From Motiliproteus sp. (lineage in GTDB: Bacteria > Pseudomonadota > Gammaproteobacteria > Pseudomonadales > Balneatricaceae), in assembly GCA_026196225.1 (NCBI GenBank), contig JAPHRD010000003.1, positions 1 to 64,000 of the forward strand: DNA of 64,000 bases, read 5' to 3'. Position numbers and translations under genes: made by a program. Shown here one piece after another: positions 1-64,000 of this stretch (position 1 is the first letter of the stretch; every line of letters starts with the position of its first letter). Under the pieces are notes generated by a model, which had not been told where the DNA came from, ran no database searches, and saw only the letters and a list, made by a program, of their open reading frames with translations.

Positions 1-32
1 AAATCGATTCCAAGGACTTTGATAGTAGACAT

Positions 33-94
33 GAGATGGCTCCTCTTTTTGGTTCACTCCGAAGCCTTGGCTCTGGAGCGAGGGGAACCATCTC
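33..94. other. Long imperfect hairpin next to a terminator
   Basis: Outer arms GAGATGG (33-39) and CCATCTC (88-94) are perfectly complementary. Pairing continues with mismatches (TCCTCT with AGGGGA). An inner stem CTCC (57-60)/GGAG (75-78) is capped by AGCC/GGCT. The intrinsic terminator at 98-119 follows directly. This could be the 3' part of a structured small RNA reading rightwards, or a 3' structure of a transcript that starts outside the window. No function is assigned. Confidence 0.4.
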
Positions 95-97
95 ATT

Positions 98-119
98 AAA
101 GCCCGCAAAGCGGGCTTTT
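98..119. terminator. Intrinsic terminator, bidirectional
   Basis: The stem is AAAGCCCGC (98-106)/GCGGGCTTT (110-118) with loop AAA, followed by T on the plus strand and preceded by A residues for the minus strand. It lies 30 nt downstream of the peroxiredoxin stop on the minus strand and also closes any rightward transcript entering from the left. Confidence 0.85.
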
Positions 120-147
120 AAAGTTCTAATATTCGAGAAGATCGATC

Positions 148-750
148 TTACAGCTCGTCAGCGCTATCAGTCAGGTAAGCGGCCACACCTTCAGGGGAAG
201 CGGTCATACCCTTGTCACCTTTCTGCCAACCAGCAGGGCAAACTTCACCATGCTCTTCGTGGAACTGCAGAGCATCAACCAAACGCAGCAGCTCGTCCAT
301 GTTACGACCCAGAGGCAGGTCGTTAACAATCTGAGAACGAACAACGCCGTTTGTGTCGATCAGGAAAGCGCCACGGAACGCAACGCCACCGCCAGACTCA
401 ACGTCGTACGCTTTGCAGATACCGTGATCGATATCAGCAGCCAGTGTGTATTTAACCGGACCAATACCGCCATCGTTGATGGCAGTGTTACGCCAAGCAT
501 TGTGACTGAAATGAGAGTCGATGGATACACCGATCACTTCAACACCGCGCGCTTTGAAATCATCCATACGATGATCCAGAGCGATCAGCTCAGAAGGACA
601 TACAAAGGTGAAGTCCAGTGGGTAGAAAAATACCAGACCGTATTTACCCTTGATTGCTTCTTTCAGGTTGAAGTTGTCAACGATTTGACCATCACCCAGC
701 ACAGCATTAACTGTAAAATCAGGTGCTTCCTTACCAACGAGTACGCTCAT
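148..750 (-). CDS. Typical 2-Cys peroxiredoxin (AhpC/Prx1 family)
   Basis: A 200-residue thiol peroxidase that would reduce H2O2, organic hydroperoxides and peroxynitrite in the cytoplasm. The peroxidatic Cys is C51 in the FVCPSE motif with upstream PLDFTFVCP. The resolving Cys is C171 in the EVCPAGW motif, so the protein is a typical 2-Cys enzyme working as a disulfide-linked dimer. The length is normal for the family. There is no C-terminal YF tail, so it is probably a robust form that is not easily over-oxidised (inference). It belongs to the Prx1-like AhpC group found without ahpF, so thioredoxin is the likely reductant; no ahpF is nearby. A glutaredoxin gene lies upstream on the same strand, 98 nt away. 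Confidence 0.93.
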   Translation of the reverse strand: MSVLVGKEAPDFTVNAVLGDGQIVDNFNLKEAIKGKYGLVFFYPLDFTFVCPSELIALDHRMDDFKARGVEVIGVSIDSHFSHNAWRNTAINDGGIGPVKYTLAADIDHGICKAYDVESGGGVAFRGAFLIDTNGVVRSQIVNDLPLGRNMDELLRLVDALQFHEEHGEVCPAGWQKGDKGMTASPEGVAAYLTDSADEL

Positions 751-797
751 CTAAAGCATCTCCATTTTTCTATTGATGTAAAAAATATTAAGCCCCC

Positions 798-831
798 AAC
801 CGCAAACGCGGCTCACCCTGGAGCGGTTTTT
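798..831. terminator. Possible weak terminator or hairpin between grxD and peroxiredoxin
   Basis: Inverted repeat AACCGC (798-803)/GCGGTT (823-828) with a 19-nt loop, followed by T residues on the plus strand. AATATT sits on both flanks. On the minus strand it would form a hairpin after grxD with only a distant T-rich tract, so termination there is uncertain. Confidence 0.3.
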
Positions 832-848
832 GAATATTAGCAGTTGAT

Positions 849-1178
849 TTATTCCGCGTCAGCAGGAGCAGCATCTTTAATCAGAGTTTGCAGCTCACCG
901 GATTGCGCCATTTCAACAATAATGTCGCAACCACCAACCAACTCACCCTTAACCCACAGCTGAGGGAAAGTAGGCCAGTTCGCATACTTAGGCAGCTCGG
1001 CACGAATTTCTGGGTTTTCCAGAATGTTCACAAAGGCAAACTTTTCACCACAGGACATCAGCGCTTGTGAAGCCTGAGAAGAGAAACCGCACTGAGGAAA
1101 CTTAGGTGTTCCTTTCATGTACAGCAAAATATCGTTGTTCTCAATCTGCTCTTTAATGGTATCAACTACAGAAGACAT
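849..1178 (-). CDS. grxD: Monothiol glutaredoxin Grx4 (GrxD)
   Basis: A 109-residue monothiol glutaredoxin. The active site is CGFS with Cys30, preceded by the KGTPKFPQ segment typical of Grx4/GrxD. The WPTFPQLWVKGELVGGCDI segment holds the glutathione-binding TFPQ loop and the GGCD motif. Members of this family bind a [2Fe-2S] cluster at the dimer interface with glutathione and act in iron-sulfur trafficking rather than as general reductants. The start is supported by AGGTGA about 5 nt upstream. The C-terminus ends in an acidic Ala/Asp-rich tail. It faces argD across a 296-nt divergent spacer. Confidence 0.95.
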   Translation of the reverse strand: MSSVVDTIKEQIENNDILLYMKGTPKFPQCGFSSQASQALMSCGEKFAFVNILENPEIRAELPKYANWPTFPQLWVKGELVGGCDIIVEMAQSGELQTLIKDAAPADAE

Positions 1179-1381
1179 GTATTCACCTACTTGTTCAAGA
1201 ATTTCTAGACCGGTAATCCTGTGGGACGCCGAAAAGGCCGATTATAAACAAATCCGAGCAAAATAGTCAGATTAACAAATCCTGTTTTTGTTCCCTGAAT
1301 TGATCTTCGACATCTGTTTTGGCCGACTATACTAATCCTGAAACGACAAAAACGCATCTGTTTGCCGTGTAGTTTGCTGGT

Positions 1382-1410
1382 TTGCGTCCCCCCTGAAGAA
1401 TCGCTACAAT
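1382..1410 (+). promoter_or_regulatory. Sigma-70 type promoter of argD
   Basis: -35 TTGCGT (1382-1387), a 17-nt spacer and -10 TACAAT (1405-1410). Transcription should begin near 1417, only 11 nt before the terminator hairpin at 1428. Confidence 0.6.
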
Positions 1411-1427
1411 GCCAGCTTTTTTTCATA

Positions 1428-1450
1428 GGCAGCACCCCCGCTGCCTTTTT
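1428..1450 (+). terminator. Intrinsic terminator in the argD leader (possible attenuator)
   Basis: GGCAGC (1428-1433), loop ACCCCC, GCTGCC (1440-1445) and five T residues. It has the plus-strand orientation but no plus-strand gene lies upstream. It falls between the predicted promoter and the argD Shine-Dalgarno, so it must be bypassed for argD expression from that promoter. Confidence 0.75.
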
Positions 1451-1474
1451 GCGTTATGAAGGGAGAGCAGTTCT

Positions 1475-2677
1475 ATGGCTTCTCAGCCTCTAATGAACAC
1501 TTACGCAAGAATGTCCGTTGCTTTTGAGCGAGGAGAAGGCTCCTGGCTGTATGACACACAAGGCAACAAATTTCTTGATGCGCTGAGCGGCATTGCCGTC
1601 TGCGGGCTTGGCCATGCCCACCCCGCAGTAACTCAAGCCATCACCGACCAAGCCGCCAAGCTGATCCATACATCCAACCTGTACACCATTGACTTGCAGG
1701 AACAGCTAGCCGAAAAACTCTGTGCCGTCTCTGGCATGGAGTCAGTCTTTTTTGGCAACTCCGGTGCCGAAGCCAACGAAGCAGCCATCAAACTGGCACG
1801 CCTATATGGTCATAATAAAGGCATCGAGAATCCATCGATCATTGTGATGGAACAGTCTTTCCATGGCCGCACCCTGGCGACACTCAGCGCCACCGGTAAC
1901 CGCAAGGTACACGCAGGCTTTGAACCACTGGTTGGCGGTTTCGTTCGCGCCCCTTACGACGATATCGCGGCGATCGAAGCGATCGCCCAGAATAGCCCAA
2001 ATGTAGTAGCCATTTTGGTAGAGCCGATACAGGGTGAAAGCGGCGTTCGTATTCCAGCTGACGATTATCTGGCTAACCTGCGCAAAATCTGCGACCAGAA
2101 TAACTGGTTGCTGATGCTCGACGAAGTTCAGACCGGTAACGGCCGTACGGGTAGCTACTTTGCCTACCAGTCTGCCGGCATCCTGCCTGATGTCGTGACC
2201 ACAGCCAAAGGCCTGGGCAATGGCGTTCCTATCGGCGCCTGCCTGGCTCAGGGCGAAGCGGCGTCTACCTTAAAGCCTGGCAACCATGGCTCCACCTTTG
2301 GTGGAAACTTGTTGGCCTGTGCCGCAGCGCTGGCAGTGGTCGACACCATCGAGAAGGAAAATCTTTGCGATCGCGCCTCCCAACTGGGTGCCAAGATGAT
2401 TGCTGACTTTACCGAAGAGCTGGAAGGTGCGGATTATATCCGTGACATCCGCGGCAAAGGCATGATGATCGCTATCGAGCTGGACCAACCCTGCACTGAG
2501 CTTGCGGTATTGGCCAAAGTAAAAGGCATTCTGCTCAACGTTACCGGTGACGGCAAAGTCATTCGTATGCTGCCACCGCTGACGCTCACTGATAGCGAAG
2601 CCAGCCTTATCGTCGGGGTCATATCCAAGCTGATCAAGATCATCGCTGCCGACGACCGGGATCACCCCCGCAGCTAA
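1475..2677 (+). CDS. argD: Acetylornithine / succinyldiaminopimelate aminotransferase
   Basis: A 400-residue class III PLP aminotransferase that would convert N-acetylglutamate semialdehyde to N-acetylornithine in arginine synthesis, and probably also serves the DAP pathway. Visible motifs are [18 protein letters not shown] (PLP phosphate contacts), [15 protein letters not shown] with the PLP-ring Asp, and [11 protein letters not shown] with the Schiff-base lysine at about residue 245. The ATG follows AAGGGAG at good spacing. argF follows after 64 nt in the same direction, forming an arginine pair. The leader carries a promoter and an intrinsic terminator before the start, which suggests attenuation or another leader-based control. 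Confidence 0.95.
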
Positions 2678-2701
2678 ACTAATCCTGTTAAAACACGATC
2701 A

Positions 2702-2724
2702 CTCCTTCGGTTCAGCCGGAGGAG
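2702..2724 (+). other. Hairpin in the argD-argF spacer
   Basis: CTCCTTCGG (2702-2710)/CCGGAGGAG (2716-2724), nine pairs including one G-T, with loop TTCAG. There is no T-tract, so it is not a classic terminator. It ends just before the probable argF ribosome-binding site GAAGG and could affect mRNA stability or argF translation. Confidence 0.45.
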
Positions 2725-2741
2725 TTGAAGGTATTTCAGTT

Positions 2742-3653
2742 ATGAGCACCAAGCACTTTCTGACACTTCTGGACCTGAGCCGCGATGATATCAATCGCAT
2801 TATCCAACGGGCCATCAAGCTAAAGGCAATGCGCAACCAGGGTGAGATCTACGAGCCCATGAAGAACAAGGTGCTGGGGATGATCTTTGAGAAATCCTCC
2901 ACCCGCACCCGCGTCTCTTTTGAAGCCGGCATGGCTCAGTTCGGCGGCAGCGCGATCTTCCTGTCTCCTCGCGATACCCAACTGGGCCGTGGTGAGCCTA
3001 TCGAGGACAGCGCCAAGGTAATCTCCAGCATGGTGGATATCATCATGATTCGGACCTTCGAACACGACAAGCTGGTGCGCTTCGCCGAACATTCCAAAGT
3101 TCCAGTAATTAACGCTCTGACCGATGATTTCCACCCCTGCCAATTGCTGGCAGACATGCAAGCTTACGTCGAGCACCGTGGTTCCATCCAGGGTCGCAAG
3201 GTGGTTTGGATCGGCGATGGCAACAACATGTGCGCCTCCTATATCAACGCCGCGCGCCAGTTGGACTTTCAACTGGTTGCAGCTTGCCCTGAAGGCTTTG
3301 ATCCCGATGCCGAACTGTGCAAACAGAACGCAGATCGGGTAACCGTCGTCCGCGACCCAGCCGAAGCCGTTAAAGACGCCGACCTGGTCGTCACCGATGT
3401 TTGGGCTTCTATGGGCCAGGAAGAGGAACAGCAGGAGCGGATGAAACAGTTTGCCGGTTTCCAGGTTAGCCCTGCCTTGATGGACCTGGCCAAAGACGAC
3501 GCTCTTTTTATGCACTGCCTGCCCGCCCATCGTGGTGAAGAGGTCAGCAAAGATATGCTCGACGATCCTCGCTCCGTAGTATTCGACGAAGCGGAAAACC
3601 GCCTGCATGCGCAAAAAGCGTTGATGGAGTACTTGCTACTGGGTCACCAATAA
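2742..3653 (+). CDS. argF: Anabolic ornithine carbamoyltransferase
   Basis: A 303-residue enzyme that joins carbamoyl phosphate and ornithine to make citrulline. The carbamoyl-phosphate motif SSTRTR sits near residues 46-51, followed by the HPCQ motif ([11 protein letters not shown]) near residue 128 and the catalytic HCLP loop ([11 protein letters not shown]) near residue 260. The length and the short N-terminus match the anabolic ArgF of Pseudomonas rather than the longer catabolic ArcB. No arcA or arcC is nearby, which also fits biosynthesis. The ATG follows GAAGG at normal spacing. It is probably cotranscribed with argD. Confidence 0.95.
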
Positions 3654-3668
3654 GCCACCCATGAATAT

Positions 3669-3692
3669 CGCGAGGGATAAATTTCCCTTGCG
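3669..3692 (+). terminator. Stable hairpin after argF, no T-tract
   Basis: CGCGAGGGA (3669-3677)/TCCCTTGCG (3684-3692), nine pairs with one G-T wobble and loop TAAATT. It sits 16 nt after the argF stop. Without a U-tract it may protect the 3' end rather than terminate. Confidence 0.35.
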
Positions 3693-3726
3693 CTAGACTC
3701 GCCAACCCATCTTTCCGTACTATACT

Positions 3727-3739
3727 TGAATTTCGTTCA
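3727..3739. promoter_or_regulatory. Probable MetR operator upstream of metR
   Basis: TGAATTTCGTTCA matches the established MetR consensus TGAA-N5-TTCA exactly, with T at the centre. It lies 77 nt before the metR start, next to a TATACT sequence at 3721-3726. This fits autoregulation, as known for MetR in enteric bacteria. Binding is inferred from the match only. Confidence 0.55.
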
Positions 3740-3815
3740 TATAGGATTTTGGTTTGCAGCCTGTGATTGCTGCAAAACCCCGAATCAAGTCGCCCCGGTT
3801 CGGAGATAATTGGGA

Positions 3816-4736
3816 ATGATAGAGTTACGACACCTTAAGACACTCGCGGCCCTGCGAGATACCGGCAGCCTGGTAGAAGCGGCAGAACGGGTATTTTTAA
3901 CCCAGTCCGCCCTATCTCATCAGATAAAGGATCTCGAAGAACGACTTAACTGTTCGCTGTTTATTCGTAAAACCAAACCCATCTGCTTTACCAGTGCTGG
4001 CCAGCGCGTACTAACCCTGGCCGATGAAGTGCTGCCGATGATTCGTAACGCTGAGCGGGATATCGCCCGCCTAGCCGGTGGAGAAACCGGTCGCCTGAAT
4101 ATGGCGATCGAATGCCACAGCTGTTTTCAGTGGCTGATGCCCACCATCGACCTATTCCGTGAAAACTGGCCAGAAGTCGAAATGGACCTATCCAGCGGCT
4201 TCAGCTTCTCACCCTTGCCTGCATTAGCACGGGGTGAACTAGACCTGGTAATAACATCTGACCCACAAGAGATGAACGGCATCTGCTACGAGCCGCTGTT
4301 CAGCTACGAAGTTCAGGTGGCATTGTCTAAGAAACACCCTCTGGCCCGTAAAAGCCATATCGAACCGGAAGACTTTGTCGAAGAGACGCTGATCTGCTAT
4401 CCCGTAGATCGCAATCGGCTGGACGTTTTTACCCGCTTCCTCGATCCTGCGGACATTGAGCCGAAAGAGGTCCGTACCGCTGAATTAACGGTGATGATGC
4501 TGCAATTGATAGCGAGTGGTCGCGGCATCAGCGCGCTGCCCAGCTGGGCGCTTACAGAGTATGTGGATCGCGACTATGTGGCCGTGCGTCCGCTCTCTGC
4601 CAAAGGGATCTGGACCACGCTTTACGCCGCAATCCGTGACGATCAACGAGACGCTGAATTTATGCGTGACTTTCTCACCACCGCACGGGAAACCTCCTTT
4701 AGAAACCTCAGCGGTATTCGCACAGCCGCCAAATAA
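3816..4736 (+). CDS. metR: LysR-family regulator MetR
   Basis: A 306-residue LysR-type activator of methionine synthesis genes that uses homocysteine as co-effector. The N-terminal winged helix-turn-helix (about residues 1-60) begins MIELRHLKTL and contains TQSALSHQIKDLE. The effector domain contains the MetR-typical AIECHSCFQWL segment near residue 93 and LDLVITSD. I chose the ATG at 3816, not a TTG six bases upstream, because GGAG is 10 nt before it and because MetR proteins start MIE. A consensus MetR site lies upstream. No met biosynthesis gene is in the window. Confidence 0.92.
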   Translation: MIELRHLKTLAALRDTGSLVEAAERVFLTQSALSHQIKDLEERLNCSLFIRKTKPICFTSAGQRVLTLADEVLPMIRNAERDIARLAGGETGRLNMAIECHSCFQWLMPTIDLFRENWPEVEMDLSSGFSFSPLPALARGELDLVITSDPQEMNGICYEPLFSYEVQVALSKKHPLARKSHIEPEDFVEETLICYPVDRNRLDVFTRFLDPADIEPKEVRTAELTVMMLQLIASGRGISALPSWALTEYVDRDYVAVRPLSAKGIWTTLYAAIRDDQRDAEFMRDFLTTARETSFRNLSGIRTAAK

Positions 4737-4763
4737 ACACTAGCTTCTGAAAATTCCGTTCAG

Positions 4764-4797
4764 TCGGTAAAGTACTCTCCAATGAGTACTTTACCGA
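4764..4797. other. 14-bp perfect inverted repeat after metR
   Basis: Arms 4764-4777 and 4784-4797 (TCGGTAAAGTACTC and its complement) are separated by loop TCCAAT. There is no T-tract after it. It lies in the 119-nt spacer between metR and the DAHP synthase gene. It could be an operator for the downstream gene, a U-less terminator or an mRNA-stabilising hairpin. Confidence 0.6.
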
Positions 4798-4855
4798 AGC
4801 TCACTCGGGGGCATAAACTAGTCACATTAGTTATCCGATCCTTAAGGCATATCCA

Positions 4856-6211
4856 ATGACATCCTGGACACCAGACAGCTGGCGCAGCAAACCCATTTTG
4901 CAGCAGCCAAACTACCCTGAACTCAGCAAAGTAGCCGATGTTGAAGCCATGTTGGCCAATCGTCCACCGCTGGTTTTTGCCGGTGAAGTACGTTCATTAC
5001 GGAAACAGCTGGCAGAAGCCACCGAAGGTCGCGCTTTTTTACTACAGGGTGGCGACTGCGCCGAAAGCTTTGCAGAGTTTCATCCCGACAAGATACGTGA
5101 CACTTTTAAAGTCATGCTGCAGATGGCGGTGGTGCTGACTTACGCCGGCGGTTGCCCGGTGGTCAAGGTGGGACGGATGGCCGGCCAATTTGCCAAGCCC
5201 CGCTCTGCCGATACCGAAACCATCGATGGACAGGAACTACCCAGCTACCGTGGTGATATCGTTAACGACATCGCCTTCGAAGAGCAGGCACGCGAGCCGG
5301 ATCCTACCCGTTTGTTAGACGCTTATAACCAAGCGGTAGCCACCCAAAACTTGCTCCGCGCCTTTGCCCAGGGCGGCCTGGCCGATCTTCATCAGGTTCA
5401 TAAATGGAATCTGGACTTCGTTGCCCAGAGTCCATTGCGAGACAAATACCAGCACCTGTCAGAACAGCTGGATCAGACTCTGACCTTTATGGATGCCTGC
5501 GGTATCAGCTCGGTCAATACACCACAGATTCGTGAAACCAATCTTTACACTTCTCACGAAGCCCTTTTACTCAACTACGAGCAGGCATTGACTCGAGAGG
5601 ATAGCATCGGCAATGGCAACTGGTACGACTGCTCTGCTCATATGCTCTGGATCGGTGACCGGACCCGGCAACTGGACGGAGCCCACATTGAATTCCTGCG
5701 GGGTGTTCGCAACCCCGTGGGCGTTAAAGTCGGCCCGACTATGGACAGCGATGAATTGATCAAGCTGATCGATATCCTGAATCCAAACAATGAACCAGGC
5801 AGGCTCAACCTGATCTCCCGCATGGGCGCTGAAAAGGTCACCGAACTGCTGCCACCGCTGGTACGTAAAGTCGCCGCGGAAGGCCGCAACGTATTGTGGA
5901 GCTGTGATCCGATGCACGGCAATACCATTAAAGCCTCTTCAGGCTACAAGACCCGCGCCGTCGACAGCATCCTGCAGGAGATGAAAGGCTTCTTCGAAGT
6001 ACATAAAACCGAAGGCACTATTGCCGGTGGTGTTCATTTTGAGATGACGGGGCAGAACGTTACCGAGTGTATCGGCGGCGCCTACCAGATCACCGAAGCC
6101 AATCTGGGAGACCGCTATCACACCCACTGCGATCCCCGCCTGAATGCGGACCAATCACTGGAACTGGCGTTTCTTATAGCAGACACTCTAAAAGCAGCCC
6201 GACAGCGCTAA
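4856..6211 (+). CDS. Class II (plant-type) 3-deoxy-7-phosphoheptulonate synthase
   Basis: A 451-residue DAHP synthase that condenses phosphoenolpyruvate and erythrose 4-phosphate, the first step of aromatic amino acid synthesis. It belongs to the class II family (plants, Mycobacterium AroG, Pseudomonas), not the short AroFGH class. Class II features are the N-terminal [18 protein letters not shown] segment, [11 protein letters not shown] near residue 65 with the metal-binding Cys, [12 protein letters not shown], and the C-terminal [10 protein letters not shown] and [15 protein letters not shown] segments. The length is typical. yqcC starts immediately after the stop codon, so the two are translationally adjacent. 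Confidence 0.93.
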
Positions 6212-6553
6212 GTGACGGCATTGATAAAAGATCGAAATAAGCAGGTCCAGCAACTGTTGGCGGACATCGAACAGCAATTGATTCAGCTAGATCTTTGGCG
6301 CTCCACACCTCCGAGCGCTGAAGCCCTGGTCAGTACCGAGCCGTTCTGCGTCGACACCCTTGCCCTTAGCGAATGGTTGCAATGGGTACTGATACCACGA
6401 ATGTGCGAATTGATACAACGACAGATGCCACTCCCCGGAAATTGCAACATTCACGCAATTGCAGAGGAGAGCTTTAAGGAGTTGAATCAGGATTACAGCC
6501 AGCTTATGCAGCTGATCAAGGATTTTGACGAATCACTAACCGTGCGCCACTGA
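6212..6553 (+). CDS. yqcC: YqcC-family protein
   Basis: A 113-residue small helical protein of the YqcC family, whose function is unknown. The family signature is visible as EPFCVDTLALSEWLQWVLIPRM near residues 45-66, followed by the MPLPGN segment. The predicted GTG start abuts the TAA of the DAHP synthase gene with no spacer, implying translational coupling. An in-frame TTG nine bases later is an alternative. A convergent terminator follows. Confidence 0.8.
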   Translation: MTALIKDRNKQVQQLLADIEQQLIQLDLWRSTPPSAEALVSTEPFCVDTLALSEWLQWVLIPRMCELIQRQMPLPGNCNIHAIAEESFKELNQDYSQLMQLIKDFDESLTVRH

Positions 6554-6573
6554 TTCCATAGAAAACAAATCGA

Positions 6574-6600
6574 CGGGGTGTTCGATCGACCCCGCCTTTT
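6574..6600. terminator. Bidirectional terminator between yqcC and the CBS gene
   Basis: CGGGGT (6574-6579)/ACCCCG (6589-6594), loop GTTCGATCG, then CCTTTT. It lies between convergent genes and can serve both. Confidence 0.6.
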
Positions 6601-6609
6601 ATCGAAAAA

Positions 6610-7023
6610 CTATTTATCGTCGATAGCTTTCAGCAAGCCATCCAGTACGATCTCATCATAACTGACGATTCCCAGCACGTCATTGCCATCAATAACCGGC
6701 GCCACCGACAAACCAAAATTATCAAACAGCCGAGCACAGTAACGCACATCCATATCAGGCTTCACGCTAATCACAGGCTTGGCCATGATTTCATAGACAT
6801 TGACCCGCTCGGGTGAACGGTCTTTAGCTACAACCTGTTTGGCAATATCGGAAAGCAGCACCAAACCATACTCATCGTCATCATTGCGCTTACGCACTAC
6901 CAACACAGAAACGCGATCATCACGGCAATCCTGCAGCGCCTCTTGAACGGTAATCAGACCATCAACCATGGTAAAACCGGAGTTCATGATGTCCTTTACC
7001 CGAATCACTTTTCTATCACTCAT
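6610..7023 (-). CDS. CBS-domain-pair protein, last gene of the DUF1538 operon
   Basis: A 137-residue protein consisting of two CBS motifs and little else. Motif one covers about residues 9-75 (VKDIMNSGFTMV, VSVLVV, LVLLSDI). Motif two covers about residues 78-135 (VYEIMAKPVISVKPDMDV, LSVAPVIDGNDVLGIVSYDEI). CBS pairs (Bateman modules) usually bind adenosine nucleotides and act as energy sensors. The ATG overlaps the stop of the PII-like gene as ATGA, so translation is coupled. Together with the PII-like protein it probably forms the regulatory part of the DUF1538 membrane system (inference from gene order). It is distinct from the CBS protein at 12229-12636. Confidence 0.88.
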   Translation of the reverse strand: MSDRKVIRVKDIMNSGFTMVDGLITVQEALQDCRDDRVSVLVVRKRNDDDEYGLVLLSDIAKQVVAKDRSPERVNVYEIMAKPVISVKPDMDVRYCARLFDNFGLSVAPVIDGNDVLGIVSYDEIVLDGLLKAIDDK

Positions 7024-7370
7024 AACTCATCCTCAATCTCATGGCTGATATTCTCTACCTGGTGGGCTACACCTACGGCATCTTCTACGTCAATCTGAAT
7101 AGCCATTCCGGTTCCAGGCTCGTCATCAAAGTGCCCTACTTTTGAGATGGTCTCTAAAATCTTGCGTGAACGGTGCTCTTCAACGATAAACAACAACACA
7201 TCCCGCTGGCTTTCCAAGGTCAATCCCAGAAAAGTCTTCGACTTATTCAGACCTTCACCGCGAGCATTATTGATGATGGTTGCCCCCGTCGCTCCCGCTT
7301 CCCTCGCTGCCTTCATCACCGTGTCAGATTTACTATCCTCGACAAAGGCTACTATCAATTTGAAATGCAT
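7020..7370 (-). CDS. PII-like signalling protein
   Basis: A 116-residue protein with a PII-type fold pattern: MHFKLIVAFVEDSKSDTVMKAAREAGATGATI at the N-terminus matches the first beta-alpha-beta unit, RDVLLFIVEEHRSRKILETISK matches the second, and FDDEPGTGMAIQIDVEDAVGV the C-terminal strands. It is not a canonical GlnB/GlnK: the T-loop region is short and lacks the uridylylated Tyr51 context. It sits between a DUF1538 membrane gene and a CBS gene and probably regulates the membrane proteins by binding a small ligand (inference). It overlaps the CBS gene by 4 nt and is 25 nt from the preceding DUF1538 gene. Confidence 0.82.
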   Translation of the reverse strand: MHFKLIVAFVEDSKSDTVMKAAREAGATGATIINNARGEGLNKSKTFLGLTLESQRDVLLFIVEEHRSRKILETISKVGHFDDEPGTGMAIQIDVEDAVGVAHQVENISHEIEDEL

Positions 7371-7395
7371 CAGTTATCTCCTAAAACGCATTCAA

Positions 7396-8175
7396 CTACG
7401 GCTGTTGTTTGCTCTTCGCTCGTTTTTGCTGCCATTCCGACAGCTGCGCATATCCCATCACCGACATAATCGGAAACAGACTGGCGAAAGCGATCAGACC
7501 AAAACCGTCTATCAGTACACTTCTTCCTGGAACCGTTTCTGCCAGCCCAAGTCCCAGCGCAGCCACCAGAGGTACAGTTACCGTTGAGGTGGTTACACCA
7601 CCCGAGTCATAGGCCAAGGGAATGATTAGCTTGGGGGCAAAATAGGTCTGTATCACGACTATTACATAGCCACTGATAATGAAATAGTGGATCGGCAAAC
7701 CGGTAACGATTCGATAAGTCCCTAGGGATATCCCCACCGCAACCCCCAGGGCAACGGCAATACGCAAGCCCCAGATACCGATACTGCCGCCAGACACTTC
7801 ATTAGCCTTGATTGCCACCGCAATCAACGAAGGCTCAGCAATGGTGGTACTAGCACCGATGGCGAAGGCAAAAATATAAACCCAGTAGTAGTCCTGCCAA
7901 TGCAAAACAGCAGCATCTACACCCTGGCTGATAAATGCTGGGTTAGTCAGTTGTTCCGCCATCAATCGGCCTACGGGGAACAGTGCTTTTTCCAATCCCA
8001 ATAGAAAAAAGGCCAGCCCGACGATGACGTACGCAAAGCCAATCAGTACTCGGCGCAGATTGGGTATCGGCTTGCGAATCACCAAAAACTGAAAACCAAA
8101 GATGATCGCAGCAATCGGGATCACATCTTTGATGGTAGAGAACAGTATCGAGATCAGGTTTTCTAGCAATTCCAT
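7396..8175 (-). CDS. DUF1538 membrane protein, second copy
   Basis: A 259-residue polytopic membrane protein, about six to eight hydrophobic segments, of unknown function. Conserved motifs shared with the preceding paralogue are LGLEKALFPVG (near residue 60), STTIAEPSLIAVA (near 115), YFAPKLIIPLAYDSGG followed by VTTSTVTVPLVAALG (near 185-210), and [14 protein letters not shown] (near 230). The polar AYDSGG/TTST motif inside membrane segments suggests an ion or small-solute path (inference). The basic C-terminal tail (QQKRAKSKQQP) is probably cytoplasmic. The ATG abuts the stop of the first copy (TAAATG). Confidence 0.85.
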   Translation of the reverse strand: MELLENLISILFSTIKDVIPIAAIIFGFQFLVIRKPIPNLRRVLIGFAYVIVGLAFFLLGLEKALFPVGRLMAEQLTNPAFISQGVDAAVLHWQDYYWVYIFAFAIGASTTIAEPSLIAVAIKANEVSGGSIGIWGLRIAVALGVAVGISLGTYRIVTGLPIHYFIISGYVIVVIQTYFAPKLIIPLAYDSGGVTTSTVTVPLVAALGLGLAETVPGRSVLIDGFGLIAFASLFPIMSVMGYAQLSEWQQKRAKSKQQP

Positions 8176-8910
8176 TTAGATCACCATCCCGTAAGCCATC
8201 ACAAATATCATGGGGGTCAACGAGGCAAAGGCGATCAAACCAAAGCCGTCAATCATCGGATTTCGGCCTTTAATGGTGGACGCCAGACCGACGCCCAATG
8301 CTGTCACCAGAGGCACGGTAATAGTAGAAGTAGTCACACCGCCGGAGTCATAAGCGATGCCGATAATCTCTTTGGGGGCAAAGAAGGTCATGATAACCAC
8401 CAGCATGTAACCACCGATGATCAAATTTTGTATGGGCCAGCCCCTCAAGATACGCAACACCCCGATCACAATGGCCAAACCCACTGCAAAAGCGACGGTA
8501 AATCGAAGTCCGTTGGCATAAACAGCCTGGGCATCCTGATTGTTTTCGATCATCCCACCTTCGGCGGCCACCTTGCCTGCCTCAGCAGCAACCGCGATCA
8601 GCGCAGGCTCGGCTACCGTAGTACCGAACCCTAGTGCGAAGGCAAAGGTCAACAACCAACCGAGACTGCCTTTACGGGCAAAAGCGTGGGCCATCGCCTC
8701 ACCTATGGGAAACAACCCCATCTCCAGTCCGAAGATAAAAAAGGTTAGACCCAGGACAACGAAGATGACGCCAATAAACAGCCCGACCAGATCAGGCAGA
8801 GGCTGCTGAAGTACAACAAACTGGAAAAAAACGATAACGACGATGATGGGAGCCAGATCACGCATGCTTCCCAGCATAGATCCAAATAGAGCGCGTACTG
8901 TTTGTTTCAA
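8176..8910 (-). CDS. DUF1538 membrane protein, first copy and first gene of the operon
   Basis: A 244-residue polytopic membrane protein homologous to the next gene, with matching motifs: [40 protein letters not shown], then [14 protein letters not shown], and [14 protein letters not shown]. The tandem arrangement implies a heteromer or a pair that acts together. The longest reading starts at a TTG without a clear ribosome-binding site; the ATG 11 codons later ([10 protein letters not shown]) is a plausible alternative. A dyad lies upstream at 8923-8938. Function is not known. Export or exchange of a small metabolite or ion under PII/CBS control is one possibility. Confidence 0.83.
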
Positions 8911-8922
8911 TGTATAAACCCA

Positions 8923-8938
8923 AACATTCTTAAATGTT
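8923..8938. promoter_or_regulatory. Inverted repeat upstream of the DUF1538 operon
   Basis: AACATT (8923-8928), CTTA, AATGTT (8933-8938). It sits 13 nt before the TTG start and just after a TATAAT (minus strand, 8946-8951), so it is well placed for an operator or an mRNA leader hairpin. Confidence 0.35.
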
Positions 8939-8969
8939 ATTGCGCATTATAATCAAATTATTCAGGCGG

Positions 8970-9272
8970 TCATCCGTGCTGAATAGTTTGATCACCTTCC
9001 GATGCAATTAATTGCAACTTTTTGATACGTGTGAGTTTTTTTATTCTTGCCTCCTCCTTGCTGGCTTCGGAACGGTCGCCGAAACGCTGCTGGAAGCGTA
9101 TTTGAGAGGGAGGATCCGTTCGGAAAAACTTGGCGCCTTTGCCCTGTTGGTGCTGACTAAACCGCCGCTGTATATCGGTGGTAATTCCGGTGTAGAGACG
9201 TCCGCTCTGGGTCTCGATGATGTAGAGAAACCAGTCACTGGATTCAGTTCCTTTGCTCAATGCTACTTGCAC
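8970..9272 (-). CDS. GIY-YIG domain protein, YhbQ/UPF0213-like
   Basis: A 100-residue single-domain GIY-YIG protein. The motif appears as FLYIIE and LYTGITTDIQRRFSQHQQGKGAKFF, with the catalytic Arg in the RRF segment; GDRSEASKEEARIKKLT follows with the Glu of the active site. Small stand-alone members such as E. coli YhbQ are putative nucleases, with reported roles in DNA damage or stress response not well defined. The start is GTG or a nearby TTG; the N-terminal ten residues are poorly conserved. It lies 59 nt upstream of the DUF1538 operon on the same strand but is probably functionally unrelated. Confidence 0.88.
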   Translation of the reverse strand: MQVALSKGTESSDWFLYIIETQSGRLYTGITTDIQRRFSQHQQGKGAKFFRTDPPSQIRFQQRFGDRSEASKEEARIKKLTRIKKLQLIASEGDQTIQHG

Positions 9273-9372
9273 CGATGTATAAGTCCCGTTGACTGCTGAT
9301 GAATGATAGAATGCACCGATATCCTAACACTGCAGCCAATCCTTAGACAAAGATCTTTTTTAGCTTTTCCTT

Positions 9373-10410
9373 ATGAACAATATACAGACGCTCTCCGACT
9401 TCCTTCGCTCAACCGACGCTAACTTCCGAATCTTTGATTTAGGCCGTCGAATCAGCAAGTTGAGCCAGGAATCTTTTCAGAAATTCGAACAGACTGAAAC
9501 CCCTTACCCTTTGCCTTTTCTGCAACAGGCCTGGATCGCCGTTCTGCTGTTCAATCCCAAGCAAACCGACCAACATCTGATCTGGTTTTTGAAGTTTCCA
9601 CTGGACGAGCAAGGCATGTTGGTTCAGGCGGCTCGGGACGATTTCCTCAATCGTATTGCCAAAACGGTAGGCAACCAACTGCTGGAAAAATCTGCAGAGC
9701 AGGATCCGTTAAAGGACAACCCGTTCTCTTTCACCCCAGATCAGGAAAAGATGGCTGCATTTCACGCTCGTGCTACCTCGATCCTGAAGCAACCTGCCTC
9801 TAGTTATTACGAGCCGGCCCGAGAGTATTTTTCGGGGCTGCGAGGTTTTGAGCAGTGGGATCAGTTGGGTCTGCAGGGGATCGCAGATTTCTGCGCCCGC
9901 TTGGACGAGCGCGGCAACCACTCCTTGGCTGAAAAAGCGATTTCACACCTGCCGATACCACCGCTAGAAGCCCTATGCGTCAACCTTGAACACGAAGTAC
10001 CCAGCCATGGTATCTGCCAGGCCCTTGCCAACCGTGTGGAGCAATTGCTGAGCGATCCTGCCACCAGCGCCAACACCTTAGGCGCAGTTGTTCGTGGTAT
10101 TTCCCAATGCCATGACGCGGGACTACGCCGACAAACACTTTCAAAACTGCTGGAAAGTGATCAGGGGGCCAATATCGAACTGCTGGCAGCCATCGCCAGT
10201 CGCAGCTGGAAAGATCTGGAAGACAGTGATTTTCGTCGCCAGTTTATGGAGCGCCTGGCGATCAATAGCGCCGGCCAGCAAAGCTTCAACCTGATGGTCA
10301 GGGATCTGGTCTTTATGCCGGGAATGCGTGGGCCGATTATGGAAAGCTTTCGCGACCCTCAACGAAGCGAAGCCTTAGGCAAAGCCATTGGTGCCTTCTT
10401 CGGCGGTTGA
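9373..10410 (+). CDS. DUF3549 family protein
   Basis: A 345-residue soluble protein with the DUF3549 N-terminal signature: SDFLRSTDANFRIFDLGRRISKLS, FQKFEQTETPYPLPFLQQAWIAVLLFNP and LIWFLKFPLDEQGML. The family is restricted to marine and pseudomonad gammaproteobacteria, and its function is unknown. The C-terminal half is helical and repeat-like. There are no signal peptide or membrane segments. It is transcribed alone; a terminator hairpin follows at 10447-10474. Confidence 0.75.
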   Translation: MNNIQTLSDFLRSTDANFRIFDLGRRISKLSQESFQKFEQTETPYPLPFLQQAWIAVLLFNPKQTDQHLIWFLKFPLDEQGMLVQAARDDFLNRIAKTVGNQLLEKSAEQDPLKDNPFSFTPDQEKMAAFHARATSILKQPASSYYEPAREYFSGLRGFEQWDQLGLQGIADFCARLDERGNHSLAEKAISHLPIPPLEALCVNLEHEVPSHGICQALANRVEQLLSDPATSANTLGAVVRGISQCHDAGLRRQTLSKLLESDQGANIELLAAIASRSWKDLEDSDFRRQFMERLAINSAGQQSFNLMVRDLVFMPGMRGPIMESFRDPQRSEALGKAIGAFFGG

Positions 10411-10446
10411 TAACCAATCGACTGCAGGAAAAACCAGCTAAAAGAG

Positions 10447-10474
10447 AGCCCAACAGTTAAGGCAGTTGGGCTTT
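10447..10474. terminator. Terminator hairpin between convergent genes
   Basis: AGCCCAAC (10447-10454)/GTTGGGCT (10465-10472), loop of 10 nt, then a short TT. The right part overlaps the last codons of the lambda P-like gene on the minus strand, so its C-terminal codons are part of the hairpin. Confidence 0.6.
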
Positions 10475-11242
10475 CACTCCCCATTCTTTCAACAACTGTT
10501 CAGAACGCGCTTTGAAGTGAGCCCGCACCGAACTATCTTTAGGTTTTTGCAGATAAAAAAGAAGAGTTGCGGCCTGCTCCGGGGTGACCTGATTCTCCTC
10601 CCCCCAGGTTTTTATCAGATCCGCCTGAGTGTTGCTGGATTTATCCGGTAGTCCTTTGGCCATCGGCACCTGAAGATCCTCCCCAGCCAATACCCGCTGA
10701 CAGAGCTTGCGGTAATTGAACTTAAAATCGGTAAAAACCTGAGATTTCTCTTCGCTACGAAGTCGAAACCAATCGGTTTCCCGTCCAGCAAAATAGACCG
10801 CTGGATGGCTCCAAGTATGCTTTCGAGGATGGTCAGCATGCATGCAAACCTCTTCATAAGCCTGCCGACTGGTAGGCAGTCCATAATCCTCAAAACCCTT
10901 TTTCAACACCGAGAGAAATTCTGACACCGTCGGCATCCACACGAACTCCTCCTTGCAGCGATTCACCGCATGGACAAGTTCCTGTTCGGAATAATCACGT
11001 AGACTCAGAGCCCATTCGCGCTTGGCGATACGGATCTCATTTTCGTTTTCGAAGGTGCTTTTGAACTTATGCCCGTAGATCGTCATAAAGCGGGCAAAGA
11101 TCATATTAACCAGAGTCTTGGTCTCAGCGTTGATCAGATCCTGTTTTCCAGCGGAATCACCAGTCGATGTTTTTGATGTCCATGACGGCTTCGGTGATCC
11201 GTTCGCGCTTCTCTGCGCGATTAGTTGATTGATATCTTTCAC
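10457..11242 (-). CDS. Phage lambda replication protein P-like protein (putative helicase loader)
   Basis: A 261-residue protein resembling the lambda P family, which delivers DnaB helicase to an origin. The recognisable core is ETKTLVNMIFARFMTIYGHKF through KREWALSLRDYSEQELVHAVNRC to EFVWMPTVSEFLSVL (about residues 40-120), followed by QAYEEVCMHADHPR and a C-terminal basic helix. The GTG at 11242 is preferred because GAGG stands 6 nt before it; another GTG lies 12 nt upstream. The gene starts inside the 3' end of the upstream DnaT-like gene (about 86 nt overlap, different frame). There are no phage genes around it, so it looks domesticated. It may correspond to the chromosomal lambda P derivative proposed under the name DopE (from memory). 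Confidence 0.75.
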   Translation of the reverse strand: MKDINQLIAQRSANGSPKPSWTSKTSTGDSAGKQDLINAETKTLVNMIFARFMTIYGHKFKSTFENENEIRIAKREWALSLRDYSEQELVHAVNRCKEEFVWMPTVSEFLSVLKKGFEDYGLPTSRQAYEEVCMHADHPRKHTWSHPAVYFAGRETDWFRLRSEEKSQVFTDFKFNYRKLCQRVLAGEDLQVPMAKGLPDKSSNTQADLIKTWGEENQVTPEQAATLLFYLQKPKDSSVRAHFKARSEQLLKEWGVKAQLP

Positions 11243-12092
11243 CTTTGTCCTCACTTTGCTGATCTGCTCTTGCTGCTGCGCGCCCCATTCGACTCTGTTC
11301 TCTCACCCATTTACGCTTCACATGGTCAATAAAGGGCGAGTCCCAAGAGGCTTTTTTCTTGTTTTGAGCCATCCAGTAAGCGATAAACTCATCGATAATA
11401 TTATCGGCAAACTGCGCAGGGATATTATGCTTGGCCAGCATTTGATAAGTGGTGTTCGAAGGTTTCCAGCCCAGATCAATTTCATGCAATTGCTGGTTGC
11501 GCTTCTCCTGCTGGTCAAATAACCGCTCAAGATCATCCTTAGGACGATCCCATCCGGTACTGCCACCAAAACTAGGGGCTGGTCCGCGAGCCAGCATGGT
11601 ATTCGGATTCTCATAGGGTTTCGCCTGCCCAGACGAAGTAGTGGCTGCAGAAACAGTTGCAGGAACGGCTGGATGACTCTCCTGAATTGCACGATATGCC
11701 TTGGAACGCTCTGGTAGTTCTGGTTTTGAAACTGGAGCCTCAACAGAGGGAGCTTCATCAGCCATCTGATTCAAAATCAGCACACGAATGCTGCCGTTGG
11801 CATTAAACTCTGCTTCAATCGCCCGCTGGCTGACCAAGCTGTTGGTCAGGGTTGCCAGCTGTTCCTCGTTCCAAAACGAAGCCAGATTCTGCCATTCCAT
11901 CCGCCGTGCTAAAAAGTAACTCTGCCCTTGGGCATCTACAGCACCGTGGTGTTGGCAAAATTCGTGATAAACAGATAACAACAGCGCTTCTTCGACACCA
12001 AAGCATTGCGCCAATGAAGGGTAAAACAGCATCGGTTTTTCAGGAAATAACCCTGTCATAGAAAACTCAATATTCTTGCCCGCTCGGGCCAT
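11157..12092 (-). CDS. DnaT C-terminal-domain / lambda O-like replication protein
   Basis: A 311-residue protein. The N-terminal ~100 residues (MLFYPSLAQCFG, EALLLSVYHEFCQHHG, FWNEEQLATLTNSLVSQ) look like a winged-helix replication initiator domain. A low-complexity linker follows (about 110-190, rich in Ala, Pro, Thr). The C-terminal part (LGWKPSNTTYQMLAKHNIPAQFADNIIDEFIAYW ... FIDHVKRKWVREQ, about 210-275, given here in shortened form) matches the DnaT DNA-binding domain that interacts with single-stranded DNA and primosome partners. It overlaps the lambda P-like gene, an arrangement like phage O-P. It is probably the partner protein in helicase loading or replication restart; the published name DopC may apply (from memory). 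Confidence 0.72.
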   Translation of the reverse strand: MARAGKNIEFSMTGLFPEKPMLFYPSLAQCFGVEEALLLSVYHEFCQHHGAVDAQGQSYFLARRMEWQNLASFWNEEQLATLTNSLVSQRAIEAEFNANGSIRVLILNQMADEAPSVEAPVSKPELPERSKAYRAIQESHPAVPATVSAATTSSGQAKPYENPNTMLARGPAPSFGGSTGWDRPKDDLERLFDQQEKRNQQLHEIDLGWKPSNTTYQMLAKHNIPAQFADNIIDEFIAYWMAQNKKKASWDSPFIDHVKRKWVREQSRMGRAAARADQQSEDKGERYQSTNRAEKRERITEAVMDIKNIDW

Positions 12093-12186
12093 GGGAAATG
12101 TCCGGAGCTTATCACAAATAGAGCGGTATTACCGTTGCAACTAATTCCATTGACACCAGCTTTTGAGCGAATCGTCAGAGACAAAA

Positions 12187-12207
12187 AAGGAGGCTTAACG
12201 CCTCCTT
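12187..12207 (-). terminator. Intrinsic terminator of the CBS gene
   Basis: On the minus strand AAGGAGGC, loop GTTAA, GCCTCCTT followed by a run of T (plus coordinates 12183-12188 are A). It lies 22 nt after the CBS-gene stop. Confidence 0.8.
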
Positions 12208-12228
12208 CTAATCAAACCGGATGTTGAA

Positions 12229-12636
12229 TCAGCGCTGATCAACAAAGTCCTTGACTGCATGCAGAACGTCCTTACGGCTGATCTGACCAACCAACTTACC
12301 CTCTTTCAATACAGGGAAGCGGCGGCGCGGGCCGTCGATAAACTTCTTGGCCAGATTAACAATATCTTCGCCGTACTCGATGCTGTCGACCTTATCGGTC
12401 ATAAAATCACCGACATGACCGCCATGTTCTTCTTCGTGGTAGGTGTAGCTGAGGATAGCTTTCAGGCAGTCGACTTCAGACAACATGCCGATCATTTCAC
12501 CACGTTCGTCTACGACTGGAGCACCAGAAATATTGTGTTCAGTAAAAACATCAATCGCTTCAAACAGCTCGGTTTCCGGTTTAAAGGTTACCAGCTGGGT
12601 GGTCATATAATCCTGAACTTTAACTGACTTCAACAT
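12229..12636 (-). CDS. CBS-domain-pair protein
   Basis: A 135-residue stand-alone Bateman module. CBS motif one is VQDYMTTQLVTFKPETEL...NISGAPVVDERGEMIGMLSEVDCLK (split here for length; residues about 6-60). Motif two is VGDFMTDKVDSIEYGEDI and RRFPVLKEGKLVGQISRKDVLHAV (about 75-130). Such proteins bind adenine nucleotides and act as small regulators of unknown partners. The gene is monocistronic, with a strong terminator downstream and an A+T-rich upstream region. It is a different subfamily from the CBS protein of the DUF1538 operon. Confidence 0.88.
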   Translation of the reverse strand: MLKSVKVQDYMTTQLVTFKPETELFEAIDVFTEHNISGAPVVDERGEMIGMLSEVDCLKAILSYTYHEEEHGGHVGDFMTDKVDSIEYGEDIVNLAKKFIDGPRRRFPVLKEGKLVGQISRKDVLHAVKDFVDQR

Positions 12637-12758
12637 GTTTGCTGCTCCTTATGTGCAACAGATAACTATATTTACCAATAACTTAACAACATACTACAAA
12701 CAACAAAATCCACGATACAGCTATTTAAAAAACACCGAGGCGATAAATTTGGTCCGCC

Positions 12759-13613
12759 TCAGTTGAATACTACCGTTTTATTTCCGTGGACCAAAATTCG
12801 ATCCTGCAGGTGCCAACGCAATCCCCGTGCAAGCACGCTTTTCTCTGCGTCACGCCCCAACCGTACCATATCCTCTATCTCATCAGTGTGACTGATGCGA
12901 ATGACATCCTGATCGATGATGGGACCGGCATCCAAATCCTGGGTTACATAATGACAGGTGGCACCAATCAGCTTTACACCCCGCTCATGGGCCTGGTGAT
13001 AAGGTCTTGCACCGGCAAATGAAGGCAGGAAACTATGGTGAATATTGATCACCCGATTGGCAAAATCTCCGCACAGATCCGGCGGTAGGATTTGCATATA
13101 ACGGGCCAGCACGATGGTATCAATTTCATGCTCTTCGACCACTTGCCGAACTTTGGCAAAGGAGGTCGCCTTGTCATCACGATCAACTGGAATGTGATGA
13201 TACGGGATGCCGTGCCACTCTACCATGCTACGTAAGTCGTCGTGGTTGGAGACCACGCAAGGGATCTCGCACTGCAGTTCTTTAGCATGATATCGGTAGA
13301 GTAGATCAGCAAGGCAGTGAGCTTCACGACTAGCCATCAACATAACCCGCTTGGGTTTGGAAGAGTCCTCCATACGCCATGTCATATTGAATGACTGGGC
13401 AATCGGTTCAAACGCCTCTCGCATCTGATCCAGAGAGAATGGGCCGTTGCCAGCGGTTACTTCGTAACGCATGAAAAACCAGCCGCTATTGGAGTCTGAA
13501 TGCTGTTGAGCATCACCGATGGAACCGCCGTGGCTGGAAATAAAATTACTGACCATTGCGACGATGCCCATTCGGTCTGGGCAGGAGATAACCAGGCGGT
13601 ATCTAGGATCCAT
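12759..13613 (-). CDS. purU: Formyltetrahydrofolate deformylase
   Basis: A 284-residue enzyme that hydrolyses 10-formyl-THF to THF and formate, balancing the one-carbon pool and feeding formate to PurT. The N-terminal ACT domain (RYRLVISCPDRMGIVAMVSNFI, residues 4-80) is a regulatory glycine/methionine-sensing unit in E. coli. The C-terminal formyltransferase-like domain carries VSNHDDLR, the INIHHSFLPSFAGARPY catalytic segment with the Asn/His pair and GATCHYVTQDLDAGPIIDQ with the catalytic Asp. The length is normal. It is divergent from the phosphorylase gene across about 225 nt. Confidence 0.95.
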   Translation of the reverse strand: MDPRYRLVISCPDRMGIVAMVSNFISSHGGSIGDAQQHSDSNSGWFFMRYEVTAGNGPFSLDQMREAFEPIAQSFNMTWRMEDSSKPKRVMLMASREAHCLADLLYRYHAKELQCEIPCVVSNHDDLRSMVEWHGIPYHHIPVDRDDKATSFAKVRQVVEEHEIDTIVLARYMQILPPDLCGDFANRVINIHHSFLPSFAGARPYHQAHERGVKLIGATCHYVTQDLDAGPIIDQDVIRISHTDEIEDMVRLGRDAEKSVLARGLRWHLQDRILVHGNKTVVFN

Positions 13614-13839
13614 ATATGTAACTCAACATCTCTTTAGTCGATGGTTTGTAGAAAAATATCGACGCATTCTAGCAACTTATATCTGCGATCTCATCCGCCA
13701 AATGGTCAATAGGGGCAACTATACTTACCTAACAGCTCCGTAAATGGATAGTGACATGCTGTAGGAGCCGTTTTTCCGTCAGGCATGTTTTTTCTTTTGG
13801 GTTGTATCTAAAATTTTTTTGCAGAGGCTATCCAAAGCC

Positions 13840-15354
13840 ATGAGCCACCACAAAGGCGAACACCTATTACCACTAACCGCTCGCAAGATGGGGATAGATA
13901 CTCACCAAGAGCTAACAATCTATCTGCGCTCCGACAGCCATGTCTGCTATTCCGAAGGATTCTCTGCCCTGTCCCGAGTCCAGGTCGAAGCCGGGAACAG
14001 GGTGATTATTGCCACCCTTCACATCGTCAATAATGATGCCCTACTGGATCAACAGATTGGCTTCTCCGACTCCGCTTGGAATCGGATGGCGCTAGAAGAG
14101 GGTGATCATGTTTGTGTCTACCATCCAAAACCCTTGGAATCTCTCTCCCATGTGCGGGCGAAGGTGTTTGGCCATAGGCTAACAACCGATCAGATTAACG
14201 GCATCGTTCAGGATATTGCGGCGGGGCTTTACGCCGACGTACATCTCGCTGCCTTTATCACTGCTTGCGGCCATAACCGATTAAACCGACGGGAAATTGT
14301 CGACCTGACTCGAGCAATGATTGGTGCAGGAAGCCAGTTACAGTGGCCACAGAATATTGTTGTAGATAAACATTGTGTCGGCGGCCTGCCCGGCAACCGT
14401 ACCAGCCCCATTCTGGTACCTATCCTGGCAGCGGCTGGGCTAACCATGCCGAAAACGTCCTCACGTGCAATCACCTCCCCGGCCGGTACAGCCGATACCA
14501 TGGAGACGCTTACCGAGGTACGCCTCAGTCTGCAGCAGATCCGCGACATTGTTAGCCAGCACGGTGGTTGCCTGGCCTGGGGAGGTTCGGTTCGCCTAAG
14601 TCCTACCGACGACCTGCTGATTCGGGTTGAGCGGGCACTGGAGCTAGACAGCGAAGGTCAACTGATCGCCTCAGTTTTGTCGAAAAAGATAGCCGCCGGA
14701 GCGACCCATGTGCTGATCGATATTCCGGTGGGAACAACCGCCAAAGTCCGTGATTCTAAATCCGCCGAGCGACTATCCAATCTCCTAAAATCCGTGGCTC
14801 AAGACCTGGGATTGCAGGTACGCATCATGGTTAGTGACGGCTCCCAACCGGTGGGTCGTGGCATTGGCCCCGCTCTGGAGGGGCTGGATATCCTCGCCGT
14901 ATTAAAAAATCAGGCAGATGCACCGAAGGATCTGAAAAACCGGTCAGCTGAAATTGCCGGAGCGCTATTGGAAATGGCAGGCAAAGCAGACAATGGGGAA
15001 GGTTTTAAGAAGGCCCTTGCTATTATCGAATCGGGTAAGGCATGGCAAAAATTTGTCGACATCTGTAACGCCCAAGGTGGATTAAAGCAACCTCCCGTGG
15101 CCCCCTACCGCTACAATATGGTGGCCCATCAACATGGCACCGTCAGTGGAATAAATAACCGTCTGCTATCTCAATTGGCAAAGCTGGCCGGAGCTCCAGC
15201 TGATCCTGCCGCAGGCATCGTCTGTTACGCAAAACTGGGGGACCAGGTAAAAAAAGGGGAAACCCTACTCACCATCCATGCCGAAAGCCCCGGTGAGCTG
15301 GATTATGCGGTGGCTTATCTGGACGAACACTCACAACTGATTACACTGTCCTGA
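13840..15354 (+). CDS. AMP phosphorylase / thymidine phosphorylase family protein (archaeal type)
   Basis: A 504-residue nucleoside/nucleotide phosphorylase of the class that includes archaeal AMP phosphorylase, which converts NMP and phosphate to base and ribose 1,5-bisphosphate. An extra N-terminal domain of ~80 residues is present, as in AMP phosphorylases and unlike E. coli DeoA (440 residues). Phosphate and sugar motifs are DKHCVGGLPGNRTSPI (about residue 180) and TSSRAITSPAGTADTMETL (about 210). The ATG at 13840 is chosen over a TTG 21 nt upstream that lacks a ribosome-binding site. The C-terminal barrel-like domain (AKLGDQVKKGETLLTIHAE) is also typical. It precedes a PRPP synthetase-like gene by 83 nt, suggesting linked ribose-phosphate salvage. 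Confidence 0.85.
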   Translation: MSHHKGEHLLPLTARKMGIDTHQELTIYLRSDSHVCYSEGFSALSRVQVEAGNRVIIATLHIVNNDALLDQQIGFSDSAWNRMALEEGDHVCVYHPKPLESLSHVRAKVFGHRLTTDQINGIVQDIAAGLYADVHLAAFITACGHNRLNRREIVDLTRAMIGAGSQLQWPQNIVVDKHCVGGLPGNRTSPILVPILAAAGLTMPKTSSRAITSPAGTADTMETLTEVRLSLQQIRDIVSQHGGCLAWGGSVRLSPTDDLLIRVERALELDSEGQLIASVLSKKIAAGATHVLIDIPVGTTAKVRDSKSAERLSNLLKSVAQDLGLQVRIMVSDGSQPVGRGIGPALEGLDILAVLKNQADAPKDLKNRSAEIAGALLEMAGKADNGEGFKKALAIIESGKAWQKFVDICNAQGGLKQPPVAPYRYNMVAHQHGTVSGINNRLLSQLAKLAGAPADPAAGIVCYAKLGDQVKKGETLLTIHAESPGELDYAVAYLDEHSQLITLS

Positions 15355-15437
15355 CTAAGTGAAGTACAATCCTTAGCCATCGATAAAAGCAGATACAAAC
15401 CGATACAAAAAGTTCGAACCACAAGGATTTATCGTCT

Positions 15438-16322
15438 ATGCGCCCATTGGTATTCAACCTTCACAGCAATCCACTACTCGCAGCAGAGATTACCAAGCAG
15501 TTGGAAGCGGAAGAGGGAGTACTCAATCAACGCCAGTTTCCGGACCAGGAAAGCTACCTGCGTATCGACAGTGACTGCCAGCAACGGGATTGCGTCATCT
15601 ACTGCAATCTGTATCAACCCAACGACAAGATCATGTCCCTGCTATTTTTGGCAGAAACCTTACGCGAGCTGGGTGCGAAACGCATTGCCCTGGTCACCCC
15701 CTATCTCTGCTATATGCGCCAGGACAAGCGCTTTCAAACCGGTGAATGCGTCAGCGCGATTCCTTTCGGAAAACTCATATCCAACTATTTTGACCACCTG
15801 ATCACTATCGATCCCCATCTACATCGTATTCACCATTTGGATGAGGTTTATCAGATCCCCAGCCAGATCGTAAAAGCCTCACCGCTGATCGCCGACTGGG
15901 TCAGTGATCATGTAGACAATCCTGTTTTTCTGGGTCCTGATAGCGAAAGCGAACAGTGGGTAGCTGATGTTGCCAAACGTGCCGGCGCGCCACACCTCAT
16001 TCTTGAGAAAACACGCCACGGCGACCGCAATGTTGAAATTAGCGTTCCCAACCTGAATCAATGGAAAAGCCATACCCCGGTACTGGTAGATGACATCATC
16101 TCCAGCGGTCGCACCATGCTTACTACTCTGGAACAGATCAGCAACCTCGGGTTTAATCGCCCCTACTGCATAGGTGTTCACGGCATATTTGCCGATGAAG
16201 CCTACATGGAACTGCGTCAATACAGTGAAGTAATCACCACCGAAACCATCCCCCACCCCTCCAATAAAATAGAGATCAGCAGTGCCCTGTGCACCGCCAT
16301 TCGAACGTGGTTGCGAAGCTAG
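15438..16322 (+). CDS. Ribose-phosphate pyrophosphokinase-like protein
   Basis: A 294-residue member of the PRPP synthetase family, shorter than housekeeping Prs (~315). Conserved parts are RQFPDQESYLRID (flexible-loop region), LVTPYLCYMRQDKRFQTGECVS (the RQDK(R)F ATP-binding segment), DPHLHRIH (metal and ribose-5-phosphate) and the PRPP loop VLVDDIISSGRTM at residues 215-227. The divergent sequence and the partnership with an AMP phosphorylase family gene point to a specialised second PRPP synthetase that may consume or recycle ribose phosphates released from nucleotides (inference). Its 3' end overlaps alkB by 34 nt. Confidence 0.85.
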   Translation: MRPLVFNLHSNPLLAAEITKQLEAEEGVLNQRQFPDQESYLRIDSDCQQRDCVIYCNLYQPNDKIMSLLFLAETLRELGAKRIALVTPYLCYMRQDKRFQTGECVSAIPFGKLISNYFDHLITIDPHLHRIHHLDEVYQIPSQIVKASPLIADWVSDHVDNPVFLGPDSESEQWVADVAKRAGAPHLILEKTRHGDRNVEISVPNLNQWKSHTPVLVDDIISSGRTMLTTLEQISNLGFNRPYCIGVHGIFADEAYMELRQYSEVITTETIPHPSNKIEISSALCTAIRTWLRS

Positions 16323-16924
16323 CTCCCGGTTTTGAGCGACTACCGCTTGCGGATGCGGAATGTTACTACTGGCCTCATTTTCTCGACTCAGTGCAGGCCG
16401 ACCGACTACTAACCGAACTGATCGACACCCTAAAATGGCAACAGGACAACATACGTATGTTTGGCCGCTCCGTTGCCATCCCCCGGCTACAGGCCTGGTA
16501 CGGAGATAAAGGTTGCAGCTATACCTATTCAGGCCTGCAGATGAAGCCCCACGCCTGGGATCCTCTGCTCAAGGATATCAAAGCGCAGGTTGAACACCAC
16601 TGCCATCAGCAATTTAACGCGGTACTGGCCAACCTCTACCGACATGGTCAGGACAGTATGGGATGGCACTGCGATAATGAACCGGAACTGGGTACCAAGC
16701 CTATTCTGGCGTCGGTGACCCTGGGCGCAGAAAGACGATTCTGTTTACGCCATAAGGGTGACAAAAGCCATAACTTTGAACTCTGCTTGCAGCACGGATC
16801 GCTGTTGTTGATGGCTGGCGCCACCCAGCAGCATTGGCTTCACTCCATTCCCAAGAAAAAAGGGTTGCAAGCGCCTCGAATCAATCTCACCTTTCGGCAG
16901 GTTCTGGTCGAGAAATCCAGCTAG
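16289..16924 (+). CDS. alkB: AlkB-like 2-oxoglutarate/Fe(II) dioxygenase
   Basis: A ~211-residue DNA dealkylation dioxygenase, closer to the ALKBH2-type short proteins than to E. coli AlkB. Iron ligands are the HCD of GWHCDNEPELG (about residues 128-130) and the distal His of QQHWLHSIPK (about 188). RINLTFR provides the 2-oxoglutarate-binding Arg residues. The substrate-lid segment RLQAWYGDKGCSYTYSGL is also characteristic. It would directly reverse 1-methyladenine and 3-methylcytosine. The annotated GTG start overlaps the preceding gene; a second GTG at 16307 is an alternative start. Confidence 0.88.
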   Translation: MHRHSNVVAKLAPGFERLPLADAECYYWPHFLDSVQADRLLTELIDTLKWQQDNIRMFGRSVAIPRLQAWYGDKGCSYTYSGLQMKPHAWDPLLKDIKAQVEHHCHQQFNAVLANLYRHGQDSMGWHCDNEPELGTKPILASVTLGAERRFCLRHKGDKSHNFELCLQHGSLLLMAGATQQHWLHSIPKKKGLQAPRINLTFRQVLVEKSS

Positions 16925-17004
16925 AGCGACAAAAAGCCCCCTGCATTTGACGGCCACTCCCTGTACCATGTCGGGGTGCTTAATTCAGTTCTAAGGAAAT
17001 CACC

Positions 17005-18366
17005 TTGGTAGAAAACGCCAACCCTATCGTCAGCGTTAGCGAACTTAATCATCAAGCTCGAATGTTGCTAGAACGCGGCTTCTCCATGATCACGGTCGAA
17101 GGGGAAATTTCTAATTTTGTCTGCCCCAGTTCCGGCCATTGGTACTTCTCACTAAAAGACAATCAAGCCCAGGTCAGATGCGCGCTGTTTCGCAATCGAA
17201 ACCGTTTTCTAAAGTACCGTCCTAAAAATGGTGACCAGGTCCGTTTGCGAGCAAAAGTCAGCCTTTACGAAGGTCGTGGCGAGTTTCAGCTGATCGGGGA
17301 TTACCTAGAGGAAGCCGGCGCCGGTGCCTTGCAGGCTGCCTACGAAGCGCTGAAATCAAAGCTTCAAATTGAAGGCTTGTTCGATCCAGACTATAAACAA
17401 CCACTGCCGGATGTGGCCAAGCATATTGGCGTCATTACCTCCCCTACCGGCGCAGCGGTGCGAGATATCATCAGCGTCCTGAATCGCCGCTTTCCTTCAT
17501 TACCCGTCTCTCTCTATCCAGCAGCGGTGCAGGGAGAAGAAGCCCCCCAACAGCTAATCAAAGCGCTGCAGTTTGCCAACCGAGACGGTCGTTGCGATGT
17601 TTTAATTTTAGGTCGTGGCGGTGGATCCCTGGAAGACCTTTGGGCCTTCAATAACGAAACCCTGGCTCGCGCTATCCACGCCAGTGATATTCCGGTAGTC
17701 AGCGCCGTCGGCCATGAGGTGGATTTCAGCATCGCCGATTTTGTCGCCGATGTTCGCGCTCCAACACCTTCGGCAGCAGCAGAATTGGTCAGTCCCGACC
17801 GAGAGTATCTGCTAGGGCGTTTCGGCTACTATGAAGAAATCCTGGAAAAGCAGCTACAACGTCGACTGCAGCTTAACCAACTGCAATTGGATAATCTCGG
17901 TAAACGGCTACGCCATCCTGGCCAACAGCTACAGGACAAGGCACAGAAACTAGACGGCCTGGAGCTACGACTCAATCGTATCCTGGACCAACGATTGGAA
18001 GCCTCCCAGGCGAAGCTCGAAAACCTGCAACGGCGCCTTAGCGGACAGTCTCCCGGCGTTGCAATCTCACAACTGGAACAAAGCACGACCCAACTGGGTC
18101 AGAGACTGCAACGGGCGATGGCCCAAAGCCTTGAACGCAAAAAGTTGCAGTTGGCCGGCCAAACCCATGGACTCCAGGCTGTTAGCCCACTGGCGACGCT
18201 GGATCGAGGCTACGCCATCGTCACCGACAGTGAGGGAAGCGTCCTCACAGATTCGGGCCAGCAACAGCCTGGGCAACAGATCCAGGCACGCTTAGCCAAA
18301 GGACGTTTGCAATGCGAGATTATTGCCGTCAGCCCTGAGACAGAACACAAGGAACAGACTTCATGA
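17005..18366 (+). CDS. xseA: Exodeoxyribonuclease VII large subunit
   Basis: A 453-residue large subunit of exonuclease VII, which degrades single-stranded DNA from both ends together with XseB. The N-terminal OB-fold (SVSELNHQARMLLERGFSMI, residues 9-28, then WYFSLKDNQAQVRCALF) is followed by the catalytic core with GVITSPTGAAVRDIISVLNRR, LILGRGGGSLEDLWAFN and SAVGHEVDFSIADFVADVRAPTP. A long coiled-coil region covers about 270-390. TTG is used as start behind AAGGA. xseB is not adjacent. The last 4 nt overlap the M23 peptidase gene. Confidence 0.95.
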   Translation: MVENANPIVSVSELNHQARMLLERGFSMITVEGEISNFVCPSSGHWYFSLKDNQAQVRCALFRNRNRFLKYRPKNGDQVRLRAKVSLYEGRGEFQLIGDYLEEAGAGALQAAYEALKSKLQIEGLFDPDYKQPLPDVAKHIGVITSPTGAAVRDIISVLNRRFPSLPVSLYPAAVQGEEAPQQLIKALQFANRDGRCDVLILGRGGGSLEDLWAFNNETLARAIHASDIPVVSAVGHEVDFSIADFVADVRAPTPSAAAELVSPDREYLLGRFGYYEEILEKQLQRRLQLNQLQLDNLGKRLRHPGQQLQDKAQKLDGLELRLNRILDQRLEASQAKLENLQRRLSGQSPGVAISQLEQSTTQLGQRLQRAMAQSLERKKLQLAGQTHGLQAVSPLATLDRGYAIVTDSEGSVLTDSGQQQPGQQIQARLAKGRLQCEIIAVSPETEHKEQTS

Positions 18367-19193
18367 AATCACTCGTCAGCGCCCTACTGTTAACCTTTCT
18401 GGCGTTCAACAGTTACGGTTTGGAACTCCCCAAACAAGCAGCCGTTGCCGGGGGGATTGTCCATATCCCGCTGCAGGGAAATAGCTCAACGCCTCCAAAG
18501 GTAATCTACAACAAGCACCGGGTAATGGTTGTTCCCAGTCACAACACCCCTTATCAGGCCAAAGTCGATTGGGTCGCTTTAGTGGGCATCCCTCTCAGCG
18601 CCAAAACAGGTCAACAGACGTTGACTGTGGATGGGAAAAAACAACATTTCAAGATTCAGGGTAAGCAGTACAAGGAACAGCGCCTGACTATCAAAAACAA
18701 GCGCAAAGTAAATCCGAATCCGCTGGATATGAAACGTATCAATCGCGAGAAGAAAGAGATCATCACTGCCATCGCCAGCTGGACTGATACCGACACCCCT
18801 GCGACTCAACTGCTGAAACCAGCCAAAGGGCCTTACAGCAGCCCATTCGGGCTACGACGCTTTTTCAATAACCAACCTCGCAAACCACACAGTGGTCTAG
18901 ACATCGCAGCCCCTAAAGGTTCACCCATTATCGCCCCCGCCCCTGGCAAAGTAGTAGCAACCGGCGATTACTTCTTTAATGGCCGCACCGTCATTCTTGA
19001 CCACGGACAGGGCCTGACCACCATGTACTGTCATATGGATCAAATCCATGTGAAATTGGGTCAACTCATCCCTCAAGGAGAACAGCTCGGAACTATCGGC
19101 TCCACTGGCAGGGTAACCGGTCCCCACCTTCATTGGGGCGTCAGCTTGAATAATGCCCGTATCGACCCCATGTTAATGATGGTTGAACAGTAA
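18363..19193 (+). CDS. Secreted M23-family peptidase (LysM-less endopeptidase-like)
   Basis: A 276-residue exported zinc endopeptidase that probably cuts peptidoglycan cross-links or regulates amidases in the periplasm. A signal peptide covers about residues 1-19 (MKSLVSALLLTFLAFNSYG). The C-terminal peptidase domain (about 160-275) has all metal ligands: HSGLDIAAPKG (His and Asp), HMD in the MYCHMDQIH segment and GPHLHWG (HLH). The N-terminal half is a beta-rich domain without LysM. ATGA overlap with xseA suggests translational coupling, although the functions differ. Confidence 0.92.
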   Translation: MKSLVSALLLTFLAFNSYGLELPKQAAVAGGIVHIPLQGNSSTPPKVIYNKHRVMVVPSHNTPYQAKVDWVALVGIPLSAKTGQQTLTVDGKKQHFKIQGKQYKEQRLTIKNKRKVNPNPLDMKRINREKKEIITAIASWTDTDTPATQLLKPAKGPYSSPFGLRRFFNNQPRKPHSGLDIAAPKGSPIIAPAPGKVVATGDYFFNGRTVILDHGQGLTTMYCHMDQIHVKLGQLIPQGEQLGTIGSTGRVTGPHLHWGVSLNNARIDPMLMMVEQ

Positions 19194-19254
19194 ACAGTCG
19201 CCAGCACGAAGCTGGTATAGTCACGTATTTTTTATCAAACCAAGAGCAGGATCC

Positions 19255-19875
19255 ATGTCCGAACAACCCACACTGAACACAAACGAAGAGATCGTCAGCT
19301 ACGGCATCGGCCGCAATATGGGCGACCAACTAAAAGCTAACCGCATCGATGGTCTGAACATTGAGCTGGTTAAAGCAGGTCTGGCAGATGCGTTTGCCGA
19401 TATCGCTCCACCAGTAAGCGAAGCCCAACTGCAAGCCGCTTTCCAAGAGCTACAGGAAAAGATGCAAGCCCGTGCCCAGGAAGAAGCCGAGAAAGCCTCT
19501 GAAGTTGGCGTTCAATACCTGGAAGAAAATGCCAAGCGTGACGGCGTTCAGGTGACTGAGTCTGGTCTCCAATACGAAGTTCTGGTTGAAGGTAATGGCG
19601 AAAAGCCAGATCAGTCTTCCACCGTTCGCACTCACTACCACGGCACCTTTACCAACGGCCAGGTATTCGACAGCTCCGTAGAGCGCGGCGAGCCTGCAGA
19701 GTTCCCGGTTAACGGTGTAATCTCCGGTTGGACCGAAGCCCTCCAATTAATGAGCGTTGGTTCCAAGTGGAAGTTATTCGTACCTTCTCAGCTGGCTTAC
19801 GGTGCACAGGGTGCTGGTTCAATCCCTCCTCACTCCACCCTGGTATTCGAAGTCGAGCTACTGGCAATCGTTTAA
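19255..19875 (+). CDS. fklB: FKBP-type peptidyl-prolyl isomerase FklB
   Basis: A 206-residue FKBP22-type prolyl isomerase. The N-terminal helical dimerisation domain (EEIVSYGIGRNMGDQLKANRI, about residues 10-30, to ~80) is followed by a long helix and the C-terminal FKBP domain (about 110-206) with VRTHYHGTFTNGQVFDSS, GVISGWTEALQLM and IPPHSTLVFEVELL. The ATG at 19255 is used because AGCAGGA lies just upstream and family members begin here. There is no signal peptide, so the protein is cytoplasmic or at most weakly exported. A hairpin CCAGC/GGTCG-type dyad lies at 19201-19215. Confidence 0.94.
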   Translation: MSEQPTLNTNEEIVSYGIGRNMGDQLKANRIDGLNIELVKAGLADAFADIAPPVSEAQLQAAFQELQEKMQARAQEEAEKASEVGVQYLEENAKRDGVQVTESGLQYEVLVEGNGEKPDQSSTVRTHYHGTFTNGQVFDSSVERGEPAEFPVNGVISGWTEALQLMSVGSKWKLFVPSQLAYGAQGAGSIPPHSTLVFEVELLAIV

Positions 19876-19893
19876 TCGAGGACCAGTCAATCA

Positions 19894-20664
19894 ATGAAAC
19901 TCCACTATAAAGTCTCAGGCAAAGGTGAACCTCTAGTAATCTTGCATGGACTGTTCGGCTCTCTTGATAACTGGCGTGGCCAGGTCAAGGCACTATCTGA
20001 ACACTACCAGGTATATACCGTTGATCTGCGTAATCACGGCTTATCCCCCTGGTCAAGTGGGATGGACTATCCATCCATTCGTGACGACTTGGTGGAATTT
20101 CTTGATGACCACAGCCTGGAGCAAGTACTGCTCCTAGGCCATTCGATGGGTGGTAAAGCAGCCATGCAACTTGCTCTGGACCACCCACTACGAATTCGCA
20201 AGCTGATCGTGGTGGATATCGCACCCGTGCGCTACCCACCCGGTCATAACGAAGTTTTCCAGGGGCTTTTCAACGTCGATCTAAAGCATGTTCAATCTCG
20301 CAAAGATGCCGACGCAGCTTTGGCTGAGTATGTTGATGAGGTAGGTGTACGCCAGTTTCTACTGATGAATCTCTATCGAGATCACAACCACTTCGCCTGG
20401 CGCATGAACTTAGATGGTCTAAACAAGGCCTACGACGATATTGCCGACGCTCCCGAAAGTCACCATAACCACTATGATGGCCCCACCCTGTTTATCAAAG
20501 GTGGAGCTTCTGATTACATTCAGGAATCCCATCGCAGCAAGATTTTGCATCTTTTTCCAAAAGTGAAAGCAAGAGTGATGGATGGAGTGGGTCACTGGCC
20601 CCACGCAGAAAAGCCCGCAGCCTTTACCAAGTTGGTTCTGCGCTACTTGCAACAACCGGACTAA
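19894..20664 (+). CDS. ybfF: Alpha/beta hydrolase, YbfF esterase family
   Basis: A 256-residue esterase of the YbfF family, thought to hydrolyse short acyl esters including acyl-CoA-like substrates. Catalytic triad positions are visible: nucleophile Ser in GHSMGGKA (about residue 89), the oxyanion strand LHGLFGSLDNWR near 17, and the C-terminal His in GVGHWPHAEKP (about 234). Asp is likely in KGGASDYI. The gene begins 18 nt after fklB, so the two are likely cotranscribed. It converges with the SprA-type gene across 24 nt. Confidence 0.9.
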   Translation: MKLHYKVSGKGEPLVILHGLFGSLDNWRGQVKALSEHYQVYTVDLRNHGLSPWSSGMDYPSIRDDLVEFLDDHSLEQVLLLGHSMGGKAAMQLALDHPLRIRKLIVVDIAPVRYPPGHNEVFQGLFNVDLKHVQSRKDADAALAEYVDEVGVRQFLLMNLYRDHNHFAWRMNLDGLNKAYDDIADAPESHHNHYDGPTLFIKGGASDYIQESHRSKILHLFPKVKARVMDGVGHWPHAEKPAAFTKLVLRYLQQPD

Positions 20665-20688
20665 CCGCCGACGCTAAAAAAGAATCGA

Positions 20689-21573
20689 TCAAACAACCAG
20701 ATCGAGGAAGTTACCCTGTGGATTCAGGGAATCAATCAAACCACTATCGATCAATTGCTGTTGAACGTCATTCAATCGACGATTCAGTTCCTGCAACTGA
20801 TCTGCAAACGCCTCTCTTTGTTCGCGAGATCGCTCTAGCCGTTCCTGAATGGAATCCCGGTTAGATTCAAAAGCACTAGGTTCATTACTATTGGTTGCGA
20901 AACTAGTTTCTTCGTCGGCAATGGATTCAGTCTCATCTTCGGCTACAGCCTTCGCTTCAGCTTCCAACGCCAACAGCTCAGCCTGAGCATCAACCAACAA
21001 CGCCTGGGCACTGGCGGCTACTCGCAAATCCTGCGGTGAAGGGTCTGCCGGTGCATTTGCTGCACGGATAATGGTTTCTGCCTTGTCGATAGTGGCCTGG
21101 GGATCACCAGGAACCGGCGAGGTATCTATGGAAACTTCACCGCCCGTGGCATATAAACGGCCATCAGGACTACGGGTGTACGAGAAGCTGGGTGAGCCGG
21201 CGATGCTACCGCCAGCGGCTGCGTGGGCAGCTTCGTGTGCCCTCACATCTCGATCAATAGCGGACAGCTCGCTGATCTGCTCTCGCTCTTGGCGTTGTTC
21301 GATCTCTTCACGGCTTCTGATCAGGGTAGCATCATCTTCTACGCTGACGTTGGCTTGGTTGTCGAGATTTTGAGTATCAGTGGTTTGCAACGGTGCGTTT
21401 GCCCGACCGGGCAGGGCCTGTTGCTCAGAGGATAAATTAGAATTTTCAGCTTGAAGAGAGGTTGGATTGGACGCAGCAGTACCTTGAGCTACAGTTCCAC
21501 GGAACGATAACTGGGTAGACTGATTAAGGGCCCCCTGCGCTCCGGCAAGGGAGATGCCTCCACTTTCCAGAAT
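20689..21573 (-). CDS. SprA-type putative metalloprotease (CJM1_0395 family), probable ATT or CTG start
   Basis: About 294 residues. The core RDVRAHEAAHAAAGGSIAGSPSF contains the HExxH-like HEAAH motif, followed by YATGGEVSIDTSPVPGDPQATI and PSPQDLRVAASAQALLVDAQAEL, the signature of the SprA-related putative metalloprotease family. The function is not established. Flanks are low-complexity and acidic with a C-terminal coiled coil. The first in-frame ATG/GTG/TTG is a TTG at 21390 with no ribosome-binding site. The frame is open further back to a TAA at 21598-21600, and AGGGAGG at 21585-21579 stands 5 nt before ATT (21573) and 8 nt before CTG (21570). I use the ATT. The next ORF upstream is in the same frame. 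Confidence 0.7.
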   Translation of the reverse strand: MLESGGISLAGAQGALNQSTQLSFRGTVAQGTAASNPTSLQAENSNLSSEQQALPGRANAPLQTTDTQNLDNQANVSVEDDATLIRSREEIEQRQEREQISELSAIDRDVRAHEAAHAAAGGSIAGSPSFSYTRSPDGRLYATGGEVSIDTSPVPGDPQATIDKAETIIRAANAPADPSPQDLRVAASAQALLVDAQAELLALEAEAKAVAEDETESIADEETSFATNSNEPSAFESNRDSIQERLERSREQREAFADQLQELNRRLNDVQQQLIDSGLIDSLNPQGNFLDLVV

Positions 21574-21597
21574 TTCTGCCTCCCTGAGATAAGCAAT

Positions 21598-21882
21598 TTA
21601 AGCAGTGGTGTCGATATTGAGCCCTAAGGAAGTTCCCAATACTTCATCCGCAGCGGTAACCACCTGAGTAGTTAATGCCGCCTGACCATCCGCAGAAGCG
21701 ACCTCATTAAGATTTTCTTCAACAGGCTGTACGGCTTCACTGCCACTAGACTGGCCTGTAGCCTGAACACTGTTTTCAGATTGACCTTCATTCAAAGCAT
21801 CAGCAGAAGTACGTGGCGCGCCGTCGTTTCGATTGACGCCTAAAGGTGATTGTACCGCTGTTGATATGGCTGGTATCTGCAT
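21598..21882 (-). CDS. Small low-complexity protein upstream of the SprA-type gene
   Basis: A 94-residue protein starting MQIPAISTAVQSPLG. The ATG at 21882 follows GGAG; a GTG 15 nt upstream lies inside that ribosome-binding site and is rejected. The sequence is rich in Ser, Ala, Glu, Gln and probably disordered, ending in a short amphipathic stretch VVTAADEVLGTSLGL. There are no Cys residues and no recognised family. It sits 24 nt before the proposed start of the SprA-type gene, in the same reading frame, so the two form an operon. The C-terminal pattern resembles small motility-associated proteins only vaguely. Confidence 0.6.
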   Translation of the reverse strand: MQIPAISTAVQSPLGVNRNDGAPRTSADALNEGQSENSVQATGQSSGSEAVQPVEENLNEVASADGQAALTTQVVTAADEVLGTSLGLNIDTTA

Positions 21883-21940
21883 GTTTCGATACTCCACACT
21901 GGTTGCAACGGTGACAGTATAGCCTAATTGCTAAAACTGG

Positions 21941-22636
21941 TCATTGTTTAGCCAACAGATGATTGACACCGGTCAACAGATTAGCCGCTGCCGTTTCTAC
22001 CGAAACCGACTCCATAAAAGGGATCTCGCCCAACAGCGGAGCACGAATTCGGGCTTTGAGTGTTTCCAGATTTTCTTGATAACAAGCCATCTCGAGATCA
22101 ACAGCATTAGCAACCCAGCCTGCCAAAGGCAAACCATCAGCGGCAATCGCTTCTGCGGTAAGCAAAGCATGATTGAGACAACCTAAACGCATACCCACCA
22201 CCAGAATGACAGGAGTCTGCAGCGCCTTTGGCAACTCTGAAAGGTTTTCATGACTATTTAGCGGCACGCGCCAACCACCAGCACCCTCGATAATTAGCAG
22301 GTCCTTGGGTTGCATCATCACTCCCCGACAGAATCCTACCAGCCGCTCAGCTGTTATTCGCTTGCCTTCACGGTCAGCCGCGATATGGGGAGCAATCGCC
22401 TCTTCAAAAAGTACCGGATTAACCTGCTGGTAAGGCAGTTTCTCAGTGCTGTATTCTTGCAGCAGCAGGGCATCATCGTTACAACGCCCCTGCTCGGTTT
22501 CAATCGCACCAGCCGCAATCGGCTTCAAGCCGATAGTACGCGCGCCTTGCTGCTTAGCTGCCTCCAACAATGCTGCGGCAACCAGGGTTTTTCCGGCGTC
22601 AGTATCTGTGCCGGTCACAAAATAAGATTTAGCCAA
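21941..22636 (-). CDS. bioD: Dethiobiotin synthetase
   Basis: A 231-residue ATP-dependent carboxylase-like ligase that closes the ureido ring of dethiobiotin from DAPA, CO2 and ATP. P-loop GTDTDAGKT at residues 8-16, then KPIAAGAIE, and EGAGGWRVPLN near residue 120. The length and motifs are normal. It is the last gene of bioB-F-H-C-D, starting 26 nt after bioC. No terminator is obvious in the short gap to the following gene. Confidence 0.94.
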   Translation of the reverse strand: MAKSYFVTGTDTDAGKTLVAAALLEAAKQQGARTIGLKPIAAGAIETEQGRCNDDALLLQEYSTEKLPYQQVNPVLFEEAIAPHIAADREGKRITAERLVGFCRGVMMQPKDLLIIEGAGGWRVPLNSHENLSELPKALQTPVILVVGMRLGCLNHALLTAEAIAADGLPLAGWVANAVDLEMACYQENLETLKARIRAPLLGEIPFMESVSVETAAANLLTGVNHLLAKQ

Positions 22637-22662
22637 TCTCTGACACCTCGTTAGAACGGTGG

Positions 22663-23508
22663 CTAGCGCTTTTGATAAACACCGTAGTAGATCTGATAAG
22701 TCGCCGGCAACATGCCGTTACTTTTGCGAAAATCCTCGTAGGCATTACGAAATGCCTGAATCCGCTTGCGGCCGGCGAGACCGGCAATACGCCCTTGGTT
22801 AACATTGTGGGCGCCAATACCCTTCAACTCTTCAGTCAACTGGTTAAGCCGCTGGTATTCTAATTCTATAAGCTGTTCCTGCTGCTGACGGGGCTGGTAG
22901 CCATTGGCCAACGCCTGTTGTAATTGTTGGCGGGGCTGAAAGCGATTAACGTGAACAAAGTCATCCACCTTAGCCCAGGATTGCCTTAACTCTTTAAGGG
23001 TATCCGGCCCCAGAGTAGAAAAGGCCAACATTCCCCTGGGTTTTAATACCCGTCGAATCTCGTCAAACAATCGAGGCAGATCCTCACACCATTGGATGGA
23101 AAAATTGCTAAACACCCCATCCAGACTATTGTCGGCCAAAGGTAAAGCCTCTGCGTCGGCACAAATCCAGCGGATGTTTGCATGACTGCGCTGCTGCCTG
23201 GCATAAGCCAACATCCCCTCAGCCAGATCCACCGACAATACTTCGTCGATCTGGGATTGATCGATCAGCTCGCTGGAGAAGTATCCAGTACCACTGCCAA
23301 GATCCATCACCCGACCCTGCAAGTGCCGACTAGCCTGGGACATCAGTTGATGTCCTACCTGCCGCTGAATCGCCGCCAAAGAATCATAACTCTGAGCAGC
23401 CCGACTGAATGAAGCGGCGATACTGCGCTTATCCAGTACCGAGCTGTCTGATGGGGATTGGCCCCTGGGAGAAAGACGGGGTTGAGCTGTCACACTGTTA
23501 CTAGCCAT
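22663..23508 (-). CDS. bioC: Malonyl-[acyl-carrier protein] O-methyltransferase
   Basis: A 281-residue SAM-dependent methyltransferase that methylates malonyl-ACP to start pimeloyl synthesis. SAM motif I is VMDLGSGTGYFSSEL near residue 70, with the acidic loop VLSVDLAEGML and WICADAEALPLADNSLDGVFSN. The C-terminal half holds the MLAFSTLGPDTLKELRQSW segment typical of BioC. The ATG at 23508 has AGGAG 8 nt upstream and is preferred to a TTG five codons earlier. It overlaps the bioH stop by 8 nt. Confidence 0.94.
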   Translation of the reverse strand: MASNSVTAQPRLSPRGQSPSDSSVLDKRSIAASFSRAAQSYDSLAAIQRQVGHQLMSQASRHLQGRVMDLGSGTGYFSSELIDQSQIDEVLSVDLAEGMLAYARQQRSHANIRWICADAEALPLADNSLDGVFSNFSIQWCEDLPRLFDEIRRVLKPRGMLAFSTLGPDTLKELRQSWAKVDDFVHVNRFQPRQQLQQALANGYQPRQQQEQLIELEYQRLNQLTEELKGIGAHNVNQGRIAGLAGRKRIQAFRNAYEDFRKSNGMLPATYQIYYGVYQKR

Positions 23509-24280
23509 GGACCCGCTCCTCAAACTGCAGCAAGCCCTGACTCAATTTTTGCGGATCAGAGAGCATCAACAGATGGCTGCTTTCTGCAACTGTTTCGCTT
23601 TCACCACCAATCACCTCTGCTGCTGCAGCTGGAACCAGGGCATCGTGCTCGGCAAAAAGGTGCAGGCGCGGTAGATTCAAGCTATTGAAAAGGGATCGAT
23701 AATCCTGATCCAAAAGCGCAAGAGATTCTGCCAATCGTTGCGGTGGCTGATCCTTATAAAGCTCAAACAGTGCTTTAACCTGTTTCACCAAACCCCGTGC
23801 ATCACCGTCTCCCTGGGCCATCAACATGGAAAAACGATTAAGAGTTTTTAGCCAGTTAATCTGTAACTGTTGTTGGAACTGCCGGAAAGTATCAGCGTCC
23901 ATCCCGTGAGGATAGTCACTCTGCCGCACGAAGCTGGGGTTGGTCGCCAAAGTGACCAATCCAGAGATGGGTATGCGGTCATCAGCACATAGCTGTGCAG
24001 CCACTACGCCCCCTAAAGACCATCCACAGCAGATCATCGGTTGGTGGATCTGATCAACTAATCCATCGGCTAGAATCGCCGAAACAGCCTTGAGACTGTA
24101 TTGATCTGGAAAACATGCGGCACTTCGCCCGAGACCAGGGAGATCCACTCGATAAATATGGAAATGGCTCTCCAGCAAGGGCAACAGCGGCTGCCAGATA
24201 TCGCCATGCATTCCCCAGCCGTGGATCAGCAATAGCTGCGTTGCCTGTGGATTGCCGCTAGTTTCAATGTGCAGACTCAT
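23501..24280 (-). CDS. bioH: Pimeloyl-[acyl-carrier protein] methyl ester esterase
   Basis: A 259-residue alpha/beta hydrolase that removes the methyl ester from pimeloyl-ACP so that elongation stops. Triad: Ser in [14 protein letters not shown] (about residue 86), Asp in [10 protein letters not shown] (about 212) and His in [11 protein letters not shown] (about 238). HGWGMHG forms the oxyanion region. The gene sits between bioF and bioC, as in Pseudomonas, and the ATGA overlap with bioF implies coupled translation. Confidence 0.92.
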
Positions 24281-25446
24281 GCCAATACCTTGCGGCTGTT
24301 ATCCAAGGCGTCTAATAACTGATCGACTTGTTCCGTGCTATGAGCCGCGCTGAGGGTAACCCGCAACCGCGCACTGCCCGCAGGTACTGTGGGGGGACGA
24401 ATTGCACCGACAAAAACGCCCTGCTCCTCAAGCGCCTGACTCATTGCCATGGCCTTATCGGAATCACCAATCAAAATAGGTTGGATCGGTGTTGGCGAAT
24501 CCATTAATTCCAGTCCCAACTGCTGGGCTCCGGTCCGAAACTGTTTGATCAGCTGCTGTAGCTTTTCCCTCAAGTGACCGCCTTCACGAACCAGTTTGAG
24601 ACTGGCCAAAGTGGCCCCTGCCACGGCTGGGGGAATCGCTGTGGTGTAAATATAGGGACGAGCAAATTGGATCAGGGTCTCGATAAGCGTTTCACTGCCA
24701 GCAACAAAAGCACCCGAGGTGCCAAAAGCTTTACCCAGTGTCCCCATCAGCACAGGCACCTGTTGTTGATCCAACTGAAAATGTTCGATGCAACCAGCCC
24801 CTGTTTCTCCCAGGCAACCAAAGCCATGAGCATCATCCACCATCACCCAGGCCCCTTGCTGCTGGGCTACACGGCACAACTCAGGTAACGGGGCGATATC
24901 TCCATCCATGCTGAAAACACCATCGGTGACCACCAGTTGCCGTGGGCTGTCGTTGTGTTTGAGTTTGTTTTCCAGACTATCGACATCACTGTGTAGATAA
25001 CGTTGAAAACGGGCCCCGCTAAGAAGGCCGGCATCCAGCAGAGAGGCGTGATTAAGACGGTCTTCAAATACCGCATCAGCTTTGCCGATCAGGGCGTTGA
25101 CCGCACCCAGATTAGCCATATAGCCGGTGGAAAAAAGCAGTACTCGTGGACGACCGGTAAACTCTGCCAAGGCCTCTTCCAACTCATGATGGAGTGCACT
25201 GTGGCCATTGACCAGATGGGAGGCTCCACTGCCAACGCCAAAGCGATCCGCAGCCCGCTTGAACGCATCGCGAAGTTCTTTGCGATTGGCTAATCCCAGA
25301 TAATCATTGCTGCAAAAACCGAGATAGCGCTTACCATCGACCTGCACTTCAGGCCCTTGAGCGGATTCCAGCACCCGGCGATGACGGTACAGGTGCTGTT
25401 GCTGTCGTTCCGCCAGGGTCTGCGCTAGCCCGTCGAAGCCTGCCAT
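24277..25446 (-). CDS. bioF: 8-amino-7-oxononanoate synthase
   Basis: A 389-residue PLP enzyme that condenses pimeloyl-ACP and L-alanine with loss of CO2. Motifs are [15 protein letters not shown] near residue 45, [33 protein letters not shown] and the Schiff-base lysine in [17 protein letters not shown]. The ATG at 25446 has AAGG upstream; the longer reading frame 14 codons upstream would overlap bioB and is not needed. It follows bioB by 10 nt. Confidence 0.95.
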
Positions 25447-25456
25447 CAGTCGTACC

Positions 25457-26509
25457 TTACGCCGATGCGTCGTAGAACATCGATTCATTCTTGTGATCTT
25501 CGATCTGCTGCATCAACACCTGCTCATGGGCCTCATCGGAAGCACCGTGACGCTGTTCCGGATTAATCCCTAGCTTATTGAACAATTGGCGATCGGAATC
25601 AGCTTCCGGATTGTCGGTAGTCAGCAGTTTTTCTCCGTAGAAGATGGAGTTGGCTCCAGCCATAAAACAGAGAGCCTGCATCTGTTCGTTCATACGCTGG
25701 CGACCAGCAGACAGTCGAACATGGGATTTAGGCATCAGGATTCGAGCAACAGCAATCGTACGGACAAAATCAAAAGGCTCAAGATCATCCACAGCATCTA
25801 GCGGCGTACCTTCTACCTTAACCAACATATTGATAGGCACACTCTCAGGATGATCAGGCATATTAGCTAGAGTAATCAGTAGACCGATGCGGTCTTTCAA
25901 CTCCTCGCCCATTCCCAGGATACCGCCACAACACACCTTCATGCCGGAGTTGCGAACGTTCTGCAGGGTATCGAGGCGATCCTGGTAAGTACGAGTGGTA
26001 ATGATGCTGCCGTAAAATTCGGCGGAGGTATCCAGATTGTGATTGTAGTAATCGAGACCGGCATCAGCCAGGGAATCGGCCTGATCCTGATCCAGCATCC
26101 CCAGGGTCATACAGGCTTCCAGCCCCATATCTTTCACACCCTTGATCATATCCACCACAAAAGGCATATCCTTGGGCCGCGGGCTGCTCCAAGCCGCTCC
26201 CATACAGAAACGGGTAGCCCCTTTCTCTTTGGCAGCCTGAGCCTCTTTTAGCACCTGCTTCACCTTCATCAACCGTTCGGCGTCGAGATCGGTGCAGTTG
26301 TGGGCACTCTGAGGGCAATACTTGCAGTCTTCCGGACAGGCACCAGTTTTGATGGATAGCAGGGTACTTACCTGAACGGCATTGGGATCGAAATGCTGGC
26401 GATGGACAGTTTGGGCCTGAAATAGCAGATCATTAAAAGGCAGTTCAAAAAGTGCCTGAACTTGCTCAGGAGACCAATCGTGTCGAGGTTGGGCGCTGTT
26501 CGCTAGCAT
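25457..26509 (-). CDS. bioB: Biotin synthase
   Basis: A 350-residue radical SAM enzyme inserting sulfur into dethiobiotin. The 4Fe-4S motif CPEDCKYC (Cx3Cx2C) is near residues 58-65. Second cluster ligands and the YYNHNLDTS and [10 protein letters not shown] segments are present, with the conserved Arg in VRLSAGR for the 2Fe-2S site. It is the first gene of bioBFHCD. I looked for a BirA operator dyad (TTGT...ACAA type) upstream and did not find a convincing one. Confidence 0.96.
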
Positions 26510-26677
26510 AAAAATATCCTTCCCTTTTCAGGGCAACGGCTCTGAATATAACCTGGGGTTGAATTTGATCTGGAAACCGATAGCCTATGACATATCAGGC
26601 GATATAGGGATATCCGCCCGAAAACGTATCGGTTGTAATACCGGACATGATAATTGCAGGGATGCCACTGTCAACCA

Positions 26678-27436
26678 ATGATCATCAGCTCGGTTAACAA
26701 TTGGTTATTATTTAATCGATTCAAAATACCTCGGCAATGTTTGCTCTGCCAGCAAATCACCTCTGGCCGCGAGTTGATATGCTGCAACTGCCACAGCGAT
26801 CTACCCTGGCTACAGCACTGTTGTTATTGCTGTGCCGAACCTCTTAAAGCAAGCGCTTCTAACGCCGCCCCAAATCTGAAGCGCTACTGCGGACGCTGCC
26901 TGAAAAAAACGCCCTATTTCGAACGGACGCTGTCTCCCCTTCTGTATCAATTTCCAATCGATCGGTTAGTAGCACAGCTCAAACACCAGGCCAAACCCGA
27001 TCTGCTCCAGCTTTCATGCGATCTGTTTTTGCAGACATTCGAATCCCAAATCCGACAGCAACCACCGCAGCAGCTGATACCGGTACCCCTGCATCGCAAT
27101 CGTCTCTACCATAGAGGCTACAATCAGGCAGCCGAATGGGGACGCTATCTAGCCCGCAATCTGGACATTCAACTTAACACATCCCTCTGCCATCGCCTGC
27201 TTGATACGCCCCATCAGCAGGGCTTAAGCGCCAAACAACGGCGTCGCAACCTAGCCAAGGCTTATCAGGTCGGAGATTGTGAGGGAATCCATCATGTGGC
27301 AATTCTCGATGACGTCATGACAACGGGAACCACTATCGATCTACTGGCCCGGCAGCTGCGACGCCAGGGGGTAACCACCGTAGAAGCCTGGACTTTAGCA
27401 CGCACCCCTAGCCATCCTGTTTCGCCTAGCCGCTAG
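26678..27436 (+). CDS. comF: ComF family phosphoribosyltransferase-like protein
   Basis: A 252-residue ComF/GntX-type protein. The N-terminal Cys-rich zinc-finger part includes CLLCQQ, CCNCH, CCYCC and CGRCL (about residues 21-90). The C-terminal PRTase-like domain has PVPLHRNRLYHRGYNQA, GLSAKQRRRNL and the PRPP loop VAILDDVMTTGTTID. The family is needed for DNA uptake in naturally competent bacteria and may act in processing incoming DNA. The start is uncertain: ATG 26678 is used, but a TTG at 26654 is also open. It is divergent from bioB, a common arrangement. Confidence 0.88.
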   Translation: MIISSVNNWLLFNRFKIPRQCLLCQQITSGRELICCNCHSDLPWLQHCCYCCAEPLKASASNAAPNLKRYCGRCLKKTPYFERTLSPLLYQFPIDRLVAQLKHQAKPDLLQLSCDLFLQTFESQIRQQPPQQLIPVPLHRNRLYHRGYNQAAEWGRYLARNLDIQLNTSLCHRLLDTPHQQGLSAKQRRRNLAKAYQVGDCEGIHHVAILDDVMTTGTTIDLLARQLRRQGVTTVEAWTLARTPSHPVSPSR

Positions 27437-27524
27437 CCTGAACGGTAGCCTCGGGCAAGGGATTGCTTCATAATTCACGCGATTAGCAGTCTGCCGATTG
27501 ATTCGGCTTTAGGAAATCCAGCCA

Positions 27525-28532
27525 ATGCATATCGATGCCGTTCCACATCCTTACGAATCCTTAACGCCAGACGCTGTGTTGGATGCGGTGGAGTCTTTAG
27601 GATATCTCAGCGATGCCCGAATTCTGGCCCTGAACAGCTATGAAAACCGGGTCTATCAGGTGGGGATTGAGGATCAACCAGCTGCACCACTGATTGCTAA
27701 ATTTTATCGCCCCGAGCGCTGGAGCGAAGCCCAGATTTTGGAGGAACACCAATTTACCCAGGCGCTGCTTGATGGTGACCTGCCGGTAGTTCCCCCCATC
27801 AAGGATGAAACGGGAAAAAGTCTGCATCAACACCGGCAGTTCAGTTTCGCCCTATTCCTGCGTCGCGGCGGCCATGCCCCGGAATTAGATAATCTGGACA
27901 ACCTTTACATTCTCGGGCGTACCATGGGCCGAATACATCTAATCGGTCAAAGCCAACCCTTTCAACACCGCCCCACCATCGATATCGAAAGCTTCGGCCA
28001 CGCCAGTCGCAATTACTTACTAGAAAATCGCTGGTTGCCCGAAGATCAAACCTACGAGTACCAGCGAATCAGCGAGCAACTGCTGGAAAAGATCGAAGAT
28101 AAATTCGAGCAGTTGGAGAACATTAAGCAGATCCGACTGCACGGTGACTGCCATCCGGGCAATATTTTATGGCGTGAATCTACTCCGCATTTTGTCGATT
28201 TTGACGATTGCCGCATGGGCCCCGCAATACAGGATCTTTGGATGCTGTTGTCCGGGGACCGAAACCAGCAGCTGTTGCAGATCAATGAGTTGATCGAGGG
28301 CTACGAAGAGTTTCTTCCTTTTAACCGCGCCGAACTGAATCTGGTGGAGCCACTGCGTGCCCTACGAGTCATGCATTACGCGGCATGGCTGGCCCGTCGC
28401 TGGGAAGATCCGGCATTTCCCACCCACTTCCCCTGGTTTAACACCCACGCCTATTGGATGGGACATGTGATGGAGCTGCAGGAACTCTGTCAGGCCGTTG
28501 ATCGCCCGCCTCTACAGGTAGGTGCTTTCTAA
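27525..28532 (+). CDS. srkA: Stress response kinase SrkA (YihE)
   Basis: A 335-residue Ser/Thr protein kinase of the YihE/SrkA family, a soluble kinase-like phosphotransferase reported to protect stressed cells from programmed death in E. coli. Motifs: GYLSDARILALNSYENRVYQV as the P-loop-like region, IAKFYRPERWS with the catalytic Lys, RLHGDCHPGNILW as the catalytic loop (about residue 205) and VDFDDCRMGP as the metal-binding Asp. AGGA lies 10 nt before the ATG. It is a single gene. Confidence 0.92.
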   Translation: MHIDAVPHPYESLTPDAVLDAVESLGYLSDARILALNSYENRVYQVGIEDQPAAPLIAKFYRPERWSEAQILEEHQFTQALLDGDLPVVPPIKDETGKSLHQHRQFSFALFLRRGGHAPELDNLDNLYILGRTMGRIHLIGQSQPFQHRPTIDIESFGHASRNYLLENRWLPEDQTYEYQRISEQLLEKIEDKFEQLENIKQIRLHGDCHPGNILWRESTPHFVDFDDCRMGPAIQDLWMLLSGDRNQQLLQINELIEGYEEFLPFNRAELNLVEPLRALRVMHYAAWLARRWEDPAFPTHFPWFNTHAYWMGHVMELQELCQAVDRPPLQVGAF

Positions 28533-28538
28533 GCTGAA

Positions 28539-28568
28539 TTGGCTATTTTGTGGCCTCCCCCCTATAAT
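28539..28568 (+). promoter_or_regulatory. Sigma-70 type promoter of trmO
   Basis: -35 TTGGCT (28539-28544), 18-nt spacer and -10 TATAAT (28563-28568). It lies right after the srkA stop and about 30 nt before the trmO GTG start. Confidence 0.5.
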
Positions 28569-28599
28569 CGCCAGCTGCTATTTTGAGTGAACTCCACCC

Positions 28600-29331
28600 G
28601 TGCCTAAGCATCAGCAAATCAGCCTCAACACCATCGGCATCGTCCATTCCTGTTTCAAGGAAAAGTTTGGCATTCCTCGCCAATCGGGGCTAGCCGAAGC
28701 CGCCACCGCCACCATAGAGCTGGTCGATAGTTACGCCAATGCCGATACAGTGCGCGGGCTCGAAAACTGCTCTCATTTATGGGTGCTGTTTCTATTTAGC
28801 GAACACCTGGAACGTGGCTGGACCCCCTTGGTTCGCCCACCCCGCTCTAATGGTGGCAAAGTGGGGGTATTTGCCACCCGTTCCACCTTTCGGCCTAACC
28901 CCATTGGCATGTCGGCAGTAGCCTTAGAATCGGTCGAGATAGCGTCTGGAAAAGTGCTGTTGCATATCCGCGGCGCCGACATCCTCGACGGCACGCCGGT
29001 GATCGATATCAAACCCTATCTGCCCTATTCCGACAGCGTCGACGATGCACACTACGACTATGCTCCGGATGGACAACAGTTAGAACTGCCAGTTCGGTTC
29101 TCCCAGCAGGCACTAACGGTGATAGAGCAGGCTTCCCAAGCAGAGGAGCTCAAATCCCTTATTGCGCAGGTACTGCTTTGTGACCCCCGTCCCAGCCACC
29201 AACGCAAAAACTATCAACAACGGATATTTGGTACCCTGTTGAATGAGTACAATGTGCGTTGGCAGATACTGGAAACCGAGATACTGGTTCATGATCTGGA
29301 ACCGGCAGAAACTCGCCAAGGAAACTCCTAA
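28600..29331 (+). CDS. trmO: tRNA (N6-threonylcarbamoyladenosine37-N6)-methyltransferase TrmO
   Basis: A 243-residue YaeB/TsaA family methyltransferase that adds the N6 methyl group of m6t6A at position 37 of threonine tRNAs, using SAM bound in a beta-barrel rather than a Rossmann fold. Signatures are IGIVHSCFKEKFGIPRQSGL, LENCSHLWVLFLF, ATRSTFRPNPIGMSAVALE and GADILDGTPVIDIKPYLPYSD. The C-terminal domain (about 165-243) is present. It starts with GTG. Confidence 0.94.
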   Translation: MPKHQQISLNTIGIVHSCFKEKFGIPRQSGLAEAATATIELVDSYANADTVRGLENCSHLWVLFLFSEHLERGWTPLVRPPRSNGGKVGVFATRSTFRPNPIGMSAVALESVEIASGKVLLHIRGADILDGTPVIDIKPYLPYSDSVDDAHYDYAPDGQQLELPVRFSQQALTVIEQASQAEELKSLIAQVLLCDPRPSHQRKNYQQRIFGTLLNEYNVRWQILETEILVHDLEPAETRQGNS

Positions 29332-29385
29332 GCCAAGCGACACTCCAATGGCTAGAACGATCCCTACATGCAACGAGGTAACCCC

Positions 29386-29805
29386 ATGAGAAAACTGACC
29401 GCCCTGACCTTCTACCTCTTGCTGCTACTGCCCCCCGTAGCCGCCAGCAATGAAACTGCGCCAGAGGGTGATCAACAACCTCAGTTGCATCAATTGTTGG
29501 GCGAACTGATGCAAAATGTCGATATGGCATTGATGGTTAGAATTCAGCAAACCGTCATGCAGAACTTCGATCTGATCGTTCCTTATTCACAGGAATATTT
29601 CACCTGCCTGAAAGCGGAAGGTGACTTTGACGCTGATCAGCCTATGGACCTGAAAAACCTTATGGCTCAGGTCAAAAAAACCAAGGACACCTGCCAGGTC
29701 ATTCTCGAATCCCTGTTTGGACAGATGCAATTCGACATCACCCAGGAAGAATTTGAAAAGGGCCTGAGCCCCGAATATCGCCAGATGCTCAAGGAGAGCC
29801 TGTAA
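29386..29805 (+). CDS. Secreted protein of unknown function
   Basis: A 139-residue protein with a Sec-type signal peptide (MRKLTALTFYLLLLLPPVAAS, cleavage near residue 21). The mature part has two Cys residues (CLKAEGD and DTCQV), which could form a disulfide in the periplasm, and is mainly helical and hydrophilic. ATG at 29386 follows GAGGT. No family recognised. The gene begins 54 nt after trmO and ends 19 nt before rlmD, so it is probably in one transcript with them. Confidence 0.65.
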   Translation: MRKLTALTFYLLLLLPPVAASNETAPEGDQQPQLHQLLGELMQNVDMALMVRIQQTVMQNFDLIVPYSQEYFTCLKAEGDFDADQPMDLKNLMAQVKKTKDTCQVILESLFGQMQFDITQEEFEKGLSPEYRQMLKESL

Positions 29806-29824
29806 ACAGGCCCTGTTCACACTT

Positions 29825-31171
29825 ATGAGATCCCAACGCCGCTTCTATCAACCCAAAAAGAAACCCGCCGTCAGCTCCAAAGAACCCTTTGAGATCGATA
29901 TCGAACGACTTAGTCACGATGGCCGCGGATTGGCTCGCAGCCAGGGAAAAACCCTGTTTGTTTCCGGTGCGCTTCCCGGAGAAAAGGTCAAAGCCCAGCA
30001 CCTTCAACAGCGCAGTAAATTCGATGAAGCCAGAACTCTTGAGATACTGAACCCATCACCCCTGCGCAGCGAACCTCGCTGTCGCCATTTCCAGCAATGC
30101 GGCGGCTGCGAATTACAGCATCTGGAATCTGCTGCCCAGATAGAATTAAAACAACAGCAAGCTCTGGACCAATTACAGCGAATCAGCAATCTGGCTCCGG
30201 AACAGATACTGTCACCGCTGGATGACCAGCATTGGCATTATCGCCGCCGTGCCCGGCTATCGGTTTATTGTCCGAAAAAACACAGCGAGCCGACACTGGG
30301 ATTTCGACGCCGTCAGAGCAAACAACTGGTGGCAATCAACGAATGTGCGATCCTGGAAGAGCAGGCAGAGCAACTGATCGCACCGTTGCAGCTGTGGCTA
30401 AAGCAAGCTCACAAGCCCCAGGCCCTGTCCCATATCGAGATCGCTCGAGGGGCTGACGAAACCGCACTTATTGTCCGCCATACGCTACGACTGGCCGAGC
30501 AAGACCTCTCCGCCCTGCAACAGCTCTGCGAGCAAGAACAAGTACTGTTGTTCCTGCAGCCGCAAGGGTCCGAGTCTCTAGCCCCTTATGGTCATGAGCA
30601 ACAGCGACTCCACTATCCTCTTGTGGGACATGACCTTGAGCTGGCTTACCACCCCAATGACTTCACTCAGATCAATGCCGGGCTCAACATCAAAATGGTG
30701 GATCTGGCCCTGCAACTGCTGGATCCAAACCCACAAGACCGGGTGCTGGATCTGTTCTCTGGTTTGGGTAATTTCACCCTCCCGATCGCCCGCAAAACCC
30801 AAGAGGTGGTCGGCATTGAAGGATCGGATGCGATGGTCACCAGAGGTGAGGAAAACGCCCAGCGCAACGGTATCGAGAATGCTCGCTTCTTTAAGGCCGA
30901 CCTGACTCGGGAATTTCATCGCCAACCCTGGTTCGACAAAGGCTTCAACAAAATTCTTTTGGACCCGCCCCGTGCAGGAGCGCTGGAAGTTGTGCGCAAT
31001 CTAGCAGGTCATGATGCTGAACGGATCGTCTATATCTCTTGCGATCCCGCCACTTTTGCCCGAGACGCCGGGGAGCTGGCGAAGCAGGGATACCGACTCA
31101 GCCAATGGGGGGTCATGAACATGTTCCCCCAGACAACCCATGTAGAATCGATCGGTCTCTTTATTCGCTAG
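29825..31171 (+). CDS. rlmD: 23S rRNA (uracil1939-C5)-methyltransferase
   Basis: A 448-residue RumA-type RNA methyltransferase that makes m5U1939 in 23S rRNA. An N-terminal TRAM-like OB domain (IERLSHDGRGLARSQGKTLFVSGALPGE) binds RNA. 4Fe-4S cluster cysteines are visible in CRHFQQCGGCELQHL and in the NECAIL segment. The SAM-binding core has DLFSGLGNFTLPIA and DPPRAGA, and the catalytic nucleophile Cys is in YISCDPATFARD. Length is normal. Confidence 0.95.
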   Translation: MRSQRRFYQPKKKPAVSSKEPFEIDIERLSHDGRGLARSQGKTLFVSGALPGEKVKAQHLQQRSKFDEARTLEILNPSPLRSEPRCRHFQQCGGCELQHLESAAQIELKQQQALDQLQRISNLAPEQILSPLDDQHWHYRRRARLSVYCPKKHSEPTLGFRRRQSKQLVAINECAILEEQAEQLIAPLQLWLKQAHKPQALSHIEIARGADETALIVRHTLRLAEQDLSALQQLCEQEQVLLFLQPQGSESLAPYGHEQQRLHYPLVGHDLELAYHPNDFTQINAGLNIKMVDLALQLLDPNPQDRVLDLFSGLGNFTLPIARKTQEVVGIEGSDAMVTRGEENAQRNGIENARFFKADLTREFHRQPWFDKGFNKILLDPPRAGALEVVRNLAGHDAERIVYISCDPATFARDAGELAKQGYRLSQWGVMNMFPQTTHVESIGLFIR

Positions 31172-31238
31172 CCAAATCGATCGCCACTTGCTGAGTTTGG
31201 TCTACACTGCCCTGTAAAACCGGTTGCAGGAGCATGCC

Positions 31239-31445
31239 ATGTCAGACCATGTGTACAAGTTGATTGAAGTTGTCGGCTCATCCCCCATCAGCAGTGATGA
31301 GGCCATCAAAAACGCCATCGAGAAGGCTTCGGAATCCCTCGATCATATCGGCTGGTTTGAGGTGCTGGAAACTCGCGGTCACGTTGAAGATGGCAAGATC
31401 GCTCATTTTCAGGTGGTGGTAAAAGTCGGTTTTAGACTGGAATAG
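31239..31445 (+). CDS. Dodecin
   Basis: A 68-residue dodecin, a small flavin-binding protein forming a dodecamer that stores or buffers flavin. The sequence [19 protein letters not shown], then [20 protein letters not shown] with the flavin-stacking Trp, and [12 protein letters not shown] matches the family along its whole length. The ATG at 31239 has AGGAG 7 nt upstream. Confidence 0.93.
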
Positions 31446-31455
31446 CCAAGCAACC

Positions 31456-31491
31456 CTTTCTGCAACTCTGTCTGCATACCTGTCTGCTTAG
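31456..31491. repeat. Three tandem 12-nt repeats upstream of bioA
   Basis: CTTTCTGCAACT (31456-31467), CTGTCTGCATAC (31468-31479) and CTGTCTGCTTAG (31480-31491), period 12. They lie between dodecin and bioA, just before an inverted repeat. The repeat shares one helical-turn spacing and may be protein binding sites. Confidence 0.5.
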
Positions 31492-31535
31492 CCCCGATCT
31501 CGCACTAATACTTGCCTGTCGGAAGCGTCGGGGCT
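31490..31535. other. Inverted repeat upstream of bioA
   Basis: AGCCCCGA (31490-31497) and TCGGGGCT (31528-31535) are perfect complements separated by 30 nt. No T-tract follows. It may be a leader structure or a dyad operator of bioA. Confidence 0.4.
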
Positions 31536-31582
31536 CTAATAGCGGTTGGCAATCCCAGATCCGTTAACTGCTTGAGACTTCC

Positions 31583-32866
31583 ATGACCCTCGACCTCGAC
31601 GATATCAGTTTCGACCAACATCATATTTGGCATCCTTACACCTCGATGATCGATCCACTACCGGCCTATCCGGTGGCCTCAGCGTCTGGAGTACGCTTGA
31701 CCCTGGCCAACGGTACCGAACTGATCGACGGCATGTCCTCCTGGTGGTCCACCATCCACGGCTACAACCATCCACGCTTGAATCAGGCAGCCAAAGATCA
31801 AATCGATTCCATGTCTCACGTGATGTTCGGCGGTCTCACTCACCAGCCAGCGGTGGATCTGAGCAGACGCCTGGTAGAGATGACACCCGAAGGTCTGGAG
31901 AAAGTCTTCCTCTGCGATTCCGGATCGGTCTCCGTCGAGGTTGCTATCAAGATGGCGATCCAATACTGGCACGCCAAGGGGAAAGCTGAGAAGAACCGCC
32001 TAGTCACCATCCGCAACGGCTATCACGGTGACACTTTCGGCGCCATGGCGGTCTGCGACCCGGTAAACGGCATGCACGAACTCTTTACCGGCGTCTTGCC
32101 CAAGCACCTGTTCGCCCCTGCACCTCAGTGCGGATTCAATGCCCCCTGGGATCCTAACGATATTGCCGAACTGGAACAGTTGATCGAAGAAAACCACCAG
32201 CACCTAGCCGCGCTTATCCTGGAACCCATTGTCCAAGGTGCCGGTGGTATGCGTTTCTATTCACCGGAATATCTAAAGCGGGCTCGTCAACTTTGTGACC
32301 AGCACCAATTGCTGCTGATTGCTGACGAGATTGCCACCGGCTTTGGCCGCTCCGGCAAGCTATTCGCCTGTGAGCACGCCAACATCACCCCGGATATTCT
32401 CTGTCTGGGCAAAGCCCTGACCGGTGGCTATATGACCCTGGCCGCTACCCTGACCAATACCGGGGTAGCAGAAACCATCTCCTCCGGTGGCGCCGGTTGT
32501 TTTATGCACGGCCCTACGTTTATGGCCAACCCGCTGGCTTGCGCGGTAGCCTGCGCCAGTCTGGAGCTACTCGAGTCAGAGCCTTGGAAACCCCGCATTG
32601 ATGCTATTGAAGCGCAACTAAAAACCCAGCTGAATCCCTGCCAGACACTGGAACAGGTAGCAGATGTACGGGTGCTGGGAGCGATCGGAGTAGTGGAACT
32701 GAAACAACCAGTACAGATGGCTGAGATCCAACAAGCCTTTGTAGAAGCCGGTGTCTGGGTGCGCCCTTTCGGTAAGCTGGTGTATGTCATGCCCCCTTAC
32801 GTGATCAGCCCGGAAGATCTAACCACTCTCACATCAGCAATCTTTGAAGTGATTAAAAAACACTAG
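31583..32866 (+). CDS. bioA: Adenosylmethionine-8-amino-7-oxononanoate aminotransferase
   Basis: A 427-residue class III PLP aminotransferase that makes 7,8-diaminopelargonate using SAM as amino donor. BioA features: [73 protein letters not shown] and the Schiff-base lysine in [18 protein letters not shown]. It completes the biotin pathway with bioBFHCD but lies 5 kb away on the other strand with its own leader, which contains 12-nt tandem repeats. Confidence 0.95.
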
Positions 32867-32999
32867 CTTTCAACGGTGCGCAGGCTATATTAGCCACTGT
32901 TGATCTGTGAAAATTACACCGCACATTCAAGCCCAGCTTTAAGGGCGACGACTCAATATCCAAGAACGGTATTCAGTCGCAAGGTAATTAGGAGTAGCA

Positions 33000-33434
33000 A
33001 TGGCGCGAGTCAAACTTGAGATGCCCCGGCATTTTACTTTTACCACCGAGATGCCAGTTCGAATTGGCGATATCAATTATGGTGGCCACCTCGGCAATGA
33101 CGCCGTCCTGTCGATGATTCATGAAGCCCGGGTGCGCTTCTTGAAACAGTACCAATACAGCGAGCTGGATATTGAAGGCAAAGGCCTGGTGCTGACCGAT
33201 TCGGTGATCATCTACAAGGCTGAGAGCTTTCACGGTGAAGAGGTGCAAGTCGATGTTGCAGTTGCCGATTTCAACAAGTACGGCTGCGACTTTTTCTATA
33301 TACTCAGTAACCGTAAAACCGCCGTCGAGATCGCCCATGCTAAAACCGGCATCGTGTTTTTTGATTACGATGAGCGTAAAGTAGTCTCTGTACCCGAAGC
33401 CTTTAGAGAGCGCTTTATCAAAGTCGCCGACTAA
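33000..33434 (+). CDS. Thioesterase-family hot-dog protein
   Basis: A 144-residue 4HBT-type thioesterase. The conserved strand segment MPVRIGDINYGGHLGNDAVLSMIHEARVRFL (split for length) contains the Asp/Asn-Gly-His region of the active site. The C-terminal EIAHAKTGIVFFDY is typical. Substrate unknown; probably cleaves an acyl-CoA. The start follows TAGGAGTAGCA at 5 nt. Confidence 0.85.
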   Translation: MARVKLEMPRHFTFTTEMPVRIGDINYGGHLGNDAVLSMIHEARVRFLKQYQYSELDIEGKGLVLTDSVIIYKAESFHGEEVQVDVAVADFNKYGCDFFYILSNRKTAVEIAHAKTGIVFFDYDERKVVSVPEAFRERFIKVAD

Positions 33435-33503
33435 ATTTTCCCCGGATGGCAGGAAGCTGTCCGCCACAACAACTGTTGTTAACTTTCGACAAGGAATGTC
33501 GTC

Positions 33504-33947
33504 ATGCAAACCTGCAGTCAACTGATTGGCACCAGCCTGTGCTGGTGCCTTGCCATCTACGGCTCAATCACCCTTAGCCCCATTGGCCATGCGGACATCC
33601 AGTACTGGATCGATGAACAGGGCCAACGCCACTTCAGCGATCGTCCCAACGAACACAGCCGAAGCTATCAGCCAGAATCAACGATTCAGTCCATGGCACC
33701 GGTACAACTTCCGACTAACCGAGCCCTCACCAAGGAAGCCCAATCAAGAAAACCTCTGCGTGAACTAAAAAACAGAAAGGCTGAAAAACAGCAGGCCAAA
33801 TTAGCCAAGCGCTGCCAAGGTTATGAAAACCAAATCACCAAGATTAACGCCAAACTACGGCGAGCCCACAGTAACGACCAGGGCAATCGATGGCGTCGAC
33901 AAAGACGGGATTATCAGCAAAAGAGCTACCAGCAATGTCGCCGATAG
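33504..33947 (+). CDS. DUF4124-containing secreted basic protein
   Basis: A 147-residue exported protein. Signal peptide about residues 1-30 (MQTCSQLIGTSLCWCLAIYG...HA). The short DUF4124 domain is seen as IQYWIDEQGQRHFSDRPNE. The C-terminal part is strongly basic (KAEKQQAKLAKR, RRAHSN, RWRRQRRDYQQKS). The family is often cell-envelope associated with unknown function. AAGGA lies 8 nt before the ATG. It converges with dnaB. Confidence 0.75.
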   Translation: MQTCSQLIGTSLCWCLAIYGSITLSPIGHADIQYWIDEQGQRHFSDRPNEHSRSYQPESTIQSMAPVQLPTNRALTKEAQSRKPLRELKNRKAEKQQAKLAKRCQGYENQITKINAKLRRAHSNDQGNRWRRQRRDYQQKSYQQCRR

Positions 33948-33968
33948 CAGAGAAAACAAAGGAGCTAT

Positions 33969-35348
33969 CTACTCGAAATCGGTATAGGCGTCGTGGGCCA
34001 GATCTTCAAAGCGACTATGCTTACCGATAAAGGCCATATGGCAGGTCCCGATGGGACCGTTACGCTGTTTACCGATAATGATCTCGGCACGCCCCTTGAG
34101 CTCAGTATCTTCGTTGTAGACCTCATCACGGTAGATAAACATGATGACGTCGGCGTCCTGCTCGATGGCGCCCGATTCTCGCAAATCTGAGTTAACCGGA
34201 CGCTTATTAGGACGGTTTTCCAAACTACGGTTGAGCTGCGACAGGGCGATCACTGGGCATTCCAGCTCTTTTGCCAGCGCCTTCATGGAACGGGATATCT
34301 CCGAGATCTCCTGGGTTCGGCTCTCCACCGCGCCCTTTAGCGACATCAGTTGAAGGTAATCCACCATGATCATCCCCATGGCGCCGTGTTCACGCACGAT
34401 CCGGCGAGCACGTGCTCGCATCTCAGAGGGCGAAAGACCCGCCGTATCATCGATGTAGAGTGGTTTATCCTTAAGCATGTTCACAGCCGTAGTTAACCGC
34501 GGCCAGTCATCTTCCTCCAACTTACCATCTCGCACCCGGGTCTGATCGATACGCCCCAACGAGGCGAGCATCCGAGTGACCAGACCTTCAGCGGGCATCT
34601 CCAGACTGAACACCAACACCGGTTTGTCACTGCCCATCAGGGCGTTTTCAACCAGGTTCATGGCAAAGGTTGTCTTACCCATGGAAGGACGCGCAGCAAC
34701 GATCACCAGATCAGATTTCTGCAGACCCGAGGTCATCCCATCAAGATCGGTAAAACCGGTGCTCAACCCAGTCATGGTAGTGTTGGAATTGAACAGCTCA
34801 TCGATACGCTCTACCGCTTTGGCAAGTAGTGGATTAACTGATTGAGGCCCACCCTCTTGAGCACGACTTTCGGCAATCTGAAAAACTTTACGCTCAGCTT
34901 CATCCAGCACTTCGGCGCTGCTACGCCCTTCAGTATGGAAAGCCGAACCAGAAATATCGCTGGCCACCCCGATCAAACGACGCAAAACTGAGCGTTCGCA
35001 GACGATCTCGGCATAGGCACGGATGTTAGAAGTACTAGGAGTGTTCTTGGCCAGATCAACTAGGTAATCCAACCCACCCACTTGTTCCTGGGTGTTATTG
35101 CGGTCTAACTCTTCCGACAGGGTCACCACGTCAATCGGCTGTTCACTCGTCACCAGTTTCTGCATGGTTTTGAAGATCATCCGGTGTTCCTGACGATAGA
35201 AATCCTCATCGGTGAGAATCTCCGCCACCAGATCCCAAACACTGTTATCCAGCATCAAACCACCCAACACCGACTGTTCCGCCTCAATAGAGTGCGGTGG
35301 AACCTTGGCACGAACCAGATCAGTATCCTGTTGAGCGGTGGATGTCAT
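33969..35348 (-). CDS. dnaB: Replicative DNA helicase DnaB
   Basis: A 459-residue hexameric replicative helicase. The N-terminal domain (SIEAEQSVLGGLMLDN, DVVTLSEEL) carries primase contacts. The C-terminal RecA-like domain has Walker A ARPSMGKTTFAMNL and the Walker B region MIMVDYLQLM, plus LSQLNRSLENR and HVRDGKLEEDD-type loops. The length is normal. The partner lambda P-like protein at 10457-11242 could be its loader. The 330-nt region upstream of dnaB is noncoding. Confidence 0.97.
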   Translation of the reverse strand: MTSTAQQDTDLVRAKVPPHSIEAEQSVLGGLMLDNSVWDLVAEILTDEDFYRQEHRMIFKTMQKLVTSEQPIDVVTLSEELDRNNTQEQVGGLDYLVDLAKNTPSTSNIRAYAEIVCERSVLRRLIGVASDISGSAFHTEGRSSAEVLDEAERKVFQIAESRAQEGGPQSVNPLLAKAVERIDELFNSNTTMTGLSTGFTDLDGMTSGLQKSDLVIVAARPSMGKTTFAMNLVENALMGSDKPVLVFSLEMPAEGLVTRMLASLGRIDQTRVRDGKLEEDDWPRLTTAVNMLKDKPLYIDDTAGLSPSEMRARARRIVREHGAMGMIMVDYLQLMSLKGAVESRTQEISEISRSMKALAKELECPVIALSQLNRSLENRPNKRPVNSDLRESGAIEQDADVIMFIYRDEVYNEDTELKGRAEIIIGKQRNGPIGTCHMAFIGKHSRFEDLAHDAYTDFE

Positions 35349-35424
35349 AGCCAGAAATTAACCTTGGGCATAAGAGAACGGATCGACGATTGTAACAAAG
35401 CCAAACTATCTAATCACTTAATGG

Positions 35425-35535
35425 CTGCGTTAAAACCAGATTCAAAATGCTCATTTACAAAAAGTAAACTCCGCTTTCTCGTCTATTTTTGCCTTGCCCT
35501 TAAGCGCTGATCTTAGTTTTGCAAAAAGCGTGAAT
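35425..35535. other. Structured noncoding region upstream of dnaB (possible interspersed repeat)
   Basis: The gap 35349-35678 holds no gene. AAAACCAGAT (35432-35441) pairs imperfectly with ATCTTAGTTTT (35510-35520) and TTTAC (35454-35458) pairs with GTAAA (35464-35468). The look is of a compact mobile-type repeat of marine gammaproteobacteria, an impression I cannot verify here. The rest of the gap holds the operon terminator (35562-35596) and the dnaB promoter region, where I see no clear consensus. Confidence 0.3.
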
Positions 35536-35561
35536 CGGCAACTGCAAACAAAACCGCAGAC

Positions 35562-35596
35562 AAAAAAAAGCACCGCTCTGGGAGAGAACGGTGCTT
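35562..35596 (-). terminator. Intrinsic terminator of the rpsF-rpsR-rplI operon
   Basis: On the minus strand AAGCACCG, a 13-nt loop, then CGGTGCTT followed by eight T residues (plus coordinates 35562-35569 are A). It lies about 80 nt after the rplI stop. Confidence 0.85.
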
Positions 35597-35678
35597 ATCA
35601 GTATATCCCGATGGGAAGGGGAGATGCGCCGGTGATCGTCCGAGCGCGAATCGGGATTATTCAGTTTGTTATTAGCTG

Positions 35679-36125
35679 TTATTCAGCAACAACAATCAGT
35701 CCGATCATTGCAGTCACATCGCTGTGCAACTGGATAGCGATTTCGAACTCACCAGTGGTACGAATCGCACCTTCAGGGAGACGAACTTCGCTCTTAGCTA
35801 CTTCGATGCCAGCCTCGGTGATCGCATCAGCGATGTCACGAGTACCGATAGAACCGAACAGTTTGCCTTCTTCGCCAGCCTTAGCAACGATAGACAGCTC
35901 AACTTCGTTCAGCTTCTCGGCGCGCTCTTGAGCAGCAGCCAGTTTCACATCAGCAGCCTTTTGCAGCTCAACACGACGTGTTTCAAAATTTTCGATATTG
36001 TCTTTGGTGGCAGGTACTGCCTTACCAAAAGGAAGCAGGAAGTTGCGGCCGAAACCGGGCTTAACGGTTACCTGATCACCCAGACCACCCAACTTACCAA
36101 CTTTTTCGAGTAGGATAACGTCCAT
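35679..36125 (-). CDS. rplI: 50S ribosomal protein L9
   Basis: A 148-residue L9. The N-terminal domain begins [36 protein letters not shown], followed by the long connecting helix (about 40-75) and the C-terminal rRNA-binding domain containing [14 protein letters not shown]. The longer frame upstream to 36176 would add residues not found in L9; the ATG at 36125 is the conserved start. Confidence 0.97.
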
Positions 36126-36145
36126 CTCGCAAACCTCTTTGTTTG

Positions 36146-36164
36146 GCTGAACACTTTGTTCAGC
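36146..36164. other. Hairpin just before rplI
   Basis: GCTGAACA (36146-36153)/TGTTCAGC (36157-36164), a perfect 8-bp stem with a 3-nt loop, about 20 nt upstream of the rplI ATG on the transcribed strand. With the hairpin at 36216-36240 it structures the rpsR-rplI spacer. Confidence 0.5.
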
Positions 36165-36215
36165 GACCCGGCGCATGTCTTTATCGACAGGACTCCGGAC
36201 TATTTGTCATTTCTC

Positions 36216-36240
36216 CTGTAGACCCCATCAGGGCCTACAG
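36216..36240. other. Hairpin in the rpsR-rplI spacer
   Basis: CTGTAG (36216-36221) pairs with CTACAG (36235-36240), with CCC/GGG stacked inside. The stem is strong and no T-tract follows, so it may be a pause or processing site in the ribosomal operon. Confidence 0.45.
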
Positions 36241-36261
36241 CCTTTGCCAAGTTGGCGGCGC

Positions 36262-36489
36262 TTATACGTGGCCGTCAGTGTAAGGCAGCAGCGCTACGTA
36301 ACGAGCACGCTTGATGGCAGTTGCCAGCTGACGCTGGTAGCGAGCCTTGGTGCCAGTGATACGACTAGGTACGATCTTGCCAGTCTCGGTGACGTAGCCC
36401 TTCAGGGTATCCAGATCTTTGTAATCGATCTCGGAAACGCCTTCAGCAGTGAAACGGCAGAACTTTCTACGACGGAAAAAACGAGCCAT
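36262..36489 (-). CDS. rpsR: 30S ribosomal protein S18
   Basis: A 75-residue S18 with the expected basic N-terminus [17 protein letters not shown], and the core [34 protein letters not shown] (split for length), ending in YVALLPYTD. It follows rpsF by 41 nt and precedes rplI by 136 nt. Confidence 0.97.
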
Positions 36490-36530
36490 TGTAATCTCTC
36501 CTAATGAATTCTTTTAAATAAAGAGGCCGA

Positions 36531-36965
36531 TTACTCAGCAGCTTCTTCTTTGTTAGCTTCAGTCTCAGTGGACTCTGACGCTTTTGCCGCTGGCGCTTGA
36601 TCGCGCTTAGGAGCTTCACGACGAGGACCGCGACGGTCGTCACGAGATTCTGCAGCTTTGATTGGAGAGATGTCGGTAACCGCATCCTTCATCCGTACAA
36701 CCATGTTGCGGATAACCGCATCGTTGAAACGGAACAGGTTGGTCAGTTCTTCCAACGCTTCACCGGTGCACTCAACGTTCATCAGAACGTAGTGAGCCTT
36801 GTGAATTTTGTTGATTGGGTAAGCCAGTTGACGACGACCCCAGTCTTCCAGACGGTGAACAGTACCGGCAGCACCTTCGATGATGCCTTTGTAACGCTCG
36901 GTCATGGCAGCAACTTGATCGCTCTGATCAGGGTGTACCATAAAGATAATTTCGTAGTGACGCAT
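36531..36965 (-). CDS. rpsF: 30S ribosomal protein S6
   Basis: A 144-residue S6. The core (residues 1-100) has [43 protein letters not shown] and MVVRM. The C-terminal tail from about residue 100 is long, charged and low-complexity (Ala, Glu, Lys), as in many gammaproteobacteria where glutamate residues can be added. It is the first gene of the operon. Confidence 0.97.
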
Positions 36966-37052
36966 GGTCTCTCCTTACGGGTTAACAGCCTCCCAATCTC
37001 GACCGTGAATGGCCCGATGAGAAGCAAGGAGTTAACTTAAGATTTTTAGGGA
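36966..37052 (-). promoter_or_regulatory. Leader of the rpsF operon (possible S6:S18 binding RNA)
   Basis: About 87 nt between the predicted transcription start and the rpsF ATG. A CGGG near 37017 can pair with a CCCG near 36979, enclosing a C-rich/GG region. A leader RNA binding S6:S18 is known in other bacteria; I could not match the detailed consensus, so this is tentative. Confidence 0.3.
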
Positions 37053-37058
37053 GGCGGA

Positions 37059-37087
37059 ATTATAGTGACTTGACTGGTTATCTTCAA
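37059..37087 (-). promoter_or_regulatory. Sigma-70 type promoter of the rpsF operon
   Basis: Minus strand -35 TTGAAG (plus 37082-37087), 17-nt spacer, -10 TATAAT (plus 37059-37064). The best promoter match seen in the window. Confidence 0.7.
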
Positions 37088-37191
37088 GCCAATACTGCAA
37101 TTATTCTTTGCATTTCCATACATTTATCGGGAATATTGGTCCCGATTGAAGATTTTCCCTCAATACAGGAACCGGCAACGCGGGCAACAGT

Positions 37192-38601
37192 ATGAATCTT
37201 TGGGACTTACTGGGACTGATCAGCTATTTTCTGCTACTGATTTTAATCGGCTATCTAAGCTCACGTCGAGTTAAAACCAGTGATGATTTTGCCGTTGCCG
37301 GAAATCGCATTACTTGGCCCATTCTGTTTGCCACCCTGGCGGCCTCCTTTCTCGGCGGTGGCGCTTCCATGGGGCGAGCCGGAAAATCTTTTACCGACGG
37401 TTACGTATTTATGTTCGCTGCCGCGGCTTTCCCGTTGGCAACGGTTATCGCCGGTTTGTTTATCGCACCCAAACTAAAACGCTACCCGGGAGCCCATACC
37501 GTCGGTGACATCATGGACCACCACTTTGGTGCCCCTGCCCGGCTTTTCACCGGTATCTTTTCGATTATCTATTGCGTCGGAATTCTCGGTGCCCAGGCCT
37601 TGGCGATCGGCACCGTGTTTAACGCCGTGCTGGGAATTGATGTCAGCACCGGCATCCTGCTGGGCATGGCCGCAGTACTGCTCTACTCCACTCTGGGTGG
37701 TATGTGGGCGGTCATCCAAACCGATGTGATGCAATTTCTAATGCTGGCGATCTTTATCCCATTGACACTGGTGATAGGCGTCCAACAGGCCGGAGGCGCA
37801 GAAGCGATCATTGCTCGTCTGCCCGACGCCCACTTCAGCTTTATGGGCGATTACAGCGTAGGACTGTTTATCAGTATCTTTATCGCCTACCTGCTCGGCG
37901 AAACTCTGGTGCCTCCCTATACCCAACGGGCCCTGGCTGCACCAGACTCACGTAACGCGCGCCTAGGCTACACCATTGCCGGTGGGTTTGGTTTTTTGTT
38001 CTACTTTGTCAGTGCCACCATCGGACTGGTTGCCCTGGTGCTTTTCCCCGATACCAGCCCGGACCGAGCCATGCCGGAGCTGATTCGCAGCGCCCTCCCC
38101 GTCGGTATAACCGGACTGGTACTGGCTGCCCTGTTAGCGGTGGTGATGTCCACCGCCGACTCCTATCTCAACTCATCGGCCGTGGTGTTCGTACGGGATA
38201 TCTATCAGAGTTTTATCAACCCCGAGGTCAGCGAGCAAAAGCGACTGTGGATTGAACGGGGGGTTAATCTTGCCATCGGCATAGGCGCCATCATATTTGC
38301 CCTCTACGCCACCTCAATTATCGATGCATTGCTGCTCAGCTACGCACTCTGGGCACCAACAGTGCTGATCCCATTCGTGTTAGCAGTACTGCTGGATCTG
38401 AACTGTAAACGGGCAGCGCTTCTGGCAATGATCGCAGGGGCTGCCGTCACTCTGATCTGGAAATGGGGTCCAATCCAACTTGAAAACATCACCGGAATTT
38501 CCGCATTGATCGCCGGCGTTATCACCAATCTGCTGATATTCACCTTGGTGTACAAGCGTTTTCGCCTACCCCTGGCTGTTAAATCCGGAGGATCTCACTG
38601 A
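37192..38601 (+). CDS. Sodium:solute symporter family transporter
   Basis: A 469-residue inner-membrane SSS-family symporter, about 13 predicted TM segments. Conserved features: DDFAVAGNRITWPILFATLAASFLGGGASMGRAGKSF near the start (Na+ site region), YSTLGGMWAVIQTDVMQFL and the later MSTADSYLNSSAVVFVRDIY segment. The substrate cannot be read from sequence; possibly an amino acid, organic acid or osmolyte. The TGA overlaps by one base the ATG of a 33-codon ORF that is probably its partner. Confidence 0.88.
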   Translation: MNLWDLLGLISYFLLLILIGYLSSRRVKTSDDFAVAGNRITWPILFATLAASFLGGGASMGRAGKSFTDGYVFMFAAAAFPLATVIAGLFIAPKLKRYPGAHTVGDIMDHHFGAPARLFTGIFSIIYCVGILGAQALAIGTVFNAVLGIDVSTGILLGMAAVLLYSTLGGMWAVIQTDVMQFLMLAIFIPLTLVIGVQQAGGAEAIIARLPDAHFSFMGDYSVGLFISIFIAYLLGETLVPPYTQRALAAPDSRNARLGYTIAGGFGFLFYFVSATIGLVALVLFPDTSPDRAMPELIRSALPVGITGLVLAALLAVVMSTADSYLNSSAVVFVRDIYQSFINPEVSEQKRLWIERGVNLAIGIGAIIFALYATSIIDALLLSYALWAPTVLIPFVLAVLLDLNCKRAALLAMIAGAAVTLIWKWGPIQLENITGISALIAGVITNLLIFTLVYKRFRLPLAVKSGGSH

Positions 38602-38702
38602 TGCACTGGTACGAATTATTGATCTACGGAATCAGCGGCCTTTCCATCGCCACCGCAATCATTATCAGCATTCAGGCGTATCGCTTCTTCCGAGATAATT
38701 AG
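38601..38702 (+). CDS. Small single-TM protein, probable symporter accessory peptide
   Basis: A 33-residue ORF (MHWYELLIYGISGLSIATAI and so on, ending QAYRFFRDN) that begins on the last base of the symporter gene (TGATG overlap). A GGAGGA ribosome-binding site lies about 7 nt before its ATG. One hydrophobic segment (about residues 6-25) is followed by a short basic tail, so it is a one-span membrane peptide. Small accessory proteins encoded right after SSS symporters are known in several bacteria; this one has the same length and position. Not seen by typical ORF cut-offs. Confidence 0.72.
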   Translation: MHWYELLIYGISGLSIATAIIISIQAYRFFRDN

Positions 38703-38744
38703 CCATCCCTGGCCGTGAGCACCCAGGACGTCAATTTAAGAGTA

Positions 38745-41516
38745 TCAAGCTCGGCTTTCGCAGCATTTCAAGTACTGTTCGAATTCTACAGCGGGAACTG
38801 GCTTGCTGTAGTAATAGCCCTGAATCATATCGCACTGAAATGAACGGAGCAGTTCCAGCTGGGATTCGGTTTCTACACCTTCAGCAACTATTTCAAAACC
38901 AATACCCTTGGCCATGGCGACAATACCTGCCAAGAGTTTCTGGTCACGTACGTTATCCAGACTGTTGACGAAAGAGCGGTCGATCTTCAAGCGGTGTAAA
39001 GGAATACGGGTCAGATAGCTGAGGCTTGAGTATCCGGTTCCGAAATCATCCAAAGAAAACTGCACACCCATTTGACTCAGCCTGTTCAGCATATCCATCT
39101 CCCAAGTATCGGCATTGATCACCGCGGACTCAGTCAACTCTAGTGTCAGCTGGCTGGGGTTCAGATTTTGCGCCTTGAGGGTTTCTTCAATAAAGTCAGG
39201 AAGGCGCTCGTCGTTCAACTGCCAGGCCGATAGGTTAACGGCGATTTGATCGATATCCACTCCCCGCTTTTGCCAATCGGACAACTGCAGCAAAGCCTGT
39301 TCCAGCACCCAGCGTCCTAGCTCCACAATCAAACCGCACTCTTCGGCGATAGGGATAAACTGGTCCGGCGGAATCATCCCTTTATCCGCATGAGGCCAAC
39401 GCAGCAGTACTTCTACTGATGTCACCTTGCCACTGTTGGAGCAGACAATAGGTTGGTAATAAGGGATCAGCTGGTTGCGCTCCATTGCCTGATGCAGCTC
39501 CGATTCCAATTCAAATCGGATACGGCCGGCCAACTCCAAATTCCAACTAAATCGACTAATACCGCCACGACGCTGGCTTTTGGCGTCGTACATGGCTAGG
39601 TCTGCATGTTTGATAAGCGTGCCTGCATTGGCGCCATCATCGGGATAGAATGCTATTCCAGCACTGGCCTCACAACTGTTGACCACCTTACCCAAGTTGA
39701 TCGGTTTCGAGATCTCCAACTGAAATGATGTCACCCGATCGATACCTTGCTGCTTCGACTCTGCGTCAACGATCAGCAAAAATTCATCACCGCCGAGGCG
39801 CCCAATACTCTCACCTTCCTTAAGGTGTCGAAGAATCCGATCAGCAATGACGTTGATATAACGATCACCAACATCATGACCTAAGGTATCGTTTACCAGT
39901 TTAAAGTTATCCAGATCCAATAAAGCAACCATAATGTGAGGACAATCACCGGAAGCGATCATCTGTTCCAGTTGCTCCGCAACCTTGTATCGATTAGGCA
40001 GCCCGGTAAGAAGGTCGGTAGTTGCGCGAAATTGCAGTTCCTTCTGCTGTCTAAGTTCTTCCGTCACATCTTCTATCAACGACAAAATGGCGACCAGCCC
40101 ACCCTTTTCATCACGGATAGCAGTAAAGCTCCAGCTAAGGGTTTGTAGCTCCTGATCCACGGTCTGCAAACGGCTAGTACACCGACTGGAAACCTCCTTA
40201 CCGCTTCGAATTGCATCTAAAGCAGCCCGAACCTCCATCGCCTGGTGATCATATAAAGGCCAGGACTCGACAACCAGCCCCAGCACATCCGACTCTTCTA
40301 TGGAGAAGATCGAACGACTACTGCCTGACCAGCGTGAAACCCTTGCCTCTGCATCCCATTCGATCACACCCAAAGGAGCCTCGGCCAACAAGCTTTCAAG
40401 TCGAATGCAAGCCAACCGCAACTCCGACTGACTGGACTTTAATTTTTGATGAACTTTTAGACGCTGCTCAACGATGTATTGAAAACGCTCAGCCAACGTA
40501 GACAGCTCTGACCCTTGGTATTTGGGGAGCTGAAGATTCATATCCCCTGCAAGCAAGTCGGTAGAACTCAACAATGAGCGTATGGGTTTGACTAGAGCCC
40601 GTTGCGCCGCCCATCCGGCCAGCACCGCTAATAGCAGAATGGCGATGACCACCGCTTCGACATCATGAAGAAGATGCTCTTTCAGAGTTTGAAGTACCCG
40701 ATGGGAGGGCAGTCCCACCAATACCATCACCGTTTCACCGCCATGATCATGGAGAGGGGTATAGGCAAATAACCGTTTGATACCATCTGAAGGGGATATC
40801 TCAATCACACCGGTTTGGCCCTTTAATGCCACCAGCGACTGCAAACCGATATCGGCCAGCTTAACTCCCGTATCAGGACGACCACTGCTGTGGGCCGCCA
40901 AAACCTGATTGTTATGATCTACCACCAAGGCTAAAGAATCCGGGTGAATACCAAAATCGGTCAACTGCTGACTCCACCAAGACAGCGAGACCACCGCGAC
41001 TGCAGCGGCGATAATCTCTCCGGACTGCTGAGAGCGCACCGGATACGCCATGTTGATACTGGGAAGCTGAGCCGCACGGTCTAATTGATAACTGCCCACA
41101 GAGAAGATTCCACGATCGATGGTAGTTCGGAAATAAGGTCGATCAGACACATTCACCGTTCGATTCAACTCAAAGCCGTTGCAGAGCAGATCGCCACTGG
41201 CCAGGGGAACCCCTAGGTTTACATAAATTGGATTAAGGCTGAGCAGGGATTTCAGCTGTTTGCCACAAGCATCAGAAGCGGGGTTTTGCAACACGTCGAA
41301 AGCGGCCAGATTCTTTAAAAACAACTCCGTCTCTAGAATATGTCGCTGTTGGTTTTCCGCCAGTTTGCGAACGTAAAAAAGCGCATCCTGCTTAATGTCT
41401 TGATGCGCCGCTTTATATTCCGCCCAACCGTTATAGGCCACTAGCACCACGGTAGGAGTCAGTCCCACTAGCAGAATCAACCACAACCGCGATATTAAAG
41501 ACCCGAATGTCATCAT
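38745..41516 (-). CDS. Sensor diguanylate cyclase/phosphodiesterase with dCACHE, HAMP, PAS, GGDEF and EAL domains
   Basis: A 923-residue inner-membrane c-di-GMP enzyme. The N-terminal TM (about 8-28) is followed by a periplasmic sensor of the double-CACHE type (FELNRTVNVSDRPYFRTTID, PDSLALVVDHNNQVLAAHSSG), a second TM (about 290-310), HAMP, a PAS region (about 365-480), GGDEF and EAL. GGDEF (RLGGDEFLLIVD, near residue 575) is intact. The EAL signature is EVLLR rather than EALLR near residue 701, but [13 protein letters not shown] and VAEGVETESQ are intact, so phosphodiesterase activity is likely. It is convergent with the small symporter gene and divergent from ppiC. Confidence 0.9.
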   Translation of the reverse strand: MMTFGSLISRLWLILLVGLTPTVVLVAYNGWAEYKAAHQDIKQDALFYVRKLAENQQRHILETELFLKNLAAFDVLQNPASDACGKQLKSLLSLNPIYVNLGVPLASGDLLCNGFELNRTVNVSDRPYFRTTIDRGIFSVGSYQLDRAAQLPSINMAYPVRSQQSGEIIAAAVAVVSLSWWSQQLTDFGIHPDSLALVVDHNNQVLAAHSSGRPDTGVKLADIGLQSLVALKGQTGVIEISPSDGIKRLFAYTPLHDHGGETVMVLVGLPSHRVLQTLKEHLLHDVEAVVIAILLLAVLAGWAAQRALVKPIRSLLSSTDLLAGDMNLQLPKYQGSELSTLAERFQYIVEQRLKVHQKLKSSQSELRLACIRLESLLAEAPLGVIEWDAEARVSRWSGSSRSIFSIEESDVLGLVVESWPLYDHQAMEVRAALDAIRSGKEVSSRCTSRLQTVDQELQTLSWSFTAIRDEKGGLVAILSLIEDVTEELRQQKELQFRATTDLLTGLPNRYKVAEQLEQMIASGDCPHIMVALLDLDNFKLVNDTLGHDVGDRYINVIADRILRHLKEGESIGRLGGDEFLLIVDAESKQQGIDRVTSFQLEISKPINLGKVVNSCEASAGIAFYPDDGANAGTLIKHADLAMYDAKSQRRGGISRFSWNLELAGRIRFELESELHQAMERNQLIPYYQPIVCSNSGKVTSVEVLLRWPHADKGMIPPDQFIPIAEECGLIVELGRWVLEQALLQLSDWQKRGVDIDQIAVNLSAWQLNDERLPDFIEETLKAQNLNPSQLTLELTESAVINADTWEMDMLNRLSQMGVQFSLDDFGTGYSSLSYLTRIPLHRLKIDRSFVNSLDNVRDQKLLAGIVAMAKGIGFEIVAEGVETESQLELLRSFQCDMIQGYYYSKPVPAVEFEQYLKCCESRA

Positions 41517-41534
41517 CTAAATCTGATCCTATCC

Positions 41535-41568
41535 TCCTTAGGAGTCTGAATTGCGCTCATCAATTCAG
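41535..41568. promoter_or_regulatory. Palindromes between the GGDEF gene and ppiC
   Basis: CTCCTTAGGAG (41535-41545) is a perfect palindrome around a Shine-Dalgarno-like sequence for the minus gene. CTGAATT (41546-41552)/AATTCAG (41562-41568) is a 7-bp dyad. They sit in the divergent spacer and could be operators. Confidence 0.3.
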
Positions 41569-41750
41569 TGGCATATCCACAAGTCTAGTTCCTCAACTGC
41601 AGATAACTATCAGTGTAGTAAAGATATTTTTGTCAATTAAAAGAGAATCGGTAATACCGCTGGACCCGGAGCTTCCTGACACATTATGATTGCATGGCTG
41701 TAGCGACGGCTAACGCCGCCAAATCATTATAAAAAAGACAGGGGGACATC

Positions 41751-42032
41751 ATGGTTAGAGCAAAGGCTCGTCATATTCTTGTAGACACTGAAGCACAATG
41801 TCAGGAACTAAAATCTGAGATTGAAAACGGTGCAGATTTCGGCGAAATCGCCCGTAAACATTCTAAGTGCCCTTCCGGCCGTGATGGTGGAGATCTGGGA
41901 TCTTTTGGCCGCGGCCAAATGGTTCGTGAGTTTGATGAAGTGGTGTTCTCTGCCGATCTAAATTCCGTGCAGGGCCCTGTGAAAACTCAGTTCGGCTTTC
42001 ACCTGCTGGAAGTGACCGAACGTACCGAGTAA
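41751..42032 (+). CDS. ppiC: Peptidyl-prolyl isomerase PpiC (parvulin)
   Basis: A 93-residue stand-alone parvulin. The signature RAKARHILVDTEAQCQELKSEIENG, FGEIARKHSKCPSGRDGGDLGSFGRGQMVREF (split for length) and VKTQFGFHLLEV covers the whole protein. There is no signal peptide, so the protein is cytoplasmic. An AGGGGG ribosome-binding site lies just before the ATG and a strong terminator follows. Confidence 0.95.
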   Translation: MVRAKARHILVDTEAQCQELKSEIENGADFGEIARKHSKCPSGRDGGDLGSFGRGQMVREFDEVVFSADLNSVQGPVKTQFGFHLLEVTERTE

Positions 42033-42038
42033 TTTTCT

Positions 42039-42069
42039 AACCGACGCCAGTAACCACCGGCGTCGGTTT
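42039..42069 (+). terminator. Intrinsic terminator of ppiC
   Basis: AACCGACGCC (42039-42048), loop AGTAACCACC, GGCGTCGGTT (42059-42068) followed by T. It lies 6 nt after ppiC and converges with the helicase gene. Confidence 0.8.
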
Positions 42070-42090
42070 CTATCTGCGGCTGCTTCCAGC

Positions 42091-43500
42091 CTATTCGCTG
42101 TCTTGTTCTTTGTCTTTTCGCTTCTTCAGCGGCGCAAAACCATCACCCAGATCTGAACGAGCATCTTGATTGCTAGCACTCGGTGCCCGACGCTTACCAA
42201 CAGACTTGCGGTCACGATGGCGTTGTTTAGTCTTATCTCCGTCTTTCTTGGAACTGTTTTTCCGACTACTTTCACTCCGCTTACGATCACTGGCAGCCTT
42301 GCCCGATGACTTAAGCTTTTTAGGGCCTTTGTACTTACCTTCCAGCCCTTTCACCAGCCTGCGCTCGAAACTGATTTTCAAGTACCGCTCGATGGACGCC
42401 ATCAGATTCCATTCGTTGGATTTGATCAGCGATATCGCAGTACCGTCAACACCGGCTCGACCAGTACGCCCCACTCGATGGACATGATCGTCACCGCTGC
42501 GGGGCATATCAAAGTTCACCACCAACTCGATGCCTTTGACGTCCAATCCACGGGCGGCCACATCGGTAGCCACCAGCACTTCAAGCTGACCGCGACGCAT
42601 CAGATCCATGACCCGATTACGCTCATCCTGCTCCATCTCGCCGTGCAATACCGCAGCCCGTAGCCCGTGGTATTTCAACACCGCCGCCAAACGTGAAGCC
42701 TGATCGCGGGTATTACAGAACACCAATGTCTTCTCAGCATTTTCTTGTTCTAACAAACGAACCAGCAAACGCTGCTTGTGCTTGATATCGTCCGCAAGAA
42801 CAACCTGCTGACGAATACTGTCATGACCATCCTGAACTCGGTTAAGGGTGAGATTCATCGGTTCGCTCAGCACCTCTGAGGCCACCTGACGAACCCCTTT
42901 GTGATTAAGCGTGGCTGAATACAGCAGCGTCTGTCGCTGCTCTGGACTGGCAGAGGCGATCCGAAGCACGTCTTCACTGAAGCCAAGATCCAGCATGCGA
43001 TCCGCTTCATCCAAAACCAGTATTTCCAGATCACTGAGATCGATACTGTTGCGGGTCAGGTGCTCCACCAGCCTGCCAGGCGTGGCAATAATAATTTCTG
43101 GGTTCTTGCGCAGCATAGCCTGTTGGTACTTAAACTCTGCCCCCCCCGTAATCACTACCGCCTTTATGTGGGTGAAGGCCATCAGATCATTACAGTGCTT
43201 CAGTACTTGCCGGGCCAGCTCACGGGTTGGCAGCAAAATCAGAGCACGGGTTGCGCTGTTTGGGGCTTGATTAGTCACCAATTTCTGCAATATCGGCAAC
43301 AAAAATGCCGCCGTTTTGCCACTACCGGTCTCAGCGTTAACCATCAAATCTTTGCCCGCCAGGGTATGAGGAATAGCCTCGGCCTGTACCGGCGTGGGCA
43401 TTTCATACTCAAGCTTATCCAAGGCTTTGTGTAGCCGGTCGTTGAGGTTGAGATCGGTGAAGTTCTTCACCTCTGATTCAGATGATGATTCTGATGACAA
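42091..43500 (-). CDS. DEAD-box RNA helicase, SrmB-like
   Basis: A 469-residue DEAD-box RNA helicase. Motif I AETGSGKT, motif Ia PTRELARQ, motif II DEAD in [13 protein letters not shown], motif III SAT, then the C-terminal RecA domain with VATDVAARGLDVKGIEL and HRVGRTGRAG. The C-terminal tail (about 395-469) is long, basic and Ser/Lys/Arg-rich (KRSESSRKNSSKK, DKTKQRHRDRKS), as in SrmB-type helicases that act in 50S subunit assembly. The N-terminus is acidic. It starts with TTG behind GAGG. Confidence 0.9.
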   Translation of the reverse strand: MSSESSSESEVKNFTDLNLNDRLHKALDKLEYEMPTPVQAEAIPHTLAGKDLMVNAETGSGKTAAFLLPILQKLVTNQAPNSATRALILLPTRELARQVLKHCNDLMAFTHIKAVVITGGAEFKYQQAMLRKNPEIIIATPGRLVEHLTRNSIDLSDLEILVLDEADRMLDLGFSEDVLRIASASPEQRQTLLYSATLNHKGVRQVASEVLSEPMNLTLNRVQDGHDSIRQQVVLADDIKHKQRLLVRLLEQENAEKTLVFCNTRDQASRLAAVLKYHGLRAAVLHGEMEQDERNRVMDLMRRGQLEVLVATDVAARGLDVKGIELVVNFDMPRSGDDHVHRVGRTGRAGVDGTAISLIKSNEWNLMASIERYLKISFERRLVKGLEGKYKGPKKLKSSGKAASDRKRSESSRKNSSKKDGDKTKQRHRDRKSVGKRRAPSASNQDARSDLGDGFAPLKKRKDKEQDSE

Positions 43501-43621
43501 AATTGGAGCCTCTTGGGAGCACAGGTGGTGTCTGAAGACATAAACCAGCCAATAGCTTACGAAGCCACCGGACTGAATAGATCATGGGGGCATATTCTAT
43601 CCCGAAAACCGTCAAAAGCGG

Positions 43622-43657
43622 AGCTGATGACAAAGTTTCCCATCTCAGCTTTTTTTA
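43622..43657 (+). terminator. Intrinsic terminator with no upstream gene (candidate attenuator or small RNA end)
   Basis: AGCTGA (43622-43627)/TCAGCT (43645-43650), stem extended by GAT/ATC with a small bulge, then seven T residues. The plus-strand orientation is clear, but the nearest plus-strand gene begins 208 nt later. The rest of the gap 43501-43864 holds no gene, and I see no clear promoter consensus. Confidence 0.6.
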
Positions 43658-43864
43658 CTGCCCTTTATCTCCTAGTCTTTTCAATAAGATTGGGGACAAA
43701 TCAGCAGCTTATCTACGGCAGCAACAGACCCGTTTGCAGGTTCCCTAATATTAGCAAGCGATGCTACTATAGACCGCAACGCACCACAGTACAGGGAATG
43801 GCTCCATTGCAGCCTGGTGACCGTCCGAAATCATGGATGATCTAAGACTCAATTGGAGTATCTC

Positions 43865-44863
43865 GTGAATTTTAAGCATTCTCTGTGTTACCTACCCTAC
43901 CTGTGCTTAGCCCTTTTGCTGGCGACACCTTCCTGGGCAAGCGAGCGCTTCAAGGTCGTGGTGGTGATGAGTTACGAAGAAAACAACCCCTGGTGTCAGG
44001 AGATCAAGCAGGGGATCGACTCGGTGCTGGCCGATACCAGTGATATCGAATACATCTACATGGATACCAAGGTCAACTTTGCTGGTGGCCAGGCCAAGGC
44101 GGATCAAGCCTTTGAACGCATCAAACAGACCCAGCCCGACGGCATCATTACCGCCGACGACAATGTCCAGAAGATGCTGGTGGTACCTTATCTGAAGAAC
44201 CAGACCCAAACACCGGTTATGTTCTGCGGCGTCAATGCCAACCCATCTGCCTACGGTTATCCAGCTGACAACGTATCCGGCATTCTGGAACGGGGTCATA
44301 TCCGTGAATCCATCGCTTTTCTAAAACAGCTAAAAGAGTCTATCGCCAAAGTCTGCTTCCTGGCTAAAGACAGCCCCTCGGGTCTGGCCCTGAAACGTCA
44401 GGTCAAGGCCGAAGAAAGTTCCTACCTTGCCAAAAACAACGGTTTCTACCTGACCCAATCCACCGATCAGATCAAACAGCAGGCAGATACCCTTAACGCC
44501 AAATGCGATGCGATCTATATCGACAGCCTGGAGGGGATCATGGATTCTGCGGGCAACCCCCTTAATCATTTGCAGGTTTTCGCCGCATTAGAAGCTGCCT
44601 ACAAGGGCCCGATTATTGGCGCCAACAAGTATCACGTCGATCAGGGTGCGTTGAGCGCCGTAGTCAAAACCGGCCAGGAGCAAGGGGAAGAGGCAGCCAA
44701 GTTATTGCTAAAAGCGATGCAAGGCGCGCCAGTCTCTGAGTTACCTATCACCCGCAATTTCCGAGGCCGTCGCATCATCAATATCACCACTATGGAGCGT
44801 CAGAATATCAACCCACGCCCCATCGTGTTGCGAAGCGCTAGTCTGGTTTCCATGCAAAAGTAA
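43865..44863 (+). CDS. ABC-type substrate-binding protein (YajR/COG2984 type)
   Basis: A 332-residue periplasmic binding protein of the ABC_sub_bind family, which includes proteins for aromatic amino acids and related compounds. Signal peptide about 1-25 (MNFKHSLCYLPYLCLALLLATP). The fold signature FKVVVVMSYEENNPWCQEIKQGI, then TQPDGIITADDNVQKMLVVPYLK and AYKGPIIGANKYHVDQGAL are typical. GTG at 43865 has GGAG upstream; a TTG twelve bases earlier lacks a good spacer. No permease or ATPase lies nearby. Instead a GGDEF/EAL gene starts 15 nt later, so the protein probably reports ligand presence to that enzyme (inference). Confidence 0.88.
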   Translation: MNFKHSLCYLPYLCLALLLATPSWASERFKVVVVMSYEENNPWCQEIKQGIDSVLADTSDIEYIYMDTKVNFAGGQAKADQAFERIKQTQPDGIITADDNVQKMLVVPYLKNQTQTPVMFCGVNANPSAYGYPADNVSGILERGHIRESIAFLKQLKESIAKVCFLAKDSPSGLALKRQVKAEESSYLAKNNGFYLTQSTDQIKQQADTLNAKCDAIYIDSLEGIMDSAGNPLNHLQVFAALEAAYKGPIIGANKYHVDQGALSAVVKTGQEQGEEAAKLLLKAMQGAPVSELPITRNFRGRRIINITTMERQNINPRPIVLRSASLVSMQK

Positions 44864-44878
44864 TGCAGTAGGATCGCC

Positions 44879-47800
44879 ATGCTGATTGATCGAAATGCCG
44901 TTACTAAATCAACGCTGAAGGGCAAGCTGCTACAGCTGATCTCCTTTAGCGTTCTGATTCTGCTGGTATTGGCGTCATTTTTGACGATCTCCTTCAACAG
45001 CATTCGAGATACCACCCAGGATGTTACCGAAACCAAACTCAACCAGGTTATTGCTAACTCACAGACTGCCTACGATTTATCTCGGATTTTCTCAGAGATC
45101 GACCTGCTCAGCCGGATATTTCTGAATCGTAGACCGGACCTACAACAGCAAGCCAATCAAATCAGGCAACGACTGTTTAAAGTCGAAACTTCGGTCAACG
45201 ATACCCGCCTGGCTCAAATACTTAAAACTCTGCGAGGGCAATTTGATCACTTCGTCTGGGGCTTTGTGGATGTTAACCGCTTGGCAACAGAGGTGGAGAT
45301 CGCCGACACCCACATACATGAGCAGTTACAACAGTTAGAGCGCCTGATCAGCGATATGTTGATCCGCACCACTGCCGAGCAACAACCTACCCACTACATT
45401 GATCAGATGCTGTCGCTGGCCACCAGCTATCGCGAGAGCATGCTGCGTATCCGAGCTCTTCACTTTGAGCATAAAGGCCACTTTATCGAAGGCCACCAGC
45501 AAATTGAGGTGAGCGGCAATAAGATCGTTCACCATCTTGATGAACTGTTGCTTATGCTGCAAACCATCACCGCCTCCGAACCCCGGATCAACAACGTGGG
45601 ATTAGAGATTGAGCGTCTGGTTTGGCAATATCGTGACGCATCCCTGAGCCTCGACTTTGCCTTGGCAGAATTGAACAACCGGATGCTGGACCTTCAGGAA
45701 TCCAAGCAGTTGTCATTGGAATTGGTTAACAGCTTACAGGCTGAAAACGCCCAACAAACCGAACTCTTGGCCAGCCGTATCAGCCATTTGATTAGCAGCT
45801 CCGCCAGCTATGTTATCGCCGCGGTCTTTGCCACCATTTTGGTCCTGACCCTATTTACCGCACACATTATTCGCAAGCATATCAACACCCCCATGAGCCA
45901 GCTGATCAGCGGCATCGATGGTATCGCGGACGGCAAGCAGACTAATATTCAACTGCAACGGGAAGACGAATGGGGCTCTATTGCAGACGCCCTGAACAAA
46001 ATGAAAGATGAGCTTAAAAGCTACTACTCCCAGATCCAGCGAAGCGAGGAGAAGTACCGGTTATTGGTGGAAAACCAAAGTGACCTGGTGATCGAAATGG
46101 ATATGGCCGGGCAGTTCCAATTTGTCAGTCAAACCTTCTGCCAGACTTTCGGAAAGTCGAAAGATCAACTGATTGGCCAACACTTCACCACCATCACCCA
46201 GCCTCAGGATAAACATAAAATTCAGATGCACTTTCGAGAGCTGCATCATGACCCTTATCAGGACAACTTTGAACAGCAGGTAGTCACGGATCAGGGGGAA
46301 CGCTGGCTCTCCTGGCACAACCGGGCAGTGTTGTCTGCCGCCGGTTCTCCACAATCGATCATCGCCATCGGCCGCGATGTAACTGCCCGTAAACAGGCAG
46401 AGGATGCACTGGAGCGACAACGACGTTTCCTCCGTACCGTTATCGATTCAGTCACCGATCCTATATTGGTACTAGGTCGTGACAATGAAATTTTGATGTC
46501 TAACAGCGCCGCCGACAATCAATACGGTGTCCACAGTGGCATAGGCCTACCCGGCTTGGCTTCAGAATCCACACCAACAGTAGTCAGCGGTGACCAGCCC
46601 TATCCCACATTGCTCAGTGAGGTGCTGGAACTAGGAGCACCGACCCAAGCCCTTTATGTTCACAAGACCGATCAAGGTCAACGTCACCACGAGCTGGTGG
46701 CCAGCCCGTTCGAGGATACCCACGGAGAGATCGGCGGCATTGTCCAGGTATCACGAGACATCACCGAGAAGATCCGCTCCGAAGAAAAGATTCGCTTTCT
46801 GGCTCACCACGATGCCCTCACTCACCTACCCAACCGAATACTGTTGCGGGACCGCTTTAATCAGGCGATTCAATACGCCGAGCGTGCGGGTCAGAAAGTG
46901 GGGGTTCTGTTTCTGGATCTCGACCACTTTAAGGATATTAATGACACCCTCGGGCACCACATCGGCGATCTGCTGCTAAAAAGCGTGGTGGAGCGAATCT
47001 CCGCCAGCATCCGTAAATCAGATACTGTCAGCCGACAGGGTGGCGACGAATTTGTCATTCTGATTCCACAGATCGGCAGCAGTAACGACCCAGAACAGGT
47101 AGCCCGTCAGATTCTTAGCTCCATGAACCAGGCGTTGGAGATAGAGGGGCATCAACTGCGTACCTCTTTCAGCATCGGGATCAGCATCTACCCGGACGAC
47201 GGCAAGGACTTCGATACCCTGTTGAAGAATGCTGACACTGCCATGTATGCAGCGAAAAAATCGGGACGGAACGCCTATCATTTTTACGCAGACCATCTCA
47301 ATGACCACGCAGTCGAGCGACTGCAAATCAACAATCGTCTGCAACAGGCCCTGAGCCGAGATGAACTAATACTCTACTACCAGCCCCAAATTGACATCCA
47401 AAGCGGCCGCCTGGTGGGGCTTGAAGCCTTGGTGCGCTGGCAGACCGAAGACATCGGCTTAATCCCACCCAGCCAGTTTATTCCCTATGCCGAAGAGTCC
47501 GGCTTGATCGTCGAAATAGGCGAGTGTGCGCTCAACCAGGCTTGCCAACAGATCAATCAATGGCATCATGAAAGCGGTCAGGAGTTGGTGGTTTGCGTCA
47601 ACTTGTCGGCCCTGCAACTTCGTCGAGAGGGATTACCGAAAACCGTCGCCCAGGCGATCTTTAACAACCAGCTACGTCCCGGACAGCTTGAGCTGGAACT
47701 GACCGAATCGATGCTGCTGACCAACACCAAACACGCGCTGAGTCAGGTCAAACAGCTTAAAACCCTGGGTGTTAAACTGTCGCTGGATGACTTCGGAACC

Positions 47801-48094
47801 GGTTATTCGTCCCTGAGCTATCTCAAACAGATCCAACCCAATCGTCTCAAAATAGACCGGTCCTTCGTTAAAGATCTGACCCAAGATCGAGACGATGAGG
47901 CAATTGTTAACGCCATTATCCAGATGGCCCACAGCCTCAATCTCACCGTAGTCGCTGAAGGGGTGGAAACCCAGGAACAGTTGCAGTGGCTTAAGCAGCG
48001 GGCTTGCGATCAGGTACAGGGGTTCTATTTCTACAAGCCGATGCCTGCTGAAGCAATTTCAGAGTTGCTGAAGTTGGAAAAGCTAAGCGCCTAG
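44879..48094 (+). CDS. Membrane-bound GGDEF/EAL protein with HAMP and PAS domains
   Basis: A 1071-residue c-di-GMP enzyme. TM1 covers about residues 15-40. A long periplasmic helical sensor (about 40-305) is followed by TM2 (about 306-330), HAMP (about 330-385), PAS 1 (about 390-510, [19 protein letters not shown]), PAS 2 (about 520-640, [19 protein letters not shown]), GGDEF ([12 protein letters not shown] near 720) and EAL (GLEALVRW near 848). Both catalytic signatures are intact, as are [13 protein letters not shown] and AEGVET. It is cotranscribed with a periplasmic binding protein and may respond to its ligand, like other binding-protein/c-di-GMP pairs. Confidence 0.92.
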
Positions 48095-48120
48095 GTCAGA
48101 GCAACCCTTAAGCTGTAATG

Positions 48121-48807
48121 TCAGCGCCGCAGTAACAACGCCCATCGTCCCAAATGAACAATACTGGCCAGCGCTGCGGCGAAGTAGGTCAAGGCAGCCG
48201 CTTTTAACAGTGAGCGAACGGCTGGGACCTGAGACTCCTGAACGTATTCACCCTCAATCAGAATGGGAAGCGCTTTCGCGAAACTGGCATCCCACTCCTC
48301 CGGCAACATAATCAGATAGGCCATTGCCCCGATCAGCTGCAACAGCAGACTGGCAGCGAAGGCAGTGACTAAAAAGGCTGGAGCCTTCACCACCAAAGCT
48401 AAAATCGGCACCAACAGCAACAGTAGCTCTCCCGCTTTACGAAATCCCAAAGCCATGGGGAGGTATTTGCTGCGTAGCTGAAAAACACCTTCATTTCGAT
48501 GGAACTGTATAGCGTGGCCCACTTCATGGGCAGCAACGGCTACCGCTTTTAAAGAGCGCCCCTGATAGTTGCTAGGACTGAGACGAACAGCAGGGGCAGA
48601 CGGGTCGAAATGATCCATACCCTCATCGGTCTCTTCAACCACAATGCCCGACAGCTCAAATCGATCAATCAGATGCTGTGCCAGTTCACCACCGGTGCCT
48701 GGCATATCGCTGAGGTCATCACTGTGCTTATGCATCACTCGGCGAATCCACAGCTGCGGCAGATACACCAGTAGCAAAAGCAAAATTGTCAGTATCAGGT
48801 AAAGCAT
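48121..48807 (-). CDS. Membrane zinc peptidase (YugP-like)
   Basis: A 228-residue integral-membrane metallopeptidase of the Zn_peptidase_2 (YugP-like) family. The HEVGH zinc motif is in AAHEVGHAIQFHRNEG near residue 113; the third ligand is probably in the later EYVQESQ region. Four hydrophobic segments: 1-20, about 140-160, 165-185, 205-225. ATG at 48807 (MLYLILTILLLL) matches the family start; a longer frame upstream would add a non-conserved extension. Function unknown. Confidence 0.85.
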   Translation of the reverse strand: MLYLILTILLLLLVYLPQLWIRRVMHKHSDDLSDMPGTGGELAQHLIDRFELSGIVVEETDEGMDHFDPSAPAVRLSPSNYQGRSLKAVAVAAHEVGHAIQFHRNEGVFQLRSKYLPMALGFRKAGELLLLLVPILALVVKAPAFLVTAFAASLLLQLIGAMAYLIMLPEEWDASFAKALPILIEGEYVQESQVPAVRSLLKAAALTYFAAALASIVHLGRWALLLRR

Positions 48808-48865
48808 TGAAAATAAGACTCCTGAGCTTCCAAGAAGTGCCGACAACCCTGCTGAATATTTGAAG

Positions 48866-49234
48866 TTAACAAGGGGACTGATTGAGCCCAAGTTCCTTCT
48901 GCTTTTTCTTGCTCAGCCCTAACGATACGATGCGGTGGGATTCGCCGATATAGTATCTGAGATCATGGTCCGAATCGGGCCCATCGTGTTTCTGAATCCA
49001 CTTCATGCCTCGGGATGCGAGGTAAGGTGCCGGCCGGTAACCCTCCCGGTCATTGAGAAAATGGTAATTACGTTCAGAGGTCTTAAAGGTAAATGCCGGA
49101 TCACCGTCTGGCCCCCAACCGCCGATGGCAAAAACCTTTCCGCCTACTTTCCAAACGTGAGCCCCACCCCATTGCACAACATAGGTTGTTACTTGAAGCG
49201 AGCGACAATAATCATTGAATTCCTCGTAATCCAT
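48866..49234 (-). CDS. MmcQ/YjbR family DNA-binding protein
   Basis: A 122-residue small protein of the MmcQ/YjbR family, which has a double-wing fold related to nucleic-acid-binding domains. Signature: WGGAHVWKVGGKVFAIGG, FKTSERNYHFLNDREGYRPAPYLASRGMKWI (split for length) and LRYYIGESHRIVSLGLSKKKQ at the C-terminus. Role not established. The gene is preceded by the adk region on the same strand. Confidence 0.85.
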   Translation of the reverse strand: MDYEEFNDYCRSLQVTTYVVQWGGAHVWKVGGKVFAIGGWGPDGDPAFTFKTSERNYHFLNDREGYRPAPYLASRGMKWIQKHDGPDSDHDLRYYIGESHRIVSLGLSKKKQKELGLNQSPC

Positions 49235-49340
49235 TCGAGATTCTCCAATAGCCGAAAGGCAGAAACGTTGATTTTGTATACGCTATTGTAGAGTAACGAC
49301 GCTCTATAAAAATGAACGGTACAAAAACTCAGCCCATAAA

Positions 49341-49366
49341 AAAACCCCGGTATCGACCGGGGTTTT
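49341..49366. terminator. Intrinsic terminator after adk, bidirectional
   Basis: AAAACCCCGG (49341-49350), loop TATCGA, CCGGGGTTTT (49357-49366). It follows the adk stop by about 30 nt on the minus strand and has U-tracts on both strands. Confidence 0.88.
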
Positions 49367-49395
49367 GATTGCTCTAGTTAAGACTTAAATCAGTC

Positions 49396-50357
<962 letters not shown>

Positions 50358-51692
50358 TTGAAGGAACAACACCCTCCCAGGGCAGCAGACCTGTTATCCA
50401 GCCAGCGCTTTGGCCCCTTCTTCTCCACCCTGTTCCTGGGTGCTATCAACGATAATCTGTTTAAGAATACCCTGATTCTGATCTTCGTCTTTCAATCCAG
50501 TCATCAGGGCGGGGATGTCGATAAGCTCACCAACCTCGCAGCAGGGCTGTTTATGCTGCCCTACCTGCTGTTCTCAGGCATTGCCGGTGAACTGGCAGAC
50601 CGATTTGAAAAATCCTCGCTGATCCGAATCCTCAAGCTTAGCGAATTGGGCCTGATGATTTTAGCCGCCCAAGCGTTACTGAGTCAGAATACCGAGCTGA
50701 TGTTTATTCTGCTGTTTCTTATGGCGACTCAATCGGCCTTTTTCAGCCCCATTAAGTTTTCAATCATTCCCCAGCATCTGGAGCCCCGGCAATGGCTGAT
50801 CGGCAACAGTCTGGTGGAACTGGGCACCTTCAGTGCCATCTTGCTTGGAACTCTACTGGCAGGCATCCTGTTCAAACTCAGTGAAGGAACTTTGGTAATT
50901 TCAGCCCTGCTGGTAGTGATTGCTCTGGCAGGTTGGTCTTTCAGCCGCAAGATCCCTCTGGCCCCCACCGTCAATCCCGACCTGAAGCTGACGTTCAATC
51001 CCATAACCATCAACGCCAACATTCTGATGCAAAGCTGGAAACGGCCCAAAATCCGTTTCCTGCAATTATGTATCGCCTGGTTTTGGTTTCTGGGAGCGGC
51101 CTATCTCACCCAGGTTCCTCATTATGCCGAAGCAGTACTGGGTGGTGATTCGATCTCGGTCAGCTGGCTACTGTGCTGTTTTACCTTAGGGATCGGAGCA
51201 GGATCACTGTTGTGCAACCGCCTCAGTCAGGACCGTTTGGGACGGGATATGGTGGCAATCGGTTTACTGGGGTTATTAGTTTTCGGCGTCGATCTTTATT
51301 TCGCCACTCCCGCAAACCCACTACCCAACGATGCAGGCCTGATGCAATTGCTGAGTTCCTTTAAGGGACTGCGAGTTACCGCAGATATCATATTGATCGG
51401 TTTATTTGCTGGTTGCTATATCGTACCCCTCTATACCCAGATCCTGGCGGCCAGCGGAGCCGACAAACGAGCTAGAGTAATCGCCGCCAACAACATAATC
51501 AGCGCCGTTTATATGATCGCCTCAGCTACCATTGCTGCTCTATTGTTAGGCTGGGCAGAGATGTCGTTACCCAGTTTCTTTCTGATACTGGCACTGGCCA
51601 ACCTGATCACCCTGGCGATGATCCTCCATAAACGTTCGATCTGGTTGTCTGCTTCTCTGGTGCGCATTCTTCCCAAACGCTGGTTTCGTTGA
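50358..51692 (+). CDS. MFS transporter, LplT-like
   Basis: A 444-residue MFS transporter with about 12 TM segments. The N-terminus FFSTLFLGAINDNLFKNTLILIFVFQSS resembles LplT and the MFS half of lysophospholipid acyltransferase-linked proteins, which flip lysophospholipid across the inner membrane. GIAGELADRFEKSSLIRILK is the loop 2-3 motif. The gene is not fused to an acyltransferase. TTG start behind AAGGA. Confidence 0.82.
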   Translation: MKEQHPPRAADLLSSQRFGPFFSTLFLGAINDNLFKNTLILIFVFQSSHQGGDVDKLTNLAAGLFMLPYLLFSGIAGELADRFEKSSLIRILKLSELGLMILAAQALLSQNTELMFILLFLMATQSAFFSPIKFSIIPQHLEPRQWLIGNSLVELGTFSAILLGTLLAGILFKLSEGTLVISALLVVIALAGWSFSRKIPLAPTVNPDLKLTFNPITINANILMQSWKRPKIRFLQLCIAWFWFLGAAYLTQVPHYAEAVLGGDSISVSWLLCCFTLGIGAGSLLCNRLSQDRLGRDMVAIGLLGLLVFGVDLYFATPANPLPNDAGLMQLLSSFKGLRVTADIILIGLFAGCYIVPLYTQILAASGADKRARVIAANNIISAVYMIASATIAALLLGWAEMSLPSFFLILALANLITLAMILHKRSIWLSASLVRILPKRWFR

Positions 51693-51868
51693 TTTCAGTG
51701 ATCAAAAATCACAAAAGTCATAAAAAACTTAATTAACTAGCGGTTAATATTGATGATCGACCGAGAGTGGATTAAATTTCTTGTTACGTCAGGGAATTAA
51801 CTGTCGCTCAAGTTCATGGAGAATGAGTGTCAGCCCGCCAGCACCACCCTCAACGATGGAACCCCGTT

Positions 51869-52288
51869 ATGGATTTTGAGCGCATATTCGATGAAAGTTA
51901 CGAACGCGTACTTAAGATTCATCACGACAATCAAAGTTTCTTTGAGACTTTCTATAAAGCATTTGTCGCCGCCGACGAGCGCGTCGCCGCTCACTTCACC
52001 AACAGCGATATGGAAAAACAGCAGCGGATGCTGGAGAAATCGTTTTATCGACTGGTGGTGTTCTACGCAACCAACTATGCCGATGATTATTTGGAACAGG
52101 TGGCAATGCGGCACAGTAAGGTGGCGCTGAATGTCATTCCTGAGTTATATGATATTTGGCTGGATGTGTTGATAGAGACCGTCGCTGAGTATGATCCTCA
52201 CTACAACGATAACGTGGAGTTGGCTTGGCGTTTGGTACTGTCTACGGGCATTACCTACATGAAGTTCAAGCACGACCACTGTCAGTAG
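51869..52288 (+). CDS. Globin-like protein
   Basis: A 139-residue single-domain globin. The A-helix starts FERIFDESYERVL, FYKAFVAADERVAAHF matches the B/C region with the conserved Phe, and the F-helix contains MRHSKVALNV with a candidate proximal His. The predicted heme pocket is complete. Function could be oxygen or NO related, or sensing. ATG at 51869 is used because the residues before it are not globin-like. Confidence 0.75.
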   Translation: MDFERIFDESYERVLKIHHDNQSFFETFYKAFVAADERVAAHFTNSDMEKQQRMLEKSFYRLVVFYATNYADDYLEQVAMRHSKVALNVIPELYDIWLDVLIETVAEYDPHYNDNVELAWRLVLSTGITYMKFKHDHCQ

Positions 52289-52300
52289 CCGCTTGCCTGC

Positions 52301-52537
52301 TTACCAACCGTCAGGTTTGGGTTTGCTATCTTTTTTCTTTTTACGCTTCCAGGCGGCCAGGCGGTTTTTGGGTTTTTCTTTCATACCCATGGCCTTGGAG
52401 AAACGATCACGAATGTCCTCAAGCTTTTCAGCTTTTTGCTCGTGCCGTTTCTGCTCTCTGGCCTCAGCCATATCAACAATCTTATCTGCCATTGACAAAA
52501 CCTCTGCGTCAGTTCCCCCCAAGCTTAGCTCAGCCAT
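52301..52537 (-). CDS. Small basic protein of unknown function
   Basis: A 78-residue protein: acidic N-terminus (MAELSLGGTDAEVLSMADKI), helical middle (EAREQKRHEQKAEKLEDIRDRF), and a Lys/Arg-rich tail (WKRKKKKDSKPKPDGW). Its helix plus basic tail suggests a nucleic-acid or ribosome-associated protein (inference). It is divergent from hrpB and just after the globin gene. Confidence 0.5.
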   Translation of the reverse strand: MAELSLGGTDAEVLSMADKIVDMAEAREQKRHEQKAEKLEDIRDRFSKAMGMKEKPKNRLAAWKRKKKKDSKPKPDGW

Positions 52538-52609
52538 TGGCCACAGGAAACCGTTTTCCACCAAACTGAGATACAATAGTCAGCTTTTCGAATCACCAGA
52601 CCGATTCTT

Positions 52610-55114
52610 ATGACCGCGCTCCCCATCGATGAAAAACTGGAGGAACTGAAGCAGGCACTCAGTGATCACAGCCGCTGCTTGCTACAAGCCGAACCTGGCG
52701 CAGGTAAAACCACCCGGGTCCCCCTGGCACTGCTCAACCAACCCTGGCTGCAAGGTCAGAAAATCATCATGCTGGAACCCCGCCGCATCGCCGCCCGCAA
52801 TGCCGCCCGCTTTATGGCCAGTCAACTGGGAGAGCCGGTGGGCCAGACCGTCGGCTATAGACTCCGCCTGGATACCAAGATCAGTCGCAACACCCGTATT
52901 GAAGTAGTTACCGAAGGCATTCTAACCCGGATGATTCAGCAGGATCCGGAGCTGGAAGGAGTCGCCTGCGTCATCTTCGATGAGTTCCACGAACGCTCAC
53001 TGCAGGCCGATCTGGGACTAGCATTAACGCTGGAGTGCCAGCAGCTGTTGCGGGAGGACCTGCGCCTGCTGATCATGTCGGCAACACTGGATCAACAGGC
53101 GGTCGGCACAGTATTGGGACCGGAGATGGCAGTGGTACAAAGCCATGGCCGTAGTTATCCAGTGCAAACCCACTATCTCAACAGCGGTAGCGGAGGCAGT
53201 TCCCGACTCGACCAACAGGCGATGCTGAATGCCGTCCTCCAGGCGGTCCAGGAGACCAGCGACAGTCTACTGGTGTTCCTGCCCGGTCGCGGTGAGATTA
53301 ATCGTCTGCAGCAAACGCTAGCAACCGAGCCGGACTGCCAGCACATCGACCTAATCCCCCTCTACGGCGCTTTAGACGCCAAGCAGCAGGATCAAGCTAT
53401 TCGCCCAGCCCATACCGGCAAACGAAAACTGGTACTGGCCACCGATATTGCCGAAAGCAGTTTGACCATCGACGGCGTTAGCGTGGTCGTGGATTGCGGT
53501 CTCAATCGAAAACCCCGGTTTGATCCTCGCAGCGGTATGTCAAAACTGCTGACTCAGCGAATCAGTCAGGCCTCTGCCGATCAGCGTCGTGGACGAGCAG
53601 GACGTCAGCAGCCCGGGCACTGCTACCGACTCTGGACCGAATCACAACACAGCGCCTTAGAATCACAGGCACCGGCAGAAATAATTCACGCCGACCTCGC
53701 ACCACTCGCTCTGGAGCTGGCACGATGGGGTTCAAGCGAAGCCGACCTGCTATGGATCGATCCGCCACCCCTTGCCCATCTACAGCAAGCCCGAGATCTA
53801 CTGCAGCAACTTCAGGCCCTTGACGGTAACCATCGACTCACCGAGAGCGGTCAAGCCATGGCCCAGTTAGGCACCCACCCCCGCCTCGCCCATATGATGC
53901 TGAAAGCCAAAGAGCTTGGTCAGGGCCCTATGGGCTGCGATCTCGCCGCGTTACTGGGTGAAAAGGACCTGCTGGCGGCCACCGGTCCACAGCGTGCCGA
54001 TATCAGCCTGCGACTGGAACAGTTACATTCCGGCAGCAAATCCCCCCTGGCCCATCGGGTTCGGGAAACCTCAAAACGCTGGCAACGTCAGCTCAACATC
54101 CCTTCGAAGGCTATCAACAGTGAGCAGGATAAAGCCCTTATCGGCGTCCTGTTGGGTTTTGCCTTTCCGGATCGAATTGGTCAGCGTCGCGGCCCAGATA
54201 GTCGCACCTATCGTTTGCGTAATGGCCGTGGCGCGCTGTTCAGAAGTCAGGACCCACTGCGCCGGGAGCCCTATCTGGTCATCGCTGATCTAGACGGCAA
54301 GCAGGCTGATGCCCAGATATACCTCGCTGCAGAGATTTCACTGGAGCAGATTCGCCACTATTTTAGCGAGCAGATCGAAGAGACTACCGAAGTAGCCTGG
54401 CATGGCCCCAGTGCGTCGGTTAAGGCCCGTGCAAAGCAACAACTGGGGGCGTTGACCCTCAATGAGACAATGATCTCCGATCCCGACCCGGAGTTGATCA
54501 CAGCCGGATTGCTGGCGGGAATCCGCAGCAAAGGAATCGATTGCCTGCCCTGGGATAAGCAGAGCCGGGCGCTCTGTGATCGAGTACGACTGGTCAACAC
54601 CTATCTGGATGAAACCGACTGGCCGGACTTAACCGATGAAGCGCTAACCGACAACCTGGAAGCCTGGTTAGCGCCCTACCTCACCGGGTTCAGCAAACTG
54701 GGACAGTTAAAATCACTGAAACTGGAAGACCTGCTGACCAACCTCCTTAGCTGGCAGCAACAACAGCAATTGCAGGAGTGGCTGCCCAGTCACTTCCAGG
54801 TCCCCAGCGGTTCTCGTGTCGCCATCGACTACAGCAGCAGCGATAAACCAAAACTGTCTGTCCGTATTCAGGAGTTGTTTGGACTGGAGCAATCTCCCCG
54901 GTTACTGAAAGGCAGCCTGCCGCTAACCATCGAACTGCTGTCGCCCGCTCGACGGCCAATCCAGATCACCCGGGACCTGATCAGTTTCTGGGATAACACC
55001 TACGCTGAAGTGTGCAAAGACTTGAAGGGACGCTACCCCAAACACTATTGGCCAGACGATCCCTATCAGGCTCAAGCGACCCGGGGCACCAAGAAGCAGA
55101 TGAATCGCCGTTGA
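52610..55114 (+). CDS. hrpB: ATP-dependent helicase HrpB
   Basis: An 834-residue DExH helicase of the HrpB family. Walker A LLQAEPGAGKTTRVPLALLN (residues 24-43), DEFHERS as motif II, SATLD as motif III, LATDIAESSLTIDGVSVVVDCGLNR and RGRAGRQQPGHCYRLW as motifs V and VI. The C-terminal HrpB-specific domain is present. Substrate unknown; bacterial homologues act in RNA metabolism or virulence gene expression. Confidence 0.92.
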   Translation: MTALPIDEKLEELKQALSDHSRCLLQAEPGAGKTTRVPLALLNQPWLQGQKIIMLEPRRIAARNAARFMASQLGEPVGQTVGYRLRLDTKISRNTRIEVVTEGILTRMIQQDPELEGVACVIFDEFHERSLQADLGLALTLECQQLLREDLRLLIMSATLDQQAVGTVLGPEMAVVQSHGRSYPVQTHYLNSGSGGSSRLDQQAMLNAVLQAVQETSDSLLVFLPGRGEINRLQQTLATEPDCQHIDLIPLYGALDAKQQDQAIRPAHTGKRKLVLATDIAESSLTIDGVSVVVDCGLNRKPRFDPRSGMSKLLTQRISQASADQRRGRAGRQQPGHCYRLWTESQHSALESQAPAEIIHADLAPLALELARWGSSEADLLWIDPPPLAHLQQARDLLQQLQALDGNHRLTESGQAMAQLGTHPRLAHMMLKAKELGQGPMGCDLAALLGEKDLLAATGPQRADISLRLEQLHSGSKSPLAHRVRETSKRWQRQLNIPSKAINSEQDKALIGVLLGFAFPDRIGQRRGPDSRTYRLRNGRGALFRSQDPLRREPYLVIADLDGKQADAQIYLAAEISLEQIRHYFSEQIEETTEVAWHGPSASVKARAKQQLGALTLNETMISDPDPELITAGLLAGIRSKGIDCLPWDKQSRALCDRVRLVNTYLDETDWPDLTDEALTDNLEAWLAPYLTGFSKLGQLKSLKLEDLLTNLLSWQQQQQLQEWLPSHFQVPSGSRVAIDYSSSDKPKLSVRIQELFGLEQSPRLLKGSLPLTIELLSPARRPIQITRDLISFWDNTYAEVCKDLKGRYPKHYWPDDPYQAQATRGTKKQMNRR

Positions 55115-55126
55115 CCGATCCGGTCA
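55112..55126. other. Palindrome covering both stop codons of hrpB and the FIST gene
   Basis: TGACCG (55112-55117), ATC, CGGTCA (55121-55126). The convergent genes end within one 6-bp perfect hairpin; both stop codons are TGA. Confidence 0.5.
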
Positions 55127-56287
55127 GCCGATCAGCAGGGTGACAAAGGTCTCGTTGTGGAATTCGGTCTCGGCCCAAGGATCGGGAGGGCAAAATTCAC
55201 CGTAGGTATAGAATCCGGCGATAGGGATATCCTCTCCCACCGTCCGTTCCACACAGCGAAATTCTTCTGAGGTCCGCTTGCCTAACATGGCTCGCCGAGC
55301 CCCGCAGGAGAAGCACAAAGCCAGTGACACCGGGCAAGATACAGGGAAGTTCTGAGTCGCCTTCTGGGCTGAATTTTCGGTACCGGAGATGATGGAGTCT
55401 GAATTCACCACGGTTATTCGAACATTATTGTTCTCCGGCATATTACCCGAGTAGGTCACCGCCCCAGTGCCACTATCAAAGCGGGAGAACGAGGTACGCA
55501 TAAAGCGAAAATTCTGATGACTGTCGTAAACCGCCAACGGCAGTTTAACGTTGGGCAATCCCTCCTTACCCAGAGCATCACGATAGAAATTCAACGCTGG
55601 CTGATGATCAATCTCGTAAAGCACATTGTCCTGAGAGCGAGTAATAGTGCCCATCTCACCGACAGCTTCCCAACCACAATCCACCCCGTAGGAGAATTGC
55701 AGCGGCCCGGCGAACAGCAGAAATACCGATCCGTGCTCATAGACATCGGTATTGCAGAGCTGAAAGGTACGGCTGAATTGCCAGTTATCACCTGCCATCC
55801 CGCCGATTACCGGCACCTGGTTGTTGAACGCCTCGGTGAAGTTACTGACCACCGATTCACCGTTGCCCTCCAATACGTCAGACAGCAAGATGCAGAGCGA
55901 AGCTTGTTGAGAAGATAATTGTCGAGCCGCTGCAACCTTGCTGCGACATTCGGAACCGAGATCAGGCTGTCGGTTGTCCACATAACCGGCCACCATATCG
56001 ATACAATCTGAGGCGAACAGCACCAATACCAGGGAGTTTTGGGTAAACCCCTCCACCGAGGAGAATTCACCATCGGTGCTGCATCCGATCAACTGCAGGT
56101 CTGGCCACTGGGTAAAGAGACCATTGCTGACGGTATGCAGATCCACCTCAACCCCGGCAAAAAGGATAGCTGCCTGGGGAATTCGACTACCCAAATGCTC
56201 ATGACTGCTGACAAGGAGCTGGTCAACAGCGATATAGGGGTCGACATCAGTGCTGTGGCAAACGCAACTGATAATTTTCGGTTCCAT
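55124..56287 (-). CDS. FIST N and C domain sensor protein
   Basis: A 387-residue cytoplasmic FIST-domain protein. The N-terminal FIST part (about 10-210: LLVSSHEHLGSRIPQAAILFAG, LQLIGCSTDGEFSS) and the C-terminal FIST_C part (about 220-370, VSLALCFSCGARRAMLGKRTSEEF, IPIAGFYTYGEFCPP) are both present. FIST proteins bind small ligands and usually partner with histidine kinases, chemoreceptors or GGDEF proteins. Here no such gene is adjacent. AGGAG lies 5 nt before the ATG at 56287. Confidence 0.88.
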   Translation of the reverse strand: MEPKIISCVCHSTDVDPYIAVDQLLVSSHEHLGSRIPQAAILFAGVEVDLHTVSNGLFTQWPDLQLIGCSTDGEFSSVEGFTQNSLVLVLFASDCIDMVAGYVDNRQPDLGSECRSKVAAARQLSSQQASLCILLSDVLEGNGESVVSNFTEAFNNQVPVIGGMAGDNWQFSRTFQLCNTDVYEHGSVFLLFAGPLQFSYGVDCGWEAVGEMGTITRSQDNVLYEIDHQPALNFYRDALGKEGLPNVKLPLAVYDSHQNFRFMRTSFSRFDSGTGAVTYSGNMPENNNVRITVVNSDSIISGTENSAQKATQNFPVSCPVSLALCFSCGARRAMLGKRTSEEFRCVERTVGEDIPIAGFYTYGEFCPPDPWAETEFHNETFVTLLIG

Positions 56288-56405
56288 AGACACTCCTGAA
56301 ACTCGCAGCGGTCAATGTCCATTTCACCATTACGCTCAAAGCTTCTGCGGTCGTTGCTACTATCTACCAATAAAAATAGCAGAAGGCACTGAGTTGTCAG
56401 CAGAA

Positions 56406-56562
56406 GTTGATTAAATTTCCTTAACCCGTAAGAAATTATCAACACTCAACTTGTTAGGCACTTCAACAGATCACTCTGTTGAGCCGGGCAGACAGAGTCA
56501 TTTGTGACAAAAATGGCTCTCCTCTTCGGCATCACAAACAGCTGCAGAAGCCAGGCAGCTGT
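56406..56562 (+). other. Three stem-loops in the rhlE leader
   Basis: Hairpin 1: GTTGAT-TA-AATTTC (56406-56419)/GAAATT-ATCAAC (56432-56443). Hairpin 2: TCAACAG (56463-56469)/CTGTTGA (56476-56482), 6-nt loop. Hairpin 3: ACAGCTG (56538-56544)/CAGCTGT (56556-56562), 11-nt loop. They lie in the 370-nt gap upstream of rhlE; the first two could also be operators shared with the FIST gene. No gene is visible in the gap. Confidence 0.5.
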
Positions 56563-56657
56563 AGCGCTAGCGGGTCAGTTACTGTAAGCTTCACGCCCCG
56601 CCCTTCTGCTCCGGTCTTTCGCTGGACTCCAAGGCCCCGCGAACTAGAGACTACGAT

Positions 56658-58037
56658 ATGAGCTTTGCCTCCCTCGGCCTGTCTGACGCGCTTTTGCAAG
56701 CGATCAGCGAACAGGGCTATGAAACCCCTTCTCCCATCCAGGCAGAAGCGATTCCTGCTGTGCTTGAAGGCCATGATGTGATGGCTGCCGCGCAAACCGG
56801 CACGGGGAAAACAGCCGGCTTTACGCTGCCCATTTTGGAAAAACTGATTGACGGCCAACCGGCCCAAGCCAATCAGGCACGGGTACTTATTTTGACACCT
56901 ACACGGGAGCTGGCTGCTCAGGTAGGCGAAAGCGTCAGCCTTTACGGTAAACACCTGCCCCTGCGTTCTGCGGTGGTATTCGGCGGCGTTAAAATAAATC
57001 CACAAATGATGAGACTGCGCCGTGGCGTAGACGTTCTGGTGGCGACACCTGGACGACTGCTGGATCTATACAACCAGAAAGCAGTTCGCTTCACGCAGCT
57101 GGAAATCCTCGTACTAGACGAAGCCGACCGGATGTTGGATATGGGCTTTATCCACGACATCCGCAAAATCCTGGCACTGCTGCCTAAGAACCGTCAAAAC
57201 CTGATGTTCTCTGCCACCTTCTCGGATGAGATCCGCAGCTTAGCCAAAACCATGGTTAACAATCCGGTGGAGATCTCTGTCACCCCCAAAAACGCAGCGG
57301 CCAAGACTGTTGAACAGAGTTTGTATCCGGTAGACAAAGCCAAAAAGACGGCTCTGCTGATCAAATTGATCAAAGAACAGCAATGGCAGCAGGTGTTGGT
57401 TTTCACCCGCACCAAACACGGTGCTAACCGCTTAACCAAGAAACTGGAATCCCAAGGCATCACAGCTTCGGCGATCCACGGCAATAAAAGCCAGGGAGCA
57501 CGCACCAAAGCCTTGGCTCAGTTTAAAGAAGGAACCATCTCCACCCTGGTAGCCACCGATATCGCCGCCCGCGGCCTGGATATTGATCAGCTCCCCCAAG
57601 TGGTTAACTTCGACCTGCCCAACGTCTCCGAAGATTACGTCCACCGTATTGGCCGCACAGGTCGCGCTGGCGCTACCGGCCATGCAGTTTCACTGGTCTG
57701 CGCCGATGAATTCAAGCTGCTTAAGGATATCGAGCGACTGACCAAGCAGGTGATTGAGCGTAAACCGGTTGAGGGCTTCGAACCCGTTCACCCGTTGCCT
57801 GATTCAAAGCTGGATACCCGTCCATTCAAAGCCAAGAAGCCGAAAAAGCCCAAGAACAAAGCCGCCAATCCAGGGCATCAGGATGGACAACGCTCCGGTG
57901 ATGTTGCCCGCGGCCACAAGCCCACCGGCAAGAACCGTCGGCACGCTGGCAAAACAACCAATACCAGTGATGGAGCACCAAAGCCTCAGCGCAATAGAAA
58001 TCGGAGTCGCACGGCTAGCAATTCCACACCTAAATAA
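56658..58037 (+). CDS. rhlE: DEAD-box RNA helicase RhlE
   Basis: A 459-residue DEAD-box helicase. Q-motif ([31 protein letters not shown]), motif I AQTGTGKT, motif II DEAD ([18 protein letters not shown]), motif III SAT, motif [20 protein letters not shown] and motif [13 protein letters not shown] basic C-terminal tail (about 385-459, [26 protein letters not shown]) is typical of RhlE. Leader hairpins suggest self or cold control (inference). Confidence 0.92.
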
Positions 58038-58043
58038 ACGGGA

Positions 58044-58083
58044 CTGTTGGCCAGGAAAATCAATTCTAATCCTGGGCTAACAG
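58044..58083 (+). terminator. Hairpin after rhlE
   Basis: CTGTTGGCCAGGA (58044-58056) pairs with TCCTGGGCTAACAG (58070-58083) with one bulge, 13-nt loop. The U-tract is weak (CTTTGT), so it may be a terminator or a stabilising 3' hairpin. Confidence 0.55.
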
Positions 58084-58195
58084 CTTTGTATCAAAGAGGT
58101 CTCCACTTTTAACCCCGGGGACCTACAGCTAACCAAAGGACCACCAGCGTTCAGGTCAGCGGATTCACGCGATCGTGTCCGCCCACACACCCGTT

Positions 58196-58237
58196 TGTCA
58201 GTACTATTTTCTCAGTACTACCCTCTCAGTAATATCG
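58196..58237. repeat. Three tandem 14-nt repeats upstream of nhaD
   Basis: TGTCAGTACTATTT (58196-58209), TCTCAGTACTACCC (58210-58223), TCTCAGTAATATCG (58224-58237). They lie about 300 nt before nhaD. A shorter direct repeat, GCACAGTTC/GCGCAGTTC, follows at 58262-58279. Possible binding sites for an ion-responsive regulator. Confidence 0.6.
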
Positions 58238-58303
58238 GTGGTAAACCTCGCGAAATTATTTGCACAGTTCGCGCAGTTCCATTCAATTACCACCCATTTC
58301 TTT

Positions 58304-58437
58304 GGCGACTCTGATCAGCGCCTGATGGGTATTCTCTACCTGTAACGCCGCTTAAAAATGTCTCGAAGGGGGTCTATAGATTTGTCAGTCATAGAGCAAC
58401 TGTCACCCTTAAAAGAGGGTTCCAACAGTATAGCTCT
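58304..58437 (+). promoter_or_regulatory. Structured leader of nhaD (possible ion-responsive RNA)
   Basis: In the 503-nt gap before nhaD: GGCG (58304-58307)/CGCC (58319-58322), GGTA (58328-58331)/TACC (58337-58340), and a long hairpin AGAGC-A-ACTGT...CCCT (58393-58409) with AGGG...ACAGT-ATA-GCTCT (58416-58437). No open reading frame is convincing in the gap. Na+/Li+-responsive leader RNAs are known upstream of sodium antiporter genes; I could not match a consensus. Confidence 0.4.
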
Positions 58438-58540
58438 GTCGCTAAGTTCTACTCTTTTAGTATCAATACCATTGCAACTGATGGCAGAATCTATTAATTG
58501 GTATCTCTAGCATTTTCAGCCGCACAGATAGGTGAACTCT

Positions 58541-59983
58541 ATGCACGGATCCCTGCTTCGCCCGACCCTGTTGTTACTGCTTACCAGCCTCTTTTTTACG
58601 ACGCCCGCCCTCGCCTCCGCCACCGGTCAAATTGATCTGACTGATAGTGGTATCGGCTATCTGGCGTTGGTTATTTTTGTCCTTGCTTACTCCTTGGTAA
58701 TTCTCGAGGAAAAGCTCCACATGCGTAAGTCCAAACCCGTTTTGGTGGCGGCAGGAATAATATGGGCACTGGCCGGCTGGGCCTATATTCAGCAAGGCCT
58801 GACCCATGATGCCGAACATGCATTTAAGGCGACCCTGCTGGAATTCGCGGAGCTGATGCTGTTCTTGCTGGTGGCGATGACCTACATCAACACCCTGGAA
58901 GAGCGGCGGGTCTTCGATGCCCTTCGAAGTTGGATGATTCGCAAAGGCTTCGATTACCGGAAACTGTTTTGGCTGACCGGCTTTCTGGCATTTTTTATCT
59001 CCCCCATTGCCGATAACCTCACCACTGCCCTGCTGATGTGCGCGGTGGTGATGAAGGTCGCCGAAGGGGATAATAAGTTTATCAATCTATCCTGCATCAA
59101 TATCGTGGTGGCCGCCAACGCTGGCGGGGCATTCAGCCCCTTTGGCGATATCACCACGCTGATGGTGTGGCAGGCAGGGATCATTCCATTCCAGGACTTC
59201 TTCTCCCTGCTAGTACCCTCACTAGTTAACTTCCTTATCCCAGCGTTGGTGATGAGCTTCTTTATCAAAAACCAAAAGCCTCACGGAGACGCTGAAGTTA
59301 TCGAAATGAAGCGAGGAGCGAAGCGCTTTACGCTACTCTTCTTGCTCTCTATCGCCTCAGCGGTAAGTTGCCACACCTTCCTCCATCTGCCCCCTGTACT
59401 GGGCATGATGGCCGGTCTCGGTTATCTACAGTTCTTTGGTTATTACCTGCGCATGACCCTGCCAAAAAGCCTGGAGAAAAAGCGTATGCAGGCAGAACAG
59501 GAAGGTAACGAAGAAAAACTCAGATATCTCGGTAGCGTAGTGCCCTTCGATGTTTTCAACCGTGTGGCCCGGGCCGAGTGGGATACCCTGCTATTTTTCT
59601 ACGGAGTAATCATGTGCGTGGGTGGTCTCGGCTTTATGGGCTATCTGGCGATGATGTCGGACCTGCTCTATACCCAGTGGGATCCCACTAGCGCCAACGT
59701 CATGCTGGGGATTATCTCCGCGGTCATCGATAACATTCCAGTGATGTTTGCGGTACTGACTATGGACCCTCAGATGTCACAAGGGCAATGGCTACTAATC
59801 ACCCTAACAGCGGGTGTCGGTGGCAGCTTGTTATCGGTAGGTTCTGCCGCAGGAGTTGCGGTCATGGGTCAGGCACGAGGGGTTTACACCTTCTTCGGCC
59901 ACCTGAAATGGACTCCGGTGATATTCCTAGGTTATGCCGCCAGTGTGTGGGTGCATCTGTGGATCAACGAGGGGTTATTTTAA
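58541..59983 (+). CDS. nhaD: Sodium:proton antiporter NhaD
   Basis: A 480-residue Na+(Li+)/H+ antiporter of the NhaD type. N-terminal hydrophobic leader-like segment (MHGSLLRPTLLLLLTSLFFTTPALASATG). About 12 TM segments. Signature: ALLMCAVVMKVAEGDNKFINLSCINIVVAANAGGAFSPFGDITTLMVW (split for length), GGSLLSVGSAAGVAVMGQARG and LGIISAVIDNIPVMFAVL. ATG at 58541 follows AGGTGA; the GTG nine nt upstream lies inside that site. Confidence 0.92.
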   Translation: MHGSLLRPTLLLLLTSLFFTTPALASATGQIDLTDSGIGYLALVIFVLAYSLVILEEKLHMRKSKPVLVAAGIIWALAGWAYIQQGLTHDAEHAFKATLLEFAELMLFLLVAMTYINTLEERRVFDALRSWMIRKGFDYRKLFWLTGFLAFFISPIADNLTTALLMCAVVMKVAEGDNKFINLSCINIVVAANAGGAFSPFGDITTLMVWQAGIIPFQDFFSLLVPSLVNFLIPALVMSFFIKNQKPHGDAEVIEMKRGAKRFTLLFLLSIASAVSCHTFLHLPPVLGMMAGLGYLQFFGYYLRMTLPKSLEKKRMQAEQEGNEEKLRYLGSVVPFDVFNRVARAEWDTLLFFYGVIMCVGGLGFMGYLAMMSDLLYTQWDPTSANVMLGIISAVIDNIPVMFAVLTMDPQMSQGQWLLITLTAGVGGSLLSVGSAAGVAVMGQARGVYTFFGHLKWTPVIFLGYAASVWVHLWINEGLF

Positions 59984-60000
59984 GCGTTAAGTAATCGCAA

Positions 60001-60044
60001 AAAAGAGAGGCCGTTTACTCACAGGAATAAACGGCCTCTCTTTT
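60001..60044. terminator. Strong terminator after nhaD
   Basis: A 17-bp perfect stem: AAAAGAGAGGCCGTTTA (60001-60017)/TAAACGGCCTCTCTTTT (60028-60044), loop CTCACAGGAA. It has U-tracts in both orientations. Confidence 0.92.
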
Positions 60045-60101
60045 TGATCGGCGGGGAGCATTGAAACACCGCTTGTTAAAATGCTAGCTACAACTCAATT
60101 G

Positions 60102-60464
60102 TTAAGCATCCGCTTCAAACAATTCGTGAGCTAATTCACCCGGCTCAACTTCCAGACCTTCCATATCAGCATTCCAGTTTGGTCCAACCAAAAGGCCGTC
60201 TTCATCCATACCCGTTAGCCAATTTTCAACAAAGGACTTCAGGTCAATAGACTCTACTTTGTTGTTGGCCCACTCATCGGAACATTGTGCCTTGGCATCG
60301 GACTCATTGGACCACACCGGGATTACATCGGTCTCTTCAAACTCTTCAGATTCGCAGAACACCCACCCATCTTTCGACTTTAGCGCCCAAACCTGTCCAG
60401 AATCCAAAGCATCCTCGATAAAGATACGATAGTTTTGTTCCAAATCTTGCGTTAGCTGGGTCAT
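60102..60464 (-). CDS. DUF2750 family protein
   Basis: A 120-residue acidic protein with the DUF2750 pattern: NYRIFIEDALDSGQVWALKSKDGWVF near residues 11-36, then VIPVWSNESDAKAQC and SFVENWLTGMDEDGLLVGPNWN. Function unknown. There is no signal peptide, and the region 60465-60583 upstream is noncoding. Confidence 0.8.
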   Translation of the reverse strand: MTQLTQDLEQNYRIFIEDALDSGQVWALKSKDGWVFCESEEFEETDVIPVWSNESDAKAQCSDEWANNKVESIDLKSFVENWLTGMDEDGLLVGPNWNADMEGLEVEPGELAHELFEADA

Positions 60465-60583
60465 CTTAAATTCTCGTCGAATGGTCAGGAAGGTTTAAAA
60501 ACCGCATGATACGCGCCGAGAGTAAAAACAGATAGTGTAATCGTCGGCATTTAAACGACTCATGGTCCGGAAAACGGTTCAAG

Positions 60584-61162
60584 TCACGCCAGCACTTCAG
60601 TCACCCTCGCCTTCAGCACAGGCAGCAACTCAGCCTCAAACCAGGGGTTACGCCGCAACCATAGATTATTGCGAGGACTGGGGTGAGGCAGTGGAATCCG
60701 ATTGGGCAGATAATCCTGCCAGTGTTGAACCCGTTCGGTAAGACTCATCTTCGGACCACTGAAATGGTACGCATGGGCATACTGGCCAATCACCAAGGTC
60801 AGTTGCAGATTCTTGATCTGGTTGAGCAGCGGTTCGCGCCACGCCTTGGCACACTCAGGCCGTGGTGGCAGGTCTCCAGATTTTCCGGTGCCGGGATAGC
60901 AAAACCCCATGGGTAGCAGTGCTATCTTTTGTGGATCGTAAAAAACCTCCGAACTGATCCCCAACCACTCCCGTAAGCGCTTACCGCTGGGATCATTAAA
61001 GGGGATACCGGTCTCGTGAACCTTACGCCCCGGTGCCTGACCGACGATCAGAATCCGAGCATCAGGATCCAGCTGAACCACAGGCCGAGGCCCCAAGGGC
61101 AGCTGTGCCTCACAGAGCCGGCAGTCTCGCACTTGCTTCAGCAGCTTTTCAACATCAGACAT
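60584..61162 (-). CDS. Uracil-DNA glycosylase family protein with 4-Cys iron-sulfur set
   Basis: A 192-residue UDG-superfamily protein. Motif A is VGQAPGRKVHETGIPFNDPSGKRLREWL (split for length) and motif B is PHPSPRN (residue about 160). C14 and C17 (CRLC), C88 and C104 match the Cx2C...C...C arrangement of family 4/5 iron-sulfur uracil-DNA glycosylases, in which a 4Fe-4S cluster supports the fold. It is not E. coli Ung-like (no DPYH). Would excise uracil from DNA. Confidence 0.8.
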   Translation of the reverse strand: MSDVEKLLKQVRDCRLCEAQLPLGPRPVVQLDPDARILIVGQAPGRKVHETGIPFNDPSGKRLREWLGISSEVFYDPQKIALLPMGFCYPGTGKSGDLPPRPECAKAWREPLLNQIKNLQLTLVIGQYAHAYHFSGPKMSLTERVQHWQDYLPNRIPLPHPSPRNNLWLRRNPWFEAELLPVLKARVTEVLA

Positions 61163-61279
61163 AATCCGGACAATCTCACCTTGTCAGTACGCTGTTCCTA
61201 GTTCGCTTTTCCTTACTTACAACTCCAGACTGACAGCGCCTTAAAAGGTTACTCCCGAATCTTCAATCGGTAAACGAGC

Positions 61280-61314
61280 GGCGCAGATCAATCCAGCGAT
61301 CCGCGCCTGTTTTT
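61280..61314. terminator. Terminator-like hairpin near nrdB 3' end
   Basis: GGCGC-A-GATC (61280-61289)/GATC-C-GCGCC (61298-61307), then TGTTTTT on the plus strand. nrdB ends 29 nt to the right on the minus strand. The U-tract is on the plus strand; the minus strand lacks one. Confidence 0.4.
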
Positions 61315-61342
61315 AGTATCCACTGAGGGTTAGATTAAAACG

Positions 61343-62461
61343 CTACCACTGCAAAGATCCCCCAGTTTGATATTCGGTGACGCGGGTTTCAAAAAAGTTT
61401 TTCTCTTTACGCAAGCTGGCTTGTTCGTCCAGCCAGGGTAGCGCATTCCGGGCATTGGGAAATGGCTCCGGTTGATTCAACTGCTTGGCACGACGATTGG
61501 CGATAAAGCGGAATTGCTCGATATGATTCTCCGCCGAGTAACCAAGAATCGGCTCCTGCAGCAGATAGTCTGCATAGCTCTGCTCTGCTGCTTCTGCCTC
61601 CTCCCACATGAGCTCCATCGCCTTGGGATCAAGCTTCAGCTGCTCTTCCTCTAAAATCTGTTTGACCACCCGTATTCCGAAAGCAGCATGCATTACTTCA
61701 TCGCGCATGATGTATTGCAACTGTTCCGCTGTTCCCTTCATCAGCCCTCGTCGCTGTAACGCAAAGATCGGGCTGAAACCGTTGTAGAACCAGCAACCCT
61801 CGAACACCCCAGCAAAAAACGTATAAGCCATGACGAACTGTTCCAGATCATCACGATTACTGAGATCTATCTGAGTACTCAAGACCGATTCCAAACGCTG
61901 ATTGGCAATTCGTATCTTACGATGAATGGCCGGCACGACCCGATAGCGGTTATAGATCTCGCCCTGATCCAAGCCCAGGGTTTCAATGCAATGCTGATAG
62001 GTCCAGGTATGCATCGATTCCTCATAAACCTGTCGGGCTTGGTATATCTGTAGCTCTGGTGCGCTCATCTTCTCCATCACTGCCAAACCGATATTTCGCA
62101 TCGCCAGAATATCGGAGGTGGTCAGATAGGACAGCACGTTCTCGTAGATATGTTTCTCTTCAGACGTCAGTCGGTGGTGATAATCATGGACATCGGCAGT
62201 CATATTGATATCCAGCGGCGTCCAGTGATTTTTGTTGGCATTGAGGAAATACTGCCACGCCCAGGGATATTTGAAGGGAGCCAGCTGATTGATGTCAGTC
62301 ATGCCATTCACCACCCGCTTATCGTCGGGATTGATGGGAGGTAGTGCCTCAAGCAAAGGCGTTACAGCCGCGCTGTCGGTGACCGTCTGTTGCTCTGGCT
62401 GAAAGGATTGAGGGGAAGGAATTGCCGCTTCCAACGGATTGTCCCAATCTGGCTGAAACAT
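61343..62461 (-). CDS. nrdB: Class Ia ribonucleotide reductase beta subunit
   Basis: A 372-residue R2 subunit carrying a diiron-tyrosyl radical. Helical core around residues 60-280 with the iron-ligand Asp/Glu/His residues in the RLTSEEKHIYENVLSYLTTSD, ALQIYQARQVYEESMHTWTY and DEVMHAAFGI regions (positions given approximately). The C-terminal tail that docks NrdA ends in QTGGSLQW. The length matches the gammaproteobacterial class Ia. It follows nrdA by 53 nt; a TTGGCGCCAA palindrome (62475-62484) lies just before its ribosome-binding site. Confidence 0.93.
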   Translation of the reverse strand: MFQPDWDNPLEAAIPSPQSFQPEQQTVTDSAAVTPLLEALPPINPDDKRVVNGMTDINQLAPFKYPWAWQYFLNANKNHWTPLDINMTADVHDYHHRLTSEEKHIYENVLSYLTTSDILAMRNIGLAVMEKMSAPELQIYQARQVYEESMHTWTYQHCIETLGLDQGEIYNRYRVVPAIHRKIRIANQRLESVLSTQIDLSNRDDLEQFVMAYTFFAGVFEGCWFYNGFSPIFALQRRGLMKGTAEQLQYIMRDEVMHAAFGIRVVKQILEEEQLKLDPKAMELMWEEAEAAEQSYADYLLQEPILGYSAENHIEQFRFIANRRAKQLNQPEPFPNARNALPWLDEQASLRKEKNFFETRVTEYQTGGSLQW

Positions 62462-62514
62462 AGTTAATCTCCTATTGGCGCCAACTAAATCAGCACCAAA
62501 GTCTTGATTCGGTT

Positions 62515-64000
62515 TTATTGGCAGGCTTCGCAGTCTGGATCGTCAATGGAGCAGAACTTGGGAGACTCGGGTGCCGGTTCAACTGCATCCGATGTGCTGT
62601 GTTTCTCCATCTGAGTCGCTCCCAGCGAGCGCAGGTAATAGGTGGTTTTGAGCCCACGGCTCCAGGCCGTTTTATAGAGATTATCCAGCTGTTTTCCGGA
62701 TGGCTCAGCCATATAGAGATTGAGGCTCTGGGCCTGGTCAATCCACTTTTGACGACGGCCAGCAGCTTCCACCAGCCAGCGGGGATCCACCTCAAATGCG
62801 GTGGCATAACGGGCTTTGATCTCGTCAGGAACCCGCTCGATATCTGCCAGACTGCCGTCGTAGTACTTGAGGTCATTCACCATCACCGAATCCCACAATC
62901 CAAGCCCGCGAAGCTCTTTCACCAACCAGGGGTTAACCACAGTAAATTCACCGGACAGATTCGATTTAACAAAAAGGTTTTGGTAGGTAGGTTCGATGGA
63001 TTGAGAAACACCGACAATATTGGAGATGGTCGCGGTAGGGGCAATCGCCATAACGTTGGAGTTGCGCATGCCGTGTTCCGCCACTAACTGACGCAAGGGT
63101 TGCCAATCCAACTGTTGTGAATAATCCGTCACCAGATAGCACTCACTGCGCTGTTCTGCCAGTAGCTTCTGGGAATCGATCGGTAGAATCCCCTGGGACC
63201 ACAGAGACCCATCATAGCTTTGGTAACGGCCCCGCTCTTTCGCCAGCAAGGCAGAAGATTCAATAGCGTAATAGCTGATCAGCTCCATCGACCGGTCGGC
63301 AAAATGCACCGCTTCGATACTCGCATAGGGCAACTTTAACTGGTACAGCGCATCCTGAAATCCCATCAATCCCAGCCCCACCGGGCGATGACGCTGGTTG
63401 GCCGTTTTCGCCTGGGGCACCGCGTAATAGTTGATATCAATAACGTTATCCAGCATCCGTACGGCAGTTTTTACCGTCGCCTTCAGGCGCTCAGGATCCA
63501 GTTCACCATCGACAATATGATTGGCCAGATTCACTGACCCCAGATTACAGACCGCGATCTCCTCTTGGCTGGTATTGAGCGTAATCTCGGTACATAAATT
63601 GGACGAGTGAACTGTGCCCTTATGCTGCTGTGGCGAGCGCAGATTGCAAGGATCCTTAAAAGTGATCCAGGGGTGCCCGGTTTCGAAAAGCATCGATAGC
63701 ATTTTGCGCCACAGTTCCTTGGCGGGCACACGCTTAAACAGCCCGATCTCGCCCTGATCCGCCAACCCTTCGTAATAGTGATAACGTTCTTCAAAGGCTT
63801 TGCCATAGAGATCGTGCAGGTCAGGCACGTCATCGGGGGAGAACAAGGTCCAGTCTTGCTCCTCAAATACCCGCTTCATAAACAGGTCTGGAATCCAGTT
63901 GGCACTGTTCATATCGTGGGTGCGGCGGCGTTCATCGCCGGTGTTTTTGCGAAGCTCCAGAAAGTCTTCGATATCCAGATGCCAGCTTTCAAGATAGGCA
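62515..64000 (-). CDS. nrdA: Class Ia ribonucleotide reductase alpha subunit, partial (3' part)
   Basis: Runs off the right edge; about 494 residues are seen. The visible beginning ([26 protein letters not shown]) is the NrdA segment before the catalytic finger loop. Later features are [28 protein letters not shown] with the active-site Cys, Glu and Asn residues, and [17 protein letters not shown]. The C-terminal redox Cys pair is in [11 protein letters not shown]. It reduces NDPs to dNDPs with NrdB. Confidence 0.93.

Follow-up and report, generated by a model that had tools for sequence, protein, structure and literature searches.

What does a pair of DUF1538 membrane proteins do in an operon that also encodes two candidate sensors, and do these sensors act on the pair? 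The question is raised by positions 6610 to 8910 of the window, by which we mean the first 64,000 nucleotides of contig JAPHRD010000003.1 of Motiliproteus sp. According to the ORF list and the DNA, four tightly spaced minus-strand genes lie here: two code for DUF1538 proteins, one for a PII-like protein, and one for a putative CBS-pair protein (Table 1). The stop codon TAA of the umpA-like gene abuts the ATG of the umpB-like gene, a 25-nucleotide gap containing AGGAG separates the latter from the PII-like gene, and the PII and CBS genes overlap in ATGA, just as an earlier note on this DNA had described four coupled genes. A promoter and terminator scan returned sites no more numerous than in shuffled sequence. 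We consider it probable that this is the operon of a monovalent cation/H+ antiporter of the UmpAB type, together with a dedicated cytoplasmic control unit made up of the PII-like and CBS proteins.

TABLE 1 Features of the DUF1538 operon (positions in the window)
Feature	Positions	Strand	Remarks
umpA-like gene, DUF1538 membrane protein	8176..8910	-	244 aa, TTG start, predicted N-in/C-out
umpB-like gene, DUF1538 membrane protein	7396..8175	-	259 aa, predicted N-out/C-in (opposite of UmpA)
Dedicated PII-like regulator (putative)	7020..7370	-	116 aa, lacks the uridylylation Tyr and counterparts of canonical K90 and R101
CBS-pair protein	6610..7023	-	137 aa, CBS pair putative, optional partner, ATGA overlap with PII gene
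umpA-like Glu101 codon (AEP, discontinuous-helix break)	8608..8610	-	invariant; position counted from the 8910 start and the DNA
umpA-like Asp188 codon (YDSGGVTTS, ahead of second helix break)	8347..8349	-	invariant; position counted from the 8910 start and the DNA

Both membrane proteins belong to the Pfam DUF1538 family (PF07556; 234.8 bits for the umpA-like and 226 bits for the umpB-like protein against a gathering cutoff of 22.6), and their genes are adjacent, homologous, and read in the same direction. The 17-letter motif and the AEPxLIAVA motif that the earlier note had seen in both proteins were found in both. The best NCBIfam matches were UmpA (377 bits; equivalog cutoff, 490) and UmpB (384 bits; cutoff, 500), the models NF041627/NF041628, which carry names taken from the antiport function. 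Since the window pair scores below these cutoffs, it was not filed as that equivalog; the UmpA cutoff was passed by none of the 391 genomes of the order (best score, 428 bits). Pfam still labels DUF1538 as a domain of unknown function.

In 2017, a study of Halomonas zhaodongensis described UmpAB as a heterodimer that acts as a Na+(Li+, K+)/H+ antiporter (PMC5484666); this study and the NCBIfam models contradict the earlier description of the system as uncharacterised and without an assigned substrate. The evidence comes from a single laboratory, a single species, and everted vesicles of an Escherichia coli mutant (PMC5484666). Growth at 0.2 M NaCl or 5 mM LiCl was restored only when umpA and umpB were coexpressed, either gene singly giving some weak tolerance, the heterodimer was seen by coimmunoprecipitation, and vesicles with UmpAB exchanged Na+, Li+, and K+ for H+ with sub-millimolar K0.5 values (PMC5484666). 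Like the window, H. zhaodongensis has two adjacent homologous DUF1538 genes with products of ~250 aa. The Halomonas products function as a pair, with seven predicted helices per subunit, and the same may hold for the window proteins, which fall under the NCBI equivalog cutoffs. Vibrio xiamenensis is among the homologues of both systems: it was grouped with UmpAB in the Halomonas study (PMC5484666), and in its locus (L111), which has the gene order umpA-umpB-PII-CBS, UmpA shares 72% identity with that of the window. The main text of the UmpAB paper contains neither PII nor CBS, nor the words topology, antiparallel, and dual, and the DNA cloned into E. coli that gave the activity comprised umpAB, with no PII-like or CBS gene described on it (PMC5484666). 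Neither partner is therefore needed for basal transport, and any control by PII could be activating or inhibitory. From the homologue, we infer Na+(K+)/H+ antiport in Motiliproteus.

The same architecture could instead move another solute (e.g., bicarbonate, an organic anion, or ammonium) under PII control, the Halomonas antiport being a side activity, which we judge unlikely. Several hosts of the module belong to genera of known autotrophs or methanotrophs. Na+/H+ antiport was also reported, in the portions of the literature consulted, for an unrelated RDD protein, an MFS transporter, and UPF0118, reportedly with the same E. coli screen, and that kind of assay may therefore be permissive. In addition, the PII-regulated transporters named in the consulted part of a review are those for ammonium, nitrate/nitrite, urea, and bicarbonate (PMC10710835). 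Against these points stand the direct exchange of all three cations in vesicles (PMC5484666), the UmpAB homologues that excerpts of two reports on cable bacteria place in saltwater or brackish species (PMC10030654, PMC12093952), and the presence of the module in heterotrophic vibrios and clostridia as well. A growth-pH model (PMC13255231) also ranked DUF1538 within its top 20 Pfam features.

How the two subunits of the proposed antiporter would fit together is suggested by their charge bias, which gave opposite orientations for UmpA (61/61) and UmpB (39/39) and, within fused DUF1538-DUF1538 proteins, opposite orientations of the two halves (38/38). This strongly suggests that UmpA and UmpB are oppositely oriented in the membrane, so that the pair resembles a 7+7 inverted repeat divided between two chains. 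In the AlphaFold2 (AF2) model of UmpA (pLDDT, 88), the helices can be interpreted as seven passages through the membrane, of which two are broken: one break is at residues 100 to 101, and a helix at residues 180 to 192 is followed by a break at 193 to 197. Glu101 was invariant in 19/19 rows of one alignment (A1) and 100/100 rows of another (A3), and Asp188 was likewise invariant in both. A Foldseek search of the PDB with the UmpA monomer model gave no match under an E value of 0.6 (best, 0.61), and VIA-align reached at best a Z score of 5.7, to unrelated helical proteins. The UmpA sequence had no match among the solved structures of the PDB, and the fused DUF1538 profile gave one chance-level match (E value, 0.42). 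No new fold is claimed for UmpA, since in its usual state the subunit is packed together with its partner protein.

The PII-like protein matched the Pfam P-II family (43.8 bits; cutoff, 25), and its AF2 model (pLDDT, 79.7, with residues 38 to 46 under 50) has the ferredoxin-like fold of PII proteins with a flexible T-loop; Foldseek matched it to PII-like proteins (best E value, 4.7e-6), with SbtB chains among the best. The family match would also fit an ordinary nitrogen PII (GlnK-like) gene that happens to stand beside an unrelated transporter, but this is extremely improbable. The positions concerned, numbered after the genome's own canonical PII, are the T-loop tyrosine, Lys90, Arg101, and Arg103, which we take to be the canonical GlnB/GlnK modification and phosphate-binding residues. 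In the window protein and 55 aligned relatives, a tyrosine in the T-loop region occurred in 0/56, as the earlier note had read from the single protein; position 90 was Ile, Met, or Val in all 56 rows (Lys, 0/56), position 101 was Gly in all 56 (Arg, 0/56), and Arg was found at position 103 in only 4. The alignment thus shows the loss of the uridylylation tyrosine and of most canonical phosphate-binding residues. Two canonical PII genes with full motifs lie elsewhere in the genome (L003 and L004), and the window type was missing from all 30 relatives without DUF1538. Identity with canonical GlnB/GlnK was rejected on these residues, and identity with SbtB because the neighbouring gene encodes DUF1538 and not SbtA.

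Whether the sensors belong with the transporter was followed through the gene neighbourhood, on whose conservation the earlier note had let its reading depend. The neighbourhood is conserved: among pairs followed by 1 kb or more of sequence, a PII gene lies directly downstream of 74 of 78 DUF1538 pairs in an evenly drawn sample of the phylum, 75/75 in the closest named relatives, 22/22 in near relatives, and 7/7 in plasmid records, although some species may occur in more than one sample and related genomes do not count as independent. Among the four exceptions, one has PII upstream (L157) and three have the same PII type elsewhere in the genome (G138, G143, and G170). The counts exclude pairs with less than 1 kb downstream (L057, L082, L109, L180, L192, L246, and L252), a locus with no complete gene (L066), a single domain at a contig edge (L117), a 35-position DUF1538 fragment (G191), the second copy carried by a few genomes (G151, for example), and plasmids H4 and H7, which are from the same species as H3 and H6; L206, whose first DUF1538 gene is truncated, was still counted as a pair, and L195 to L198 gave way to longer sequences covering the same loci. 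Among 56 relatives, the same PII type was present in 24 of the 26 genomes with DUF1538 and in none of the 30 without it. By these conservation counts, the arrangement is far beyond chance and the link of DUF1538 to PII is near-obligate. DUF1538 domains occur in pairs.

The CBS protein of the operon, which the earlier note had also recognized, passes the Pfam cutoff (whole protein, 56.9 bits; cutoff, 24), with one CBS stretch passing, at residues 76 to 126. Its best PDB match was CBS-CP12 (5nmu; E value, 1.3e-21; residues 6 to 127), and Ta0289 (1pvm) was matched over residues 6 to 124. A CBS gene was present in 36 of the 78 pairs of the phylum sample, and a rule that CBS is always present was rejected on this count; CBS is optional, and PII is nearly obligate.

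The PII-like protein might instead be an independent regulator of metabolism, sharing a transcript with the transporter but never touching it, and the same might apply to CBS. In favor of this, PII and CBS occur together, apart from the DUF1538 genes, in three genomes (G138, G170, and G191). Conservation in both Pseudomonadota and Clostridia, in fused and split forms, the co-occurrence across the 56 relatives, and the retention of the PII type in the exceptional genomes all speak against such an arrangement, which we hold to be quite improbable. Under the reading as an antiporter with its own control unit, a PII sensor nearly always accompanies the exchanger, and the cell therefore probably gates the exchanger by its metabolic state. 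The earlier note stands in part: its proposal that a DUF1538 heteromer carries out transport and is associated with PII-like and CBS sensors is supported; the opposite orientation, the DUF1538 pairing, and the difference between optional CBS and near-obligate PII were not visible to it.

Two homologous seven-helix proteins, oppositely inserted, would together form one 14-helix inverted-repeat transporter, in which the conserved Glu and Asp at the helix breaks of each half would most likely be the cation/proton site. For T-loop gating, the ligand, and the part played by CBS, we offer a working hypothesis: a presumed trimer of the PII-like protein would dock on the cytoplasmic face of UmpAB and insert its flexible T-loop, locking or releasing the transporter according to the small molecule bound (compare SbtB on SbtA and GlnK on AmtB), and the CBS protein would add or relay an adenine-nucleotide signal. 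According to an excerpt of a 2023 review, PII use appears confined to transporters working as trimers (PMC10710835), which may count against PII gating of UmpAB, reported as a heterodimer.

As described in part of one report (PMC8352866), SbtA-SbtB resembles the window system in having a transporter gene followed by a PII-like gene, an inverted-repeat transporter (predicted for UmpAB), and a PII-like fold, but SbtA has 5+5 helices in one chain and the UmpAB type is predicted to have 7+7 in two chains or one. The window system further differs in being a DUF1538 antiporter by homology, with no sequence match to a solved structure and often with an added CBS protein or second PII. In the consulted part of the review (PMC10710835), AmtB and GlnK are likewise a genetically linked transporter and PII, but the transporter is different and GlnK is uridylylated, at a site lost in the window PII. 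Tandem CBS domains are the nucleotide sensors of CorB/MpfA, MgtE, and an osmoregulatory ABC transporter in the same excerpt (PMC10710835), whereas the window CBS is a separate small protein accompanied by a PII-like one.

Few sensors are as widespread in bacteria as the PII proteins. UmpAB antiport has already been reported; what was not found in the literature searched is the probable system proposed here, a cation/H+ antiporter gated by a PII-like protein, often with CBS. Within titles and the starts of abstracts, in a search whose scope did not extend to subscription journals and preprints, no work linking PII to a DUF1538 protein or reporting PII control of a cation/proton antiporter was found, and among the matches listed, DUF1538 and "P-II family nitrogen regulator" never occurred in one paper. 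If the reading is true, PII signalling also governs Na+/K+/H+ exchange, and hence pH and salt balance, in many bacteria, and monovalent-cation and pH homeostasis shares a sensor family with nitrogen and carbon uptake. The module also gives a handle on DUF1538 proteins, and the natural fused and split versions, with single, double, or tandem PII, make mechanism and evolution directly testable.

Fused DUF1538-DUF1538 proteins occur in Clostridia with a tandem PII-PII protein (5/5 loci), and in one genome a single 420-aa chain with three PII-like stretches adjoins the fused protein (L044). In the PII tree, PII types track the DUF1538 classes; in class III, the second PII clusters with canonical PII and not with the other DUF1538-linked PIIs (support, 97/87, with long branches). 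An AU test (p 0.005) rejected the view that UmpA-like and UmpB-like halves separated only once, in a common ancestor; the group tested was picked after the first tree had been viewed, and long branches are present. Tentatively, and with slightly less than even confidence in the whole, these observations may be joined into one picture: a PII-gated cation/H+ antiporter of Pseudomonadota and Clostridia, built as an antiparallel heterodimer or a fused chain, whose PII partners differ by class (one PII, PII and CBS, two PIIs, tandem PII-PII, or the three-stretch chain) and whose halves became distinct repeatedly, as descent from one ancestral protein of dual topology would lead one to expect. Viral contigs were also searched for fused DUF1538; two of three scans returned no relative, and the third returned a 684-bp fragment at a contig end (L211).

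The four genes under study all score over the curated Pfam cut-offs, and the ORFs and the DNA agree with the earlier note in placing them on the minus strand with TAA-ATG, 25-nt, and ATGA junctions. In NCBIfam, the DUF1538 pair is best matched by the UmpA and UmpB models ("Na,Li,K/H(+) antiporter subunits"), with scores well under the equivalog cut-offs (377 against 490 and 384 against 500, respectively). None of the 391 genomes in an order-wide sample passes the UmpA cut-off (top score, 428), and it therefore appears to be drawn narrowly. The GIY-YIG gene and umpA could possibly be cotranscribed; by eye, a GIY-YIG-like gene also lies ahead of umpA in a locus of the same genus (L020).

Features in the window and in the compared loci, with their positions
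Source	Feature	Position	Strand	Remark
Window	umpA-like gene	8176-8910	-	DUF1538
Window	umpB-like gene	7396-8175	-	DUF1538
Window	PII-like gene	7020-7370	-	P-II
Window	CBS gene	6610-7023	-	CBS
Window	GIY-YIG gene	8970-9272	-	59 nt upstream of umpA
Window	DUF446 gene	6212-6553		Downstream of the module, facing it
L006 (own genome, contig C126)	Third PII paralogue	1462-1803		Pfam DUF3240 and P-II
L006	HupE/UreJ-type membrane protein gene	1847-2992		Directly after the third PII paralogue
L029	Tandem modules	4142-9103		PII-A-B-PII-CBS, then fused AB-PII-CBS
L033	Tandem modules	4041-9024		PII-A-B-PII-CBS, then fused AB-PII-CBS
L044 (genome G038)	Gene for 420-aa protein	4399-5661		After fused AB
L284	PII-CBS pair	141-955		Away from DUF1538
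L206 (conjugative Chelativorans plasmid)	First DUF1538 gene	4315-4863		Matches over about 80 residues only
L211 (viral-collection contig)	DUF1538 fragment	4001-4684		At the contig end

In Halomonas zhaodongensis, paired DUF1538 proteins are reported to coprecipitate, to rescue growth on salt plates only jointly (singly, some weak tolerance was seen), and to exchange Na+, Li+, and K+ (K0.5 values, 0.26, 0.46, and 0.41 mM, respectively) for H+ (PMC5484666). The UmpAB clade described there includes a V. xiamenensis homologue (PMC5484666), and the V. xiamenensis locus L111 shows 72% identity to the UmpA of the window and contains all four module genes. Given the NCBIfam models, the reported Na+/Li+/K+/H+ exchange (PMC5484666), and the link through L111, the view in the earlier note that no substrate has been assigned is out of date. 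The assignment comes from a single laboratory and a single type of assay and should be read with caution. A role in cation and pH balance fits reports that cable bacteria of saltwater and brackish habitats have UmpAB (PMC10030654 and PMC12093952) and a growth-pH model that is reported to have DUF1538 within its 20 strongest Pfam features (PMC13255231).

Gene neighborhoods were compared in four samples, and a DUF1538 pair was counted if 1 kb or more of sequence lay downstream of it. PII was found downstream of 22/22 pairs and CBS of 19/22 pairs among near relatives (20 loci), and the closest 80 loci from named genomes gave 75/75 and 73/75, respectively. In an evenly drawn phylum sample, in which 70 of 199 genomes were DUF1538 positive and 79 loci were taken from 68 of those 70, PII followed 74 of 78 pairs and CBS followed 36. 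Seven of the nine plasmid records found were sampled (PII, 7/7; CBS, 0/7). The lack of a conserved neighborhood, named in the earlier note as a possible refutation, was thus not observed in any sample. Among the four phylum-sample exceptions, L157 is a split pair with PII upstream, and the other three genomes (G138, G143, and G170) carry a PII of the module type elsewhere (135 to 141 bits), as does G191 (142.7 bits), in which the DUF1538 match is limited to a fragment. PII and CBS are adjacent to each other, away from the transporter, in G138, G170, and G191; the PII gene of G143 has no CBS neighbor. Therefore, PII is close to an obligate partner of the DUF1538 pair, CBS is an optional extra, and PII and CBS together make up a unit of their own. 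The PII-CBS pair of L284 follows a gene whose start, read from the sequence, resembles that of malic enzyme.

A profile of the module's PII type, built from 16 rows of which 2 belong to tested genomes, matched (E value up to 1e-8) 24 of 26 DUF1538-positive and 0 of 30 DUF1538-negative genomes among 56 relatives, and a CBS profile exceeded 100 bits in 22/26 versus 0/30, with two weak matches of about 55 bits among the latter. The two genomes missed by the PII profile (G038 and G049) have a fused DUF1538 with adjoining, more divergent PII genes. Relatedness of the genomes inflates these counts, but there are genera (g5 and g12) in which some members carry the module and others lack it.

The AF2 model of the PII-like protein (pLDDT, 79.7) has a PII fold, and its top Foldseek matches were TTHA0516, CPII, GlnK1, and SbtB (E values from 4.7e-6). 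Against the canonical PII proteins of the same genome (L003 and L004), Gly27, Thr29, Gly35, Gly37, Gly87, and Gly89 were retained in all 56 module-type rows, whereas position 90 (canonical Lys) was I/M/V and position 101 (canonical Arg) was Gly in all 56, and Arg103 was retained in only 4. No row had a tyrosine in the T-loop region, which bears out the proposed loss of the uridylylation site. The PII-like protein thus keeps the cleft glycines and lacks most of the phosphate clamp, which makes a ligand other than ATP bound in the canonical mode plausible, e.g., AMP or cAMP as in SbtB. The nearest PDB match of the CBS protein was CBS-CP12 (E value, 1.3e-21). The third PII paralogue of the genome and the adjacent membrane protein gene (L006) are another pairing of a PII-like gene with a membrane protein gene.

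SbtB and GlnK are reported to insert their T-loop into the cytoplasmic side of a transporter (PMC8352866 and PMC10710835), and we propose that the PII-like protein would do the same with UmpAB. PII and CBS would be regulators rather than subunits required for transport, because the Halomonas pair was active in Escherichia coli from a clone for which the available text describes no PII or CBS partners (PMC5484666). UmpAB antiporters and PII control of transporters are each already known; our literature search found no paper joining the two, and the PII-controlled transporters named in the available text of a 2023 review are only those for ammonium, nitrate, urea, and bicarbonate (PMC10710835).

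Under the positive-inside rule, charge bias indicates membrane orientation. With helices taken from the AF2 model of UmpA (pLDDT, 88.1), the Lys-plus-Arg difference between the sides was positive in 61/61 UmpA and negative in 39/39 UmpB proteins (termini left out: 59 positive and 2 ties; 37 negative, 1 tie, and 1 contrary), and the first half was positive and the second negative in 38/38 fused proteins. By this rule, UmpA would be N-in and UmpB N-out, and UmpAB would be a seven-helix inverted repeat that occurs in split and fused forms. The words topology, antiparallel, and dual did not occur in the searchable text of the 2017 UmpAB paper (PMC5484666). Glu101 (AEP) and Asp188 (YDSGGVTTS) are invariant in 19/19 diverse DUF1538 halves. 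In the model, they are located at, or immediately ahead of, the two helix breaks, and two Glu and two Asp residues may form a central site in UmpAB.

DUF1538 was paired in 189/190 clusters; the exception, L117, stops at a contig edge. Four architectures were distinguished: (i) class I has A, B, and PII, often with CBS; (ii) class II has fused AB (about 500 aa), PII, and CBS; (iii) class III has fused AB (about 570 to 650 aa) and two PII genes; and (iv) the clostridial class has fused AB and a 217- to 229-aa protein with tandem PII domains (longest reading in L209, 305 aa). In the phylum sample, two PII domains lay downstream of 23/27 fused pairs (including L157, via the PII of the next pair) versus 0/51 split pairs. 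In L044, an iterated profile detected three PII-like stretches (residues 11 to 105, 133 to 226, and 290 to 367; E values, 5e-12, 9e-24, and 2e-11), of which Pfam detects only the middle one; if real, they could make this protein a PII trimer in a single chain. The split pairs of L029 and L033 are flanked by PII on both sides.

In the DUF1538 tree, a single group (100/99) unites classes I and II, and inside it UmpA with first halves is sister to UmpB with second halves; clostridial halves group with a Methylocystis split pair. A single group of all N-halves was rejected (p-AU, 0.005). A dual-topology ancestor whose descendants fixed their orientation more than once would account for this result; gene conversion or long branches could also do so. 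The PII type tracks the DUF1538 class, because the 8 classes require 7 label changes on the PII tree, the fewest possible, compared with a mean of 35.7 after shuffling. One observation speaks against a single origin of all DUF1538-linked PII proteins: the second PII of class III clusters, on long branches, with the two canonical PII rows (97/87).

The tandem PII-PII arrangement after fused DUF1538 was seen in clostridial records filed as plasmids (L204 and L207 to L210). The Chelativorans plasmid has a second DUF1538 gene and a PII gene of full length. The fragment in L211 shares 62% identity with a fused protein of clostridial origin and is either host flank or part of a misassigned contig.
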